Below are positions 1-64,000 of a stretch of DNA of 64,000 nucleotides, in pieces. Numbering within the stretch: position 1 is the stretch's first letter; each line of letters opens with the position of its first letter. The DNA comes from Dentipellis sp. KUC8613 (Eukaryota > Basidiomycota > Agaricomycetes > Russulales > Hericiaceae). Under the pieces are notes generated by a model that did not search any database, was not told where the DNA came from, and was given only the letters and a program-made list of their open reading frames with translations. The stretch lies in contig NSJX01000075.1 in the NCBI GenBank assembly GCA_002286715.1, positions 1 through 64,000 on the forward strand, in the 5' to 3' direction. The position numbers and the translations under genes are program-made.

Positions 1-320
1 ATACAAATAAGCAGTAAGATCATTTATGTGTTCACTCAACAGCTGAAAAAAATTTCACCAAGTTTGCACTATTAATGTGTGAGCACACATTAATAGCTGA
101 AAAAGTCGAAAATATTCTGCGTCATGAGCATCATGACGCTATGACGCTGTGGCTGTGATGCGTCATTCCAAAAGGGGACAGTTGACGTTGTGGCTATGCA
201 GCGTCAACCCATATATGGAAGCTTGACGTAGTGGCAGTGCAGCGTCATACCATATTGGGCCGTGGCTGTGATGACGTTGACGTACAGGAAACCCTTTCCT
301 GTGTCTTTTATAAACTTAGT
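1..320. repeat. direct repeat copy A (AT-rich, with TGACG/CGTCA hairpins)
   Basis: This stretch aligns base by base with 1133-1450, roughly 80 percent by eye. Both copies carry the same landmarks in the same order: a TCATTTATG start region, an AGCACACATTAATAG block, a CATTCCAAAAGGGGACA block, CCCATATATGGAAGCTTGA, and an end at CTGTGTCTTTTATAAACTTAG. Copy A begins at the window edge and may extend further left. It contains three short inverted repeats built from TGACG and CGTCA. No coding capacity is seen. It could be part of a non-autonomous mobile element or LTR, but family membership cannot be judged from here. Confidence 0.75.
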
Positions 321-1032
321 GAAGGGGTGTGGAAGAGTATTCCTTTCTCTAATTCACCAACGAGGAAAAAGAGCTGGGCAGCCCAGCCGACTTCTGCTGC
401 TTTCGGGTGCCAATGGGTGAATTCATGCATGGATGCAAATGCGACGGGGGGTTGCTGGGCAAGAGGAGGCGTGTATGTGCTGTTTATGGACTGCAGTGTG
501 GTGTTGCTCAGAGCAGCCTGGAAATGAGTTAAAACCTGGACACCAAGCGCTGCAGGCAAGGCAGTGAGCAATAATAGACAAAAAAGCAGGAACATACTGA
601 CCTGGACCGATGGGTGGATCTGCCATGTTGTTGGGAGAAGTTGCCAGCCTCAATGATCCATGGCCTTCCCTCTTTTGTAAACAGTCCGAGGAAGCTCCGT
701 CTGATTCAAAGTCGCTATGCGGCTATAGTTTTGTTATCGGTTATAGCTTCATCGCGGAAATCTTAGCTTCATCGTTGAACTGTAAGGGGCATATGACAAA
801 TGATGTATCATCATCAATCTCACACTGTCAATAGCATGAACGAGACTGGAGCTTGATAATCATGAAGCATATGGTTTCATGAGAAAAAAATGCACCACAG
901 ATCCTCGCATACTTCGGAGACTGCTTTGGTACTCAGTCCCACCCGGTTGGGCGATTTGGTTTCCATGATCCTGGTACTGCGGTATCCACCCTTCACTGCA
1001 TGTCGCTTGAAGCCTTGGATCACTTTTGGTTT

Positions 1033-1110
1033 CCCTCAACTTTTCACTTTTTTTTTCACCAAGTCAGCACTCATAGTATGTGACCACACGCTAATAGTCA
1101 AAAAGTCAAA
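1033..1110. repeat. partial third copy of the direct repeat
   Basis: The segment with TTTCACCAAGTCAGCACTCA, a GTGACCACACGCTAATAG block and AAAAAGTCAAAATTTCT matches about positions 33-117 of copy A. It stops just before copy B starts, so it looks like a truncated tandem unit. Confidence 0.6.
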
Positions 1111-1132
1111 ATTTCTTTAATTGCAGTTCTCC

Positions 1133-1450
1133 ACACAAATCAGCAGTGGGATCATTTATGAGTTCACTCAACTTTCAAAAAAAAAATCATCAAGTCTGAT
1201 CTATTAGTGAGTGAGCACACATTAATAGTTGAAGAAGTCGAAATTATTCTGTGTCATGAGTGTCATGATGCTATGATGCTGTGGCTGTGGTGTGTCATTC
1301 CAAAAGGGGACACTTGATGCTGTAGCTATGTAGTGTCATCCCATATATGGAAGCTTGATGCAGCAGCAGTGCTGCATCTTGCCTTATTAGGTATGGCTGT
1401 GATGATGCTTGACGCACAGGAAACCCTTTTCTGTGTCTTTTATAAACTTA
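1133..1450. repeat. direct repeat copy B (CpG-depleted)
   Basis: This is the second copy of the repeat at 1-320. Most differences from copy A are CG to TG or CA changes: GACGCT in A is GATGCT in B at two adjacent sites, and GCGTCAT is GTGTCAT. The TGACG/CGTCA hairpins of copy A are therefore mostly destroyed. The pattern fits deamination of methylated cytosines in a silenced repeat. Confidence 0.7.
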
Positions 1451-3048
1451 GGCTACAGAGAGGGAGGTAACAGTTGGGAACCAGCAAAAAATCTGGATCA
1501 TGCATCGAAAGCAGTCAATGCTTTCCATAAGAAACATTCGAATGCACCGCGCAGTATCGCGAGCACATTATTTGTGCAGATTACCTGGAAACTCTTTGAG
1601 AACCTCACTCAAACTGTAGCCACCGATCTGGAGTGGGAGAGCGGGAAGCGGGTAGGAGGGCCGTCCATCAGGGACGATGGACAGTAGGAGGGGGGTAACA
1701 TCACAGACGTGGAGAAGGAGTATTTATTTTTCATTATTTTCTATGATTTTCTTCAATTTTCCTTGTTAGATTCTAAGCCCTATATGATACTAAGTAGATA
1801 CAGGACGTGTTTGGGTCATGTGATGGGCACATGATGTCAGGTGATAGGTCACATGCAGAGAAAGGGCTGGAAAGTTCTGGACTCGGATTACTATACAATA
1901 CTTAATCATTCACTCAGTCATCCACTTACTCATGCGCTCAGTCAGCCGCTCACTAAGGCTGATTGGTAAGGCTTCTCAGTCACATGTCTTGCTTAGATAT
2001 CAGGTTTCGCTTAGATATATAAATCCCCCATGTAGTGACCCTAGCCCCTTAACTCGACCTCTTGGTTATTGGGCTAGGTAAGCACTCAAGCTTTGTAGTA
2101 CTAAGTAACAGTAATGCTAACTTGGTTATTGGGCTAGCTTGTCGCGTGTCAGCGTGCTCTGCAGTAGTTGACCTTAGTCATTGCTCTGCACCTTGTCAAA
2201 GATTTATTCCTTTCAGCTTGATTCTAGTCGTGTCAAGTTAGTCTCCACAACAGTAGCCTTGTAGGCAAGGCAAGGGTGTATAGGCCCTACATAAGGCTGA
2301 AGCAGCCTTGGAGGCTTCAAGATGCATCGTGCCTAATGCAGAAGGTATTTCCGACACTGCTGTGGCACTGGAGAGGCTTGATGTGTCATCTCTGTTTACT
2401 CTTGTTTACTCTGTCCTACTGGAACACCCCCCACCTTGTTATCTAAATTTCTCAAAAATGGGAATGCCAATTTCTTAGACAATTGGTATGGGGGATGTCC
2501 ATATATAGGGCTACCACCCTGCCAATTTTCAGGCTGAAATTCTGTGGGCAAGATTAGCAGTCCACCCACTAAATAGGGGTATAAGTATAAATAGGGGTAT
2601 AAGTGTGAATCATATAACTGTGATTGCACTGAACACATTTGTGTGTGATTTTTTGCTCCCTCATTCAATATTTTCACTCAATTTTTTCTTATGTATAATA
2701 TACAGATAGCAAAGAACATTTTTTGTTAAGAGACCTATACAAATACATTGATTTCGAGGTACTACATGAGAAACTATCCCATGTGGTAAGGTCATGCATT
2801 ATTTTCACATGCCACTATACCTCATCAAACATTTTACTTTACTCCACAGACTTTCTGCAACATACATAGCTTAGATATACAGGTTTCTGCAACAAGCTAT
2901 CCATGAAATTCAAAAAAAAAAAGTTTTTTCAGCTGAAATCAGATTTTTCCCTCAGTGATAGAGTCTAGAAATCATATATTTCTCAATACAACAAGCTTGC
3001 ACAAGCCACACCACAAAAACTGATACAGTACAGCATGCAGATGAACCT
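1451..3048. other. gene-free repeat-rich stretch; possible solo LTR at about 1688-2256
   Basis: No credible gene is seen. Positions 1688-2251 have some LTR-like features: a TATATAAAT box near 2017, a repeated CTTGGTTATTGGGCTAG segment (about 2060 and 2120), a CACTCAGTC-like short repeat near 1910, and a terminal CTCCACAACA. The heptamer ACAGTAG occurs at 1681-1687 and again at 2250-2256, but a clean TG...CA terminus with a flanking target-site duplication cannot be defined, so this is weak. Positions 2574-2620 hold a short tandem repeat of ATAGGGGTATAAGT. The rest is AT-rich. Confidence 0.35.
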
Positions 3049-3924
3049 CTACAGTCTATCAGACATTGCCACATTGTGAGCTGCCTCAATTAAGGCATAG
3101 TCCTCTATGCCTGGTGCCCAATTATTCTTTGCTGGATGAAGTAGGTACCTTACCTTGCCCTCTACTCCAGCCCAGTCAAAATCGAGAATCTTTGTTTGCC
3201 CTCCCATGTCTATCCCAGGATCCACACTGCTCGCAATCAGAATATTTGGTGGTCGGATGTCCTCGTGAACTTGCTTGTCATCGTGCAGACACTTCAACGC
3301 ATTGCAAACAGCTGTGCGCACAGACTGTGGGATTTTCCTGCCTGATGAGGAGAATCTTTCCAGTGCAGTCTTGCCTTCAATGTATTCCATCACGACCATC
3401 TTGTGCGTCGAGGGGCCACCACCCGGAACCTTGTCTTCGAGCCAAACAGCCCCGAAGTACAATAACTTGGGTGCGAAGTTGTGAGTGGCGAGCAGGCGAT
3501 GGGCATCCACGCCGTAGCGTTCAACAAATTTGACAACAAACAGGCATGTGGGGTCACCAACGTCTTCAACCAGGAAGGTCACGCAGGAGGGCTCGGCACC
3601 TTTGAGAGGGCGGACGTATCAGAAGTGGACAGTCTCATTCTCCAGCTTGAAGCATGTTGCCAAAGGAAAGAATCTCTGAGTCTCACTATCCTTTGGGGAG
3701 ACCTTGAGATTGGTATAGTATGTCTTCAGACTGTCGATAGCAAGTCGGAGTGAGTATAGAGTGCGGGCAATGGTGAGCATATGATAATCGCCAATAGTGT
3801 GGCTATGTCCGAGCCATATATAGTTTGTAAGGCGCTGGACAATCGGAGAAGCGGTAAAAATGGCACTGCAGATAACCAACCATGGTCCGGCGACAGCTAC
3901 AATGAAAGATGGGCAGAAGCACAT
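3049..3924 (-). pseudogene. FunK1-like protein kinase, 5' truncated, one in-frame TGA
   Basis: A single reading frame runs across 3924-3049, interrupted only by a TGA at 3619-3621. The N-terminal part (VAGPWLVICSAIF, LTNYIWLGHSHTIGDYHML) and the C-terminal part (VVKFVERYG, MVVMEYIEG, QVHEDIRPPNIL, ILDFDWAG) together resemble the agaricomycete FunK1-like kinase family. The catalytic loop HxDxRxxN is present, and DFD stands where most kinases have DFG. Residues before VAGPW are missing: an intron acceptor (CATTGTAG) precedes them, but no upstream exon is recognisable. The TGA lies where CGA (Arg) would fit, so one CpG to TpG change may have broken the gene. It could also be read as two fragments. 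The substrate is unknown. Confidence 0.7.
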
Positions 3925-4340
3925 CAGGAAAACGCGTCATCCGGCCCGGAGAGGTCGGTAATCTACCAGATCAGTGCCTGATCTACCGGCATCTATAGTA
4001 GTCTACTAGCTGCTCCGGTAGAGCTCGGGAATTGGTTTATAGACCGTCTGTAATACGGCATAGATAGGGCTGATCTACCATAGTGCCGCATAGCTGACAA
4101 TCAACTCATATAGATGATATAGATGGTCTTGAATAAAGGGCAGCTGTAGCTGTAGCGTGCAATGAGTTTTCACTCTGATTAAGTGGCAGGCCTTAAACAA
4201 TGATGAATCTTACAGAGAAGAAATAATATATACATTGGACAATGAAATATATAAGACAATGAACTATCTAACACATTCTTCTTTCCATCGAATACGACGC
4301 GCGGGTGGACTACAACTGTCAGCCACTGTAGCTGTTTGAA
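3925..4340. other. intergenic stretch with short CTACCR repeats
   Basis: No gene is seen. Around 3958-4085 there are several scattered, partly inverted copies of ATCTACC/GGTAGA-like motifs, which suggest a worn small inverted-repeat element that may have displaced the 5' end of the kinase pseudogene. From 4299 the sequence enters the direct and inverted repeats described in the next entry. Confidence 0.4.
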
Positions 4341-4530
4341 CTTCCACAAATGGCAGTTCAAACTGCATAGTCACAGTGGGGCACGCATGCGCGGGTGGAC
4401 TACAACTGTCAGCCACTGTAGCTAGCTGTTTGAGCTGCCATAAATGGTAGTTCAAATGACTGTCCCGCAGAGGCATGTCACAGTGCGTGCCCCACTGTGA
4501 CTATGCAGCTTGAACTGCCATTTGTGGAAG
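4341..4530. repeat. 47-bp inverted repeat (hairpin) with ~96-bp loop
   Basis: The left arm at 4341-4387 begins CTTCCACAAATGGCAG. The right arm at 4484-4530 ends in its complement CTGCCATTTGTGGAAG. The arms match at 46 of 47 positions by direct reading. A related direct repeat (GCGGGTGGACTACAACTGTC) occurs at about 4301 and 4391, and a weaker third copy of the CCATAAATGG core lies in the loop. The structure could be a foldback element or the template of a hairpin RNA. No coding function is evident. Confidence 0.85.
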
Positions 4531-4602
4531 TTCATACTGCACAGTCTGTCGCGCGTCGCCCACAGCGCTGACTGTGAGTGGTCCGCTGCTCGATGCACCC
4601 AA

Positions 4603-5876
4603 TCAGCCTCGCACCACAAGTACGGACCAGGAACACTCAGGTAGTGTATCCGCCGCGTCCTCGTCCTCGTCGTCACTCGTGACACCGTTGATCAGCAGGC
4701 CAGTCCTCGAGTGACCGACGGACGGCACGGGGCGATCATTCGCCGCACGATGCAGCTGCACGAGCACGCGCTGCACGTACTGGAGGTAGCCCTGCAGCGC
4801 GTACAGGAAGCGGCGCGTCTGGAGGTGCTTCGAGGATGCGCATACGGATAAGTCGTCCTCCTTGATGATGGAGCTATGCTGTACCCGTCTGCCACGACGG
4901 GAATTAAGCCGAAGAGACGCACAGTGAGGGTGCCGCAGTCCGAGGTCAAGAATATGGACATGTTGAGCAGCGACCAGCCGGGGTGAAGATCGCGGGCAGG
5001 GTGAGTGCGCCGCTGCTACGCTCACTGCTCGGGGAGGGCGGAGCGTCGTCCAGGGAGGAGTTGAGTGTGCCCTCGTTGATCTCGCGCTGGAGGCAGTAGA
5101 ACACGTACAGGTGGCGATCCTGGTCCTTGCTCTGGACGCACTCCTTTGTCAGTTTGACGTAGTGCTCGCATGCCTTGCGCAGCGCCTTGATCTTGGCCGA
5201 CGGCGGGGCCTCAGAGAAGAATGTCTGGCGCACGGGTGAGTGGTCGTAGAAGAGACCGCGCGTGGAGGCATACCTTGACAAACTCGACACTAGGCGGCTG
5301 CACCGTGCAGATGGCCTCCGTCCTGCCACGCAAGAATGCCTTGGTCACCACAGGCTCGTATTTGCACTCTATCCTCCCTATTCGCCAATAAGCACAGTCG
5401 TCTTACACGCAAAATAGAACAAATACGCACCGTAGAGGCCATAGTACGCCACTTGGAAGGCCATCTGCACGAATGCATCGGAACTAAAACTGTGGCTTCT
5501 TCCCATATCCCTTAGGACCCGAGCGCCTGGCAGTCATTTTGGCAGATTGATCAGGTCGCTCAGGCGCGTCTCAGCGAAGCGGATGTCCTGTGCGCAGCTC
5601 CGGCGTGAGCGTCCATTCGAGCTTCTTCGGGACCGTGTCGATGTGCCCGGTGAGGGGCCGCGCGGAGGACGGTACGAGCGTGCGTACGGGGGAAGCGGGG
5701 TATGGAAGGGAATCGGTGCGGGCTGGATGATGGAGCGGGCGAGTAGGATGAGGCCCTGGGTGAAGATATCCGCTGCGAAGCGCAGCACGGTTTGCCCGTC
5801 GACGCTGATATGTTCACCTTGATGCCCGCGGTGCCATCGACGCAGACGATTATTCGCAACTGTGAGCGGGGTCAGC
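4603..5876 (-). pseudogene. carnitine O-acetyltransferase pseudogene (5' truncated, several frameshifts)
   Basis: Read in order on the minus strand, blocks in different frames reconstruct the C-terminal part of a choline/carnitine acyltransferase: IIVCVDGTAGI; GEHISVDGQTVLRF, with the GEH that carries the catalytic histidine in this family; VPKKLEWTLTPELR; IRFAETRLSDLI; AFQVAYYGLYG; YEPVVTKAFLRGRTEA; HYVKLTKECVQSKDQDRHLY; LNMSIFLTSDCGTLT; FGLIPVVADGYS; IIKEDDLSVCASSKHLQTRR. Moving between at least five adjacent blocks needs a one-base shift that no intron explains. The N-terminal half of the enzyme is absent upstream of 5876. In life such enzymes move acetyl groups between CoA and carnitine in mitochondria, peroxisomes or cytosol. 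This copy cannot make a full protein. One or two shifts could be sequencing errors, but not all plus the truncation. Confidence 0.85.
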
Positions 5877-6270
5877 ACGACGAAGGGCCTGGGAACAAGT
5901 TGGTGCAGGTCCCAATTTGCACATCATACTTGACCCCGTATGTGACAGAGATGCAGGTTCTTCTTGCATGATGCATCACTAAATAGGTGTCTAATTGTGC
6001 ATGGTTTATGCAACTGGGAACGGAAAATATACCCCACGAAAGAGCCAATTGGCGGCTCACTAAGAGCGAAGTGGTTGTTGAAGGGGTTGGCTCACGGAGA
6101 GCAGAGGAAGGCTCACGGGGAGCTGTGCATAGGGGGCTCACAGAGAACAGGAGGCGTCGCGCGACTATTAGCCTTGATAAAAAAAACAGGTCTTTAATCA
6201 CAAATAAATGAGAGAACATGAAGAATCAGACTCTGCATTTGCCAGCCCACTCCTCATTACTTCATATCTG
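5877..6270. other. intergenic stretch
   Basis: No conserved coding block is seen. The carnitine acetyltransferase similarity stops at its upstream edge. A short CTCACGGAG-type motif recurs around 6090-6140. The 3' end of the ispE-like gene enters from the right. Confidence 0.5.
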
Positions 6271-7164
6271 TCAACCTTCAAGAGGCTCCCAATTTCGAGC
6301 ACTAGCACTGACAAATGCACCCCACCTGCTGGGAACTTGCCGCAGCACATCCCTCGCCTCGCTTTCTTGGTTGAATTGTAAGAACACACAGCTCCCCGCT
6401 CCGCTCATCCGTGCAGGCCCGAAACGCCCCAGCCATGCTAATGCCAGTGCAACACTCGGCGCACGGGCGGCGACCACAGGTTCGAGGTCATTCCGTGTCT
6501 CCATGCCAGCGAGATACTGCTCCACTGTGATAGGGACCGTGTCGCGCTTGAGGCGTGGGTCCTGGAAGACGGCACCCGTAGTGACGACAGTGGAGGGAAA
6601 GATGATGAGGAACCAATGGGAAGGAAGGTCGAGAGGTGAGAGGTCGGAGCCAATGCCTACACCCCACGATGGACGCGCCTCCAACTGCACGGGTACGTCG
6701 GCACCGAGTGCCTTTGCGAGCGGATGAAGATCTCGGGTCGGGGCACTGACACCCCACAGACGATTGAGGGCGATTAGCGTCGCTGCCGCGTCTGCGCTGC
6801 CGCCACCGAGGCCGCCTCCAATGGGGATGCGTTTGTGGAGGACGATATCAGCGCCCTGTGATAAGGTGTAGTGAGAACGGAGAAGCCGTGCGGCTTTGAG
6901 AACGAGGTTGTCAGGGCTATCCAGTGCTGCCATCGCTGCATCATCGATCAACGAAGCATCGCAAGATCGGAGGCAGGACAGCGTAATGCGGTCGTCGTGT
7001 CGAAGAGAGAAGACGAGGTCGTCATGGTATGTGAGGATCTCGAAGGCGGTCTGAAGAAAGTGGTATCCGTCGGCGCGGCGGCCTGTAACATGGAGGAAAA
7101 GATTCAACTTGGCGGGAGCACGGGCTGTTAGTGAATGACTGCTCGCTGGCGTTGTGTGCTGCAT
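6271..7164 (-). CDS. ispE: IspE-like 4-diphosphocytidyl-2-C-methyl-D-erythritol kinase (bacterial type)
   Basis: This is an uninterrupted 297-codon frame from the ATG at 7164, close to the usual ~285-residue bacterial IspE. GHMP-kinase features are all visible: the N-terminal APAKLNLFLHVTGRRADGYH with the conserved lysine and the DGYH motif, the ATP loop PIGGGLGGGSADAA, the GADVPV segment with the catalytic aspartate, and the C-terminal glycine loop ARMSGAGSCVF. In bacteria and plastids IspE phosphorylates CDP-methylerythritol in the MEP route to isoprenoids. Fungi make isoprenoids from mevalonate, so the product's role here is unclear. The gene has no introns, unlike its neighbours. It is flanked by fungal genes and shares a 548-bp upstream region with the divergent importin gene. 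The wording of the motifs resembles proteobacterial IspE, from memory only. The frame extends upstream without an ATG, so 7164 was chosen. Confidence 0.9.
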   Translation of the reverse strand: MQHTTPASSHSLTARAPAKLNLFLHVTGRRADGYHFLQTAFEILTYHDDLVFSLRHDDRITLSCLRSCDASLIDDAAMAALDSPDNLVLKAARLLRSHYTLSQGADIVLHKRIPIGGGLGGGSADAAATLIALNRLWGVSAPTRDLHPLAKALGADVPVQLEARPSWGVGIGSDLSPLDLPSHWFLIIFPSTVVTTGAVFQDPRLKRDTVPITVEQYLAGMETRNDLEPVVAARAPSVALALAWLGRFGPARMSGAGSCVFLQFNQESEARDVLRQVPSRWGAFVSASARNWEPLEG

Positions 7165-7712
7165 GGTGTGGAGTCCCGGAGACAACTGACTACCGTCAGA
7201 CGCGCGTTGTCCGCGGATAGACAGGAAAAGAACAACGCATAAGGATAGCCTGGGCGCTGCACGTATGATCTTGTGACTCGGACGTTGCAAATGGAGACGA
7301 CGTCTGTCAAAGAAGGCGCTTTGAAAGCTGGAATTCGGCGAGGAGAGCCAGCTTTAGCAGCCAACGAGCGAGTGGAAGCTGGACGCATTCGCAAACAGCA
7401 AAGAACAAAGAGCGTCGGGAAATTGCCGAGGCTGAGCGGGGCGACACAGCCACCGATTGGTAGGCGATCAGCCACTGCGAATAGATTGGTCGAGATTTGG
7501 GCAACACACCATCCTTCCTCCTCCCTTCTCCCCTCCTGCTCTCCCCGTCTACTTATCTCTTTCAACGGAATCCTGTCCTAGTTGATCTTACCCGACCCTC
7601 TCAAATTTGTGCTGCGGACAGGTGTGCATACCACTCGCGACTTTGTCGAGTCTGCGGTGTCGCTGAACGTCCCGCCATCCCGACGTAGGGCTATCGATAG
7701 TAATTCGCAGCC
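7165..7712. promoter_or_regulatory. shared upstream region between ispE-like and importin genes
   Basis: This 548-bp stretch separates two divergent start codons and must hold both promoters. Just before the importin start there is a pyrimidine-rich run (about 7505-7555, CTTCCTCCTCCCTTCTCCCC), typical of fungal core promoters. No specific operator is identified. Confidence 0.5.
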
Positions 7713-10700
7713 ATGGACCCTGTCGTCCCTGCTGAAGTCACCGCAGAGCTCACCCAAATACTCTCAAACCTTGTACTAGGAGACAATGAGATTCGCACAG
7801 CGTACGTTTACCGCGCATACAATTACCCCGCTATACTTACAACGTACTCTTTTCGCCATGCAGAGCGGAAACTGCGGTAAACGAGCGTCTCGCGCAAACG
7901 CCTGAAGTATATCTTCTCGCGCTCGCGCAATTCGCGACGTCTGCCGCGACCGAGGTGGTGCGCAAATATTGAGTATCTCTATCTGTTCACACTGATAGTC
8001 TTTCGTAGATGCGCTCATTTTCTCTGGTGCTCCTTCGCCGCCTACTCTTCCGCTCCTCATCCAGTCAAAGTGGCAAATCGACACGCTTGACTCTCTACGA
8101 CCACCTGTCTTCACAAGCCCTCACCACTCTCGAACGCCTTTTGCTGCACTCGCTGTCACATGAGCCCGCTCAAGTCGTTCGGCGCAAAGCCGTCGACACC
8201 ATCTGCGATCTCGCAAATAACTCTATGAGCCGCGGTCGGCCATGGCATGCGCTGCAAGCTCAGGCGTTCGGCATGGCGCAGAGCCCCGACGCCAACGCGC
8301 GGGAAAGCGCGTACAGGGTTTTTGCCGGCTGCTCAAATCTCGTTATGGACCTGCAGACAGATGCCGTCCTTACTGTCTTGCAGAAGGGGCTGCAGGATCC
8401 AGAGAGCATCGAGGTGCGTATCATATCCAGCCTTGTCGCTACTACCTACCCATCGTCTTCGAAACAGGTCCGACTCGCGGGCCTCCGCGCAGCAGTCGCA
8501 TATCTCACTTCCTGTGACGCGCATCAGGCTGCGCAGTCGCTCTCGCTGATGTATCCTATGCTCGAAACACTGCCAGCCCTCCCGCATTCGCAACTTCCAG
8601 CATTTCTGAATACGCTCACGCCGCTCGCCACTTCAAATGCGTCGCTATTTGCGCCTCACCTCCCCGCTTTGCTTACATTCCTCCCTGCTCTGATCCTTCC
8701 ATCGGCGGACCCAGGACCCACGCCCACCGTAGCGCGCCCATTCCCTGGTGGTGGCAGCAGTTTCGTCTTCCCACCGCCAGGGAACGGCAACGGGAAGGAG
8801 GTAGACCGCGAGGTGGAACCAGACGAAGAAGCTGAAGAGGCGCGCAAGGCGGCGCTCGAATTCATGATCAGCCTCAGCGAGGCGAAGCCGGCGCTCGTGC
8901 GCCGTGCGGACGGGTGGGTAAATGCAGTCGTCCGTGCGTGTCTAGGCGGAATGGGCATGCTGCGGGACGACGAGCTCGAGGAGTGGCTCGAGGCCGATGT
9001 GCGTGTGCTCCCTGACTGCCGAGCGTGAGGATGACGTTGATCCAGGTCGTGCGCATCGTGTGCTGGCTTGCCTGTGCTTCTAGCCCGCAGAGGACCCGAC
9101 CGATGACACGTACCCGCGCGTGTACGAGCAGGCGCTCGACCGCCTCGCGTGTGCGGTGGGCGGCAAGACCGTCCTCCCCGCTGCGTTCCAGGAGATCCCT
9201 GGGATGCTCGCGTCGCACGACTGGAAGCTGAGACATGCGGGGCTCATGGCCATTGCGGCTGTGGCCGAGGGAACTAGCAAGGTACGCCGATGTGCCCGTC
9301 AATTCATGCGCCGCTGACAATCTTTGACGCAGATCCTGCAAAATGAGTTAGGAAAGGTCGTGCAGTGAGTCTTGTAAAGCCCTCAACCCTAGCAGTCCGT
9401 CTGACTTTCCCAGGCTTATACTCCCGCTTTTCAATGATCCATATCCGCGTGTCCGATATGCGGCATGCCACTGCGTGTATGTGTCATTCACATGAGAGCT
9501 GCCTTATACTAATGATTACGCCAGTGGCCAACTATGCACAGATCTCGATGTGCGTTGGGCGCTTCTGTCACGCTAACAATTCTTACTCACACCCGAGTTC
9601 AGGAGGTCATCCAAGCGGAATACCACCAGCAGCTTTTCTCGGTCCTCATCCCCGCTCTCGAAGCGCCCGAGCCTCGGTGTGTGCCTTCTGCCCGCTAGCG
9701 TACCCTCTCTGACCTTACGCCAGCGTACACTCCCATGCCGCCGCTGCTCTCATCAACTTCTGCGAGGGCGTCGAACGCGACACGCTCGTGCCCTACCTCG
9801 ACCCGATAGTCGAGCGTCTGCTAAAGCTGTTGAATCCAGCAAATAGCGACGGGCGACAGGTCAAGCGGTATGTACAGGAGCAGGCGGTCACAACGCTCGC
9901 CATGGTTGCCGACGCCAGCGAGGCGACGTTCGCCAAGGTGAGTTGCTCCCTTTGCGTAGACCGCGCATATAGTGACCCGAGCGGGGCAGCACTATTCATC
10001 GATCATGCCGCTCCTGCTGAATGTGCTGCGCAACGCAAACGGCACTGAGTACCGGAAGTTGCGAGCAAAGGCGATGGAATGCGCCGGTTTGATTGGTACG
10101 TCCGCGACACAATCGACATTTCTGCTCGACACTGACGCGATTCGTGCAAATAGCCATCGCCGTGGGCCGCGACGTCTTCCGCGGGGACTCCGCGACTCTC
10201 GTGGAGCTGCTCGTGCACCTGCAGAGTAAGGCTCATATTACTTCGATCGAGGCGTCGAGAGCTCATAGGCGATCTTCATCATGCAGACAGCCCCGTCGAC
10301 CCTGGCGACAGCATGCTGCCGCATTACTTGATTGCGACGTGGGCCAAGGTCTGCCAGGCCATGGGTCCCGAGTTCGAGCCGTACCTCCCCGTCGTCATGC
10401 CCCCGCTCCTGCAGGCCGCCAGTGTCAAGGCAGACGTCTCGATATACTGTGAGTGAACACGCAGGCTCGCCACTTTCGCGTCTGATGAGAATTGGACAGA
10501 CGAGGAGGATACACCCGAGGAGAAGGAGGGTTGGGAGACGATTCAGCTCGACGGGCGCGCGGTGACGATTCGCACGTCAGCTATCGACGAGAAGTGCCAG
10601 GCGTTCGAGACGCTTGTGATCTACACGTCGACCCTCGGTGCGGCGTTCTCGCCGTACCTCCCGCAGTGTCTTGAGCTTGTTCTGCCTTCGCTGCGATTCT

Positions 10701-11255
10701 ACTTGCATGAAGGCGTCCGAGAGGCCGCTGCCATGTGAGTATTGCCGTTTCTTTTTGGCTAATCAACACTGATGGTCTTCGCGCAGGATCATCCCGATGC
10801 TCATCGCGTGTGGGAAGCAGAGCAACACGCTCACGAATCAGATGGTGTCCGCGACGTTCTCCCAGGTGATCAACTGCATCTCCAACGAGACCGACGCATC
10901 CTTCCTCGCATCGCTGTACAAGTGCCTCTCAGACAGCATGCTCGTGCTCGGCGGGCGCACCGCGCTCTCAGACGAGCTACAGGCAGGCGCGATCGCCGCG
11001 ACACAGCGGCAGCTGCATGCGTTTGCCGAGAAGCGCAAGGCGCGTGGTGGGCGCGGGCTCGCGGAGATCGCGGACGAGCGCGAGGATCTTGCGCTGCTCG
11101 AGGAGATGGAGGAGTTCGCGCTGGAGGATATGGCGCGGTTCTTGGGTATGTTGGAGCAGAACCACCCGCTGCTGATGGCGGTGTCGAGCGTGCGCGATTT
11201 GGGGCTCGGGTTGGGCGCGTGGGACAGCGAGGATGAGGGCGGCGGGGAGGGTTGA
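7713..11255 (+). CDS. importin beta-3 / Kap121-like karyopherin
   Basis: The protein starts MDPVVPAEVTAELTQILSNL and is a HEAT-repeat karyopherin of the Kap121/Pse1/importin-5 type, which carries cargo such as ribosomal proteins through nuclear pores. Supporting blocks are LVLLRRLLFRS, AQVVRRKAVDTICDLAN, MLASHDWKLRHAGLMAIAAV, LFNDPYPRVRYAACH, LLNVLRNANGTEYRKLRAKA and LPSLRFYLHEGVREAAAMII. About 15 exons are joined by short GT-AG introns; the first three are 7713-7801, 7864-7957 and 8009-8413. The estimated length is about 925 residues. The family is usually near 1,090, and this protein ends in a short acidic tail (WDSEDEGGGEG) where longer relatives continue with more HEAT repeats. It is divergent from ispE and convergent with GMC oxidoreductase 1. 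Confidence 0.88.
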
Positions 11256-11582
11256 GGCGGTATACCCGTGGAAGTGATATCGGTTTCTGGTGACCAGTCT
11301 CGCGAGGGTAGTGTGATGTGTAGTGTACGTATTTGTTCATAGTTCTGCACAAAATGGGGTACTGTAGAATGATGCTCGTTGTAGATGAATGTTTGTCGTT
11401 GCTCACTGTTGTCGAATCAATAACATTCTATGCAGATTCTTCGCTGTGTTCATTCAATGTATGTATTTGCGGACGCAATGACCAGCTTTCGTTAAATTTC
11501 ACAAACGCCATAGACATACATACGAACGACCCTGCAGATCAAATACAATTTCAATTGGCATATATCCCGCACTTAGCATCCT
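11256..11582. other. convergent 3' intergenic region
   Basis: This is AT-rich sequence between the stop codons of the importin gene (+) and GMC oxidoreductase 1 (-). It should hold both polyadenylation regions. AATAA-like motifs are present (for example AATCAATAACA near 11415), but none can be assigned. Confidence 0.5.
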
Positions 11583-14333
11583 TCACGCGACCTGACGCTC
11601 GGCCTTGAGTAAGTCGGCCGCCTGTCAGGGCGCATACAGTTCGCAATGAACAAATTTGAAGTCCGTGAATGATGCGGACCACGTACCTTCTCCGCGATCG
11701 CATATATTGTTGCCTGTATGTGTGCCGCGATCGGCAGCGGAATGATGCTGGCGTCGGCGACCCGCAGGTTGGTCGTGCCGTATACTTTCAGGTCAGCACC
11801 GACAACACCTGGTGTTCGTATCATGGTAAGCACAGTCCAAAGCTGAGGTAAAAGGGATGGGTCGCGATGCGTACCGCCGAGGTGGCGGCTTGCCATGGGG
11901 GCAGTGCCCATCAGGTGAGCGCCAGACTGCACAAAAAAAACATTAGAAGAAACAAAGATGGGACGAATGATCCTTACGCTGAACGCCTGCTTCAAAAATC
12001 TAGGTCACAATTGGATTAGGAAATATCATCCCTTGGTTCAGTAGGTACTCACCCAGGAAGAGCTTCATTCGTCGTTAATGTTGCCGGAGGGAACGACTGT
12101 TCAACAATAATATCGCTCAGGGGGTTCGTACTGGCGGCCTTTTCCATGAGGCGGAAGCCCGCAGTGAGAGCTTCCAGGTCTACATGCATTATATGTCAGT
12201 ATGTCAGGGAGGCCGTAGCGATGGATGAAATATCCGCAGACGAACCGAAGGGGTGACTGAGGTACTTGGGATCGAGAGTCGGCGGCTGGAGCGGGTCGCT
12301 AGATGCTATATGCTATCAACCTGTCAGACGCATGAGATGTCTGTCATTGGCATGCAGACACATACAATCGACCCTCGACTGAATGGATGCTGCGCTTCCG
12401 TTGAGTTTGACATTTCGTAGAATATAACGACATAGGGCTCACACACCTGTATCCCTGTTAACATGACGAAATACGATTTTCCCTCTGCGGGCGTAACGAC
12501 ACCGCGCGAGAAGAAAATGGTCTCTAGATCGGGATTCTTCCCTTCTTCGATCCAAGCGCGCTGGTGCACATGCGCCGCACCCACCAGCTTCGCGGTAGAT
12601 GTGTTAGGGAACACGGGAGAGGCCGAAGCTGCTGGTGGCCTGATAGACGGGTTCGCTGTGCGGAGAGGCACGTATGCAGCCGTAGTGTCGATAGCCGCGA
12701 GCCAGCCTGTGCCCGTGTTCTCGCTGAAAGACTTGTGTTTCAGCAGCTTGATGCAGATGTGAGAGAAGCAATTTGCTTACTAGAGCTTCGTCTGCTCTTC
12801 CAGGAAGGCAGGGTCGTTGCGGTATTGGTCTGATATCTATTAAGCGATGACTCGAGCCAGGCGTCGAAGCGGGTCATACCGAAGGTCTTGACACCCGGTT
12901 TTACTTCATATTGGATCGGGACGAATATGTGATCGTGCAAATTCTCGCCAACCGTCGGCAGGTCAATCAGCGGTTCAATTCCATGCTTCTTGAGAAGTTG
13001 CGGGTCCCCGATGCCTGCACGCAGTACATAGCCTCAGCCGACAGAGCACACACAAAGACGTAATGACACTGGGACACAGGGACGCACCAGAGAGCTCGAG
13101 AAGCTGCGGCGTCATCACCGTCCCCGCCGCAAGCACGACTTCCCTCCGTGCGCGTACCGTGAATTTCTCGCCACCCACGACGAACTCGACCCCCGTAGCC
13201 GTAAAGTCGCCCCTATTCCCCGCAGGCGCGAGCACGATCTTCGTAGCGTGTGCACCAGTGAGCACTTCCAAGTTGTCACGAGTGGCAGCCTCGGGCGTGT
13301 AGTATGCGTTCGCGGCGTCGATCCGCCGCCCGGTCCGCGCGTCGATGGCGCGGCGGAGGTTGTACACCCCTGCGGCATGTCCACCGGGCTGGTATCGAAA
13401 CTAGGATGAGCAAGTGAAAGGGGGAGGTAGGGTCGAAAGGAAGCATACAGGGTTGGCGTTGGTGGGAATCCCGAGCGTGTTGAATGCCTTGATGAATGGC
13501 TCGACGATGTCCGTCCGGATCGTAGCGAAATTGGTCTGTCATCAGTCGTCAATTAGATTAATATTGTAAGATCGAATTCGATGGGTCTTCGCACCCCAAC
13601 CGGTCCGTCCGTGCCTACAGCTTTTTCGACAGGGAGCCCTTCGCGCTTCACGTCGTTCGGGGAGCGCGACAAGCCTGGAAAGGCGTCCTCGCCATAGATG
13701 CTCTCGGTCTTCTTGAAGTATGGGAGGAGTGCGTCGAAGCCCCATTCGCGTGTTAAGGGTGACGGCACAAATGGCGCGAGCATGGCGCGCCATGCATCGT
13801 ATTCGGACGCGGAGGCGCGGTCCCATACCATGAAGTTGATGGCGGAGGAGCCGCCGAGGATTTTGCCTCTAATGATCAAAAAATTAGATAGTGGAGTCAG
13901 AGCAATGAGCGTAACGGCGCGGACCTGGGAAGTGGAATAGTACGCCCAAATTGAGGCGTGCTATTGAATGTCCAATCGAACGCGGGATTCCCGTTTACTC
14001 TGCCGACATTCCCTGACAGGAGTATCAGTGTCAGAAATACGTAGAGCAGAAAGGGTCGCATACGCGGGATGGTGACGAGGGGATCATCGCTTGGCGGTCC
14101 GCCGGCTTCGAGCACTCCTACAGTGATCGATGGGTCCTCGGAGAGTCTATGGAATAACGTCAAGTAAGGATGGGACGAGAAGGGTACGATAGCTTACCGG
14201 ACAGCAAGGGGCAGGCCTGCATTCCCTCCGCCTGGCCGGGCTCAGTATTCTGTGCCTGTGTGACCAGAAAATACGTACCGACGATTATGTAGTCAAATAT
14301 GGTATCCGCGAAGGCTTGCGGGTTATGAGACAT
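11583..14333 (-). CDS. GMC oxidoreductase 1 (FAD-dependent, aryl-alcohol oxidase-like)
   Basis: Starting at [19 protein letters not shown], the spliced product shows the glucose-methanol-choline oxidoreductase plan: the FAD-binding [12 protein letters not shown] with [10 protein letters not shown], then [14 protein letters not shown] and the GMC signature region [20 protein letters not shown]. Further on come [20 protein letters not shown] and [14 protein letters not shown], and near the end AHLMGTAPM and [19 protein letters not shown] with the two catalytic-region histidines. The last exon gives [12 protein letters not shown] and the stop at 11583. About ten short introns are present. No signal peptide is evident, so it may be intracellular. 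It probably oxidises an alcohol using FAD and oxygen. It lies divergent to P450 1 across a 683-bp promoter region, which suggests co-expression in a pathway. The substrate is unknown. Confidence 0.87.
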
Positions 14334-15016
14334 GATCGGGGACGATTTTCGCTGCGCGATAGGCACTTCAAGTTGCGTTGCAAGATTCGAGAGCTTGGTC
14401 AGACAGGTCTAGTGACGATGCTCAGCGATGGGGACGATAGGTCGTCTATAAGACAGCACGGTGAAAGAGAGGCGATGAGCGCCGTTAGCTTCTCGAGCGC
14501 TTTCGAACGAGTGACTTGTGAAGTAGAAGCACGTTTACTGGCGGTGCTTCCATACTTACAGTAATGCAATGCACTTTTATCCTGAGTAGACCCAAGTAGG
14601 CACATATAGTTCCAATATTTGACCACGACGTCCGTGACGACGCAAATGCCAGCCTCGGGCCGCAGCTACGATTCTATCCATAAGGAAACGCTTTTGACCT
14701 GCACCTGCACCCTTGTTTAGGCTATATCTCGATGATGATGCTGGGGAGACTACTTACTTATAGAGGCAAAAGGCCGCGGTATTCTGATGTGCAGTTTGCG
14801 AATGACGGTGTGCAGACCCCGGACAGTGCTATATACAAATGGGGATGATCATCAGACGGCAATGACCGAGGTCGGGTATCGTTGTGTTTACGAGTAAAGT
14901 AACATCCAAGACCGAAGAACCGTACCGCCTGCTTGTCCCATGCGCGCTCGAGAAATCACTCACTATATGAAGACTCCACCACAGCAGGTGATGCAGCCAG
15001 TACGTATCTGGCTGTC
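14334..15016. promoter_or_regulatory. divergent promoter region between GMC 1 and P450 1
   Basis: This is a 683-bp stretch between two divergent start codons. No coding block is recognised. A shared bidirectional promoter is inferred from gene orientation only. Confidence 0.45.
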
Positions 15017-17377
15017 ATGGCCAGCCTCTCCTCCACCGAGTTCCTCGTCCTTGCCCTGTGCGCCGTCACAACCATCGCCTATACTATCTATCGCCGTCGC
15101 ACGAATCGACTGCCATACGCACCAGGACCGCCCACTCGTCTGCTCCTCGGAAACATACTACATATCCCCACACGTGATCCATGGCTGAAGTTTACTGAAT
15201 GGCGGAGGCAATATGGTACGTTCGTCTCACCATATGCTGACATGAGGATAAGACAGACAAGAGATCAACTATCAACCCAGGCGATGTCGTGTACCTCCAC
15301 GGTCTGGGAAACTCTTTCCTCGTGCTCAACAGCCTCGACGCGGTCACCGACTTGCTAGAGAAGCGCGGCACTGTCTATTCCGACCGGCCCGTCTTCACCA
15401 TGGTCGGCGAGCTCATGGGGCTCGACCGTGTGCGTCACATCGCCGCTCTTGCTCCACCGCCCGAGGAAGCTGACAGCTTCGATAATAGAGCATGCCACTG
15501 ATGATGAATGACCCCAAGTTCCGCTTGCATCGAAAGCTCATGCATTCGGCGCTTAATGCAGACGCAGTCAAGAAGTACCAGGTCATCCAGGAAGACGTCG
15601 CGGCGCTGCTATGCCGCTCGATGCTAGATGACCCAGATAGCTTCATAAAGAACGTTCGACTGTACGTGTGCTCTCTCTTTTCTCAAGTCTCGCCGTGACC
15701 ACTCTTAACAATGCTACGGTCCGTAAAGTGCTGCTGGACGGGTGATCATGACTATGACATATGGACTCAAAGTTGAGATTGCCGACAGCGAGGTAATTTA
15801 CCCTCATTATTGGCTTTCTGTCCCTTTGCATATCACCGGGCATTGCAAAGTACATCACAGATGCAGACGCGACCATGGGGCTAATTTCCCGCTCCATGAC
15901 ACCCGGCGCATATCTAGTCGACCTCTTTCCACAACGTGCGTGTTTCCTCTTATACTTTCTAGTCTTTTCTATTTTTTGCTGAGGTATTGAGCACTGCAGT
16001 GAAATACTTGCCGCGAATCTGGCCCTTTAATTTCTTCGCAGAAGGTGCTGCTGGCCGTGTCAGGATCGAAGATTTTGTGACTCGGCCATTCAAGCACGTG
16101 CAACGCGACATAGTGCGTATTTCGTCAGCGCCGTTCATACTTTATACCATAAATATTGATTCATGGAGCCTCCTCAGGTGGCGGGGGACGCGCAGCCGTC
16201 CTTTACACTTGATTTGCTGAGTGAATCGCCCCTGGACGGGATGAATCCAGTCGAATATGAGCACGCGGTGAAGTGGGCTGCAGGAGCTCTGTATGGCGGT
16301 AAGCCGATTGATTTTCATACAGCCTTGTTGTCTCATCTCAGCCATCGCTTTGTTGACCAGCTGGTGGCGAAACGGTATCCCGCCGTCTTTCAATCCGCAT
16401 AGCCCAATGCTGACGGGACCACGCTTTACAGACCTACGCGACGGTTTTGAACTGCATGATGCTCATGGCACTCCATCCTGATAAACAGCGCATCGTGCAG
16501 GCGGAGCTCGACGCTGCACTAGGTTCTGACATGCCCAAGATCGCAGACCGCGAAAGGCTACCGTACTTGCAAGCGTTAATTAAGGAAGTCATGAGATGGC
16601 ATCCTGCTTTACCACTCGGTATGTCATTCATTCAACCTCACTAAGACCCCGAGGATTGACGGGGACTGTAGGGATTGCCCATTGTACGGCGAAAGATGAC
16701 GTCTATAATGGCATGTATCACAAACTGTGATCAAACGCTCGATAAGGATATAGCCTAACTCGCATTTCTAGGCCACTTCATCCCCAAAGGAACAGTCGTG
16801 TTCCCGAACGTTTGGTTCGTCTATTGCCTTGTTCCCAAACTCTCCGCCATTGACGCCCATGCGCGCTCAGGTGTATCGCAACTTCCAGCGCCGGGAAATA
16901 CCCTGCCGACCAATTCATCCCCGAGCGGTTCCTGGAGTCAAATGCAGACGCATCCCTAGCAGACCCTGCAGCCTGGGCATTTGGCTTCGGACGCAGGTGA
17001 GCACCGTGTCTCGTCCCTTGTCCCTCGCGCGCCCCGCCCATCTGTACCCCACTCACGCGCCACACACCACGCCGCCCGCACCCCGAATCGTAGGATCTGC
17101 CCAGGCAAGCTCCTTGGTGAAAACTCCCTGCTGAGCATGATCGCGTCCATCCTCGTCTCGTTCGACATCGCGCCCTCCAGCGAGGGTCTCGAGCCCCGTT
17201 TCTCCGACGGGCTTATCAGGTGCGTGAAATTTCCTTCTTCGCCTGCAGCGCCGCCTCGTCTCATTTGACGTGCGTATACGTTAAAGCTATCCGGAACACT
17301 TCAAGGTGCAGATTACGCCACGCTCGGATGCGCGCGTGCGGGCGATCCGCGAGAGGGCAGCTCATTGCCGGATATGA
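15017..17377 (+). CDS. cytochrome P450 monooxygenase 1 (possibly impaired)
   Basis: The product starts [15 protein letters not shown], with an N-terminal membrane anchor followed by the proline-rich hinge [15 protein letters not shown]. Conserved parts are [32 protein letters not shown], the K-helix region [15 protein letters not shown] with the ExxR motif, QFIPERF, and the heme loop AFGFGRRICPG with its cysteine ligand, split by an intron inside the second Arg codon (about 16998-17093). About a dozen short introns occur. Two oddities: the intron before [16 protein letters not shown] (about 16306-16430) does not join its exons in frame with a normal GT-AG pair, and the intron after DDVYNG appears to use a GC donor. 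The enzyme would hydroxylate or otherwise oxidise a lipophilic substrate at the ER membrane. The neighbouring UbiA and GMC genes suggest a terpenoid substrate. Confidence 0.82.
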
Positions 17378-18635
17378 GCTTATGAAGTTCTTTGTGGTCT
17401 TTCCAGATTGGACGGGATTTGATTGGTGGGGTGGGTGATGCATGATTTATGACTGGATCAAGTGGCCCCACTCCCCTGCCTGCGGCCCGCGAGATATTGC
17501 AGGAACTGGAACGCTACCACGATCGCACCGTGTAAGGCCTCAGCGCACGAACGTCAGAAGACGCGCACGTCCACGCCATCCCGCCTCCCTACCTCAGTAC
17601 GCTACACTACGGGACGGGGCATGAGACATTGCAGCCGCATGCGCGCAGGCAGCAGGCATGTAGGCCTGGGCAGCGCGCGGTCGCGCGGCTTCGTGGCTTC
17701 GCCATCGCGCTTCGCGGCTTCGCTGTCCTAGTATTGATAACACCTGCATTGTCCGCCTGTCAGCCGCGTTGACGTGGTGTTCCGAATGCGAGCTTCGAAG
17801 CTGCTGCTTCCTGATGAGGTTCCTATTCACTGCTCCGATTCGCAAATGCAGTGACGCCCGCGCCGGACACGCCTATCTATGTATATCGGCATGAACAAGT
17901 TAGTCATATTCAGCGCGATGCTTCGTACGAAGGCGTTATATGAGGTATATACATTGGGGCACTGGCATCTCTTCACGCGAGACGCTGGCGCTCCGGCGGG
18001 CTTATGGAGGCTTGCGAAGGCCACAGACAGTGCTCCCGGTCGGTCAGCGAACCGCACCACGGGAATGCGCGTGGCGGCCGCAAGGCACGCGGGTCAGCTG
18101 GCTGGAACGCTGGAGGGCACGACGGGGACATGACGTGGAAATCGCCGTGAAGCGAAACGTGGGCATGCATCTGTAAAGCAGCCTAATTGCAAATGCGGTG
18201 GGCGGCCTTTTCGCCCGAAAGACAGCCTCCCATTGGACGAGAAAGTGCTGAACTACCGGAAAAGGCAGGTAATGTGCGATCGAAAAAGGCTCAGTATGAG
18301 CAGCTCATACCTGCTCATACCTGCTCATAGCAAAACGAATTTCCTGATGTGGACATGCCAATGGGACGCAAGTAAAAGAGAAGGCTATTTATGTGATACA
18401 TGGGTACGTTATACGGATCGCGGAGAAATATAATCTGTAGCATATGGGGTGTGCAACTAGGGCGGCAAGTACGGTACGGGGGTGCGGGGGAGTGGATTAA
18501 GTTAAATGCGGATACGGTTGCGGGCGGGATGAGAAGGACGACAGAGAACGTTAACCCCTCTAGGCGGATAAATAGCTGAAGCAGGCAGAAGGCGTGCGGC
18601 GCTTCGCCCGTGTGCGGCACCTGCAGGCATGCGCA
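17378..18635. other. intergenic stretch between P450 1 and the UbiA gene
   Basis: No conserved coding block is found. It includes the 3' sides of both neighbours. Small features are a CTGCTCATAC triplication near 18300 and GC-rich CTTCGTGGCTTCG repeats near 17690. Open frames here look random. Confidence 0.5.
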
Positions 18636-19734
18636 TCAGGCCGCCAAGGTGAGCCAGCGCGTGTTGGCCGGCAGGAGATGCACCGTCAAGAGCCATATCT
18701 GCACGGGGCCACAATGGTCAGCGAGCCACGAGCGAGATAGCATGGGGGGACAGGTACGCACGTTGTACACGAGATAGCTCTGCCGGTCCGCCGCGACGGA
18801 GCGCAGGAAATAATATCGCAGCCCAACGTACACGCCGAATGCGCAGAAGAGTGCGCCGGCGATCGCGTTCATATGCCATAATCGAGTCAGCAGAAGTGAC
18901 CAGGCGGCGGTAGCGCAGAGGATGACAAGCCGTGCACCCTCAGGTGCGTAGATTGGGAACGTGACGCGCCCCTGCGCGCGGTCGCCCGCGACATCTGGAC
19001 AATCTTGCGCATGGATCGTCGTGAGGATGATCGAGACGCTGCAGAGGATGGCCAGTACCGCCGTGGTGTCTAATCGTGGAGTGTTGCCTGTATTATCATT
19101 GACGTCAGCATCAGCATCGAAATTGCGGTATCGCCATTCCCGCCGACGCACGCACACGCACGCATGTGCATGCTGCGAGTACGCACCCATGATCTTTGTG
19201 GCCCCGATCTCAAACATGGCATATCCCGATACGGCACATGCGTTCTTGCCTATCCAATGGCCCGCCAGGCCAATCTCATCATATATGAGAGTTGTCGCTG
19301 TGAGGCCCGCACTGACGAGTGCGACGTCCACTCCGTACAGCGTAGAGGCGGCCATGCACAGCGGGACAAGCGCCCAGCGGAGCGCATGACCGGCGGCGGG
19401 CGATACGCGCCCCGAAGGCATGGGCCTCCATGGGCGATTTACGGCATCCTCGCGCGCACTCTTGTACTGGTTAGACACGTTGCATTGCAGAAGGTGCAGC
19501 CATATCCAAACCATGCCCTGCGCGAGGCGCGTAGTAGAGGCGACAGGTGCGGAGACGCAGGCGAAGACTGTCTGTCGGCGTAAGTTCAGAGTATCAGCAG
19601 ACACGGTCGCCGAGACAGAGCGGCGCGGGGCTTACGACGGGGAAGAAAATCGTTTTGAAGTCGGTGTAGGTGAAGAGGACGAGCGTCCATGCTACATCCT
19701 TTGCGAGCTGCAGAGGGCGGCGGAGGGCAGCCAT
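18636..19734 (-). CDS. UbiA-type prenyltransferase / terpene cyclase
   Basis: Three exons (19734-19636, 19571-19187, 19087-18636) give a 311-residue membrane protein beginning MAALRRPLQLAKDVAWTLVL. Two aspartate-rich motifs of the UbiA superfamily are clear: NVSNQYKSAREDAVNRPWRP followed by SGR, and AQDCPDVAGDRAQGRVTFP. They bind the diphosphate of a prenyl donor through Mg2+. Several hydrophobic helices lie between them. The second intron sits after ATKIMG. In fungi, UbiA proteins either transfer a prenyl chain to an aromatic or other acceptor, or act as terpene cyclases (precedents: Fma-TC of fumagillin and EriG of erinacine biosynthesis). The position between two P450s and two flavin oxidases argues for secondary metabolism rather than ubiquinone or heme synthesis. 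The product cannot be predicted from sequence alone. Confidence 0.88.
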
Positions 19735-21559
19735 TGGCGCATGGCGGCGCGAGCGCGGTCGCGGGCGGATTTATGAGGTCCTACAGGACGCCGGGGGACA
19801 CAACTGTCCTGCTTCGCGACTCTTGATCTGGGCAGGAGATCAGAAGCCTGCGGACAACCGCCTCGGGTCCGGGGCGTGTAACTTACTACAGACGGAGCAT
19901 CCCAGCGCACACTCGAGCCTGTGCGGCGGCCTCCATCTGGAGGGCTTATAGTGCTGGCGCCATGGCCACGAGCGGTCCGATTCCTATAGCGAGTCTGATT
20001 GTCGGTAATCCAGATCTGAGCGCGGACGGGTGCTTGGGGGCCGTATAGGCTGCGAAGCCCCGGTGATCTCATCTGATAACTGCTTCCGAAAGCACGTTTC
20101 AAGTGGGCAGTCTTTGGAGAAGTGCGTAGACGGCGCGGGATGCCAACGTGATCAGTCAGAAAGAAGGCTGCACTCGCTGACCAGTCTGGACACCGTAGAA
20201 CCAAGAGGTAAATCGAAGATCCGCAACGGTTTCCCAGCCACAGAAGTCCAGGGACACTGGCAGGTCGTCAGAATTCTGACCGGGGTAAGTAGAAGCTGAA
20301 ATGCAGATGATAAGGACCTTTTTCTGGGTAAGGGGTGCTGGAAAGAGTCTACTCGATATAGTCGTTGTGTGGAGCAGCGTGAGTGGGGGAGATGAAAGCG
20401 CAGTATAAGCGCGTGCGCCCCGATGAGCCAACACGCTGACCCGCTCTATCCGCCGCGCATCTGGACGTCAAGCTTCGGTAGCACCTGAATTTTGCGTCGA
20501 TGCAGTCCACAGGAAATCTTGTTCTGGATTCTGTACGATCACACTGAGAGCATGGTGGATCACCTCATCGTTATTAAAAATAGAGATAAAACATACTACA
20601 CGCGTTCAACACTCAGGGTACCATCCCCGATGACTTTCGGAGTAAGACAACAAAGGGTTAGATCGCGGATTCCGAGGGACGCAAATCACTCGCCAAGTAA
20701 TGCCTACTACTGCCTGTGCAAAACAGGGTTGAGGACGTTGAAAGAATTGACATTTGAGATTCTGATTACGTGGAATCATGAAAGCTATGTGCCCTATATG
20801 GCGACCTATCAGTCTTCAAATGTACGAAAAATAGTACTGGAATACTACCACGAAGGTGGACAACCACCGTGTACCCTGCATCACCTTGCACTCTCTCGTC
20901 ATCCGATGCTTCATGAATGATATCAGAGGTACATAGAGACACGCAGCATTCGTGAGACCTACCAAAGTCAGAAATAAGATCATCTGTTCCAGCAGAAATT
21001 GTGATCATGATGACAACGAGCGTAAACGCAATTGTCTCAGATTCTGATGAGATGGAGAGGTGTCGGCAATAGGCCCAATAGTGCGCGTATTACTCACTAT
21101 TCGGAAAGTAAAGATGCGGACAAATATGTAAAACAGCACATCAAGCTCGGGATGCGCGGTCAGAGGTGGAGAATCGCAGGAAGGAGTACGTCGTATCCAT
21201 GGGTTTAGACGGGATCAAAGGGACGCTGGGGAAATGAATCGCGCTGCGATCGTTCCGGGGTCTCGGGGCTGGTCCCTGACTTTGAACATAGTAAGTACAA
21301 GCTATACAGTGCCGTCACGTTAACTTCAGCCCAAAGCACGGGGATATGTTCCCTGCAATCAACGGTGGCGTGAAGAAAAAAGGATGCCCCACAACATACG
21401 GGGGGTCAACCTCGACATGGAGAGAAGAGCCATTTAGAGACGTCGATCACCGCTAGGAGCGTCCTGCCTACAACATAATTATAAAGAAAATGGTTAGCAG
21501 AGAACATGCTTAAGGATCGTTACTCAGCAGTGTGCCCAATGCGGTGCATAGGTGTATCG
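19735..21559. other. intergenic stretch upstream of the UbiA gene
   Basis: It holds the UbiA promoter. Short protein-like pieces appear on the minus strand at about 20200-20280 (SLDFCGWETVADLRF) without a matching gene, so no gene is called. The remainder has no recognisable element. Confidence 0.4.
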
Positions 21560-22010
21560 CAGGTCTTATCCAGTAGACGACCCTCAGCTTTCTTCTTCGC
21601 TCTTGACAGGAAGCACGGGATGGGGCGATGACTAGCGTGTCGTGCTGTGGGCAACGCGTCTAAGCCGCGACCTTAAATCGCGCTGGAGCGTTCCGCCGCA
21701 TGCCTGAATAGATGGCTTCGATTTCTTTTCGATGAATGCATTAGTACTTCGTCTGTATGGCACATCAGCATAACCGTAAATTGCATTATGACACTTACTT
21801 CGAACATAAGCTTAGTGCCAAACTGCCAGATATCGAGCTTGAACGAATCACAGGGGTCCGTTGGTTCGGGACCTCAAAACAATAGGTTTCGTGTATAAGT
21901 CTAGGTTACCAAACGGAAAGCCTGTGCCGGTGCATACGGATGGACAAGCATCTGGCTCGAACATCACGGCCGTCTTGAAGTCGCTGACGTGTACGTATAC
22001 TTTTGCGCAT
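21560..22010 (-). pseudogene. relic of the atypical kinase-like family (C-terminal lobe)
   Basis: The minus strand reads FKTAVMFEPDACPSV, then TGFPFGNLDLYTKPI, then after a frame change DSFKLDIWQFGTKLMFE. These match the region DFETAVMFEP...TYTRP...DPFKLDVWQL of the intact copies at 31878-33205 and 34395-35842. Stops and frameshifts separate the pieces, and no N-terminal half is found. It lies inside the putative terpenoid cluster. Confidence 0.7.
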
Positions 22011-22926
22011 GCGGCACTCGCATTTTCTTCATTCGCGATGAATCGATGACTCTGATTGAATAGAGAAATGAAAGATATCTATGCGCTAGGAGGCGAAAGC
22101 AGAATACACGTAGCAATATTTTTTGCACCCTCAGACGAGACGTGGCACCAATTCCAAGTGTGTAGACATCATGGTAGTTCGTCTTCTCACCGACTGCCAA
22201 TGCGCATAGAGGCATGAAATCCTCGATTGAGGGAATGTGTGCTATTAGCTGTGATGCTAGGCAGCCACTGAACTTGGAGCTTGTGAGTCCTAGGACGCGG
22301 ACGCTGCTTGATGGAGAGGCTTGAGAATGAGCGGACAAGATCAGTAAGCGCCGGAGTCAAACTCACAAGAGTCACAAGTTCGAACCGGTGGGATCACGTG
22401 CGCAGCTAAACCCGGAAGTATTTTCCGCGGGACAGTGGGACTCTGGTTAGCCATGGACAGCCGGCTGAGAGAAAAAAAAAATGACAGACATCAGCCTAGG
22501 CGCCAGCATTCGTACAGACAAATTTGAGGAACGACGGCACTGAACCGGACGACCGTCATGGACGTCAATCTTGTCAAGCGCCCATAAGTACACGCCGACT
22601 ATAGACCGAACCGCTTCGAGGAATGATCGGTTTGCTTTCGATTTGTACCTCTTGCAAGGCGAGAAAGCCCGCTTTTGGCTCAAGCAGCAGCCCATACACC
22701 ATGAAGCACAGTAATGCGTCGGTTCCTTCATCTGACACTAGTAGCAGAAAAGAAAATGCAACTGAGCAATTGGTCTGAAGAAAATCCGCTCCGCACGGCC
22801 CTTTCGGTCAACTGCACGTCGAGCTCCGTGTTTTCATAACCGCCACCATCGTGCCTTTATCCCAATTTACGCCGTTGTTCCTAGCTCTCGATATATACAG
22901 CTCACAGGATCCATAATCAAGGCTGC
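22011..22926. other. intergenic stretch
   Basis: No conserved gene is recognised. Minus-strand frames at 21964-22375 look vaguely protein-like but match nothing known to me. The stretch ends at the left terminal repeat of the transposon. Confidence 0.4.
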
Positions 22927-22954
22927 TAAGATATGGCGCGCCCAAAAGCCACAC
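22927..22954 (+). repeat. left terminal inverted repeat
   Basis: This 28-base arm, containing ATATGGCGCGCCC, is perfectly complementary to 23773-23800. Confidence 0.9.
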
Positions 22955-23772
22955 CCCTTATGTAATCCAACTTCGTCGTCGTCGTCGACGCGCTACTGCT
23001 CGACAACATCAGTATGATATACTTTATAGCTCTCTGGGATGCATAGGAGATGGTCTTTGCTTGCATCCCCTGAAATTTATTTCTTGATTGAAGCATTTTT
23101 CGGCAACTTATAAGCCGATTTTTTCGAAGTCTCCCAATTGACTCCTTTCGACTTCCGGGCCTCTCGGGTGAATTTTCGCATTTGGACTTCAGGACATTTG
23201 GCGGGGTCATGTGATGTTTATGTAATACACACGTGACGGTACACGTGCCTTCCTTGAGCTCAGAGAGTGCTTGAAAGCACGATAAAGGTGGAATTTCAGC
23301 TTCAAGAAAGCATTGGAGTCTGTGGATATAAAGAGCAGACTTTCCTGATTTAATTTTGGCATTTTTTGAAGTCAAAGCGAGCGAAGTGACTCGTGCTGCG
23401 GCGATGCTGCATCACCGTGCTCAGAGCGAGTGTGTACAGTACTACACAGCAAACACGATATATTGCATCGAGAGTGAGGTCAACATGAAGGTAGATGGCC
23501 TAGCGGCAAGCATCCCTGTCTGAAATTTTGTTTTCACGAAGGTGGCTAAGTTCGATCCTCACAGTGAGCATATTCTCTGTCAGATGTCCCCGATGTCTTC
23601 GTGACTATTTTGTCAAGTTCTTTATCCGGAACATGCATTATTTTGCTTATTACACCTCCCTTTTGGATCATCTATCTTTTCCCCCCCTCTGATCCCCCGC
23701 AAACCACAGGAAGGGTGTCATGCCCGAGCAAATTGGCGGGTTCCCACGCCTGCACAGCCACATTACGTAAAC

Positions 23773-23800
23773 GTGTGGCTTTTGGGCGCGCCATATCTTA
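23773..23800 (-). repeat. right terminal inverted repeat
   Basis: This 28-base arm, containing GGGCGCGCCATAT, is perfectly complementary to 22927-22954. Confidence 0.9.
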
Positions 23801-23952
23801 CATGTCGTTGGCCACCGCCGCAAGCGCCAGTAACGTTTCCAGGGCCGTGCCATGCGATATAACGTGCACAGAAGATCGTCCATCACATTCTCTTATAATA
23901 CATCGTCATATTCGCCGGCTCACCCGCTGACGTCTGCCTGCAGCTTCCAGCT

Positions 23953-26845
23953 ATGCACTCGCCCTTCGGTTTCGCAATAGCTTTGGGCACACTCTTCGCT
24001 GCAAGCCTGGCCGGTGCTAGCTCCCAATGTCAATCGCTTCCCAGCGCTCCGTCGGCTGCCGACGCACGCGCCTTCTCACGGATCTCGTTTGACTACATTG
24101 TTGTCGGTACGCACTCACATCAGAGATCCTCACCGACACGGGCTTCTTTTGTTTGACGTTTTCTTTCAGGTGGTGGTACTGCAGGCCTTACGGTCGCTTC
24201 GCGGTACGCATGGTGTGCTTCTCATCCTTCGCGCTGATCATGACGTCCTGTCTCTAGACTCGCGGAAACCCCGAACGTCCAAGTTGGTGTTCTAGAGGCC
24301 GGCTTCTTTCACCAGGGAGACCCTCTCGTAGATGTTCCAGGTGCGTATTCTTTCTGCTCTGTTCGGACTCGCGTTCACATCGTGCACGTTGAGCAGGGGA
24401 CATTGGGCTTGCTCAGGGTAATGCCTCCTACGATTGGGCTTTCTCGACTGTGCCACAGTCAGGGGCAGCCGGGCGCCAGATCTCTCAGCCTAGGTACGTA
24501 TTGTGACCAACTACCTTGTCTGACACCACAGTTTCAGACTGACACATGTCATGGCAGGGGCAAGATGCTCGGTGGCTCGAGCGGGCTGAACCTGTTGGCA
24601 TGGAACCGGCCCTCGAAGCCGGAGCTCGATGCTTGGGACCACTTTGCTCCTGGTACGGGCTGGAACTGGACGGGCCTCCTCAGGTATATGATGAAGGCCG
24701 AGTCGATCATGGCGGGAGAATGGAACCCCTTCCCAGGGCTTACGCCCCAAGAGGAGAATGATACGTACGACTCGGCGGTCGATGGTACGACTGGGCCTAT
24801 TAGGGTATGTGGCGTCGTGTGGCAGGTGAAGGGGTCGCTGAAGTGCGTATGGCTAGGCCTCGCTCAACGTGCTATACCCTGACAATGTGCCTCCGTTTGT
24901 CTCTTCGCTGAATAACGTCGGGATCTCGACGAATCCAAACGCGGTACGGAACTTCCTGCGTTTATGGAGGGTCCAAGACCCTTAATTTACCAGTCGACAG
25001 GATGCAGGCAACACCACTGGCGTCTACAACACACGGACCTGTATCGACCGCTCAACGGGCACCCGCTCCTATGCGGCGCAATATTACTGTCGCTCTTCCT
25101 CGCAGTCAAATTTCCACGTCCTGACAAACTCTCAGGTACGGTTCACAGTTTGTCCATATATCGATAAAGTCATTGAGACGTAAGGCAGGTGACGAAGATT
25201 GTATTCAAGCCAGGTGCTCAGAACGTCACAGCTACTGGCGTGCGGTTCGTGGTCAATGGTCAATCATATGTGGTCGATGCTAGTACGGAAGTCATTCTCG
25301 CCGCGGGGACCGTACAAACACCACAAATCCTGGAGCTATCTGGTATGACCTCTATCGCGTGGTTGGGTCACTTACTGATCGGTAACAGGCATCGGTAACC
25401 GCACCATCCTTGATCAGGCAGGCGTGCAGACACTGGTCAATCTGCCCGGCGTAGGAGAAAATCTCCAAGTACGTCGCCTTTTTTACATTTGTGAGCCATA
25501 TCTCAATCTTCAAGAAAGGAACATCTTTTTGCACCGGTGCAATATCAGCTCAACTCTAGTGTGATCAATTTCGGTATACTTTCCTCCTTTCGATTCGTAG
25601 AATATCCAGCTCAATGGGCGCAGATACACTCCGGATCAATGCATCCTTCGCTGCCGCTCAAGCCGCTCAATAGTACGACGCCCCTTTTCTTTACTCGCAT
25701 AAATCGTCTCATCAGACACAGTTCCGCCTCTCACACTGGTTGGCTCGCTGCCTCCGACTCGGCTTTCGCATACCTCCCATTTGGCGTGTTTGTCAATGCA
25801 TCTGACAAATCTGCGCTCATTTCCGCATTCAATGCTTCCACGCAGGTAGCCGGTACAACACCGCTGCAGGCGCTGCAGTACGAGATACAGGCAGGGTGGC
25901 TTCAGGAAGACGATGTGCCGCAGGTAGAGGTACTTGTGTTCAGCAAGGGTCTCATTTCGCCCGCAGATGATCAGGTATATACGACACTGCTAGGAGGATT
26001 CCAGGTGCGTTCCTTTGGTCCCGTCAATATTCTGGTTCGCTAATGTTCGCGTGGACAATAGCACCCCGTGGCTCGCGGGTCTATCGTACGCACACATTCA
26101 TCTCGATTTTCGTAGGATCTCTTGTTGATGTTCACTGAAGCACATAAACTCGAGTAACCCCCTCGCATATCCTGTCATCGACGGCAACTACCTAGACAAC
26201 GACTATGGTGCGTGCTCCATACCTCGCTTCTGCTTGGGCGCTTCTTAACGGTTTGGTTGCCAGACGTCTTGACGATCGTGAATGCTGTCAAGCTGGCGCG
26301 CCGAGTGGGCACAGTAGCGCCGTTTTCGAATATCGTTGTCACTGAGACAAATCCGCCTCCTGGAGAGCTCTCCGACGCCGATCTCATCAAGTGCGTTTGT
26401 CCTTACCAGGCTATTATTAACACGAACTGATGCGACACGCGATGCAGCTGGGTTAGAACAACGGCGAACGTAGGTTCTCTAAGTTTTACTGCGGATACTC
26501 TTAGTTGACGATGGCGCATAGCCCGGGAGCCACCTCATAGGCACTGCAGCTATGGCTCCCAAATCTATAGGTGGTGCGTAACATACTAATTATTGATGTC
26601 CGGCTCTGACAGATGAAGCACAGGCGTCGTAGACGGTCAGCTAAAGGTATACGGGACGACCAACGTCCGTGTCGCCGACGCGAGCATCATGCCGCTTCTC
26701 ATTGCGACGCATATCCAGCAGCCCGTGTTCGCCATTGCCGAGAAGGTGCTGTATTTATGGCTGGCATATGAAGGCGTCTATACTCACCCTGGAATTTACT
26801 TCTCAGCTCGCCGATATATTGAAGCAGGCACATCACGCACACTAG
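23953..26845 (+). CDS. GMC oxidoreductase 2 (secreted, aryl-alcohol oxidase-like)
   Basis: The product starts MHSPFGFAIALGTLFAASLA, a typical signal peptide, then FSRISFDYIVVG and, after an intron, GGTAGLTVASR: the FAD-binding segment. Later blocks are VGVLEAG, RGKMLGGSSGLNLLAWNRPS, EVILAAGTVQTPQILELSG, HLIGTAAMAPKSIGG and NVRVADASIMPLLIATHIQ, with the conserved histidines of the active site. The last exon gives LADILKQAHHAH before the TAG at 26845. About fourteen short introns are inferred. It is a paralogue of GMC 1 but appears to be secreted or to enter the secretory pathway, so it may finish a product outside the cytosol or serve lignin-related alcohol oxidation instead. It is convergent with P450 2. 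The transposon lies in its upstream region and may alter its expression. Confidence 0.83.
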
Positions 26846-27462
26846 TCACTCGAATGTATCGGATATCTACCTGTCGCATATATCCTCACATGTTATCCCG
26901 GAGCTACAACCATCTTCCTGTGCTTTATTATAATGCTATGTATTGTTCGAGCTATCAATACGGGTCACTGTCGTGGGAGGATGCCTTTGAAAGCAGTGAT
27001 GAGGGCCCAGAAGTAATCGAATATGGTGGGTTGGGTTGGGCTGGGTCACAGTATATCTCTATGTTACCTGACTCTTTAGAATGATAGGAACATTGAGTCC
27101 GTAAGTCATGCTCTGGTGCTCGATTCCCAGTACTAGTCATCACTTGGCTATAGATTTGTAATTTTACGCACGACCTTCAAGTCGGTGTATGTGGCTTCCT
27201 TACCAATGATAGTATTGGCTATGACCATAAGGGAGGCTAAATTTACATCTAGAGCAATGTAGACGCCATGAAACAGCCCGAACAGAACGCAAAAGAGACA
27301 ATAGCCAGTTCAAACCCGGTGATGCTACGCAGAAATAGGGCTTCCAACATACTGTACAATATCAATACGCCCTAATCCAATCCGATCCCGGAACGAATGT
27401 CCCAATCGCGTGTAGTCTCCTGCGCCGAACGCGATATCAAAAAGCGAACCCTCATCAACGTC
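26846..27462. other. convergent 3' intergenic region
   Basis: This is 617 bp between the stop codons of GMC 2 (+) and P450 2 (-). No gene or repeat is recognised. Confidence 0.5.
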
Positions 27463-29747
27463 TCACGCAGGCGGCCTCGCAGGCACCGTCGCCTCCGCCT
27501 CCGCAATCGCTTGCGCAAGTATCTCCTCCGTCGCGCCCGAGCGCGGCACGAGCCTCACCTTGAACGGCTTCGGCGCGCTATCTCATAACCATCAGGAATG
27601 CAATCACAAGAAAAGAATAAACGAAACGTACGCGACAAGGCCCGTGGCGAACTCGATGGGCGCATCGGCGTCGGCAGGCGAGGCGGGGACGAGGGTGTAG
27701 AGCGCGAGCGTGCGCGCGACGACGAGGAAGGTGAGTTGGCTGGCAAGGTGCAGGCCGGGGCAGGCACTGAAGTTGACAGGATTAGGCAAGTGAGATGGAT
27801 GGTGAGAAGCATGAGACGCACCGCCGTCCGAAGCCGAAGATTAGCGTGCGCGGGTCGCGTGGCGGGACGCCTGATTTGGGCAGGAAACGTTCAGGGTTGA
27901 ATGTGTCGGGGTCGGGGTACATCTCTTCATCGTGAAGCATCGACCTATGCTAGGGGTTATCAAGGCGGACATACAGGTTCGACCGGAGAACGCACCAGAT
28001 GTTCGCGGTGACCCACGTGCCCTTCGGTATTCTGTATCCTGCAAAGGTATCTTCTTTCCTCGGGGCGTGAGAGACGAGCGGGACGGGTGGGTTATACCTG
28101 AAGATCTGTCACCGTATCAAGTATGAGCTGAGGACGGACAGTAGGTAAGAAGTATGGGGGTAGCACCTCTTGGACGACGGCGTCAATGTATGGGAGGTCG
28201 ATCCGGTCCGCGAGGGTGGGAAGGTGCGCGACACCAGTAGAGGAAGAGCCACCGAGGACACGGAGCAGCTCTGCATGCGCTTTATCCTGCACGACTGGGT
28301 GGCGGGAGAGGAATAGAAGGAAGGACTGCAGCGTCGCGACGGTCTATTGTCGGCAAAGTTAGATGTATCCACCTTCTGAGCGAAGAATAGCGTACTGTAG
28401 ACACACCGGCTGAACCCACGTCGATGTGTGGTTAGAACCGCATTGTTAGAGGCATTAGGGGAACGCACCATCATATACACTCCCTGTTGCGCCTATCAAA
28501 ATTCTCTCGTCCGCTTTCGACATATTTGGGAACTCCTCTAGGTTATGCTTCACGAATGACGGTTGTGCTGTCCCGGCTGCCTGCACAGAATATTCTGTGA
28601 GGGCGACAGTTCAAGCACTGACAGAAAGGAGGGCTGACCATATCAGCTTTGACGCGCTCGAACGGCGGGCGCGTGAGCGTCCAAAATAGCTGCTTCGCCT
28701 CGGCCGCCCAACGGCGGAAGTGTGCACCCGGGAACCACGTAGGGACATAACTCACTGTGCACACACGCATTGTTAGTAAAATTGCAGCTAGGCTCCATTT
28801 GGGAGGTTAGAGTGGGCGATACACACATATCGGCATAGTGTTGACGGCCCACCGCCCGGGCTGGAGCGCGAGGTTCGTCTGCGCCTGGACCTGACGTGCG
28901 AGCTCGCCGTACTGCGCCGCAAAGTCACGCCCATATGCGAACTGCACGATCATGGTCTCCACGAGCCTGCACACGCCCACGACCGTGATCATCAGACGAA
29001 CGACGAAAGTACAGAGAATAGAGAACACACGCACTTTCCCACTGCCTCCCTCGGATCGCCCTCCACCATCATGCGAAGAAGCGCGAGGCTATGCGCGCCC
29101 AGGAAGTTGCCCCAGCCGTCCTGGTCGAGGAGGTACCGCTCGTTGAGCGCGCTATGCAGGAAGCGGCGGCCCTTGCGCAGGCGCTCGCCGTATTGTGTGA
29201 AGCCGACGTTGTCCTGCCGCCCCAGCAGGTCGGCCATGGGCCAGCGCGGCCGGTTACAGTAGATGAGTGAGCGTTTCTCGAAGAGCTCGAGCACGGTGTC
29301 GAGGTTGGTCATGAGAATGACTTGTTGCGAGAGCGAGGTGATCGTCATCAGTGGACCTGCGCGTCCCAGGCCAGATTGAGATCGTATGGCTCATAGAGAT
29401 GTGGCTTCAGCGTACCACTGTTACGTGCCCATGCGTGGTATAGCTTCCATGGCTCCTGCGGCGGGATTGTGCGCACCTTTGGGCCTGGGGATTAGGAGCG
29501 TGTCAAGCAGCGAGCGTGACGCGTACCATCATGATTACTTACCTGGAGGAAGCGGTCGCCGCAGAAGCCTGCCAACGACGAGCTGCAGAAAGAAGATAGG
29601 AAGCAGACCTAGGAGGACGTATGGCGCGAGCCTTAGAAGATCCTCCTTCGGGGCCGCGCGCAGCTGGCGGAACTGCTTCTCCGCCTCATGAGGCAAGTCG
29701 TGCACCCAGGCAAAGAGCGTCGCGGTCGCAGTGTCCCAAGACGACAT
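27463..29747 (-). CDS. cytochrome P450 monooxygenase 2
   Basis: The protein begins MSSWDTATATLFAWVHDLP and has a membrane helix at about residues 42-62 (LAPYVLLGLLPIFFLQLVVG) followed by RRPLPPG. Conserved blocks are YGERLRKGRRFLHSALNERY, IVQFAYGRDF, SYVPTWFPGAHFRRW, LPYIDAVVQEVL for the K-helix, SMLHDEEMYPDPDTFNPERF, and the heme loop FGFGRRACPGLHLA, which is split by an intron between the second Arg and Ala codons. The C-terminal exon reads APKPFKVRLVPRSG and ends at 27463. About ten short introns are present and no frame break was seen. The likely role is oxidation of a terpenoid or other lipophilic intermediate at the ER. It differs clearly from P450 1 and is probably in another subfamily. 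Confidence 0.86.
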
Positions 29748-30162
29748 GGAGATCCGTTGTAGAGTGCCAGGAAAGACAGCGATGCAGAGAAGGCATTGCA
29801 GGTGGGCGATAAGTAACGTATATAAGGTGGATCATGATCGCTGTGATCAGGTGCGTCGAGCGTGCGCATGTCCTTTGCCGCAAGGCTTCGACAGAATTCG
29901 CAGGCGCTAAACTTAACAAATCAGCATCAGAACATGACAGTCGCCTCTGACCTCATGGGCCGACAAAAGCCGTTTCGACATGGCGCACAATTTGGAAGGA
30001 GAGGTCTGCGTGAACAGGTCATCGGCGCGGTGAATTGTCCTGGTAATAGGCGCCCGCACGTGCAAGTCGGCTTGTTCAAATTCTCCAAAGGCATACGTTC
30101 TCCTGAAGCCTCAACCTCATGAGACAGGATTGCACAATCTCAAAGTCGTCGTATCTCGAAGA
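29748..30162. other. intergenic stretch upstream of P450 2
   Basis: It holds the promoter of P450 2. No other feature is recognised. Confidence 0.45.
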
Positions 30163-30800
30163 TGTACATCTCATTTTTTTTCCAACTGTCACGCACTTAC
30201 AACGACTTTTCAAGACTTGTACGCAGTCAATTTCGCGATGTTTTCAAGACGCGGGTATCACGAGCTGGAGTCTGGACTCTGGGTCCGGCCATTGTATGTT
30301 GGAGGTGATGAATACACATGTTGGAATTATTATCTCCCCACGGAGATAGGAAGGCTTGAGGGAGACAGTCGTGGAACGAGCACTCATACGCAAGAGCGCT
30401 CTAGTAGCGCTAGGCCTTTTCGAATACCTGGTGCGTAAGACAAGACGTCTCGACGACGCGTAAAGACATAATACTAATACAACCTGCAGAAACAACTCAC
30501 ATGTCTTGCCTTTCCGTGGAACGGACGGGACAAGGCCGTGCGCGTCGTCGCGTTTAGGAGCGAGGGTTGCACGCCTCTGCGCATTCTGTGCAGGTTTGCG
30601 ACAGACCTTCTTGCGACGCACACCAACAATCATCTTGCACCTTTTACTATATGGTCAGCGGCGACACTATCCGCTGGTGTTGCAGGCTCTCAGACGAGAC
30701 CTGTCACTATCTTATCTGTCGGATGACGTTCATCTGTTTTCAGGCCGTCTGAGGCTCATTTGTGGCTTGAGCGCCAGCGTCGCAACGCGTCGGTGTTCGG
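30163..30800 (+). pseudogene. relic of the atypical kinase-like family (N-terminal lobe, inverted)
   Basis: On the plus strand, QFRDVFKTRVSRAGVW resembles the EFRGVLQDAGVMLWP region of the intact copies. Further on, VRVVAFRSEGCTPLRILCRF followed by ATDLLATHTNNHLAPFT matches VRVVVLRNEGHLHLQILRKIATEPLALLTTNHALPML. The frames differ, and nothing of the catalytic lobe follows. The relic points opposite to the neighbouring tandem copies. Confidence 0.65.
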
Positions 30801-31877
30801 GATAAAATACTCGTGAGGCTCATAGCTGGCTTACGGGGTGTAGGATGCGTTCACAAAAACTTCATCTCTTATCTAACTTGAATCGGCAGATGTTTCGAAA
30901 GTCGCGCGGATGTCGGTTTGGCTTATGGTTCTGAGTGAACCCTAGTACACTGTCAGTGAGCAGGTCCCGATCTTAGGTTAGTGTTATGCGTCCTGATCAT
31001 GTTCACAAGGACTCACGGAGGCGATGTAGCACGTGTTGGGTCTTCTACATGCTATCTCCCGTCCCATAAGTTTATTCGATGCGCTGACAAAAAGGCGTGC
31101 AGATAGATTATATCATTTGTCTTAGGTTCCTGGAAATCCCGCACGGTACCAATGAGGTATCCCCAAATTCTTCGGAAGGCTCGCACATGCTGATCCCGAA
31201 AGAAAGGAGGTCCTGGGACTGGTATGATGTGAACCCGGGATCTGATATGCCGATTCAGGACAGGTAAGGCGTTCCAGGGCTCACTGAATAGGGGGTACGA
31301 AGGATATTGATCAGAGGCGTCAGTGACGGGTGAGCCCGAGATTCGGGTTCCTCCCAAACTCTCCCGAAGCGGTCCACGATTCCATTCTTCACCGCGATCC
31401 TTCCATGAATATCACTGGATCAAGGGACAACCACAGCCTAGGCACCGGGATCTCCCAGCATGAAATAGTATCGAAGTGCATCTTCGAGTTCATTTCACGG
31501 AGTTCGTGCGGCTTTACCCGCGCTGAAATGTGCGTAGCTTTTCTGTTGTAACTTGGACTGCTTCCTGACTTTTCCATATTCCCAGTGACGAGGTCACGAC
31601 GTCTCCTTCGAGTGACTAGGAAAGATATTTCCGGCCATCTGATTTCCCTGTGGCGTATGGTTAGTTTGTCGAGCTCTCGAGTAGCCGAATTGCACATGCC
31701 ATCTCTCGTTTCATTTCCGTGTGATATATCACTGAGGCCGGATTGCTAGAAAAGAAACTGTTGTATCAGGATAACCAACATCCGTTGCACATCACGCAAA
31801 CAGCAATGCTCGTACTGCAGAGGCTACTGTAGGTTGTTGCTGCTAGATACTGCCCTAGAATTGTGATCGATGTGTTC
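30801..31877. other. intergenic stretch
   Basis: No known gene is recognised. Minus-strand frames at 31052-31357 and 31389-31697 are open for about 100 codons each and contain a few protein-like words, but they have no family match I can name. Confidence 0.4.
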
Positions 31878-33205
31878 CTACAGGTCGCCGCTGCCAGCAC
31901 TAGGGAATGGGGATAGGGGGATGAGTAGCGACTGAGGCATCATATTATGAACCACACTACTAAGCCGCGACAGTGCTTCACTTGCGCTAGGACGATCGCT
32001 TGCATTTATCACTCGCATACTTGTAAGAATGCTCTCGACAGAGGGAATGGTCGTCTGCAGGGCAGTTAAGTCCTTATTATCTAGTCTTTTCGTTGTGGAC
32101 ACTCACATCAAAGACGAGGCTTACGGCAAGTTGCCACACATCAAGCTTAAACGGATCGTATGGTACTCTTTTCAGCATCTCAGGGATGGCGGGTCTTCCG
32201 TACGTCTTGAGATCGCCCATTGGCGTGCCTGTGCAGGTGCATTCTGACGGGTCATTGTCCGACTCGAACATCACGGCTGTCTCGAAATCGATAAGAAACA
32301 CCCGCGGACGAGTGATTGGTACCGTCATTGATTGCAGCGATTCTGGAAGCCACTGGACAAGGAAGTTGTCGGAGAATGCATCCTGTACATAATCGGTGAG
32401 ACGCAGAGTCCAGATGACGTCGGCGGCTGGACTAACACGATGTGCAATCTTGAGATCGTGAAGAAAGGCTAGCCCCTGTCGTCGAGTCAGAAGTGTTACA
32501 AGCGAGTAATGTGTTTATTCATACCTCAAGAGCTTGCATAACCATGTCCAATAAATCACCAACGGATGACCTAACCCCCATGGCCGAGAAAGCCCGGTAC
32601 ATGTTATCGCCCCCGACCAGAGGAAAAACGCAAAATGTCACAAGATCGAAGCTGATTTCAGAGAGCATAGGAAGAGCATGGTTAGTAGTCAGAAGAGCTA
32701 AAGGCTCCGTTGCTATTTTTCGCAGAATCTGTAGGTGCAAGTGACCTTCGTTCCGGAGAACGACGACGCGGACAACACCATCGTGCCCGTTCCGCAAGCT
32801 AGCGGGGCGTTTGAGCTCATTCTAAACATTGTGACATCTCAATATCATAAAATTTCAGCTCAAATCACAAACCTTGTACCGAAAATTTGTCAGATCCATC
32901 GCTGTCCATGGAGTGTATCCGTCGAGTCCTCGAGAGGGTGTGGCAAAGGCATATCCATTGGGACGAATGTACTGACAAGGCTTCCTCTTGAGTAGCGAGG
33001 TGCCTTGGTGCGGCCATAATGTAGCGCCTGCATCGCGAAGGAAGTCATGAAATTCGTTCCAGATTCCTTCACTATCGTTCTCGGTCAAATTCGACCTCCA
33101 ATCGACCAACGTGAGAGGTATCTATAGCCGCTATCATCGTTAGTATTCTGACAAAGTGATCGATCTATCTCCTACATTCTCGGATGGTGGGTTCTGCAAT
33201 GGCAT
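31878..33205 (-). CDS. atypical protein kinase-like protein (copy K4, intact)
   Basis: Exons splice cleanly from MPLQNPPSEN through IPLTLVDWRSNLTE, WNEFHDFLRDAGATLWPHQ, YIRPNGYAFATPSRGL, ILRKIATEPLALLTTNHALP, GDLLDMVMQALE, GLAFLHDLKIAHR, DAFSDNFLVQWLPESL, VFLIDFETAVMFE, YDPFKLDVWQLAVSLVFD and TTIPSVESILTSMRV to the stop at 31878. An intron divides the catalytic loop into HR and DAFSDN, which together form HRDxxxxN. DFE replaces the usual DFG, no glycine-rich loop is visible, and the expected ATP-lysine position reads VVLR. The family is common in mushroom-forming fungi and its function is not established. The start was chosen because all related copies have a very short first exon followed by an intron and IPLT or IPRT. 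It could be a pseudokinase. Confidence 0.8.
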
Positions 33206-33321
33206 TGTATTCGTGGATAAGAGAGTTGTGTATGAAGCTTCCTAGTGTGGCGTCGTCGGTTGAAATTGAATGAAATCCCCGCCGAGCCAGGGTCGTCAAA
33301 CTTGAACAAACTACTATGGAT

Positions 33322-33327
33322 CACGTG
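33322..33327. promoter_or_regulatory. CACGTG box upstream of kinase copy K4
   Basis: This CACGTG lies 117 bp upstream of the start codon, inside a ~110-bp block (33283-33397) that is conserved upstream of copy K5 (35928-36031). Confidence 0.5.
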
Positions 33328-33397
33328 TACGACTGCCTGGTACTAGGCCCGCGTCTGTGCCGAGAGGCCGAATAGCTCAATCTCGACTGGCTTTGGA

Positions 33398-34394
33398 TAT
33401 TTGCTACGTCTTTGGGGCGACACATGCACTTCACACGTGCTCACACGGCAGCAACGTAAGTTAACGGAGGCCTGACTATCGAGGATAGGAGAGCCAATAT
33501 CTTCCAGTGAAACTCCGCTGTTCGTGAGTACATTTTTCCGACATTTACATTTCCCTCATACATGCGGCTGCCCCACAGCCGCTTTCCTTGATCATTCCTT
33601 GTCATCTCTTTTGCTCATAACGGCGCGTAGGGCAAAAAGTTTGATGTATATGTCAACAACCAACGCTATATCGGTACCTGCAATAAACACATCTCGAGCG
33701 ACACTGGCGTACGTGTTCTGATTGCTCCTTCAGAAAGGTGATTCTCACAAACGATGCTACAGATGTGCGTCAGGCTTGTGTTCAATAACGGAGCCACTAG
33801 GATTTATCCCGTTGGCATGGTCACCAGAACAACGTGAGTGCAATCACCCACGATTGTCCTGCGGCATTACTGATTTCTACTTACCACCAGCGGCGAGGTC
33901 ACGGGCCCTCCTCCGGAGTGATAGGCTATGGCTGAGACTTCTTGGGTTCATCTGCTCCGCGCTTCCTGTATGAATAGTATTCGTAGTTGACATGTCAAGT
34001 TGTCGGATATAACAGATATTAGTAATCAAAATTTCCGTGGCATGGCACGAAAAGGACAGCTCTTCACCTTGAGTCGCCCGATATCTCTGCATTAAATAGA
34101 GCGTAGGGCAGAGCGTATTTCTGGAGCCGTACGCGTGCCTTGCAGCTGTCGTGCTGGGTTGCGTCACGACAGAGCCACAAGAGCCTCGCATGAGCAGGGA
34201 GCCCACTACCTCATCCAGGTGGTTTTTGCCGCTTTTTCATTGTTTGTGCCATGCCCGACTAATTGTCCTTGCATGTATATTGAAAGCAGACAGCAAATAT
34301 TCATCATTTGGCATATGGGAAACGCAAGAAGGGACATAGCAGAGCTTATATCCGCGAAGCAAGATCGTTCCCTCAATTCTCGATAATGGTATTC
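33398..34394. other. intergenic stretch between kinase copies
   Basis: Beyond the conserved promoter block of K4, no gene or repeat is recognised up to the stop codon of K5. Confidence 0.45.
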
Positions 34395-35842
34395 CTAGAC
34401 TCCAGCGTCGTCGCCATCACTGTCGGGTAATAGAACGGGGGGGATGAGTAGCGACTGAGGTGCTATGCTGTGGACGATGGTACTGAGCCGCGATAGCACT
34501 TCACGTGCAGTGGGGCGATCTGCGTCTTCTCCGTGCCACATACTTGCTATTATCTCGTCAATAGGCGCGATAGTTGTCTAGGTATGATAAGCATCCATTA
34601 CACACATTATCTACAAGCAGTACTTACTTCAAATACAAGGCTGACGCCGAGCTGCCAAACGTCGAGCTTGAATGGATCGTAGGGCTCTTCCTTTAGGATT
34701 TCGGGTGTCATGGGCCTAGTGTATGTATCTGGATTTCCCATCGGACAACCTATGCAAGTACATTCAGAGGGATCGGTGTCGGGCTCAAACATTACCGCCG
34801 TCTCGAAATCGTTCATGTACACTCGTGGACGAGTTGTTGGCACCGTCATTGTTCGCAGAGACTCCGGCTGCCACTCAACGAGGAAGTTATCTGAAAATGC
34901 ATCCTGGAAGTGGAACGTAAGATACAAAATGCGAATAAAAGGGACTTCACTACTAACGCGATGCGCGATCTTGAGGTCATGGATGAAAGCCAGCCCCTGT
35001 TGATCAAATGAGAGCTGATATACACAGAAGATATCAGTCGTTCTTACCTCAAGTGCTTGCATTATCATATCCAATAAATCACCAACGGACGACTTTGCCC
35101 ACAACCCTGAGTAAGAGCAGCGCATGCTCTCGCCACCGACCAAAGGGAAAACGCAAAATGTCACAGGATCGAAACGAATTTCAGTAAGCATCGGAAGAAC
35201 GTGGTTGTGAGTAAGAAGAGCCAATGGCTCCGTCGCAATCTTTCGCAGGATGTTCAGGTGCGTATGACCTGTCTCCCTAAGGACGACGATGCGCACGATG
35301 CCATCCTGCCCATTTTGTAGGGTGGCAGGTCGCTTGAGATCGTTCTATGCGTGGTGTTTAGCTGCAAATCGGATGATAAAGCTGGTATAGCGCACTGAAT
35401 ATTCAAATAGTGTAAGCTGCCTCCCTGACCCCGGGGCGAAGTCGTCAAGCCCTCGAGACGGCGTGACGTATGCGTATCCATTGGGCCGTATATAAGGGCT
35501 AGGTTTCCTTTTGAGAAATGAGGAGCCGCTGTGCGGCCACAACATGACGCCTGCGTCCTGGAGAACACCGCGAAATTCACTCCAAACACCTGTGTCATCG
35601 CCCATGAGCATGTTCTTTCTCCACTCTGTAAGCGTGAGAGGTATCTAGAGAATACAGATCAGTACTGTCAAGGAGCAATATTTGCGTGTACCAGATGCTA
35701 CCTTCTCAGGCGATGGAATATGTTTCTTCTTGGATGTAGTGTCTGCGACAGTACCGAGAACAAAGCGTTGCCTATATGCCAATCCACTCGCAACCGCGAT
35801 GACGGCGACGATCGCTGATATATAGAGTTTCTGCGACGACAT
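34395..35842 (-). CDS. atypical protein kinase-like protein with N-terminal membrane helix (copy K5, intact)
   Basis: The first exon encodes MSSQKLYISAIVAVIAVASG, a hydrophobic segment, followed by LAYRQRFVLGTVADTTSKKK. An intron then leads to IPLTLTEWRKNMLMGDDTG and the same domain as K4: PNGYAYVTPSRGLDD, ILRKIATEPLALLTHNHVLP, GLAFIHDLKIAHR, DAFSDNFLVEWQPESL, VYMNDFETAVMFEPD, YDPFKLDVWQLGVSLVFE. The tail ends LIPPVLLPDSDGDDAGV with the stop at 34395. The catalytic HRD and Asn are present and DFE replaces DFG. Compared with K4 and K8, the first exon is longer and adds a likely membrane anchor, so this copy may sit at a membrane. All introns found are GT-AG. Substrate and activity are unknown. 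Confidence 0.8.
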
Positions 35843-35968
35843 TGCCTCTTCAGCTGGGACAAGTCGCCGAGCGCGTCCGTCGAATGTGTGGCCCACTGTA
35901 TGGTCGTTAGAGTGAGAGGGCTGAATTTGAAAGCGAGGCCACTCAAACTCGAACAAACTACTACAGAT

Positions 35969-35974
35969 CACGTG
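35969..35974. promoter_or_regulatory. CACGTG box upstream of kinase copy K5
   Basis: CACGTG lies 127 bp upstream of the K5 start codon in the sequence ACAGATCACGTGTACAAC, matching TGGATCACGTGTACGAC upstream of K4. Confidence 0.5.
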
Positions 35975-36162
35975 TACAACCGCCTAATCTGCGCCAAGAG
36001 GCCGAGTAGCTCGATCTCGATTGGCTTTGGACCTTCATGCAACTCATGGATTGTACTCTTCGTCAGAACCGAAGCGAGAGGTTGTATGCGAACCGACCAT
36101 AGCATTGAAATACGCCAACAATTCGTAAATATAATCATTTTAAAAAAAAATCAAAAGGGACC

Positions 36163-37524
36163 TCAAGTCGTAACCTCTACAGGCAACGAGACCAAAGGTA
36201 TTAACAACGATTGGGGCGACATGCTATTCACCACAGAACGAAGCCGAGACAGGACGTCATCTGATGCGGGCCGCTGAAGGGCATCTCGGATTCTCATAGT
36301 TTGAAGGATCTTGTCGATTTCGGGGATATTTGTCTGTGTTGAAATAGATTAATTACTACCACAATTACTACTGCCTGTCTTGAGTTCACAATCCTCACGT
36401 CAAAGGTAAGACAGATGGATAATTGCCATACATCCAGCTTGAATGGATCGTACGGCTGTCCGCTCATCATCTCTTGTGTGAGAGGCCGCGTATACGTCTC
36501 CTTATCTCCGGTTGGAAAGCCTAGACAGGTCCGATGCGAGGGATCAGAGTCTGGCTCAAATGACACGGCTGTCTCGAAGTCAATGAGGAAGACCCTCGGC
36601 CGCGTCGTAGGCACCTTCATTGTGTAAAGCGACTCTGGTTGCCATTGGACAAGAAAATTGTCTGGAAATGCATCCTGGAGGGGGCCGTTAGAACACGTAG
36701 CCTGCATTGAATAAGACCACAGACGCGATGCGCAATATTCAGGTCGTGAATGAATACGAGTCCCTAAGAGTGTATTGAGGATTCACTCATGCAAGACAGT
36801 CATCTGCCTCACCTCCAATGCCTGGATCAACATGTCCAATATATCTCCAACAGATGACTTCGGCCACTCATCGTAAGCACGGCGAATGGTACCGCCACCG
36901 ACTATGGGGAACACGCAAAATGTTACAGGGTCAGAAGTAATCTCCGCAAGCATTGGAAGCATGTGGTTGTTGGTGAGAAGAGCGAGAGGCTCCGTCGCCA
37001 CCTTTCGCAGGATTTCGAGGTGTACTCGACCTTCGTCTCTAAGAGTGACGACACGAATAATGCCATCGTATCCGTTTTGAAGATGAGCGGCACGCTTGCT
37101 TTCGTTCTATACTTCCCGTTATCTAAAAGAACGGTCGAGGTGATATGAAATGACGTACTGTATATTCGAACGTTACAAGTTCCATCGTGCTACCGAAACC
37201 ATCTTTATAATATCCCTCTTTTTCGTCGACTCCTCGATGCGGAGTGACGTATGCATATCCATTGGGCACGAATGATTCAGGGTCCTTCATTTGGAGAGGC
37301 GATATCCCCACAAAGCTGGGATGATGAGGCCATAACGTGACGCCGTTGACTTGCAGGACGTCGCGGAATAGATCCTAAGTATATCGAATGTCCCGGCAAG
37401 TCTTCCAGTCTAATATGGTACGAGGTATCTGGGATAGTGCATTAGCACCATCAACGAAGATGGGACAGAAGCTTACATTTTCGGTTGAGACTGGTCGATT
37501 CTCCTCCCTTGTGTCCTCACTCAT
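36163..37524 (-). pseudogene. atypical protein kinase-like gene with in-frame stop (copy K6)
   Basis: The gene plan is that of K4: MSEDTREENRPVSTEN, intron, IPRTILDWKTCRDIRYT, then a TAG in frame, then DLFRDVLQVNGVTLWPHHP, PNGYAYVTPHRGVDEKEGY, VATEPLALLTNNHMLPML, GLVFIHDLNIAHR, DAFPDNFLVQWQPESL, VFLIDFETAVSFEPD, YDPFKLDVWQLSICLTFD and a final exon ending LIPLVSLPVEVTT at 36163. Everything except the single TAG near 37375 is open. Because ACTTAG could serve as an alternative intron acceptor, splicing directly onto GATCTATTCC would skip the stop and stay in frame, at the cost of the conserved IPRT segment. It is called a pseudogene with that caveat. Confidence 0.65.
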
Positions 37525-37739
37525 GACGGTGTTCGTAGGTGTGGCCCCGGTTGTAGTCGCCAAGATGTAAGCCTCAGCGGTTATGACGCGACTTGAGATA
37601 GCAATGGGAGGAATGTAAGATATTCAACAACGTATGGGGTCGGGTAGTTCTTGAAGCGTATGACCAAGCGGGGTCGTCGAGTCCACGTTCAAGGAGTTCA
37701 AATTCACCTCGAGGCTCGGCCAATTAGACTCACGAAGGT

Positions 37740-37745
37740 CACGTG
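37740..37745. promoter_or_regulatory. CACGTG box upstream of kinase copy K6
   Basis: CACGTG lies 216 bp upstream of the K6 start codon, near a CCAAT motif at about 37720. Confidence 0.4.
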
Positions 37746-37954
37746 AACGGGCGCCTGATATGCAAGCGGAAGGATTCTGATTCCGATTCTGCGCCGAAGT
37801 CCTGTTTACCAACCCTTTACCGCAACCATCTCCCATAACAAAAGGGAATTGAAGGTATGGGACGGACCGTCGATGTACAACCAAGACAGTACACAAATGA
37901 TGAAGGTAACAATTGAGTTTTGATCGCAGGTTCCGTTGGATGATCATAGCCTTA

Positions 37955-38640
37955 CTAGTAGAAAACAGTGTATCCAGACGACGCTACTGAAATCTGTAAC
38001 ACGCGGACACGTATTTTATGGTGGCCTAGAATGGACAGAATCTTCCGTGAAGAATATATTTGTGACTCGGAGATGCGATCGCCAGTGTGCATGGAGCAGT
38101 GAAACCAATCATCGTCAGTGGCCGGAAACGGGGCTGAAGGAATAAGTAGTGACTGCGGCGTCATGTCATTAACGACACAACTCAGCTGCGACAACGCTTC
38201 GCTTGCGTTAGGACGTTCGTAAGTATCATTTGCTTTGATAGTAGCTAAGTGCGAGATCAATAGTATCTACAAATATGGCTCAACTAGGAAACTCACGTCA
38301 AAGACGAGGCTAACGCTGAAGAGATCGCAGAGCTGTTCATCCAGCATTTTGGATACGACGGGCCTTGAGTCGTTCTGCGGATCACCGAGTGAAATACTTT
38401 TGCAAGTGCACTCTGACATATCGCGGCCTTGGCTCAAACATCACGGCCGTCTCAAAATCGACGAGGTACACTCTTTGACATGCTTCGTCGCATGAAGCAA
38501 TTCCGGCTGCTATTCGACACGCAAATTATCCACGAATGCGTCCAGTAAACTTTGAGGAGATGGGAATTTCCGTATGGAAGGGGCGATGCACGAGGCGGAG
38601 ATCACGATTCTCTTGCAGAGGTAGTGACCTCGCTCTCGGG
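37955..38640 (-). pseudogene. relic of the atypical kinase-like family (copy K7)
   Basis: Pieces of the C-terminal half are recognisable on the minus strand: FETAVMFEPR, then NASEALSQLSCVVNDMTPQS and LLIPSAPFPATDDD, equivalent to the end of K4 (SEALSRLSSVVHNMMPQSLL). Stops and frame changes lie between them, and the catalytic loop is not found intact. Confidence 0.7.
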
Positions 38641-39053
38641 GCGGTACCAACGCACTTGAAGATAGTTTGATGGATCTGGAAGCACAAGTGCGAAGATTAA
38701 TATGTTTGTGAGTCTCGGATTATGGCGAGATTGCCGCAAGTGATTGACTCAATCGGCTTGCAGGAGGCGATACGGAGACGGTGTATGGTCGGATCGGACA
38801 GTGAAGAATCGCGGTTGAGCAACGACCGAGGCCGCTGAGCGGGCGTACCAGGCTTCTTGTATAGGAAGGCCCTCCGCAGCGTCCCCTGCTCGCATGATTG
38901 AGAGGGTTATCGGACAGCGCTTGCCGACGCTCGATGCGCTCGCACAATATATGCACTTCACGACTTCCACAGCCCTTCAATTAAATACGAAATATTGAAA
39001 ACCGACAAACAAACAACCCACAAACCGCATCGTGCGTCCCCGACCCAACCCAC
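38641..39053. other. intergenic stretch
   Basis: No gene or repeat is recognised between the kinase relic and the protease stop codon. Confidence 0.45.
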
Positions 39054-40643
39054 TTAGAACCCATTCGGCACGAATCCCATGCGCGCGTTATCCACATCCC
39101 AGATCGAATAATAATGCTTGAGCAGCGAGCCGCCGATGATGCCGACGCCCTCGTCGAGCGCGTTGATGAGCGTCTGGCACGTGCTCGGGTCCTCCATGAG
39201 CGGGCCGACGTTGAGCTCCTCGGACGGGATGGTGAGGTTGAACGGCGCGCCGGTCGTCGATGGGAACGTGAACGTGATCACGGCGGGGAGCGTGGAGATC
39301 TTGTCGCACGGGAAGCCGAAGGCGCCGAGCGTCCCGAAGGGCTTGATGTCGGGCGAGATGAGCGCGTACATTGCCTGCGGGGCGGGTGCGGTCATGGTCA
39401 CTATTCCGCACAGATGCGCGACAGAGGGCGGGACGGGACGTACGACGGTGAGGTTCGTCGGCATGACGATGTTGCTCGTCCCCGAGTCGAAGACCATCTG
39501 CAGCCCCGCGAACAGGTCCTGCGCGACGGAGCCGTTGTTCACCTGTATATGCGACGTGCCGAGCAACCAGAAGTTCGTCTCGTCCGTCGGCGGGAGGATG
39601 CTCGAGAACACGGGCGTCTTGCCGTGCAGCTTCGTCTCGTCGACGCCGCCGAGCGTCAGCTCCGCGTGCCCGACGGTGTGCGGCGTGAGGAACATCGAGA
39701 AGAGCGCTGTGTACCGCGCGGGGTGAGCTAAGAATGGACGTGCGCGTGCGAGGCGAGGGCGGGGAAGGGCGCACCTGGGAGCCCGGCTTTCCGCATTGCC
39801 GGGAATATGCCGCCCTGGGGCTGGAAGCCCATTCCCACCTGTAGAGTGCGGTATGAATAGCGAAGCGCGGTGGCATGTGCTGTGTACCCACGATTCCGTC
39901 ATAGGGGTCGTTGAACTGGTGGAGCGAGAAGAGGTCAGTCGGGTTTGGGAGGGAGGAGGGAGGGGGACGCACGAAGCCTGCGGTCTGGTTGGTGATGAGG
40001 AAGAACGTGGTGTCGGGGGTGGCGATACCCAGGAGCGTCATGGTGTCATTGACCTCGAGGACCTGGAGCGACTCGAAGTCCTAGAGAACGCGGACATCGA
40101 GGTCAAATGCCGTAAGGGAATCGACTAAGTCAAACTTACACCTGTAAGACAGCGAACAAGTCAGCAACTCGACGAACGACATGACAAAATCACAGCCACG
40201 CACTAGGCTCGACACCACCGCCGGTAGCAAAGTCGATCTCCCCAGTCCTGTTGAGGCTCACGAACGTCGAGCTGGCGGTGAAGTTGAACTGGTGCTGGTT
40301 CACGCACGACGCGCCGCACTGGATGCCAGGGATCTCAGCGTCGAACGAGCCCGTGTCGAACACGACGCCGAACGTCTGCGGGGGCGTGCCGAAGCTGATG
40401 TTCCCGAACCACCTGCAGTGTGCACGCGTCAGTATTTGTTGGGGCGGGGTGTAGGTGGGCAACGCACTGGAGATCGGTCCCGTTGAACTGGTCGAGCAGC
40501 GGCTCGCTCACGGGACGCGCCAGTCCGCGGCGCGGGCGCGGCGTCGAGCCCTTGCGCGCGGTCAGCGTCACGGTCGGCGCCGAGGGCGTCGCGGCCACGA
40601 TGACGGACAGCGAGATGAGCGAGAGCAGGAGGGAGGAGAGCAT
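39054..40643 (-). CDS. secreted pepsin-type aspartic protease (family A1)
   Basis: The N-terminus MLSSLLLSLISLSVIVAATP is a signal peptide followed by a basic propeptide-like region. The first active-site motif is VVFDTGSFDAEIPG, preceded by WFGNISFGTPPQTF. The second is MVFDSGTSNIVMPTN. The family's C-terminal hallmark VGIIGGSLLKHYYSIWDVDN leads to GFVPNGF and the stop. A DGIVG segment corresponds to the usual conserved middle block. Several short introns are inferred, for example after TDLQ. Tandem acidic catalysis by the two aspartates would cleave proteins outside the cell at low pH. The first motif reads DTGSF rather than the commoner DTGSS, a tolerated variation. N-glycosylation sites (NGT, NIS, NFT, NRT) fit a secreted protein. 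Confidence 0.9.
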
Positions 40644-41500
40644 GGGGAGCGAGGGAGCGGGTGGCTACGAGCGCATTAATGGGCGTGGAGCATTATATAC
40701 TGCGTGGCTGGGAGAAGCAGATGCAGAGCATGGTACACGAATGCTGTGTCAAGCGAAGCGAAGCGTCGGCTGAGGACAGCCATGTGCTACCGACGTCTCC
40801 ATGGGGCCGCCGCCCGCAACGCTATTCTTGCCGACAACTTCGACTTTGCAATGTCCGTCCATCACCGACTCGAGGCCGCGGACGATTGATCGAGATGCCG
40901 GCTTCATCGTCAACGGCGTGACCGACGTCTGTGGCGTGGACTATGCATCGGAGGCGATGGGTGGTTTGAAGGAGCGAGTTTGCTGGTATGTAAGCACATT
41001 TTAACACCGCGAGCTAGGATCATCGCGTCGAACTACTGTACTTGAAGAGCGCACTCACCTCGAGCTTTCAGACTGATCACTACTATCACACTACGCACAA
41101 TCACGATTCCTCGGCAATTCGACGTGTCTAGATCTTTGCTGCGTACTTGACCACGAGGCCCGATCTCTACTTGATTCATCGGCGTCGCTTCCAAGAGGCG
41201 ATTCCTTCCGATGGCGAGTCGGCCCCGAGAAGTCTTTTTGACGTCGAACGGCGAGGTGCTGCGCTAGACTGCTGCGGAGGCCATACACTTGTAACTATTC
41301 GGTCCCATGTTCATTCCCAGTCGTGTCTAACCTTCATTGGGTTATCTTCCTTTGGCAACGTGGTGGTCTTTAAAGGCGTTAGCATTGATACCCCACATGC
41401 TCTGACCCTTCTGCCCCTCTTCCCATCTTGCTAGACCGTCCGTTACTGACATTCCACACACAGAACCCTCACAGTACAGAGACTTACGAGGGACGCTGAC
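40644..41500. promoter_or_regulatory. divergent upstream region of protease and sacsin-like gene
   Basis: 857 bp separate the two divergent start codons. Direct AAGCGAAGCG repeats lie near 40750. Nothing else is recognised. Confidence 0.4.
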
Positions 41501-44500
41501 ATGGGCTCAATCGAAGGATTCGGGCAGGAAGTCGATCTGACGGCGACCATACGATCGATCTTATCCGCGTATACTTTCGGTACTGGGCTCTTCAAGGAGC
41601 TACTGCAAAACTCGGATGATGCGAAAGCAACGAAACAGGTGCGTCACCGGAGGGCTTAGTTGAAGCTACACGTAACTCGAATCCCATCCAAGGTAATACT
41701 ACTGGACTGGAGAAGCCATCTGGCCCAATCACTATGCAACCCGATCTTGGCCGATAAGCAAGGGCCCGCCTTGCTAGCATATAACAACGGTATACTCTCT
41801 GATAGCGACTGGAAAGGCATTCGGAAGATCTATGAATCGTCGAAATCGGATCAGTCATCGTCAGTGTCTCATCCTTGTCTTGGGAGGAACTTTGCTGACG
41901 CTACAAAATTCAAAGGAAAATAGGAAAATACGGGCAAGGCTTCCGCTCTTGTTATCATGTAAACCTGTCATCTTCTTCCGCGGCTGTGCGCTCAACTTGT
42001 TCAACCAGGTTACAGACACGCCGCAAATACTGTCAGGCGACCATCTCGTCATTCTCGATCCTCAAAATCAGATTCATCCCGATGGTGGGGTAAGGCTCAA
42101 TATTGCAGATGCCGCCGTCAAGTTTCAGGATCAGTTTTCCGTTTTTGACTGCCTCGTCCCGGAAGACCAACGTGGGCGCTTCTTCAACGGGACTATCTTT
42201 CGGCTCCCTCTGCGCACAACCCGCAGCCGCATCAAAGACCAGACCGTCGATGCGAAACAAATAGAGAACCTCTTGCACGAGTTCATTCGGCAACAGGTAT
42301 CCGAGGTATTGCTCTTCCTGACTCACGTTTCGTGCATCGAAATCCGGGAGATACTGGACGACTCGACTGATCAAGATCGTCTTCTTTCCCGCACGACGAT
42401 CAACAGACCCCTTCCCGATTCTCTCCCTGGGGACGGCGGTCTGATCCTCACGCAGCATATATGCACCGTCGAATTCGAGACCCACATCGGAACTTCTACG
42501 TCGGAGAGCAGCTCGTGGCGAATCATCCATGGAGCACTTCCCGAATCCGACGCTGTACAATTCCTCAATGAACGCTGCCCCGAAGACGACACAGCGCGCA
42601 TCCTGCACGAGCAGAAACTCCGTCCCAAAGCCGCCATCGCATTTCCAGTGGCGCACCCCGCACTCTCCGCACCTGGGTTACTATTTACCTACCTCCCGCT
42701 TCCGCTGAAGACCGGTCTTCCGGCGCATATCCATGCGCTGTTCGCGCTGACGCCGGATCGGCAGCACCTAAGGAACGCGGAGGAGATCGGGCTCGCGGAG
42801 GGATTCGACCGGTTCGTCTGCTTGCCCTGGACAAACCGACGCTGTCAGCTTGAGCTAACTCGCTTGCATCAGCATATCGATCAGCTGGAATTGCTTCCTC
42901 TTCAAGGAGTTGATCCCGAAGATCTGGGCGCACGCTCTCCCTGCGCTCGTCGCGGACGACTCAAAGGATCTGTTCGCCGTGCTGCCCTCCCAGCAGCAGG
43001 AGCATCAGACGGGCGACGCGCTGTACTGGAAGAATCTGCCGCACGACGTCGTGCAGGAGGTTGTTGCGCGCGACTTGCCCGTCTGGCCTGTTATGCGCGC
43101 GGACCCTGGAACTGGAGAACGTCGCGCTTTGGCGTCTGTTCTGCTTGCTTCGAGCCGTGATGACAAAGAGACTCTTCGATCGCTCGTGAAGGCTGGGATC
43201 CTTCTTGTTCAACCTCCAGAGTACGTGCATTCGCTCTTGCGCGAGAAGCCGGGCAAGTGTACTTTTCTGAGTCCCGGCGCAGTGGCCTCGCGCTTGCGGG
43301 TGAGCTCTCATTTTCGTCCTCATGATCATGCAGCCTGATCGCGTGTCAGTCTATTTTGGCGCAGCGCGGAGTCCTCATGGACAGTAAACCAGACCTCGAC
43401 CGCATCCTCGTCTATCTATTGCCAACGTCAGACCTCGACCTCGAGCGCATTGCCGACTTGCCTCTCTTCCGCTCCACCTCCGGCCAGTGCGTGTCGCTGC
43501 GAAGACGACAGGATGCTCCCACAGCAATCTACACGCTGCTCTCTGACGACGAGATCGACCTCTTTGGCGCCAGCGCCAGTGTCTCCCCGCCGTCCATCGC
43601 GCTTTCTCAGATATCAGAGGCGGTGCGAACCGTGCTGGCAGTGCAGGGACCGCTGCGCTTGAGCGTCGACGTGCTAGGCAGCGAGACCGCCCAGCAGTAC
43701 CTGTGCACAGCTCTTCGCATGCGCTTTAACCTTACTCTCGAGAAAATGACTGCCGGGCCAGCGCGCCGCCCTGTTGTCGAATGGCTGATCCGCTTCTGGG
43801 ACTGGCTCTCGTCTTGGGATTCTCGCGGCACGCTTCTCGGTCAGCTGTCGTCGTACCCACTGCTGCCTGCTCGAGGAGACCGACTCGTCTCCCCCGTGCT
43901 TATCTTCGACTCGCATGAGGACCTCGATGCCGATGAGGTCGACGCTCTCTATGCCTTCAGGATCTTCGTAGTGCACCCGGACGTGACGGCTCGCGCACGA
44001 CAGTTTCTGTCCAAGCAGGGGCGACTGAAGTCACTCCAGAACCATGCCGACGTCCTATGCCACCTGTCGGAGCCTGAGCATGGGGTCGAGGAGTCCATTG
44101 CGCGCGCGCTCAGGGATCATCTGTTCAGCTCCCTGCGCCCTGGTCAATTGAGTGGATTCGACCGCACGAAGCTGAAGAATCTGCGTATCTACCCCCTTCT
44201 CACACCAGGGCGCGTGACTGCGGACCGGTCCGTCGGCTCTATTCCACCCAACAGCAATATTATATCCGTGACGGACATGAACTTGCTGCCGACCGTCAGC
44301 GGCGTAACTTTCCTCGACGGCTGCGTGGATGTCTTGCGGGTGCTCAATGGAGGTAGCAGCGCCGCCCACGCCGTTATGGGGGAGTGCGACGTCCTAGCTC
44401 TTGCTGTCGACAATCTTGTTTCTCAATCCACCACCCTGCAGCGCGCCTTCCTCAAGCGCATTGTTCAGAAGCGCGGTTCGCTCCCCTCTGGGGTCTTGCA

Positions 44501-47500
44501 CAAACTCGGGCAGACCGCTTTCGTCCGTGTGTGCGGGGAAGGGGGCAGGAAGGCGCCGTGCGCGGTGCTGGATCCGGACTGTGATGCAGCTGCTCTGTTC
44601 CGAGGCGAGGACCGGTTGCCCTCGCGGGTGGACGACGGCGAACGCGATATAGTCCGGTGCTTACAGTCTCTCAGGCTATTCCGCAGCGATCTCGGTGCGG
44701 ACCTGGTGCAAGATCGAATCTCCAGGATATCCGGACTCTGGAGCTCCGAAGCAGACGCCCTTGCTCGATCGCTTCTCGCCTTGCTCGTCAGACTCAACTA
44801 TGACATGAGGAACGTCAAGATCGAGCGTGATGTGCGTTGGTTACCGACTCCAGGCGGCGTTCGCAGCTGCCGTAAATGCCACCATCCCGACGCCCACCCC
44901 CGTGTGCTCTTCGACCGCGTTCTGCCAGTTCTCGATCTCGACACTCTGCCGCCTTCTTTCAAACTTGCATTCGGCTGGGACGCAGACATTCCTGTGGATG
45001 TCTTGAAACAGCAACTGGTGCAGCTGGCAGTTTCTGGCGTTTCTGAGCTGGCAAAGCAGCTGCGCCCTGTGGTGCGCGAGATGGGCCGACGGGTACGCGA
45101 GCTGCAGGATCCCGATATTGCTGAACTGCGCGGATCACTCGCGGACCGTGCCTGGGTGCCGATTTCACCGTACCAAGGCGTCGTCGCGAGAACGGAGTAT
45201 GCTGTTCTTTCTGAGATTGCTCCAAGCGATCTTCCGTCGTGCTTTTACGCCGTTCCTCAAGAGTTCGTCGAGGAGCCCGGTGTTAGGGAGTTCCTCCAGC
45301 GTATGGGATGCCAAGACAGGTACGTTTGTGGCCGTCGCGCATTTGAATGTGACTTATTTGCTCCCTAAGGCCTTCCTTTCCTACTCTTATGCACGAGCTT
45401 CAAAAATCCTCTTCTGTCGATGTCACCATTTCGATCCTTCGTTCCGTCGCCGAGCTGGAAGTGAAAGACGATCTGAGGCGGCAGATCTTGGTTCCAGATG
45501 CGAATGGCACACGACGGCCCATTGACGCAGTCCTCTTCAATGATCTCGGCGATCGCGCTGATATGGTCACGCTGCCGGACAACCGGTTTCTTGCTCATGG
45601 CCAGCTGGACAGTGGCCTGGCGAAACGCCTGCAGCTCAACTTTTTGGGGCTTTCGGGCATCGAAGTGCCCAGCCACGAAGAGATGAAAGAAGACCTGACG
45701 ACGAGAATTTCCGGCGTCCTGAGTCAATATTCAATCGAACAGTCCTTCGGCGAGTTTGTGAGCAATGCGGCTGATGCTGGGGCGAGCAAGTTTGCCGTGT
45801 GCGTGGATACCAAGGAACATGTTCTAGACGAAGATGCTGGTACCCTGCATCCTGCCGAGTTTCATAAATGTCACTCGTTGGTGTTATATAATGATGCGCA
45901 ATTCAGACCTGAAGACTGGAGCGGGATGCTCCGAGTAGGGCGAGGAGGCAAAGAAGGGCGTACCGATACCATCGGGCAATTTGGGCTGGGGTCGTTGTCG
46001 AATTTTCATTTCACCGAGGTGAGCTCTGATGCACTTTGATCGTGCGCTCGGCTCTGAAATTTCGGACCATGCAGATGCCAATGATTGTCTCCGGCGACAG
46101 TGTTCTCATCTTGGACCCCTCAAAGTCTCGACTTCCTGGCACCGGCCGTGCGACAGTTCGCATGTCTTTGTCTCAGATGAGAAGGTACGCCATGATCGAT
46201 TGGATATTGTTGTTACGCTGTACGGCGACTGATCCTTGTACAAGTCGATATCCCGATCAACTCACAGTACTCGACGGTATGTTCGGCTTCGACCAAAAGT
46301 CCAAATTCTACGCTGGCGTAAGTGATGTTAAACTCTGCAGCTCTGCAATATCTCATTTTTTTAATATCTCCTCGGATCTCTCAGACCATATTCTGGTTCC
46401 CGCTGAGGACTGAAATTCAAGCACGCGACAGCGAAATCTCCAAAAAAGCAATTACACAGAGCATGGTAGCAGATCTCATCAACAACCTGCGCAACGATGC
46501 AGCAGGGATGCTCTTCTTCACTAGACAACTGCGGGCCATCGAGGTCCTCCATCGGGGAGCGGACGGGGTGATCTCGGATCCCGACTGGACATATGAAGTC
46601 ACGGATCGAACCACGATGCCGGTCGCGGCAGGCGAAGAGTGTGAGAAACAAAATTTGCGTATATGCCACCAAGCTCGCGATGCAACAGATGGCGTCGAAA
46701 AATGGCAGATTTTCCAAAGCTCTATGCACCATTCTTCGCTGCCCCCGGAATTCCAGCCGCTCATCAAGGATTACCGTCTACGGGAGCCCATAATGACAAG
46801 CCTCGCGATTGCTCCGGCTTCACATCGTTCAGGGCTTGCGCGCAAATTTTTCTCCTCCGTCGCCCTTCCGCTATCTACACAGCTACCATTCCACATCAAT
46901 GGTTCCTTTATCCTTGCCAGCGACAGACGAAGTATCCGCTTCGATGATGGTGGACTGGGAAGTCTTGAGTCGCGATATAATCACTGGCTTCTGCAATCTC
47001 GGTTCCCTGTTGTCTACGCCTTCGCTTTGGAGCAACTGATGAAGACCGCTCACACCGATTCCAAGCCCTGCAGATGGGAACGCTTCTGGCCTGAGCATTG
47101 CACAGATTCGCTCTCGAGAACTATTCTGAGCGGTTTCTATGACTCGACATTCCTTGGTCAATTGGACCGACGCATCTGCTGCAGTGAATCGCGAGTTCAC
47201 CAAAAACCTCGGGACTGCTTGTTGATTGACGCCGAGGACGATATTGCAAGCGCTCTTCGCTATCTCAGCCCCGAAGTATTAATCACAGGGAAAAAACCTT
47301 CACTCGAGCGCCGGTCCTACAGAACAATCAAACAGGTTCACGCTGAATACGTGAGGGATCTTGTTGAGCGGAAGGCCGACGCCATCAGACAAGGGTTCCG
47401 AGATAAACGCTTGAAAGTGAGGGACCTGAGATGGCTTGCCAACTTCCTGATTAGGGACCAGCCTCCAACAATCCTGGACGGACTTCTTCTCATTCCTCTG

Positions 47501-50185
47501 GCTGATGGCAGCCTTGCCGCATTTCAAAACCTGGATTCTGACAGCGTCAATGACGAGCGCATGCTGTACTCGTGGAGTGGTACGCGCGCTGAGCGTACCT
47601 CGGAACCGTCACGCGATCTCATACCCATCGACCGCCTTGTGCATCGAGACTTCTCGAAGCTGGTGGCCGAGTTGCAGGGCAAAGGACTCAACGTGTCAAA
47701 GCTGACTTCATCCTATGTTCTGAAGATGCTACAGCAGTGGCTTGGGGAAACACCACTCTGCCGCCTCCCCTTTCGCCAAGACACAACTCATCGGATCCGC
47801 GGCTTCTGGTTAGACTGGCCGGACTTCAAATCCGCAGGCGTTTCGAACGCGGACATCAGCGACTTCCCGCTGGTGCCCACATTAGAGCCGGCATGTTTTA
47901 TCTCGCTTTCTCACTGCCGCAAGTCTTCGTCGGTCGTCATACTGGATCAACAAGCAGATATGGCCGATTGGATTCTCGAAGCTCTCGGTCACATTGGGTT
48001 CGTGTTTGTGCAAAGGGGAGCCGCTGGTCCCGCACTCGATGGATTGCTGCCTGATGCTTCGCAGCGGAGGCCGACCATGATCCGCGTCCTCCAGCTGCTC
48101 AAGTCACAGCCTGATAATGTACAGCACATCCTGCAGCTCAGCGGCACGGTTCACTCCGAATTTTGCACCTGGGCCCGGAATAACATGCCACATGACGATA
48201 GCCTCTCCGTTATTGGTCGCATGTTGCCTGTCTGGCAGACATTGGGAAGCCCACAAAAATACATCGCAGCCTCGGACGTGCAAATGCTGCCCTCGACGAT
48301 TCTTCATCCGCACGAGATTGTCCCGTTCTTGCGCGATTCCTGGGCGTTCATCGCCTATGATTCCAAGATAGAACACAATCTCAAGTTACCTCCCTTGAAG
48401 CTGACGGTTCTGCATAACAGGTACTTAAGTGTACAAATCGGCCAGCAGTTATCAAGCCAGCAGCTGCCGTCATATCACAAGCTTATGGACGTTCTGTTGA
48501 ACGCGCCTGGCAATCGGACATTCGAATCAGTCCTGCTTCCGAACTCAGCAGGCACCCTGGTACCAGCACACGAGCTATATGCACGCACTGTGCCGATCTT
48601 CGCCGCTGCATTCGAGACACAGCCAGGTCGCTTCATCCACCCCACGTATAGGGACCAGGAACAACGCGCGCGCCGGTTTGGCCTGCACACCGAGCTCGAC
48701 TTTGACTCATTCCTCCTGTGCGCGGGAGTGGTCAACGCGGATGTGCACACAAGCCGCGAGAGGCGGGCAGTGCCGTTGTACGCGCTGTATAGAAGCGAGG
48801 TCCTGGCGATCTACATTGGCGGGGACACCGCGCGGTGGCGGGCGCTTGACCAGATGCGCTTCATCCCGCGGCGCGAGGCGCGATTCCCGCCTGAGCTGTC
48901 GGCCCTTCCCAACTTCGACACTGCAGCGTACAGCATCAGGGACCTCCCGAATCTTATCTCGCCCTCGGAAATTCTGAGGCCGGGCTCGGAATCGGTCGCA
49001 TGGTCGCAGAGGGGGCTGTTTGCGTCCGCGCCCAACGAGAGGCTGCTCCTTGCTGATTTGCAGCTGGGCATCCCCACCATCGGCGAAGTGGTAAGCCTTC
49101 CCAGTCCCTGCTCTACTTCTCGATCTCGGATCGCCGGTAAACTGACGGCTCTGTAGGTCGAGCACCTGCGTGTACTCGCGCGCATCGCCCGCGACCACCC
49201 GGGCAGCGCGCCTCTGCTGGCCGAAATCAAAGCCACCTACGCATGGCTGAGCGAGCGCGCCGGGGTCCCCAGCACCGCGCGTGCGCTCGCCTCGGCGTTC
49301 ACGCCCGCCTCGGCGCTCTTCCTGAACATCGACCGCGCCGCAGACGCATGGGCGTGGCGCAGCGCGCGCGAGCTCTTCTTCGGGATCGAGGACGCGGACG
49401 CGGCGGGCGTGCCGGTGTACGGCGTGCGCGCGCTGCTCGAGCCGTGCGCGCCGCTGCTGCGCGCGGTCGGCGTCAAGGACGGGTCGCCGCTGACGGACTA
49501 CGCGCGCGCGGCGGCGTCGCCCGCGGAGGCGCAGCTCGGCGCGCTGCGGGCGGCGTTCGCGGCGCTGAGGAAGGAGCGCGTGCTGCTGGACGTGGTGCTT
49601 GTGCCGGCTGAGGGCGGGAGCCTGGAGGCGCCGTGCGAGGCGCACAGGGTCGTGTTGGCCGCGGCGAGTGGGTACTTCCGCGACATGTTCCGCGGGGCGT
49701 TCGACGATCTGAGGCGGAGCGAGACGAAGGTCGACGCGTCCGCGCGCTGTATCGAGTGTGCGCTCGGTGAGTGACCATGCTGGCGTAGAGGCTCTAGTAC
49801 TGATCCACCGCGATGCGCTTACGCACAGACTTCATATACACGGGCACGCTCGGCCGGCCGGACGCGGTGGAGGCGGGCTCGCAGGCGTGGTGCAACGTGC
49901 TGGTGGAGCTGCTGGGCCTGTCTGATTTCTGGCGGATGCAGGCGCTGTGCGATGCGGCGCAGGACGCGCTGTTGGAGTTCATCGGGATCACGACGTGGGA
50001 CGAATGTGCGTGTCTCTTTTTCGTTCTATTGCGTCGGGGCGGTGGGCGCTGACTGGGTCGTGGGCTGGGCAGTGCGCCAGCGTGCGGAGGAGGTGAAGGC
50101 GCTGGATGCGGCGGTGCTGCTGGATGCGTGTCGAAGGTTTGAGGAGGAGCGCGCAGACGCGATCGCGAGGCTTAAGGGTGCGTAA
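41501..50185 (+). CDS. giant sacsin-type protein with two Hsp90-like ATPase modules and C-terminal BTB domain
   Basis: From [20 protein letters not shown] the first exon contains [16 protein letters not shown], the N-box of GHKL ATPases. After two introns comes [14 protein letters not shown], the next nucleotide-binding motif, then [20 protein letters not shown]: a sacsin repeat N-terminus. A second module starts at about 45680 with [20 protein letters not shown] and [11 protein letters not shown], then [15 protein letters not shown]. Long helical-looking regions follow each module. The 3' exons encode [29 protein letters not shown] and [20 protein letters not shown], a BTB/POZ domain, and end [16 protein letters not shown]. 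The size is roughly 2,650 residues over about 15 exons. Human sacsin has DnaJ and HEPN domains at this end, so the BTB tail is a different arrangement. Chaperone activity linked to a Cul3-type ubiquitin ligase or to oligomerisation is an inference. Confidence 0.85.
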
Positions 50186-52099
50186 TTCTGAGGTGTGCGT
50201 GGTTTGTATAGAAGGGCTGTGTATCGTGTGAGTACACCCAGAGTAGTTTCTGTAGAGTATGTGTGGTATGTCTGTAGCGAATAGCGCTTGTAACTGTAGC
50301 CCCAAACTATCCTGACACTTTGTTCGATGTCCCATATGGGTGTAATTCTTATGTGTGTATCTCCCAAGTGTCCGCAGCACAGCTATATAGCAAAATGCCT
50401 GATGCGGGGGGTAGGATGATGTGCATGGCAGTGACCGCTGACAGCTGGCAGCGCGTACACACAAGCACATTTTTCGCGACCCTTCTGCTGTGCTTCCTAA
50501 ATCGACGTGCCGAGACAAACCAAGGAATTTGGCTCCGGGCGCGCATACGAGCGACGAATATCTAATATATACCGTGCATGCGGGCAGACAGATAGTGCAG
50601 GGCTGAATATCGTCTATTGGCGGAATCAACTTGAACCTGAGGTCGCGCCGTAGGACAGGAGGGCGCCATTATCCCGGTTTCAGCTCCAGCCAAAGCGCAG
50701 GCGCCTCCGATCGACAGTCATTGCACTTGTGCTCGCGAATGAGAACTACTTTCGAGCTAGTCTAAGACTACTAGTACGGCCACATCCTTTGTATATTCCA
50801 ATCTGCTCGCGAACTGGAATTATGTGCTGCATGAGCGTCCGTCCAGCGCCATCCTAGGATCTCGCCGAAATGTCAAATTTACAGCCGCACGGGCCACTGG
50901 CAGCATCGTCATTGGTCGCCGCGAATCTCAACCCAGCATGCGGATATCAGCCTAGCATGCGAATCTCAACCCAGCTGGACTTTTCTATAATCACTTCCAA
51001 ATCCACAACATCAGCGACGCGGACATGGGGCGTGGGGGTGGACGAGTACCAGCTAGTCAATACGGCTGGATAGAAGGGGGTGGGCAGGGCGAGGACGGGT
51101 GGCAGAGCATGGACGGATGGATTGGCAGGATATGGGTAGGGGGAAGAGAGCACGGATGACGGCAGGCGGTCCCGTCTCGCGCGTCCGAGTCCGTCCTCCA
51201 GCCAGACGTCCCGCGCTGATCGCGCATACCGCCGTTCCGCGAGCCACGCATCCCAGCGCCCGCATCGACTTTCCCCACGCTGTTAATGTGAACGCTAGGC
51301 ATGGTTCTACAATGCGAGCACTGCGCGCTGGTCAGAGCCAGATCCGTAGGACACCGGACAGCTGCAAGGCCGGTACCGAGGATAACGATGACACACACGT
51401 AGTCGAAGCCGGCGCGACAACCTGAGCTCCTGCAGGGCGGTGAGCACTGGATACTGGACACTTAACACGGGCAGTGAGGTCGAGGACCGGGATCGATAGT
51501 CGAGCGGACGGGGATACGGGGCACGGTGAATGGAGCATGGCGGGCGGCCCCGTCATGGTATCGCACGCCTGCGCGCTGATCGTGTATCGGGAGCAGCGCC
51601 CGCAACGGCTGCCCCCACACCCACGCACCCACGCCGCGACTACAGGCACTGACCGATTCCCATCGCGTCCCGACCCGACGACAGTCCGCGATCGAGAGAG
51701 CCAGATCCGAATCCGAGTCTGCAACACACGGCAAGGCGAGTAGTCGATTCGGAGAGCGTGCGGCCGGGATCCACGTCCGAGAATTTGAGCAGCGAGCACA
51801 GAGCACAGAATCGGAGCGCGCGCGCGCGCGCGGGAGAAATCGAAGGCGGAGGGGTGCAGGCACAGTGGTACTGTGAAGTTCGAGCCGGCCCGGGATGAAG
51901 TGAAGTATGCGCTCGGAGCGGCGGAGGGGAGGCAAGAGGGGAGTGTCACCGTGATGAAGACAGATTTCATTCAAAGTGGAGCGAGGACAGATCGATTGCG
52001 CGCGGATTCACATCCGTCTGGGTGCGGGTGCGGGTGCGGGTGCGGGTGCGGTAGAGGCTCGACGCAGCGGGAAATGGCATCGAGGGTAGAGTATAGATT
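50186..52099. other. GC-rich intergenic stretch without recognisable genes
   Basis: It contains a CG dinucleotide run near 51819-51836 and a (GGGTGC)n-type hexamer run at about 52017-52051. Open frames on both strands are long only because the sequence is GC-rich and none shows conserved motifs. Confidence 0.5.
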
Positions 52100-54660
52100 G
52101 GATATGGCTGCCCAAAGCTTGGAGCACCCATGCACAGGCTGTCCGGAGCCGGAGAGGGGATTCGCCGGGCAGGGAAGAGGGAGAAAGTGGCGCACGTGTA
52201 TAACAACATGAAGGTGGATGAGGCGAGGAGGCCACCGCCAGATGGGCGGGCTATTTGCGTACTTACGCGAGGAGGAGCGAGCCTGCTGAAAACCTGAACT
52301 CGAGCGTCAGGTCATGGGGGGCCGGGCAATTCGACTCGCGGGCCGCCTCATATTGCGTCGCACCGGAACGACGCATAGAGGTCCAGTGTGTAGGCGGGTA
52401 AGTGTGAACGGTGCATCCGGCAGGTCTCGGGCCAGGGGTGCGTCCGCACATCACATATTTCCGCGCAAGCGAAGTCGGCGTCGACGTCCGGGGATGTGAA
52501 TGAATATCGGGAGGCGGACGCGCTGGATTGGGTGAATCGGAGAACGGCAGATGTAGAGTCGGATGCTGTATTTGCGTGGTGAGGACGCGCGAGGGGTACG
52601 ACGCGGATCGGGAATTTGAGCTCGCTTGGGATGAGGGGGTTAGCGCAAGAGATAACAGACGGCTGTCGGTATATGCCGCATTACTGCACAATGCGGTACG
52701 CGTTGCAGCATCTGCAATCCAGCCGTCGGAAGCGAAGTCGTGGGTGTCCGGTATGTTTATTCGCGGGGCGAAGACCAGCCTGAGGGGTGCGTCCGCACGT
52801 GTCCCGCGCAAGCCGTCGGGAGCGTTCTGCGCAGTGTTCCGGGCCCTGCAGCCCTCAGGGTTGAGCGCGTCTTCAAGCGCAGCACCGAAGTGCCTGGGCC
52901 GGTGCTGCATGTCATGATGTGGCGTGCTTGTCGACATCGACATGGACATCGGCGCTGAAGCTGAAGGGGCGTAGGATGGCGAACTGGTCCGTGGGTGGGC
53001 ATGATGACGAGCTTCGGGTGCTACATGCGGGTGTAGTCGCTGGCCTTTTGCGATTGGATAGTCATGTTTTGCGTCTCCGGACGCTGGGCTTGCGTGTTGA
53101 GGATTGGGGACGCTCGAGGGGCGCGGGCGTCACTAGGGAATTTGAGCTTGTTCGGGCGTTCATGGGGGATGTTTTGGGTGGAGGAGCGCGAGGGGGCGAG
53201 GGGGCGAGATGGCAGAGGCAAGTCGGCGTATGCGGCGCGGCAGGGTGTTGTGGTTTATGTTGCTGTGTCTATATCCGGATGTCCGAGTCGATAGACGGAA
53301 ATAGAAATGAGGATAGAGATACTGCAGAATCGCTATGGTTTCCCAGGGCTCGGGCGTACGCAGGCCGTTCGGAGGCGGAGCCGCGGATGTCTGATGGATT
53401 CGCTAGGTGAAGAGCGGGGTTCGCACAGGCGATGTCGACGTCGGCGTCCGTGAAGGCGAATTAATCTTAGGCGGAAGAGTCAGGCGCGCCGGGAACGGCG
53501 TCTGCGGAGACGGACACTAGTACCGTACCCGCGTGCTGAGGATGGTCGATGGGTGCGGGCATCGCTAGGGCATTCAAGCTCGCTCGAGTGCTCCTGGGGG
53601 ATATTCGAGTTTCAGGCGGACGAGCGCGAGATGGCGGCGGCAAGTCAACACATGCAGCGCAGCAGGGCGTCGTGGCCTGTCTTCCTGTGTCCGCATCCAG
53701 ACGTCCGAGTCTGCGATCTGAGGCCTGAGGTCCGAGTCGCTGCTGTACTTTATATCATGCATCATGATGTATGGCTGCCCAGAGCTCGGACTGTCCGGGG
53801 GCGGGGTCGCGGATCGCGGGGCCGAGGACGGGCAGTTGAGCGCGCTCGAAACTCCTGGGGCATATCGCATGGGGACGAGCGCGAGCGCGCGAGACGGACA
53901 GTGGAAAAGAGAGGCGCTGCGGGTCGGTGCGGGTTGTGGGTGTGTTGCTGTGTCTGTAGTCTGAGGTCTGAGTCGGTAGATAGAAGAGAGAGATAGGGAG
54001 AAGAAGAGATCGTACACGAGCGGGGGTGGGTTGGCGTAAGGGGAGTGGGGGCAGCGAAGACGCAGTGGCTATGGCTTCGCATGGGGCCAGACGGTCCAGA
54101 GGCGCGGTCGCGAGTGATTCGGCGGGCGGAGAGCAGGGGTCGCATATTTTTGGGCAAGCGATGTCGACGTCACCGTCCAGGAGCCCTGGGAGGCGGGTCC
54201 GGGCGGCGGAGACGGGGACGGCGTCGGATACTTGCGTGTCGGGGACACTCGAAGCATACAGCGCAGACCGGGCATCGCTGAGAGGAATCGGTATTTGTGC
54301 TCGCTGGAGGGCTGCTGGAGGATTTTTCGAGTGGGCGAACACGAGCGTAGAGGGGAGTCGGTATATGCAGGCTGTTGCGGGTCGCTGCGACTTGCAGAGA
54401 TAGATACAGATCATACGAGAGAGGGACATGGGACGACGCGAGCAGCGAGCAGCGAGGGGTCAGTGCGACGTACATGTGCTGCGCCCGAGACCATAGCCAA
54501 GCCAGGCCGGCTCGATAGTCGAATTCAGGCAAGCGGGTCTCGCATGTCGAAAGGTATGTGGCGCTGCAGGTGTTGCTGTGTCTGTAGTCCTCCAAGTCGA
54601 GACAGAGAGGTAGAGCGTACGAGTGAGGGGCGGTCGCGGGATGACGCGACCGGATGGAGG
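52100..54660. repeat. degenerate satellite-like array of GC-rich units
   Basis: Recurring landmarks in fixed order indicate diverged tandem units. ATGGCTGCCCAGAGCTCGG-like segments occur near 52102, 53333, 53767 and 54068. GGGAATTTGAGCTCGCTTGG-like segments occur near 52610, 53137 and 53570. GTGTTGCTGTGTCTGTAGTC-like segments occur near 53262, 53940 and 54568, with a weaker one near 53680. ATGTCGACGTC segments occur near 53431 and 54160. Spacing is irregular (about 270-680 bp), so units have been trimmed or rearranged. No protein is predicted. Confidence 0.65.
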
Positions 54661-56094
54661 CGCGCTCGAGGGCTGCGACGTCAAGCTCAAGCGGATATCG
54701 CACGTTGGAAGAAAGACTGGGATGACGTCCGTGGTGCGTCCTCGACGAAACTGGTCGACGGTATCGAACAGCAGCCGTCCGAGTCAGTCACGGTCCTGCG
54801 CCGATTCCAGGTCGTGAAGGGCGCCGACGGCCAGCAGGCGCCCGTTTGCAGCACGACGGTCGCAGGCGTCCGAGGATGGAGATGGCAAGCGCGTCTGCGG
54901 CAGTGGAAATGCATGAAGCTGGATTGGGACGCGGGGCAGGCCCGAGGGTGCCTGGGCGGCCGCGGGTCGGCACCGGCACCTGCGTCCGCACGTGGCGATA
55001 TTGCATTTAGACGGATTTAGCCCGCATCTGCCAAACTGTCGCCATGAGGAGAAGAACGTCCTGTCGCGAGCGCGCGTGCGCGTGTTCTGGAGATACCGCG
55101 CTCCTCCGCCGACGTCGATGGGCGCGCGCGGTGAAGATTCGGAAATGCGACGGTGTGAGCACTTCTACTTGCTGGGGCGCTTCGTGGGGATCGGGTGGTG
55201 TGTGCGACGTGCTCGGTGCGCTGTGTGCGATGCAATGCGGGACGGCGGGGACGACGGCGGGGGGACTCGGCGCGCGACGGGTCGGACAGGCAGGGGGGCC
55301 TTAGACTGCTGTCCAGGCGTGTCCGCCAACTGTCGTTGTTGGTTATATTGCCTGTCCGCGCGGGCGCACCTGGGCTCGCCGCGCGGGGTCTCCGCAGCAG
55401 GCCGCCTGCGCTCCCCGCGCTGCTTCTTGCACGGAAGACGCACGCAGCCTATTGCCTCCTTGCGCGCGGGGATGAGGAGGGCGCGGGCAGGGACGACGAC
55501 GACGTCGACGACGCACGCGAGATCGCGTCGATCGGCCTTATCGAGATTTATGACCTCGGCGGCAGCCTCGGCCTCCGCTGTCACGCCTTCCCTCCTCGGC
55601 GCCGCCGCCGCGCGCCCTCGCGCGGAAATGAAAGGGGAGCGCTGCGCGCTGCTGCCCATACGGGGCAGAATACAAGGGGGCAGTGGCCCGCGCCGGCGGC
55701 GTGACGCCAGGAACGGCAGAATACAAAGGACGTCACGGCGTGACACGCGCGTGTGACGTGCCGAGGGGCAGGTGTGACAGGCGGACGGGGCGCGCGCTCG
55801 AACGAGTACAAGGCTTCCCGCGACGCCCAGCAGGCCCTCCACTCCTCCCTCGACGCCACTCTCCCCGCCCCCCGCCCCCGACGCCCGACCCCAGCGCACC
55901 TACTCCCGCCCTCGTCGTCCCCACCACCACCGCCTCCGCCTGACTCTGCGCAGCCACCAGTGACCAGCCACACACATCAGCGTTCGCACCCACGACAGAT
56001 CGCCCGCCCCGCCCCGCCCTGCGAGACAGCCTATCCTATCCCACCCGCCCCGGGCCACGACCACGCCCACGACCCCGCCCACGTCCCGCCCGCC
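54661..56094. promoter_or_regulatory. upstream region of the G-alpha gene, with CRE-like sites
   Basis: The stretch is GC-rich without a recognisable gene. A GACGTCAC at 55729-55736 and a TGACGTG at 55754-55760, with a further CGTGACG at 55700-55706, resemble cAMP-response-type bZIP sites. The motif GGCAGAATACAA occurs twice (about 55664 and 55715). The last 250 bp are C-rich, as in many fungal 5' leaders. Confidence 0.4.
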
Positions 56095-57965
56095 ATGGGA
56101 AACTGCGTCTCCCAGTCCGACCTCAAGGAGGGCAAGGCCCGCTCCGACGCCATCGACCGCCAGATCCTCGAGGACTCGAAGAAGTTCAAGCGCGAGTGCA
56201 AGATCCTCCTCCTCGGTGCGCCTTCTCTCCTCTCTCCTCTCCCTCTCCTCCTCCTCTCCTCTCCTCTCCTCCCAGCCTCGCGCCTTGAACGCACACGCTG
56301 ACGCCGCACAGGCTCCGGCGAGTCGGGCAAGTCGACGATCGTCAAGCAGATGAAGATCATCCACCAGAACGGCTACACGCCCGACGAGCTGCTCGCCTTC
56401 CGCCCGCTCATCTGGAAGAACCTCCTCGAGAGCGCCCACGCCGTCATCGCCGCCCTCGCGAAGCTCGGCCTCGAGCCCGTCCGCCCGAATAACAAGGTGC
56501 GCTTCCCCTTTCTCGCTCGCCCTACCTCTGCCCCCTTCTCCCTTCTCCCTGCCTCTGCACCCCGCCTGCCGACGCTGATACTGAGATTGGTGCTAACGCG
56601 GCACAGACGAGCCTCGACAAGCTGCAGACCTACGAGCTCAGCACGGACGCCGCGTTCTACTTCTCGCCCGACCTCGCGCAGGCCATCCAGGACCTCTGGA
56701 ACGACCCCATCATCCCGACCATGATGGACCACTCGTCCGAGTTTTACCTCATGGACAGCGCCGCGTAGTGCGTCTTGTGTTCCTTTCTCTCCGTGCGAGT
56801 GTACCTGTGCTCATTGCTTGCTGCTCGCTGCTCGCTGCTCATTGTTCACGCTCATTGTTCACGCTCATTGTTCACGCTCATTGTTGACTGCACATTCGTT
56901 ACTGCCCACGCCGCACGCTGCACGCGCGGACAGCTTCTTCGCAGAGGCGCACCGCATCGCGTCGGGCGCGTACACGCCGACGAAGGAGGACGTCCTGCGC
57001 GCGCGCGCGAAGAGCACCGGCATCACCGAGACGCGCTTCAATATGGGCACGCTGTCGTGAGTCCCGTCCTTCCCTCTCACTTCTCCCCCGCTCCGCGTCC
57101 TGTCCTGTCCTATTCTATCCTGTCATGTCATGTGTTGCGTTGCGTTGTGTTGTGTTGTGTTGTGTTGTGTTGGGTGTCCGGTTACTGACTGACTTGACTG
57201 GGTTGGCGCAGAATACACATGTTCGACGTCGGCGGGCAGCGCTCGGAGCGCAAGAAGTGGATCCACTCGTTCGAGAGCGTCACGAGCATCATCTTTTGCA
57301 CGGCGCTGTCCGAGTATGATCAGGTGCTGCTGGAGGAGAAGAACCAGGTGCGTCCTTGTCCCATCTCTCTTCCTTCCTTTATCCCTTCTTTCCTTTCTCC
57401 CTTCCTTCCTTTCCCCCTTTCTTCGCTTTTCCCTCTCCCTTCGCCGTTTTCTTTTCCCGGCATCAACATGGCACTGACGCGACATTCGCGCCCCGCAGAA
57501 CCGGATGGCAGAGTCGCTCGTGCTCTTCGACTCGGTGATCAACTCGCGCTGGTTCCTGCGCACGTCGATCATCCTCTTCCTGAACAAGATCGACGTGTTC
57601 AAGGAGAAGCTGCCCAAGGTGCCGCTCGAGCGCTACTTCCCCGAGTACACCGGCGGCAAGGACGTCAACAAGGGCGCCAAGTATATTTTGTGGCGCTTTA
57701 TGCAGGCGAATAGGGCGAGGTTGAGCGTGTATCCGCAGTGCGTGTGCTCTTCTCTCTCTTTTCTTCTCTCTCTCTTTTTTCCTTGCGAGCCTCTTCTCTT
57801 TTCCTTGCGAGCCTCTTGCTCCGACTTTGGTTGTGAGGATGTGTGCTGATGTGTGTTGGTGGTAGTATAACGCAGGCGACGGACACGTCGAATATCAGGC
57901 TCGTGTTTGTGACTGTGAAGGAGACGATACTGCAGAATGCGCTCAAGGAGTCGGGCATCCTATAG
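56095..57965 (+). CDS. heterotrimeric G-protein alpha subunit (fungal, probably group III)
   Basis: Seven exons (56095-56215, 56312-56496, 56607-56767, 56934-57056, 57212-57347, 57499-57737, 57866-57965) give exactly 354 residues, the usual G-alpha length. MGNCVSQSD has the Gly-2 myristoylation and Cys-4 palmitoylation signals. All GTPase motifs are present: P-loop GSGESGKST, split by intron 1 after its first glycine; switch [19 protein letters not shown]; switch [22 protein letters not shown] for guanine specificity; and TQATDTSNI. The C-terminus NALKESGIL has no cysteine at position -4, so it would not be a pertussis-toxin site, and it resembles group III subunits that act on adenylate cyclase. 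It relays receptor signals (mating, nutrients, pathogenicity or growth control) at the plasma membrane. Introns are full of simple repeats. Confidence 0.96.
56825..56885. repeat. 13-bp tandem repeat in G-alpha intron 3
   Basis: GCTCATTGTTCAC is repeated about four times inside the intron between exons 3 and 4. Confidence 0.85.
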
Positions 57966-60622
57966 CCCTGCGCCCCCCTCTGCTTTTGCCTTTGCCTTTT
58001 CCCGCCTCTGCCCGTCTTCTTCGTCCGCCTTGCTCGCACACCTCCTCGCTCGCCTTCTGCGCACACCTTGTTCGCACACTCCCGCACCTCCACACGCCCG
58101 CCTCTCGTTCCGTGCTCTTGCTTTGTTTGTTGATTCGGATTGTCGGATTTGGATTTGGATGGATTGGATTGGATCGGATTGGAAGTTTCGTTGTTGGGTG
58201 CGTGCTCTTTTATCGCTGGCATTTTTTTTTGTTTTGCTGGTGCTTTTGTGGAAGCTGATGAAGAAAGGGTGGTACAGATCATGCCATGTCACGCGATGCC
58301 ATGCAATGCCGTGCCGTGCCGTGTCGCGCCCCCACCTCTCCCCTCCCCGTCACATCTTACCCCACACCACCCCATCCACCCCCCAACGCACACACCATAC
58401 GACCACCCCACACACCACCACCACACACCACCACAATTTATAGTAGCAGCTACCGTACTACCGTACTTATTGCATTTTTTTTCTTTTTTTCGAGCGGGTT
58501 TTCTGTTTTGTTTTTGTCGTTTTGTCGGTGTGTTCATTCGTGTTTGTGCTATGCGTCTATTTTTTTTTTCATACGAGCCTTTCCCCGATCCACCCGAGCT
58601 TCCCCTCCCGACTCGCCACCCTTTCGACTCGCCACACCATTACTACGCATACACATGCCGTCGCCGTTGCCGTCGCCACATATCACACTCTCACACCATC
58701 GTCACCCGCACATATCGCACCTGCATGCTCCCCATTATTCCCCACCTTCACCATCACTGCGACCTCCACTCCCACCCCCACCGCCCAATCTACCTCCCCC
58801 CTCCCGCCCCTTGTCCCATTCACCTCGCCACCGTCCCGCCATCTGCCATCTATCTATCTCCTATCTTCTATCTTCTATCGTTTATCGTTTATCGTTACCA
58901 TGTACCACCGCGCACCCTACGCCGACCATGACCATGACCGTGACATAACGCGATACTTTGCGGCACCGAGACCGACTGGCCGACCGATGGAGCGAGGAGC
59001 GAGGAGCGACTGTATGCACGCTTGCGCACGCGCGCGCGCGGGGGATATCGTGTGGTGCGGTGTCGGTTCGGTGTGGGTTGGACGAGGGCGGCGACAAAGG
59101 CGCGGGCGACGGGCGGGGGTGACGGATTAGGATGAGGGCGACAGTGCCGGTGCGCGCGGGAAGGGTGCGTTTCGAGTTGCTGACTCTGGCCGCTGTTGCC
59201 TTTCCCCACTGCCACATTCGACTATCGACTATCGACTATCGACTACCGACTATCGACTATGGGCTCTCGACTGTGGACTTGGACACTCGGACGTCTGGAA
59301 CGCGCCTTTGCCTGTGCCTGCGCACGGCTACGAGTCGGACGACGACGATGGAACGGCGACACCCCTTCTCCTTCCCCTTTTGCCTTTCCCCTTTTTCCCG
59401 CTCGCTGACGCCGACGACGAAGTTTGGGTGAATTCCGCAGGGTTGATGGATGAGGGCGGCGGAGGCGGAGGCGGAGGGAGAAGGGACGGATGCAAGGAGA
59501 CGGGAGGATCGGTGAGGCCGCGGGGGGCGGAGAGGGTCGGCTCGACTCGACTCGGTCTGGTCTGTCTTCTGTCTGTGGTGCGCGCCCGAGACTGTTTCGA
59601 GCCCCTTGGGTCTTAATGCTCACGCTTGCGCTAGTGCCAGTGCCTCCTGGGTTCGCGTGCGCAGGGCAAGTCATGCAAGCGGTGCATGAACATCGTGTAC
59701 CGCGTCCACTGCGAGCACGCGTGTACCGCATCTACCGCCACCGCCAGCCCGCGGGTATAGTTGATGTCGGCCGCGGCCCCGTCCGTTCCTCGCGCTCTTA
59801 TTCGAGTTTTGGGGTGCGGTTCGTTTCGTGTCCGTTTGTCCGTTCCCGTCGTTCCCGCTGTTCGTGTTGTTCGTCTTATCACTTACCGCGCTCCGTGTTC
59901 TTTACCCCGTCCTTTTCTCCCTCCGTCCGTCCTTCTATCCGTGTTTCCATCCGTCTACCAGGCCATCTACCTCCGTGTCCGCAGATCGTGAATCGTATCG
60001 TGTCGTGTCGTGTCGTCGTTGTCGTCGTTCATATCCGATCTTAGGTACATAGTAGCAGTGCAGGTACATAGTGTGGGTCCGGGCGGGAGATATCAGTATA
60101 TACATATACATATACATATGTACAGTACAGCATACTTACGAGGGCGCGCGGGGGCTGGGCGGGGCCTGCTGCTGCTATTGCTATGAATTGATGTGGTGTG
60201 ATGTGATGATTGTCGGTGCGTGTGTGATGAGGCGGAGGAGCTCGAGTGGGGAGGGAGGTGAGGTGAGGTTGGATTTTTGGTTTGGAAGGGGGGAGAATTC
60301 CGGAGGTTTGGTCGAAGCTGGAGCCGAACTGGAACCGGAATCGGAACCGGGACGGCGGCGGCTTGAGATCGACGCCCCGGTTCCGCGTCATACAGTAACA
60401 GGGCTTCGCGCTCATTCTACACGTACACATGCAGCATTTCAGTAGCTATCATGCGCTTTTCGGTCCCCCCTTCATGTCAGATCTCCACCGTTCCTCGACC
60501 GCTTGCCAGTCACCCTCTTCCCTTTTCTCTCATTGTTCTTCATCTTCGCGCTCGGTCTCGGTCTCGGTTTCGACCGTCCCGGCTACAGTCACTCGTCATT
60601 CGCTACTTGCACCTGGCCTCAC
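57966..60622. other. low-complexity intergenic region downstream of G-alpha
   Basis: C/A-rich and T-rich runs dominate (58330-58440, 58450-58570, 58620-58900). A heptamer array (ATCGACT)n lies at 59217-59260. On the plus strand, short protein-like pieces occur near 59308 (MPVPAHGYESDDDD) and 59669 (SCKRCMNIVYRVHCEHAC, cysteine-rich), but no consistent gene can be built. Confidence 0.45.
59217..59260. repeat. heptanucleotide microsatellite (ATCGACT)n
   Basis: About six consecutive copies, one with a single-base change. Confidence 0.85.
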
Positions 60623-61300
60623 TTACACCTGACCTCCAAGTCCGCCGGGATCGTTCAAGTTGCTCATGCACTGGTTAGGGAGAGACTGGAGGAGCGCCGG
60701 CAAGTCGTCGGCGAGCGCAGGTGCAGTGTCAAGGTCGAGTTCGAGGTTGAAGTCATTGCGGATGCGGCCCATGTCGATGTCGATGTTGTGGTCTGATATG
60801 TTACATAGAAGAGTCCACTCCGCTGCTGCGTCAAGATGCATGCTCATGAGGACGAGGGTCGGAAAAGAGACTGAGCCCAGCCGCGAGTGAGGCCGCCGCC
60901 GCTGCCGCACCCGGGCTCAGAGGAGTACGGAGTACGCGGGTTCGGTCAAGCGGGTGCGCGTGCGCGTGCTCGGGAGGCTGGGTGGTGGGCACTGCGGCGC
61001 GAGTGAGCGGTAGGAAAGTCCGTATTGCGTCGCAGTTTGGGGCAGATGGAGCGGAAGCCGATGCGCGAGGTTGTCCCGTTCCAGTTCCGGTACTGTTTTC
61101 GCGTTCGGCTGGGTCACGGAGCTTAGGGCCTTGTTCGTGCGCGGGAGGAAGGCGGGCCCTTGGTTATTGGTTTGCGCAATGATTGGGCGGGATCGGTCCT
61201 TGACGGATGAGCTCTGATCCAGTCGTAGCCTATGACCTGCGATGGGATGAGAGGTACTTACCGCGTGGATTCTGTATGCGAGATACAGTGGGTTCAACAT
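60623..61300 (-). CDS. doubtful hypothetical protein with acidic C-terminal exon
   Basis: An ATG at 61300 begins MLNPLYLAYRIHA, directly followed by a consensus GTAAGT donor. A later open block reads ISDHNIDIDMGRIRNDFNLE, then LDLDTAPALADDLPALLQSL, and stops at 60623. The acidic, leucine-rich tail looks more like protein than the complementary strand does. How the two parts join is not resolved, and no family is recognised. It may be chance. Confidence 0.25.
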
Positions 61301-61703
61301 AGGACCAGATAGCTAGAAGATAAGGCCTCTGCAGCACTCAGCTGCAGCACCTCGTCCGAGAGATGCGCTGGCACCGATTTCTCCTGCCGCTGGAATCGTG
61401 TGTTTGAAGGGACGGCGATGAATCGAGCAAAGTTCGGGTCTCGTCTGCCAACTCATCGGCCACACTATTGAGGCTCATCAACGCACTCGGACGCCGTGAT
61501 ATTTCAGGCGCGCGTCGAGTGTTGCCATGCTGTCAGGTATGCCGGCGCCGTTGTAGACTCGCGCAGCATGGAAAGAGTCTGGTGTTGCGGGAGAAGAGGA
61601 CGTTCAATCCGAGCGCATGAAGTGAGGGATAGACATGAGCCGGGCGCGCGAAATGCTTCCGTCCATCCATCTGGGTCTTGTGTCCCGTGCGCCAGGCTCA
61701 TGC

Positions 61704-61709
61704 CACGTG
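61704..61709. promoter_or_regulatory. CACGTG box upstream of kinase copy K8
   Basis: CACGTG lies 93 bp upstream of the K8 start codon, in the same relative place as in K4 and K5. Confidence 0.45.
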
Positions 61710-61801
61710 ACTCTGTTAGCTTGTTGAGTTGGAATCGATGATCCTCGTCTCTCTTCTTTACCTTGACGGAAGCAGAATTTCTGCGGTCGTGTAGCAACAA
61801 G

Positions 61802-63167
61802 ATGTCACAGACGCCGCCTAGCGTATGCTTCCGTCTTATACCGTCTTCCGAAACTGATATAGTTTCTGCTGCAGATACCTCTTACGTTACTCGATTGGAG
61901 GAGGAAACTCAGTCTCCGCCGCCATCCCAACGTATGGGAGCAATTCAGAAATGCCTTTCAAGATGCAGGTGTCACCCTGTGGCCCTTTCATCCTACATAC
62001 TCCGACACCATGCCTCTCCAGGCAAAAGTTGAGAAATTTCCTCTTCCCAACGGATACAGTTTTGTGACCGCACATCGAGGGCTCGAGGGAAAGGAGGCAT
62101 CAATGGCTATAGGCAGTGCGAGGGACCTTGCGTGGTACCAGTACAAGGTACGCTGAGATTCGATGTATGGATGAAATGGCGATCTGAATGATGCAGTCTC
62201 TAGAACGATCTGACGCGCGCTGCGTGTTTGCAAAATGGACACAACGTCGTGGTGCGCATCATCGTCCTCAGAGATGAGGGCGCCGCGCACTTGAGCATTC
62301 TACGAAAGATCGCGACAGGGCATCTGGGGCTCATCAGCAGCAATCATACCCTTCCGCTTCTCAAGGAAGTTACTTGCGACTGCGCGACGTTTGGCGTGTT
62401 CCCATTCGTCGGTGGCGGCCACATACGGAATGCGTTTGATTCTGGGTGGGCTAAGACTTCCTCTGGAGACATTTTGGACATGGTTATGCAGGCTCTGGAG
62501 GTACAGTCTATGTGGCATACTTTGATCGAGTCTCACGTGAGTTGAAGGGGTTAGCGTTCATCCACGACTTCAACATCGCACATCGCGTCGGTATTCTCAT
62601 TTGCCGTTCGCATGTAGCTCCTGACGAATCGATATTAGGACGCATTCTCCGACAACTTCCTCGTTCAGTGGCAACCAGAGTCGCTGTATGCGATGAAAGT
62701 ACCGGTAGTGCGTCCGAAGGTGTACCTCATAGACTTCGAAGCGGCTATAGCGTTCGAGGAAGATAGTTTACCCTCAGATCGGACCTGCACGGGGCTTCCG
62801 ATGGCAAAACCAGGAGTGTACGCCAGGCCTACATTACCCGAAATGCAAAGCGGGCAGCCGTACGATCCATTCAAGTTGGATGTATGGCAGCTCGCCGTGA
62901 GTCTCACATTTCAGGTGGGTACTCGGCTATTTGTTGTGTGATGTTCACTTATCCCGCATGCAGACAGGAATTGAGGCGGTAGACCGTACTCTTTCGAATA
63001 TGCGAGTAATAGATGCCGCGGAGCGTCCCACCGCGCGCGAAGCCCTTTCTCAACTGAGTGATATCCTATGTGATATGCCGCCTCGGTCGTTGCTTACTCC
63101 TCTTTCTCCGACTCCTCGTCAACCGGGCGCCTTTGCCACACCATCTTATATAGGCTCATGCCACTGA
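61802..63167 (+). CDS. atypical protein kinase-like protein (copy K8, intact, distant and inverted)
   Basis: MSQTPPS is followed by an intron (GTATGC...CTGCAG) and IPLTLLDWRRKLSLRRHPNV, then WEQFRNAFQDAGVTLWPFHP, LPNGYSFVTAHRGLEGKE, ILRKIATGHLGLISSNHTLP, GDILDMVMQALE, GLAFIHDFNIAHR, DAFSDNFLVQWQPESL, VYLIDFEAAIAFEED, YDPFKLDVWQLAVSLTFQ and TGIEAVDRTLSNMRVID, ending with GSCH and the TGA at 63165-63167. All introns are GT-AG and the catalytic-loop intron is in the same place as in the 31-38 kb copies. It is about 24 kb away on the opposite strand. As in its relatives, HRD and Asn are kept, DFE replaces DFG and the ATP-lysine position is not recognisable. Confidence 0.8.
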
Positions 63168-63604
63168 GCTTCATTCATAAGGAGTTGGCTCGCATTTACC
63201 GTGACGTATAACTCGTATCAGAACGATTTGCACCATCAAGCGGTATTAATATGGAGCTTCCTGGTATGTGAGTCTCGTCAAAAGAATTGTCATTTGCTAC
63301 ACTTCGACGCTGAATTTTTGAGTGTAAAGCCAGTCGAAGTGCTGCGGCAGGGCCATCGGGACATATGCACACCTCTTACTTATCAGCCTGGTAAGAATGT
63401 GCAGTTTGTAAAATACCAACTTCGACGGTGTATTGTCTGCGAGTATACAATATAGGATGTCGCAAGTCAGTACAATTGAAGAGATGTGCAATGTGCGTAC
63501 GTACTAGAAATCTCTTGGAATTGGGAGCTTGCGCGACTCAATGACGGAGGGTTCAGGTGGTATTATGTAATGCCCCTTACCGGAACGGTACTCTAGCTAC
63601 CACC
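63168..63604. other. intergenic stretch
   Basis: It holds the 3' end of K8 and the promoter of the next kinase gene. No element is recognised. Confidence 0.45.
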
Positions 63605-64000
63605 ATGTTCCGCCTTGTGCGAGGCAGCCTCAGGTTGAACCGACAGCCATTGTCATTATTCGATAGCATAACATCCCAATCCATTCGCTCTACCTCTTCC
63701 GTCTCTGCCTCAAAAATCAAACTCCTCAGTTCATCCGCCCCCATCGAGGAAGAGAGATTCTCATGGTACACCCCGGCGCGTTTCCACCCCGTCAAACTCG
63801 GAGACGTATTCCGGGAACGATATGTGGTATTGGCAAAAATGGGATATGGGTCGTGCAGCACAGCGTGGCTCTGTCGCGATCTGCGGTGAGTCCTCGGCCT
63901 CTCAATTGGTATACGAAGTTGTGAAGGCAACGCTTGATGACATGGCAAATGTGTACAGAGATCAGAAATACGTTGTGGTCAAAGTTTGCATTCCAGACTA
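63605..64000 (+). CDS. SRPK-like serine/threonine kinase, 5' part (runs off the window)
   Basis: From MFRLVRGSLRLNRQPLSLFD the N-terminal ~60 residues look like a basic leader that could direct it to mitochondria or be unstructured. Then FSWYTPARFHPVKLGDVF and RERYVVLAKMGYGSCSTAWL match the start of the SRPK-type catalytic domain, with a glycine loop (KMGYGSCSTAWL). After an intron (about 63885-63957), DQKYVVVKVCIPDY supplies the ATP-binding lysine (VVVKV). Unlike the other kinase-like genes here, this one has the standard N-lobe motifs. Fungal SRPK-like kinases are much expanded and most are unstudied. Confidence 0.8.

Follow-up and report, generated by a model that had tools for sequence, protein, structure and literature searches.

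The window analysed here, a stretch of 64,000 nucleotides from Dentipellis sp. KUC8613 that forms the first 64,000 bases of a contig of 82,941 bp (G000:C145), carries an ispE-like gene about 6 kb from the contig start and, divergent from it, an importin-like gene (Table 1). A complete IspE frame had been claimed for 6271..7164 by the sequence-only reading; we found it at exactly these coordinates, with its 297 codons, and add that it lies on the minus strand. The other five frames across the interval contain 5 to 16 stops each, and the gene is the single ispE-like match within the 34-Mb Dentipellis genome. The motifs listed in that reading, namely PAKLNL, DGYH, GGGLGGGSADAA, GADVPV and SGAGSCVF (the last at residues 254-261), are all present, and its description of an upstream region common to ispE and an intron-rich importin gene agrees with the divergent arrangement across 548 bp and with the 14 modelled introns. 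The importin model yields a product of 919 aa with 100% identity to a 922-aa ARM-repeat protein of Dentipellis sp. KUC8613. Farther into the window, pieces of a GMC oxidoreductase gene lie at 24244-27081 (plus), and long open frames at 41778-49153 (plus) include two that match a sacsin domain, the second slightly below the cut-off.

Table 1. Features of the ispE-importin locus, by position in the window
Feature	Position	Strand	Remarks
ORF giving the C-terminal tail of P0002	5534..5878	minus	unrelated to IspE, probably spurious
ispE-like gene	6271..7164	minus	297 codons from ATG at 7164, stop included, no intron
Motif 3, MSGAGSCVF, residues 253-261	6382..6408	minus	A256 in window protein
T196 to F200	6565..6579	minus	E. 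coli residues 181 to 185; Phe185 stacks on cytosine
GADVPV, residues 154-159	6688..6705	minus	D156 = E. coli Asp141, general base
ATP-phosphate loop GGGLGGGSADAA, residues 116-127	6784..6819	minus	A124
Insertion, 12 residues (64-75 as aligned)	6940..6975	minus	common to fungal proteins
DGYH, residues 32-35	7060..7071	minus	Y34, H35 = E. coli Tyr25, His26 (cytosine recognition)
PAKLNL, residues 17-22	7099..7116	minus	K19 = E. coli Lys10 (catalytic); N21 = E. coli residue 12
Intergenic stretch upstream of ispE and importin	7165..7712		548 bp, common to both
Importin-like gene (ARM repeat, importin beta-3 type)	7713..11255	plus	modelled, 15 exons, 14 GT-AG introns, 919 aa

The window protein scored 204.1 bits against the NCBIfam model TIGR00154 (ispE; cut-off 138.7, E 3.4e-60), both the Pfam GHMP N and C domains exceeded their cut-offs, and the three GHMP motifs are present; narrower ispE models were below cut-off for this protein (e.g., NF011202, 193.2 against 204). 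All 10 further fungal-type proteins scanned also exceeded the TIGR00154 cut-off, with 204-226 bits overall, in a scan that left out P0123, which is partial, and P0002. In sequence, the solved structures closest to it are E. coli-type IspE chains. An AlphaFold2 model of the window protein (mean pLDDT 91.7) was compared with the PDB by Foldseek; the top match was E. coli IspE 1oj4 (TM 0.86/0.90), and IspE chains held ranks 1-18 among the 50 matches listed, followed by homoserine and mevalonate kinases. Membership in another GHMP family was rejected on the TIGR00154 score and these Foldseek matches. Judged from its sequence and predicted fold, the window protein is a GHMP kinase in which the Lys and Asp of catalysis are kept together with the main contacts to CDP-ME. 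The genome contains four other GHMP-N matches, which on by-eye motif reading look like a homoserine kinase (contig C106), a galactokinase (C5), a mevalonate diphosphate decarboxylase (C27) and a mevalonate kinase (C80).

The public model of this gene in strain KUC8613 (P0002, 341 aa, window 5534-7164 minus) is 100% identical to the IspE across 79% only; near residue 232 it departs from IspE and then runs into the ORF at 5534-5878, whereby the C-terminal domain is lost. The C-terminal part replaced in P0002 is retained in the other 11 fungal-type proteins, and we therefore regard the model as wrong, probably through an annotation error. The intact 297-codon frame agrees with its relatives better than P0002 does, and the protein of D. 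fragilis (P0001, 296 aa, 89% identical to the window protein) has the intact form.

Relatives were collected by two protein searches, in each of which the best 120 of 8000 matches were listed. Among those listed, 12 matches are fungal-type, comprising 7 named fungal proteins and 5 unnamed metagenome proteins that group with them. The named proteins come from Dentipellis (two, one being the window gene), Artomyces, Russula compacta, Lactarius psammicola, L. quietus and Gloeopeniophorella; P0001, P0003-P0005, P0121 and P0122 bear the names of other fungal species. Four looked-up genera are assigned to Russulales, to which we take Lactarius to belong as well. With a profile built from nine of the fungal-type genes, the 12 fungal-type proteins scored 408-585 bits, and the next match among those listed scored 354. 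Identity to the window protein is 54% in Artomyces, 51% in Gloeopeniophorella and 55% in R. compacta. A single-protein search of genome contigs gave zero relatives, while an alignment-based search of the same kind gave 556, of which the best 80 were kept; 40 of these were used to build the first tree and to count conserved residues.

The sequence-only reading had proposed a bacterial origin, and the phylogeny supports it. All 12 fungal rows (window included, P0002 excluded) formed one clade in a quick tree of 91 rows (SH-aLRT 99), and all 11 did so in a more careful tree of 68 rows (100/99, in a run whose bootstrap had not settled), from which 23 rows, including the partial fungal row, had been dropped. 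In both trees, which were midpoint-rooted, the fungal clade is nested among mostly proteobacterial sequences, and its sister group differs between the two. The named bacterial loci in the trees are all Pseudomonadota except one, from Verrucomicrobiota. The protein thus groups with bacterial IspE; a placement with long-standing fungal GHMP kinases of other function is what the earlier reading had named as contrary evidence. Within the clade, Dentipellis is followed by Artomyces, Gloeopeniophorella, and Russula with Lactarius, an order that we take to agree with the species order of Russulales. Proteobacterial IspE from metagenomes and Pseudomonadales are among the closest bacterial relatives (P0058 by tree, P0124-P0126 by profile score), with 47-50% identity to the window protein and no full-length insertion. 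The segment bearing the insertion is 40 residues long in all fungal rows but the partial one (11 of 12), which has 39, as compared to 28 residues in 222 of 240 bacterial rows; at least 35 residues were found in 2 of 240.

The importin gene seems to accompany ispE in two genera outside Dentipellis as well. IspE and importin were found on contigs of equal size in Dentipellis KUC8613 (95,985), Gloeopeniophorella (422,830) and Russula compacta (249,001), and on contigs of unequal size in Artomyces (323,253 and 480,443). We read equal contig size as the same contig, which applies to three of the four species with both proteins named; adjacency of the two genes is taken from the window alone. The contig of 82,941 bp used here, against 95,985 for the public records, indicates that assemblies of KUC8613 differ. 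The importin is more conserved than IspE, with 79% identity in Artomyces, 74% in Gloeopeniophorella and 72% in R. compacta. The importin search, in which the best 120 of 234 matches were listed, also named Hericium alpestre, Auriscalpium vulgare, Amylostereum chailletii, Lactifluus subvellereus, Peniophora sp., Vararia minispora, Russula decolorans, Lactarius indigo and L. sanguifluus, none of which has an IspE match among those listed. These nine taxa are, we assume, Russulales, so that losses, missing gene models or names hidden within clusters must be assumed, and ispE may be dispensable, since several Russulales have the importin and no IspE among the matches listed.

This distribution also bears on whether the gene is bacterial contamination or the product of an assembly chimera. 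In favour of this, the gene lies about 6 kb from the contig start, whose first 3 kb have a lower GC content (0.40-0.47) and no frame of at least 150 codons. Against it, the window protein falls in one clade with 11 further fungal rows, of which five are unnamed metagenome proteins, and has in common with them an insertion almost absent from the bacterial rows, the six proteins named above for other fungal species come from separate records, IspE and importin are on equal-size contigs in three genera, and the ispE GC3 of 0.60 is within the range of the neighbouring ORFs measured (0.43-0.69, the extremes possibly measured in a wrong frame). An assembly chimera, which the sequence-only reading had raised as one possible refutation, is thus at odds with the presence of the gene in named records of other Russulales. 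On the basis of these relatives, the common clade, the insertion and the importin linkage we rejected contamination or a chimera, the probability of which we consider negligible. A protein-kinase domain fragment is located at 3052-3618 (minus), near the AT-richer contig start.

A single ancient transfer into Russulales, followed by vertical descent with losses, is well supported and in our judgement very probable. A proteobacterial, probably gammaproteobacterium-like, donor would have passed ispE once to an ancestor of several Russulales families, near the importin gene, after which the gene would have been inherited vertically and lost in some lineages. One transfer and descent with losses explain the single fungal clade, the common insertion and the linkage of IspE with importin. 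Fungal copies acquired independently from other bacteria could sit beneath the best 120 of 8000 matches. In the Basidiomycota alpha-amylase transfer of PMC3584928, a bacterial gene was reportedly likewise fixed in Basidiomycetes; rapid and massive intron gains are reported to have followed there, whereas the Dentipellis ispE has zero introns.

To our knowledge, fungi do not use the MEP isoprenoid pathway to which bacterial IspE belongs. The absence of other MEP genes, noted earlier for the window, was checked across the whole genome, and none of the five families DXR (IspC), IspD, IspF, IspG and IspH had a match in the 34-Mb assembly in a six-frame, exon-by-exon search, while the same families were found in 10, 13, 9, 9 and 10, respectively, of 14 control genomes. 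A very fragmented MEP gene could escape, because the six-frame searches were run exon by exon. The search for DXS, also with positive controls, gave three partial matches, all below the cut-off, and HMG-CoA reductase is present in the genome. A hidden complete or partial MEP pathway, with IspE in its textbook role, would agree with principal residues that are those of textbook IspE; the five unmatched families with positive controls, the sub-cut-off DXS matches and the HMG-CoA reductase speak against it, and we rejected this explanation as very improbable.

The residues of the active site were then compared with those of characterised enzymes. According to the structural papers, catalysis by IspE depends on a Lys and an Asp (PMC2655357, PMC11541488), and the cytosine is read by His and Tyr and stacked on by Phe or Tyr (PMC2655357, PMC3340893, PMC11541488). 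The seven principal residues K19, N21, Y34, H35, D156, T196 and F200 are invariant in all fungal rows that cover them, including the catalytic pair (K19 in 11 of 11 and D156 in 12 of 12 rows) and the cytosine contacts (Y34 and H35 both in 11 of 11, F200 in 12 of 12); the equivalence of N21 with E. coli residue 12 comes from alignment numbering. The contact mapping covered the 17 contacts discussed in PMC2655357 except A. aeolicus Lys145 and Leu208. Among the other contacts, position 39 is Thr or Ser in fungi, two fungal rows have Val or Ser at position 155, and positions 197 and 201 are variable in fungi and bacteria alike.

E. coli IspE 1oj4 has the same fold (39% identity) and the same principal catalytic and cytosine-binding residues as the window protein. 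The window protein differs from it in the 12-residue insertion after residue 63, in Ala for the second Ser of GGGSS, and in Gln for the Phe that follows GADVPV, and its fungal host genome was searched without finding the pathway partners. The Ala, at contact-equivalent position 124, occurs in all 12 fungal rows, whereas all 240 bacterial rows have Ser there; at position 160, where other fungi have Leu or Met, the bacterial residue is Phe. Two further substitutions are confined to the two Dentipellis proteins. Val169 replaces a Glu found in 231 of 240 bacterial rows, and Ala256 stands where Ser or Thr is found in the remaining 10 fungal rows and in every one of the 240 bacterial rows. Position 256, as read from the motif, would correspond to A. 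aeolicus Ser238, the amide and hydroxyl of which are positioned for transition-state stabilisation (PMC2655357), and Ala256 and Val169 could lower the activity of the Dentipellis proteins. M. tuberculosis IspE 3pyd, at a far lower overall score (109 bits), also has GGSADAA, with Ala at the equivalent of 124, no Phe at 160 and no Glu at 169; since this chain also does without that Ser, Phe and Glu, Ala256 is the one deviation for which we found no counterpart in a known IspE. The M. tuberculosis enzyme is part of a full MEP pathway.

We judged constraint by neutral simulation (300 runs) and by column-wise conservation against 240 bacterial rows, namely 200 proteins from the two protein searches and 40 loci from genome contigs, which are not a broad IspE sample because they are top matches of the query. 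At the sequence level, fungal constraint mirrors bacterial constraint. Each full-length fungal protein (n = 11, window included) keeps 58-63 (87-94%) of the 67 columns with at least 95% conservation among the bacterial rows, and 50 of the 67 are kept in every covering fungal row. Neutral simulation to 55% identity kept on average 55% and at most 70% of these columns, and 299 of 300 runs gained stops. When the simulation was run to 89% identity, 89 of 300 runs were stop-free with a mean of 88% of columns kept, which means that nothing can be concluded from the open frames in the two Dentipellis by themselves. Column variability (entropy) in bacteria and fungi is correlated (rho 0.61 over 273 columns), and the 28 differences between the two Dentipellis in these 273 columns sit on columns that vary among the bacterial rows (mean entropy 2.53 bits, against 1.32), a bias that 0 of 20,000 permutations reached.

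The retention of an open frame, to which the earlier reading had drawn attention, can thus be attributed to selection, as the conserved columns kept exceed the neutral maximum and the Dentipellis differences fall on bacteria-variable columns. A decaying, functionless relic would be in line with the pathway partners not found in the genome, the patchy occurrence among the Russulales matches listed and the unusual substitutions in Dentipellis. Such a relic would hardly have frames open at 51-55% identity, with 87-94% of the bacterial-conserved columns kept against a neutral maximum of 70%, nor all seven principal active-site residues, and we regard it as improbable.

Since it is kept under selection, IspE probably has a job in these mushrooms, and a new role for the orphan enzyme is a reasonable reading of its sequence. 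The conserved CDP-binding residues would narrow the substrate to CDP-linked compounds, as opposed to any alcohol. We propose that IspE would transfer the gamma-phosphate of ATP onto a hydroxyl group of some CDP-alcohol, a CDP-linked polyol or a similar compound, that the fungus either makes or encounters in its surroundings, with Lys19 and Asp156 activating the hydroxyl and Tyr34, His35 and Phe200 holding the cytosine. A CDP-linked polyol other than CDP-ME seems the most likely substrate, given that the other MEP steps were not found and that the CDP-ME contacts are kept by selection. Non-nucleotide substrates are less likely, as the cytosine contacts would be free to drift, and a purely binding role is less likely given that the Lys and Asp are kept. 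The full explanation, in which a transferred IspE phosphorylates a CDP-linked polyol other than the CDP-ME of the pathway, is plausible, and we advance it tentatively. The more specific proposal that the Russulales IspE is now a kinase for a CDP-linked polyol outside known fungal pathways, making an undescribed CDP-alcohol phosphate without MEP, is more doubtful. No CDP-polyol-making enzyme was identified in the genome, where the IspD family, the maker of CDP-ME, has no match.

Other activities have to be weighed against this CDP-polyol kinase. The enzyme may act on CDP-ME itself, imported or derived from associated bacteria, in salvage or detoxification, for which the conserved CDP-ME pocket would be well suited; neither IspF, the user of the product, nor IspD was matched in the genome, and we know of no import of a nucleotide diphosphate in these fungi, which leaves this activity unlikely, if the least unlikely of the alternatives. 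A non-catalytic binder of CDP or CTP with a regulatory role would account for main binding contacts that are kept while the accessory residue 256 is altered in Dentipellis. Yet the phosphate-transfer residues Lys19 and Asp156 are kept in all covering fungal rows, and such a role is quite unlikely.

A kinase for isopentenyl monophosphate or another non-nucleotide alcohol, feeding terpenoid synthesis, is also unlikely, though less so than a regulatory binder. IspE was once reportedly described as an isopentenyl monophosphate kinase, P0122 is named 'ipk protein' by a source, Russulales are rich in terpenoids, and the window contains an ORF for a UbiA-family prenyltransferase or cyclase (18639-19631 minus, 331 aa in one frame). 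For this activity the cytosine-stacking and hydrogen-bonding residues would be superfluous, yet they are invariant, and in Gloeopeniophorella and Russula the contig in common is with the importin. The link to a nearby terpenoid cluster, which the sequence-only reading had found tempting, has fared no better: beyond this one UbiA ORF, no terpenoid-type domain was found among the 20 of 66 ORFs scanned in the window, and in those two genera the contig of equal size is that of the importin. A terpenoid cluster partner was rejected, as none of the 13 prenyl-diphosphate-synthase matches in the genome is on this contig. The earlier interpretation as a whole therefore keeps its bacterial origin, its lack of other MEP matches and its selected retention, and loses its terpenoid link.

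The IspE family and bacterial genes in fungi are already known, and most of the named proteins here bear IspE-type database names. No title or abstract on IspE in Basidiomycota was found among the matches listed from the open-licence PMC literature; compared with the titles and abstracts found, what is new is an orphan, selected IspE common to several Russulales genera. The enzyme is taken to indicate an MEP pathway, and its absence from humans, who rely on mevalonate, makes it an antimicrobial target. Mushrooms that use mevalonate and yet keep a conserved IspE under selection run counter to the expectation that the enzyme accompanies its pathway, and an ispE match by itself is no proof of an MEP pathway. 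An orphan IspE implies a second biological use and offers a natural system for finding its substrate.

UbiA matches number 36 across the genome, which suggests an expanded UbiA family. Many partial matches are on contigs C137 and C2, some with internal stops that may reflect introns or decay. Another UbiA match, at G000:C161:788215-791164, lies about 2 kb from polyprenyl-synthase matches. Hericiaceae make cyathane (erinacine-type) diterpenes, and this arrangement on C161 presumably resembles a locus for such compounds.
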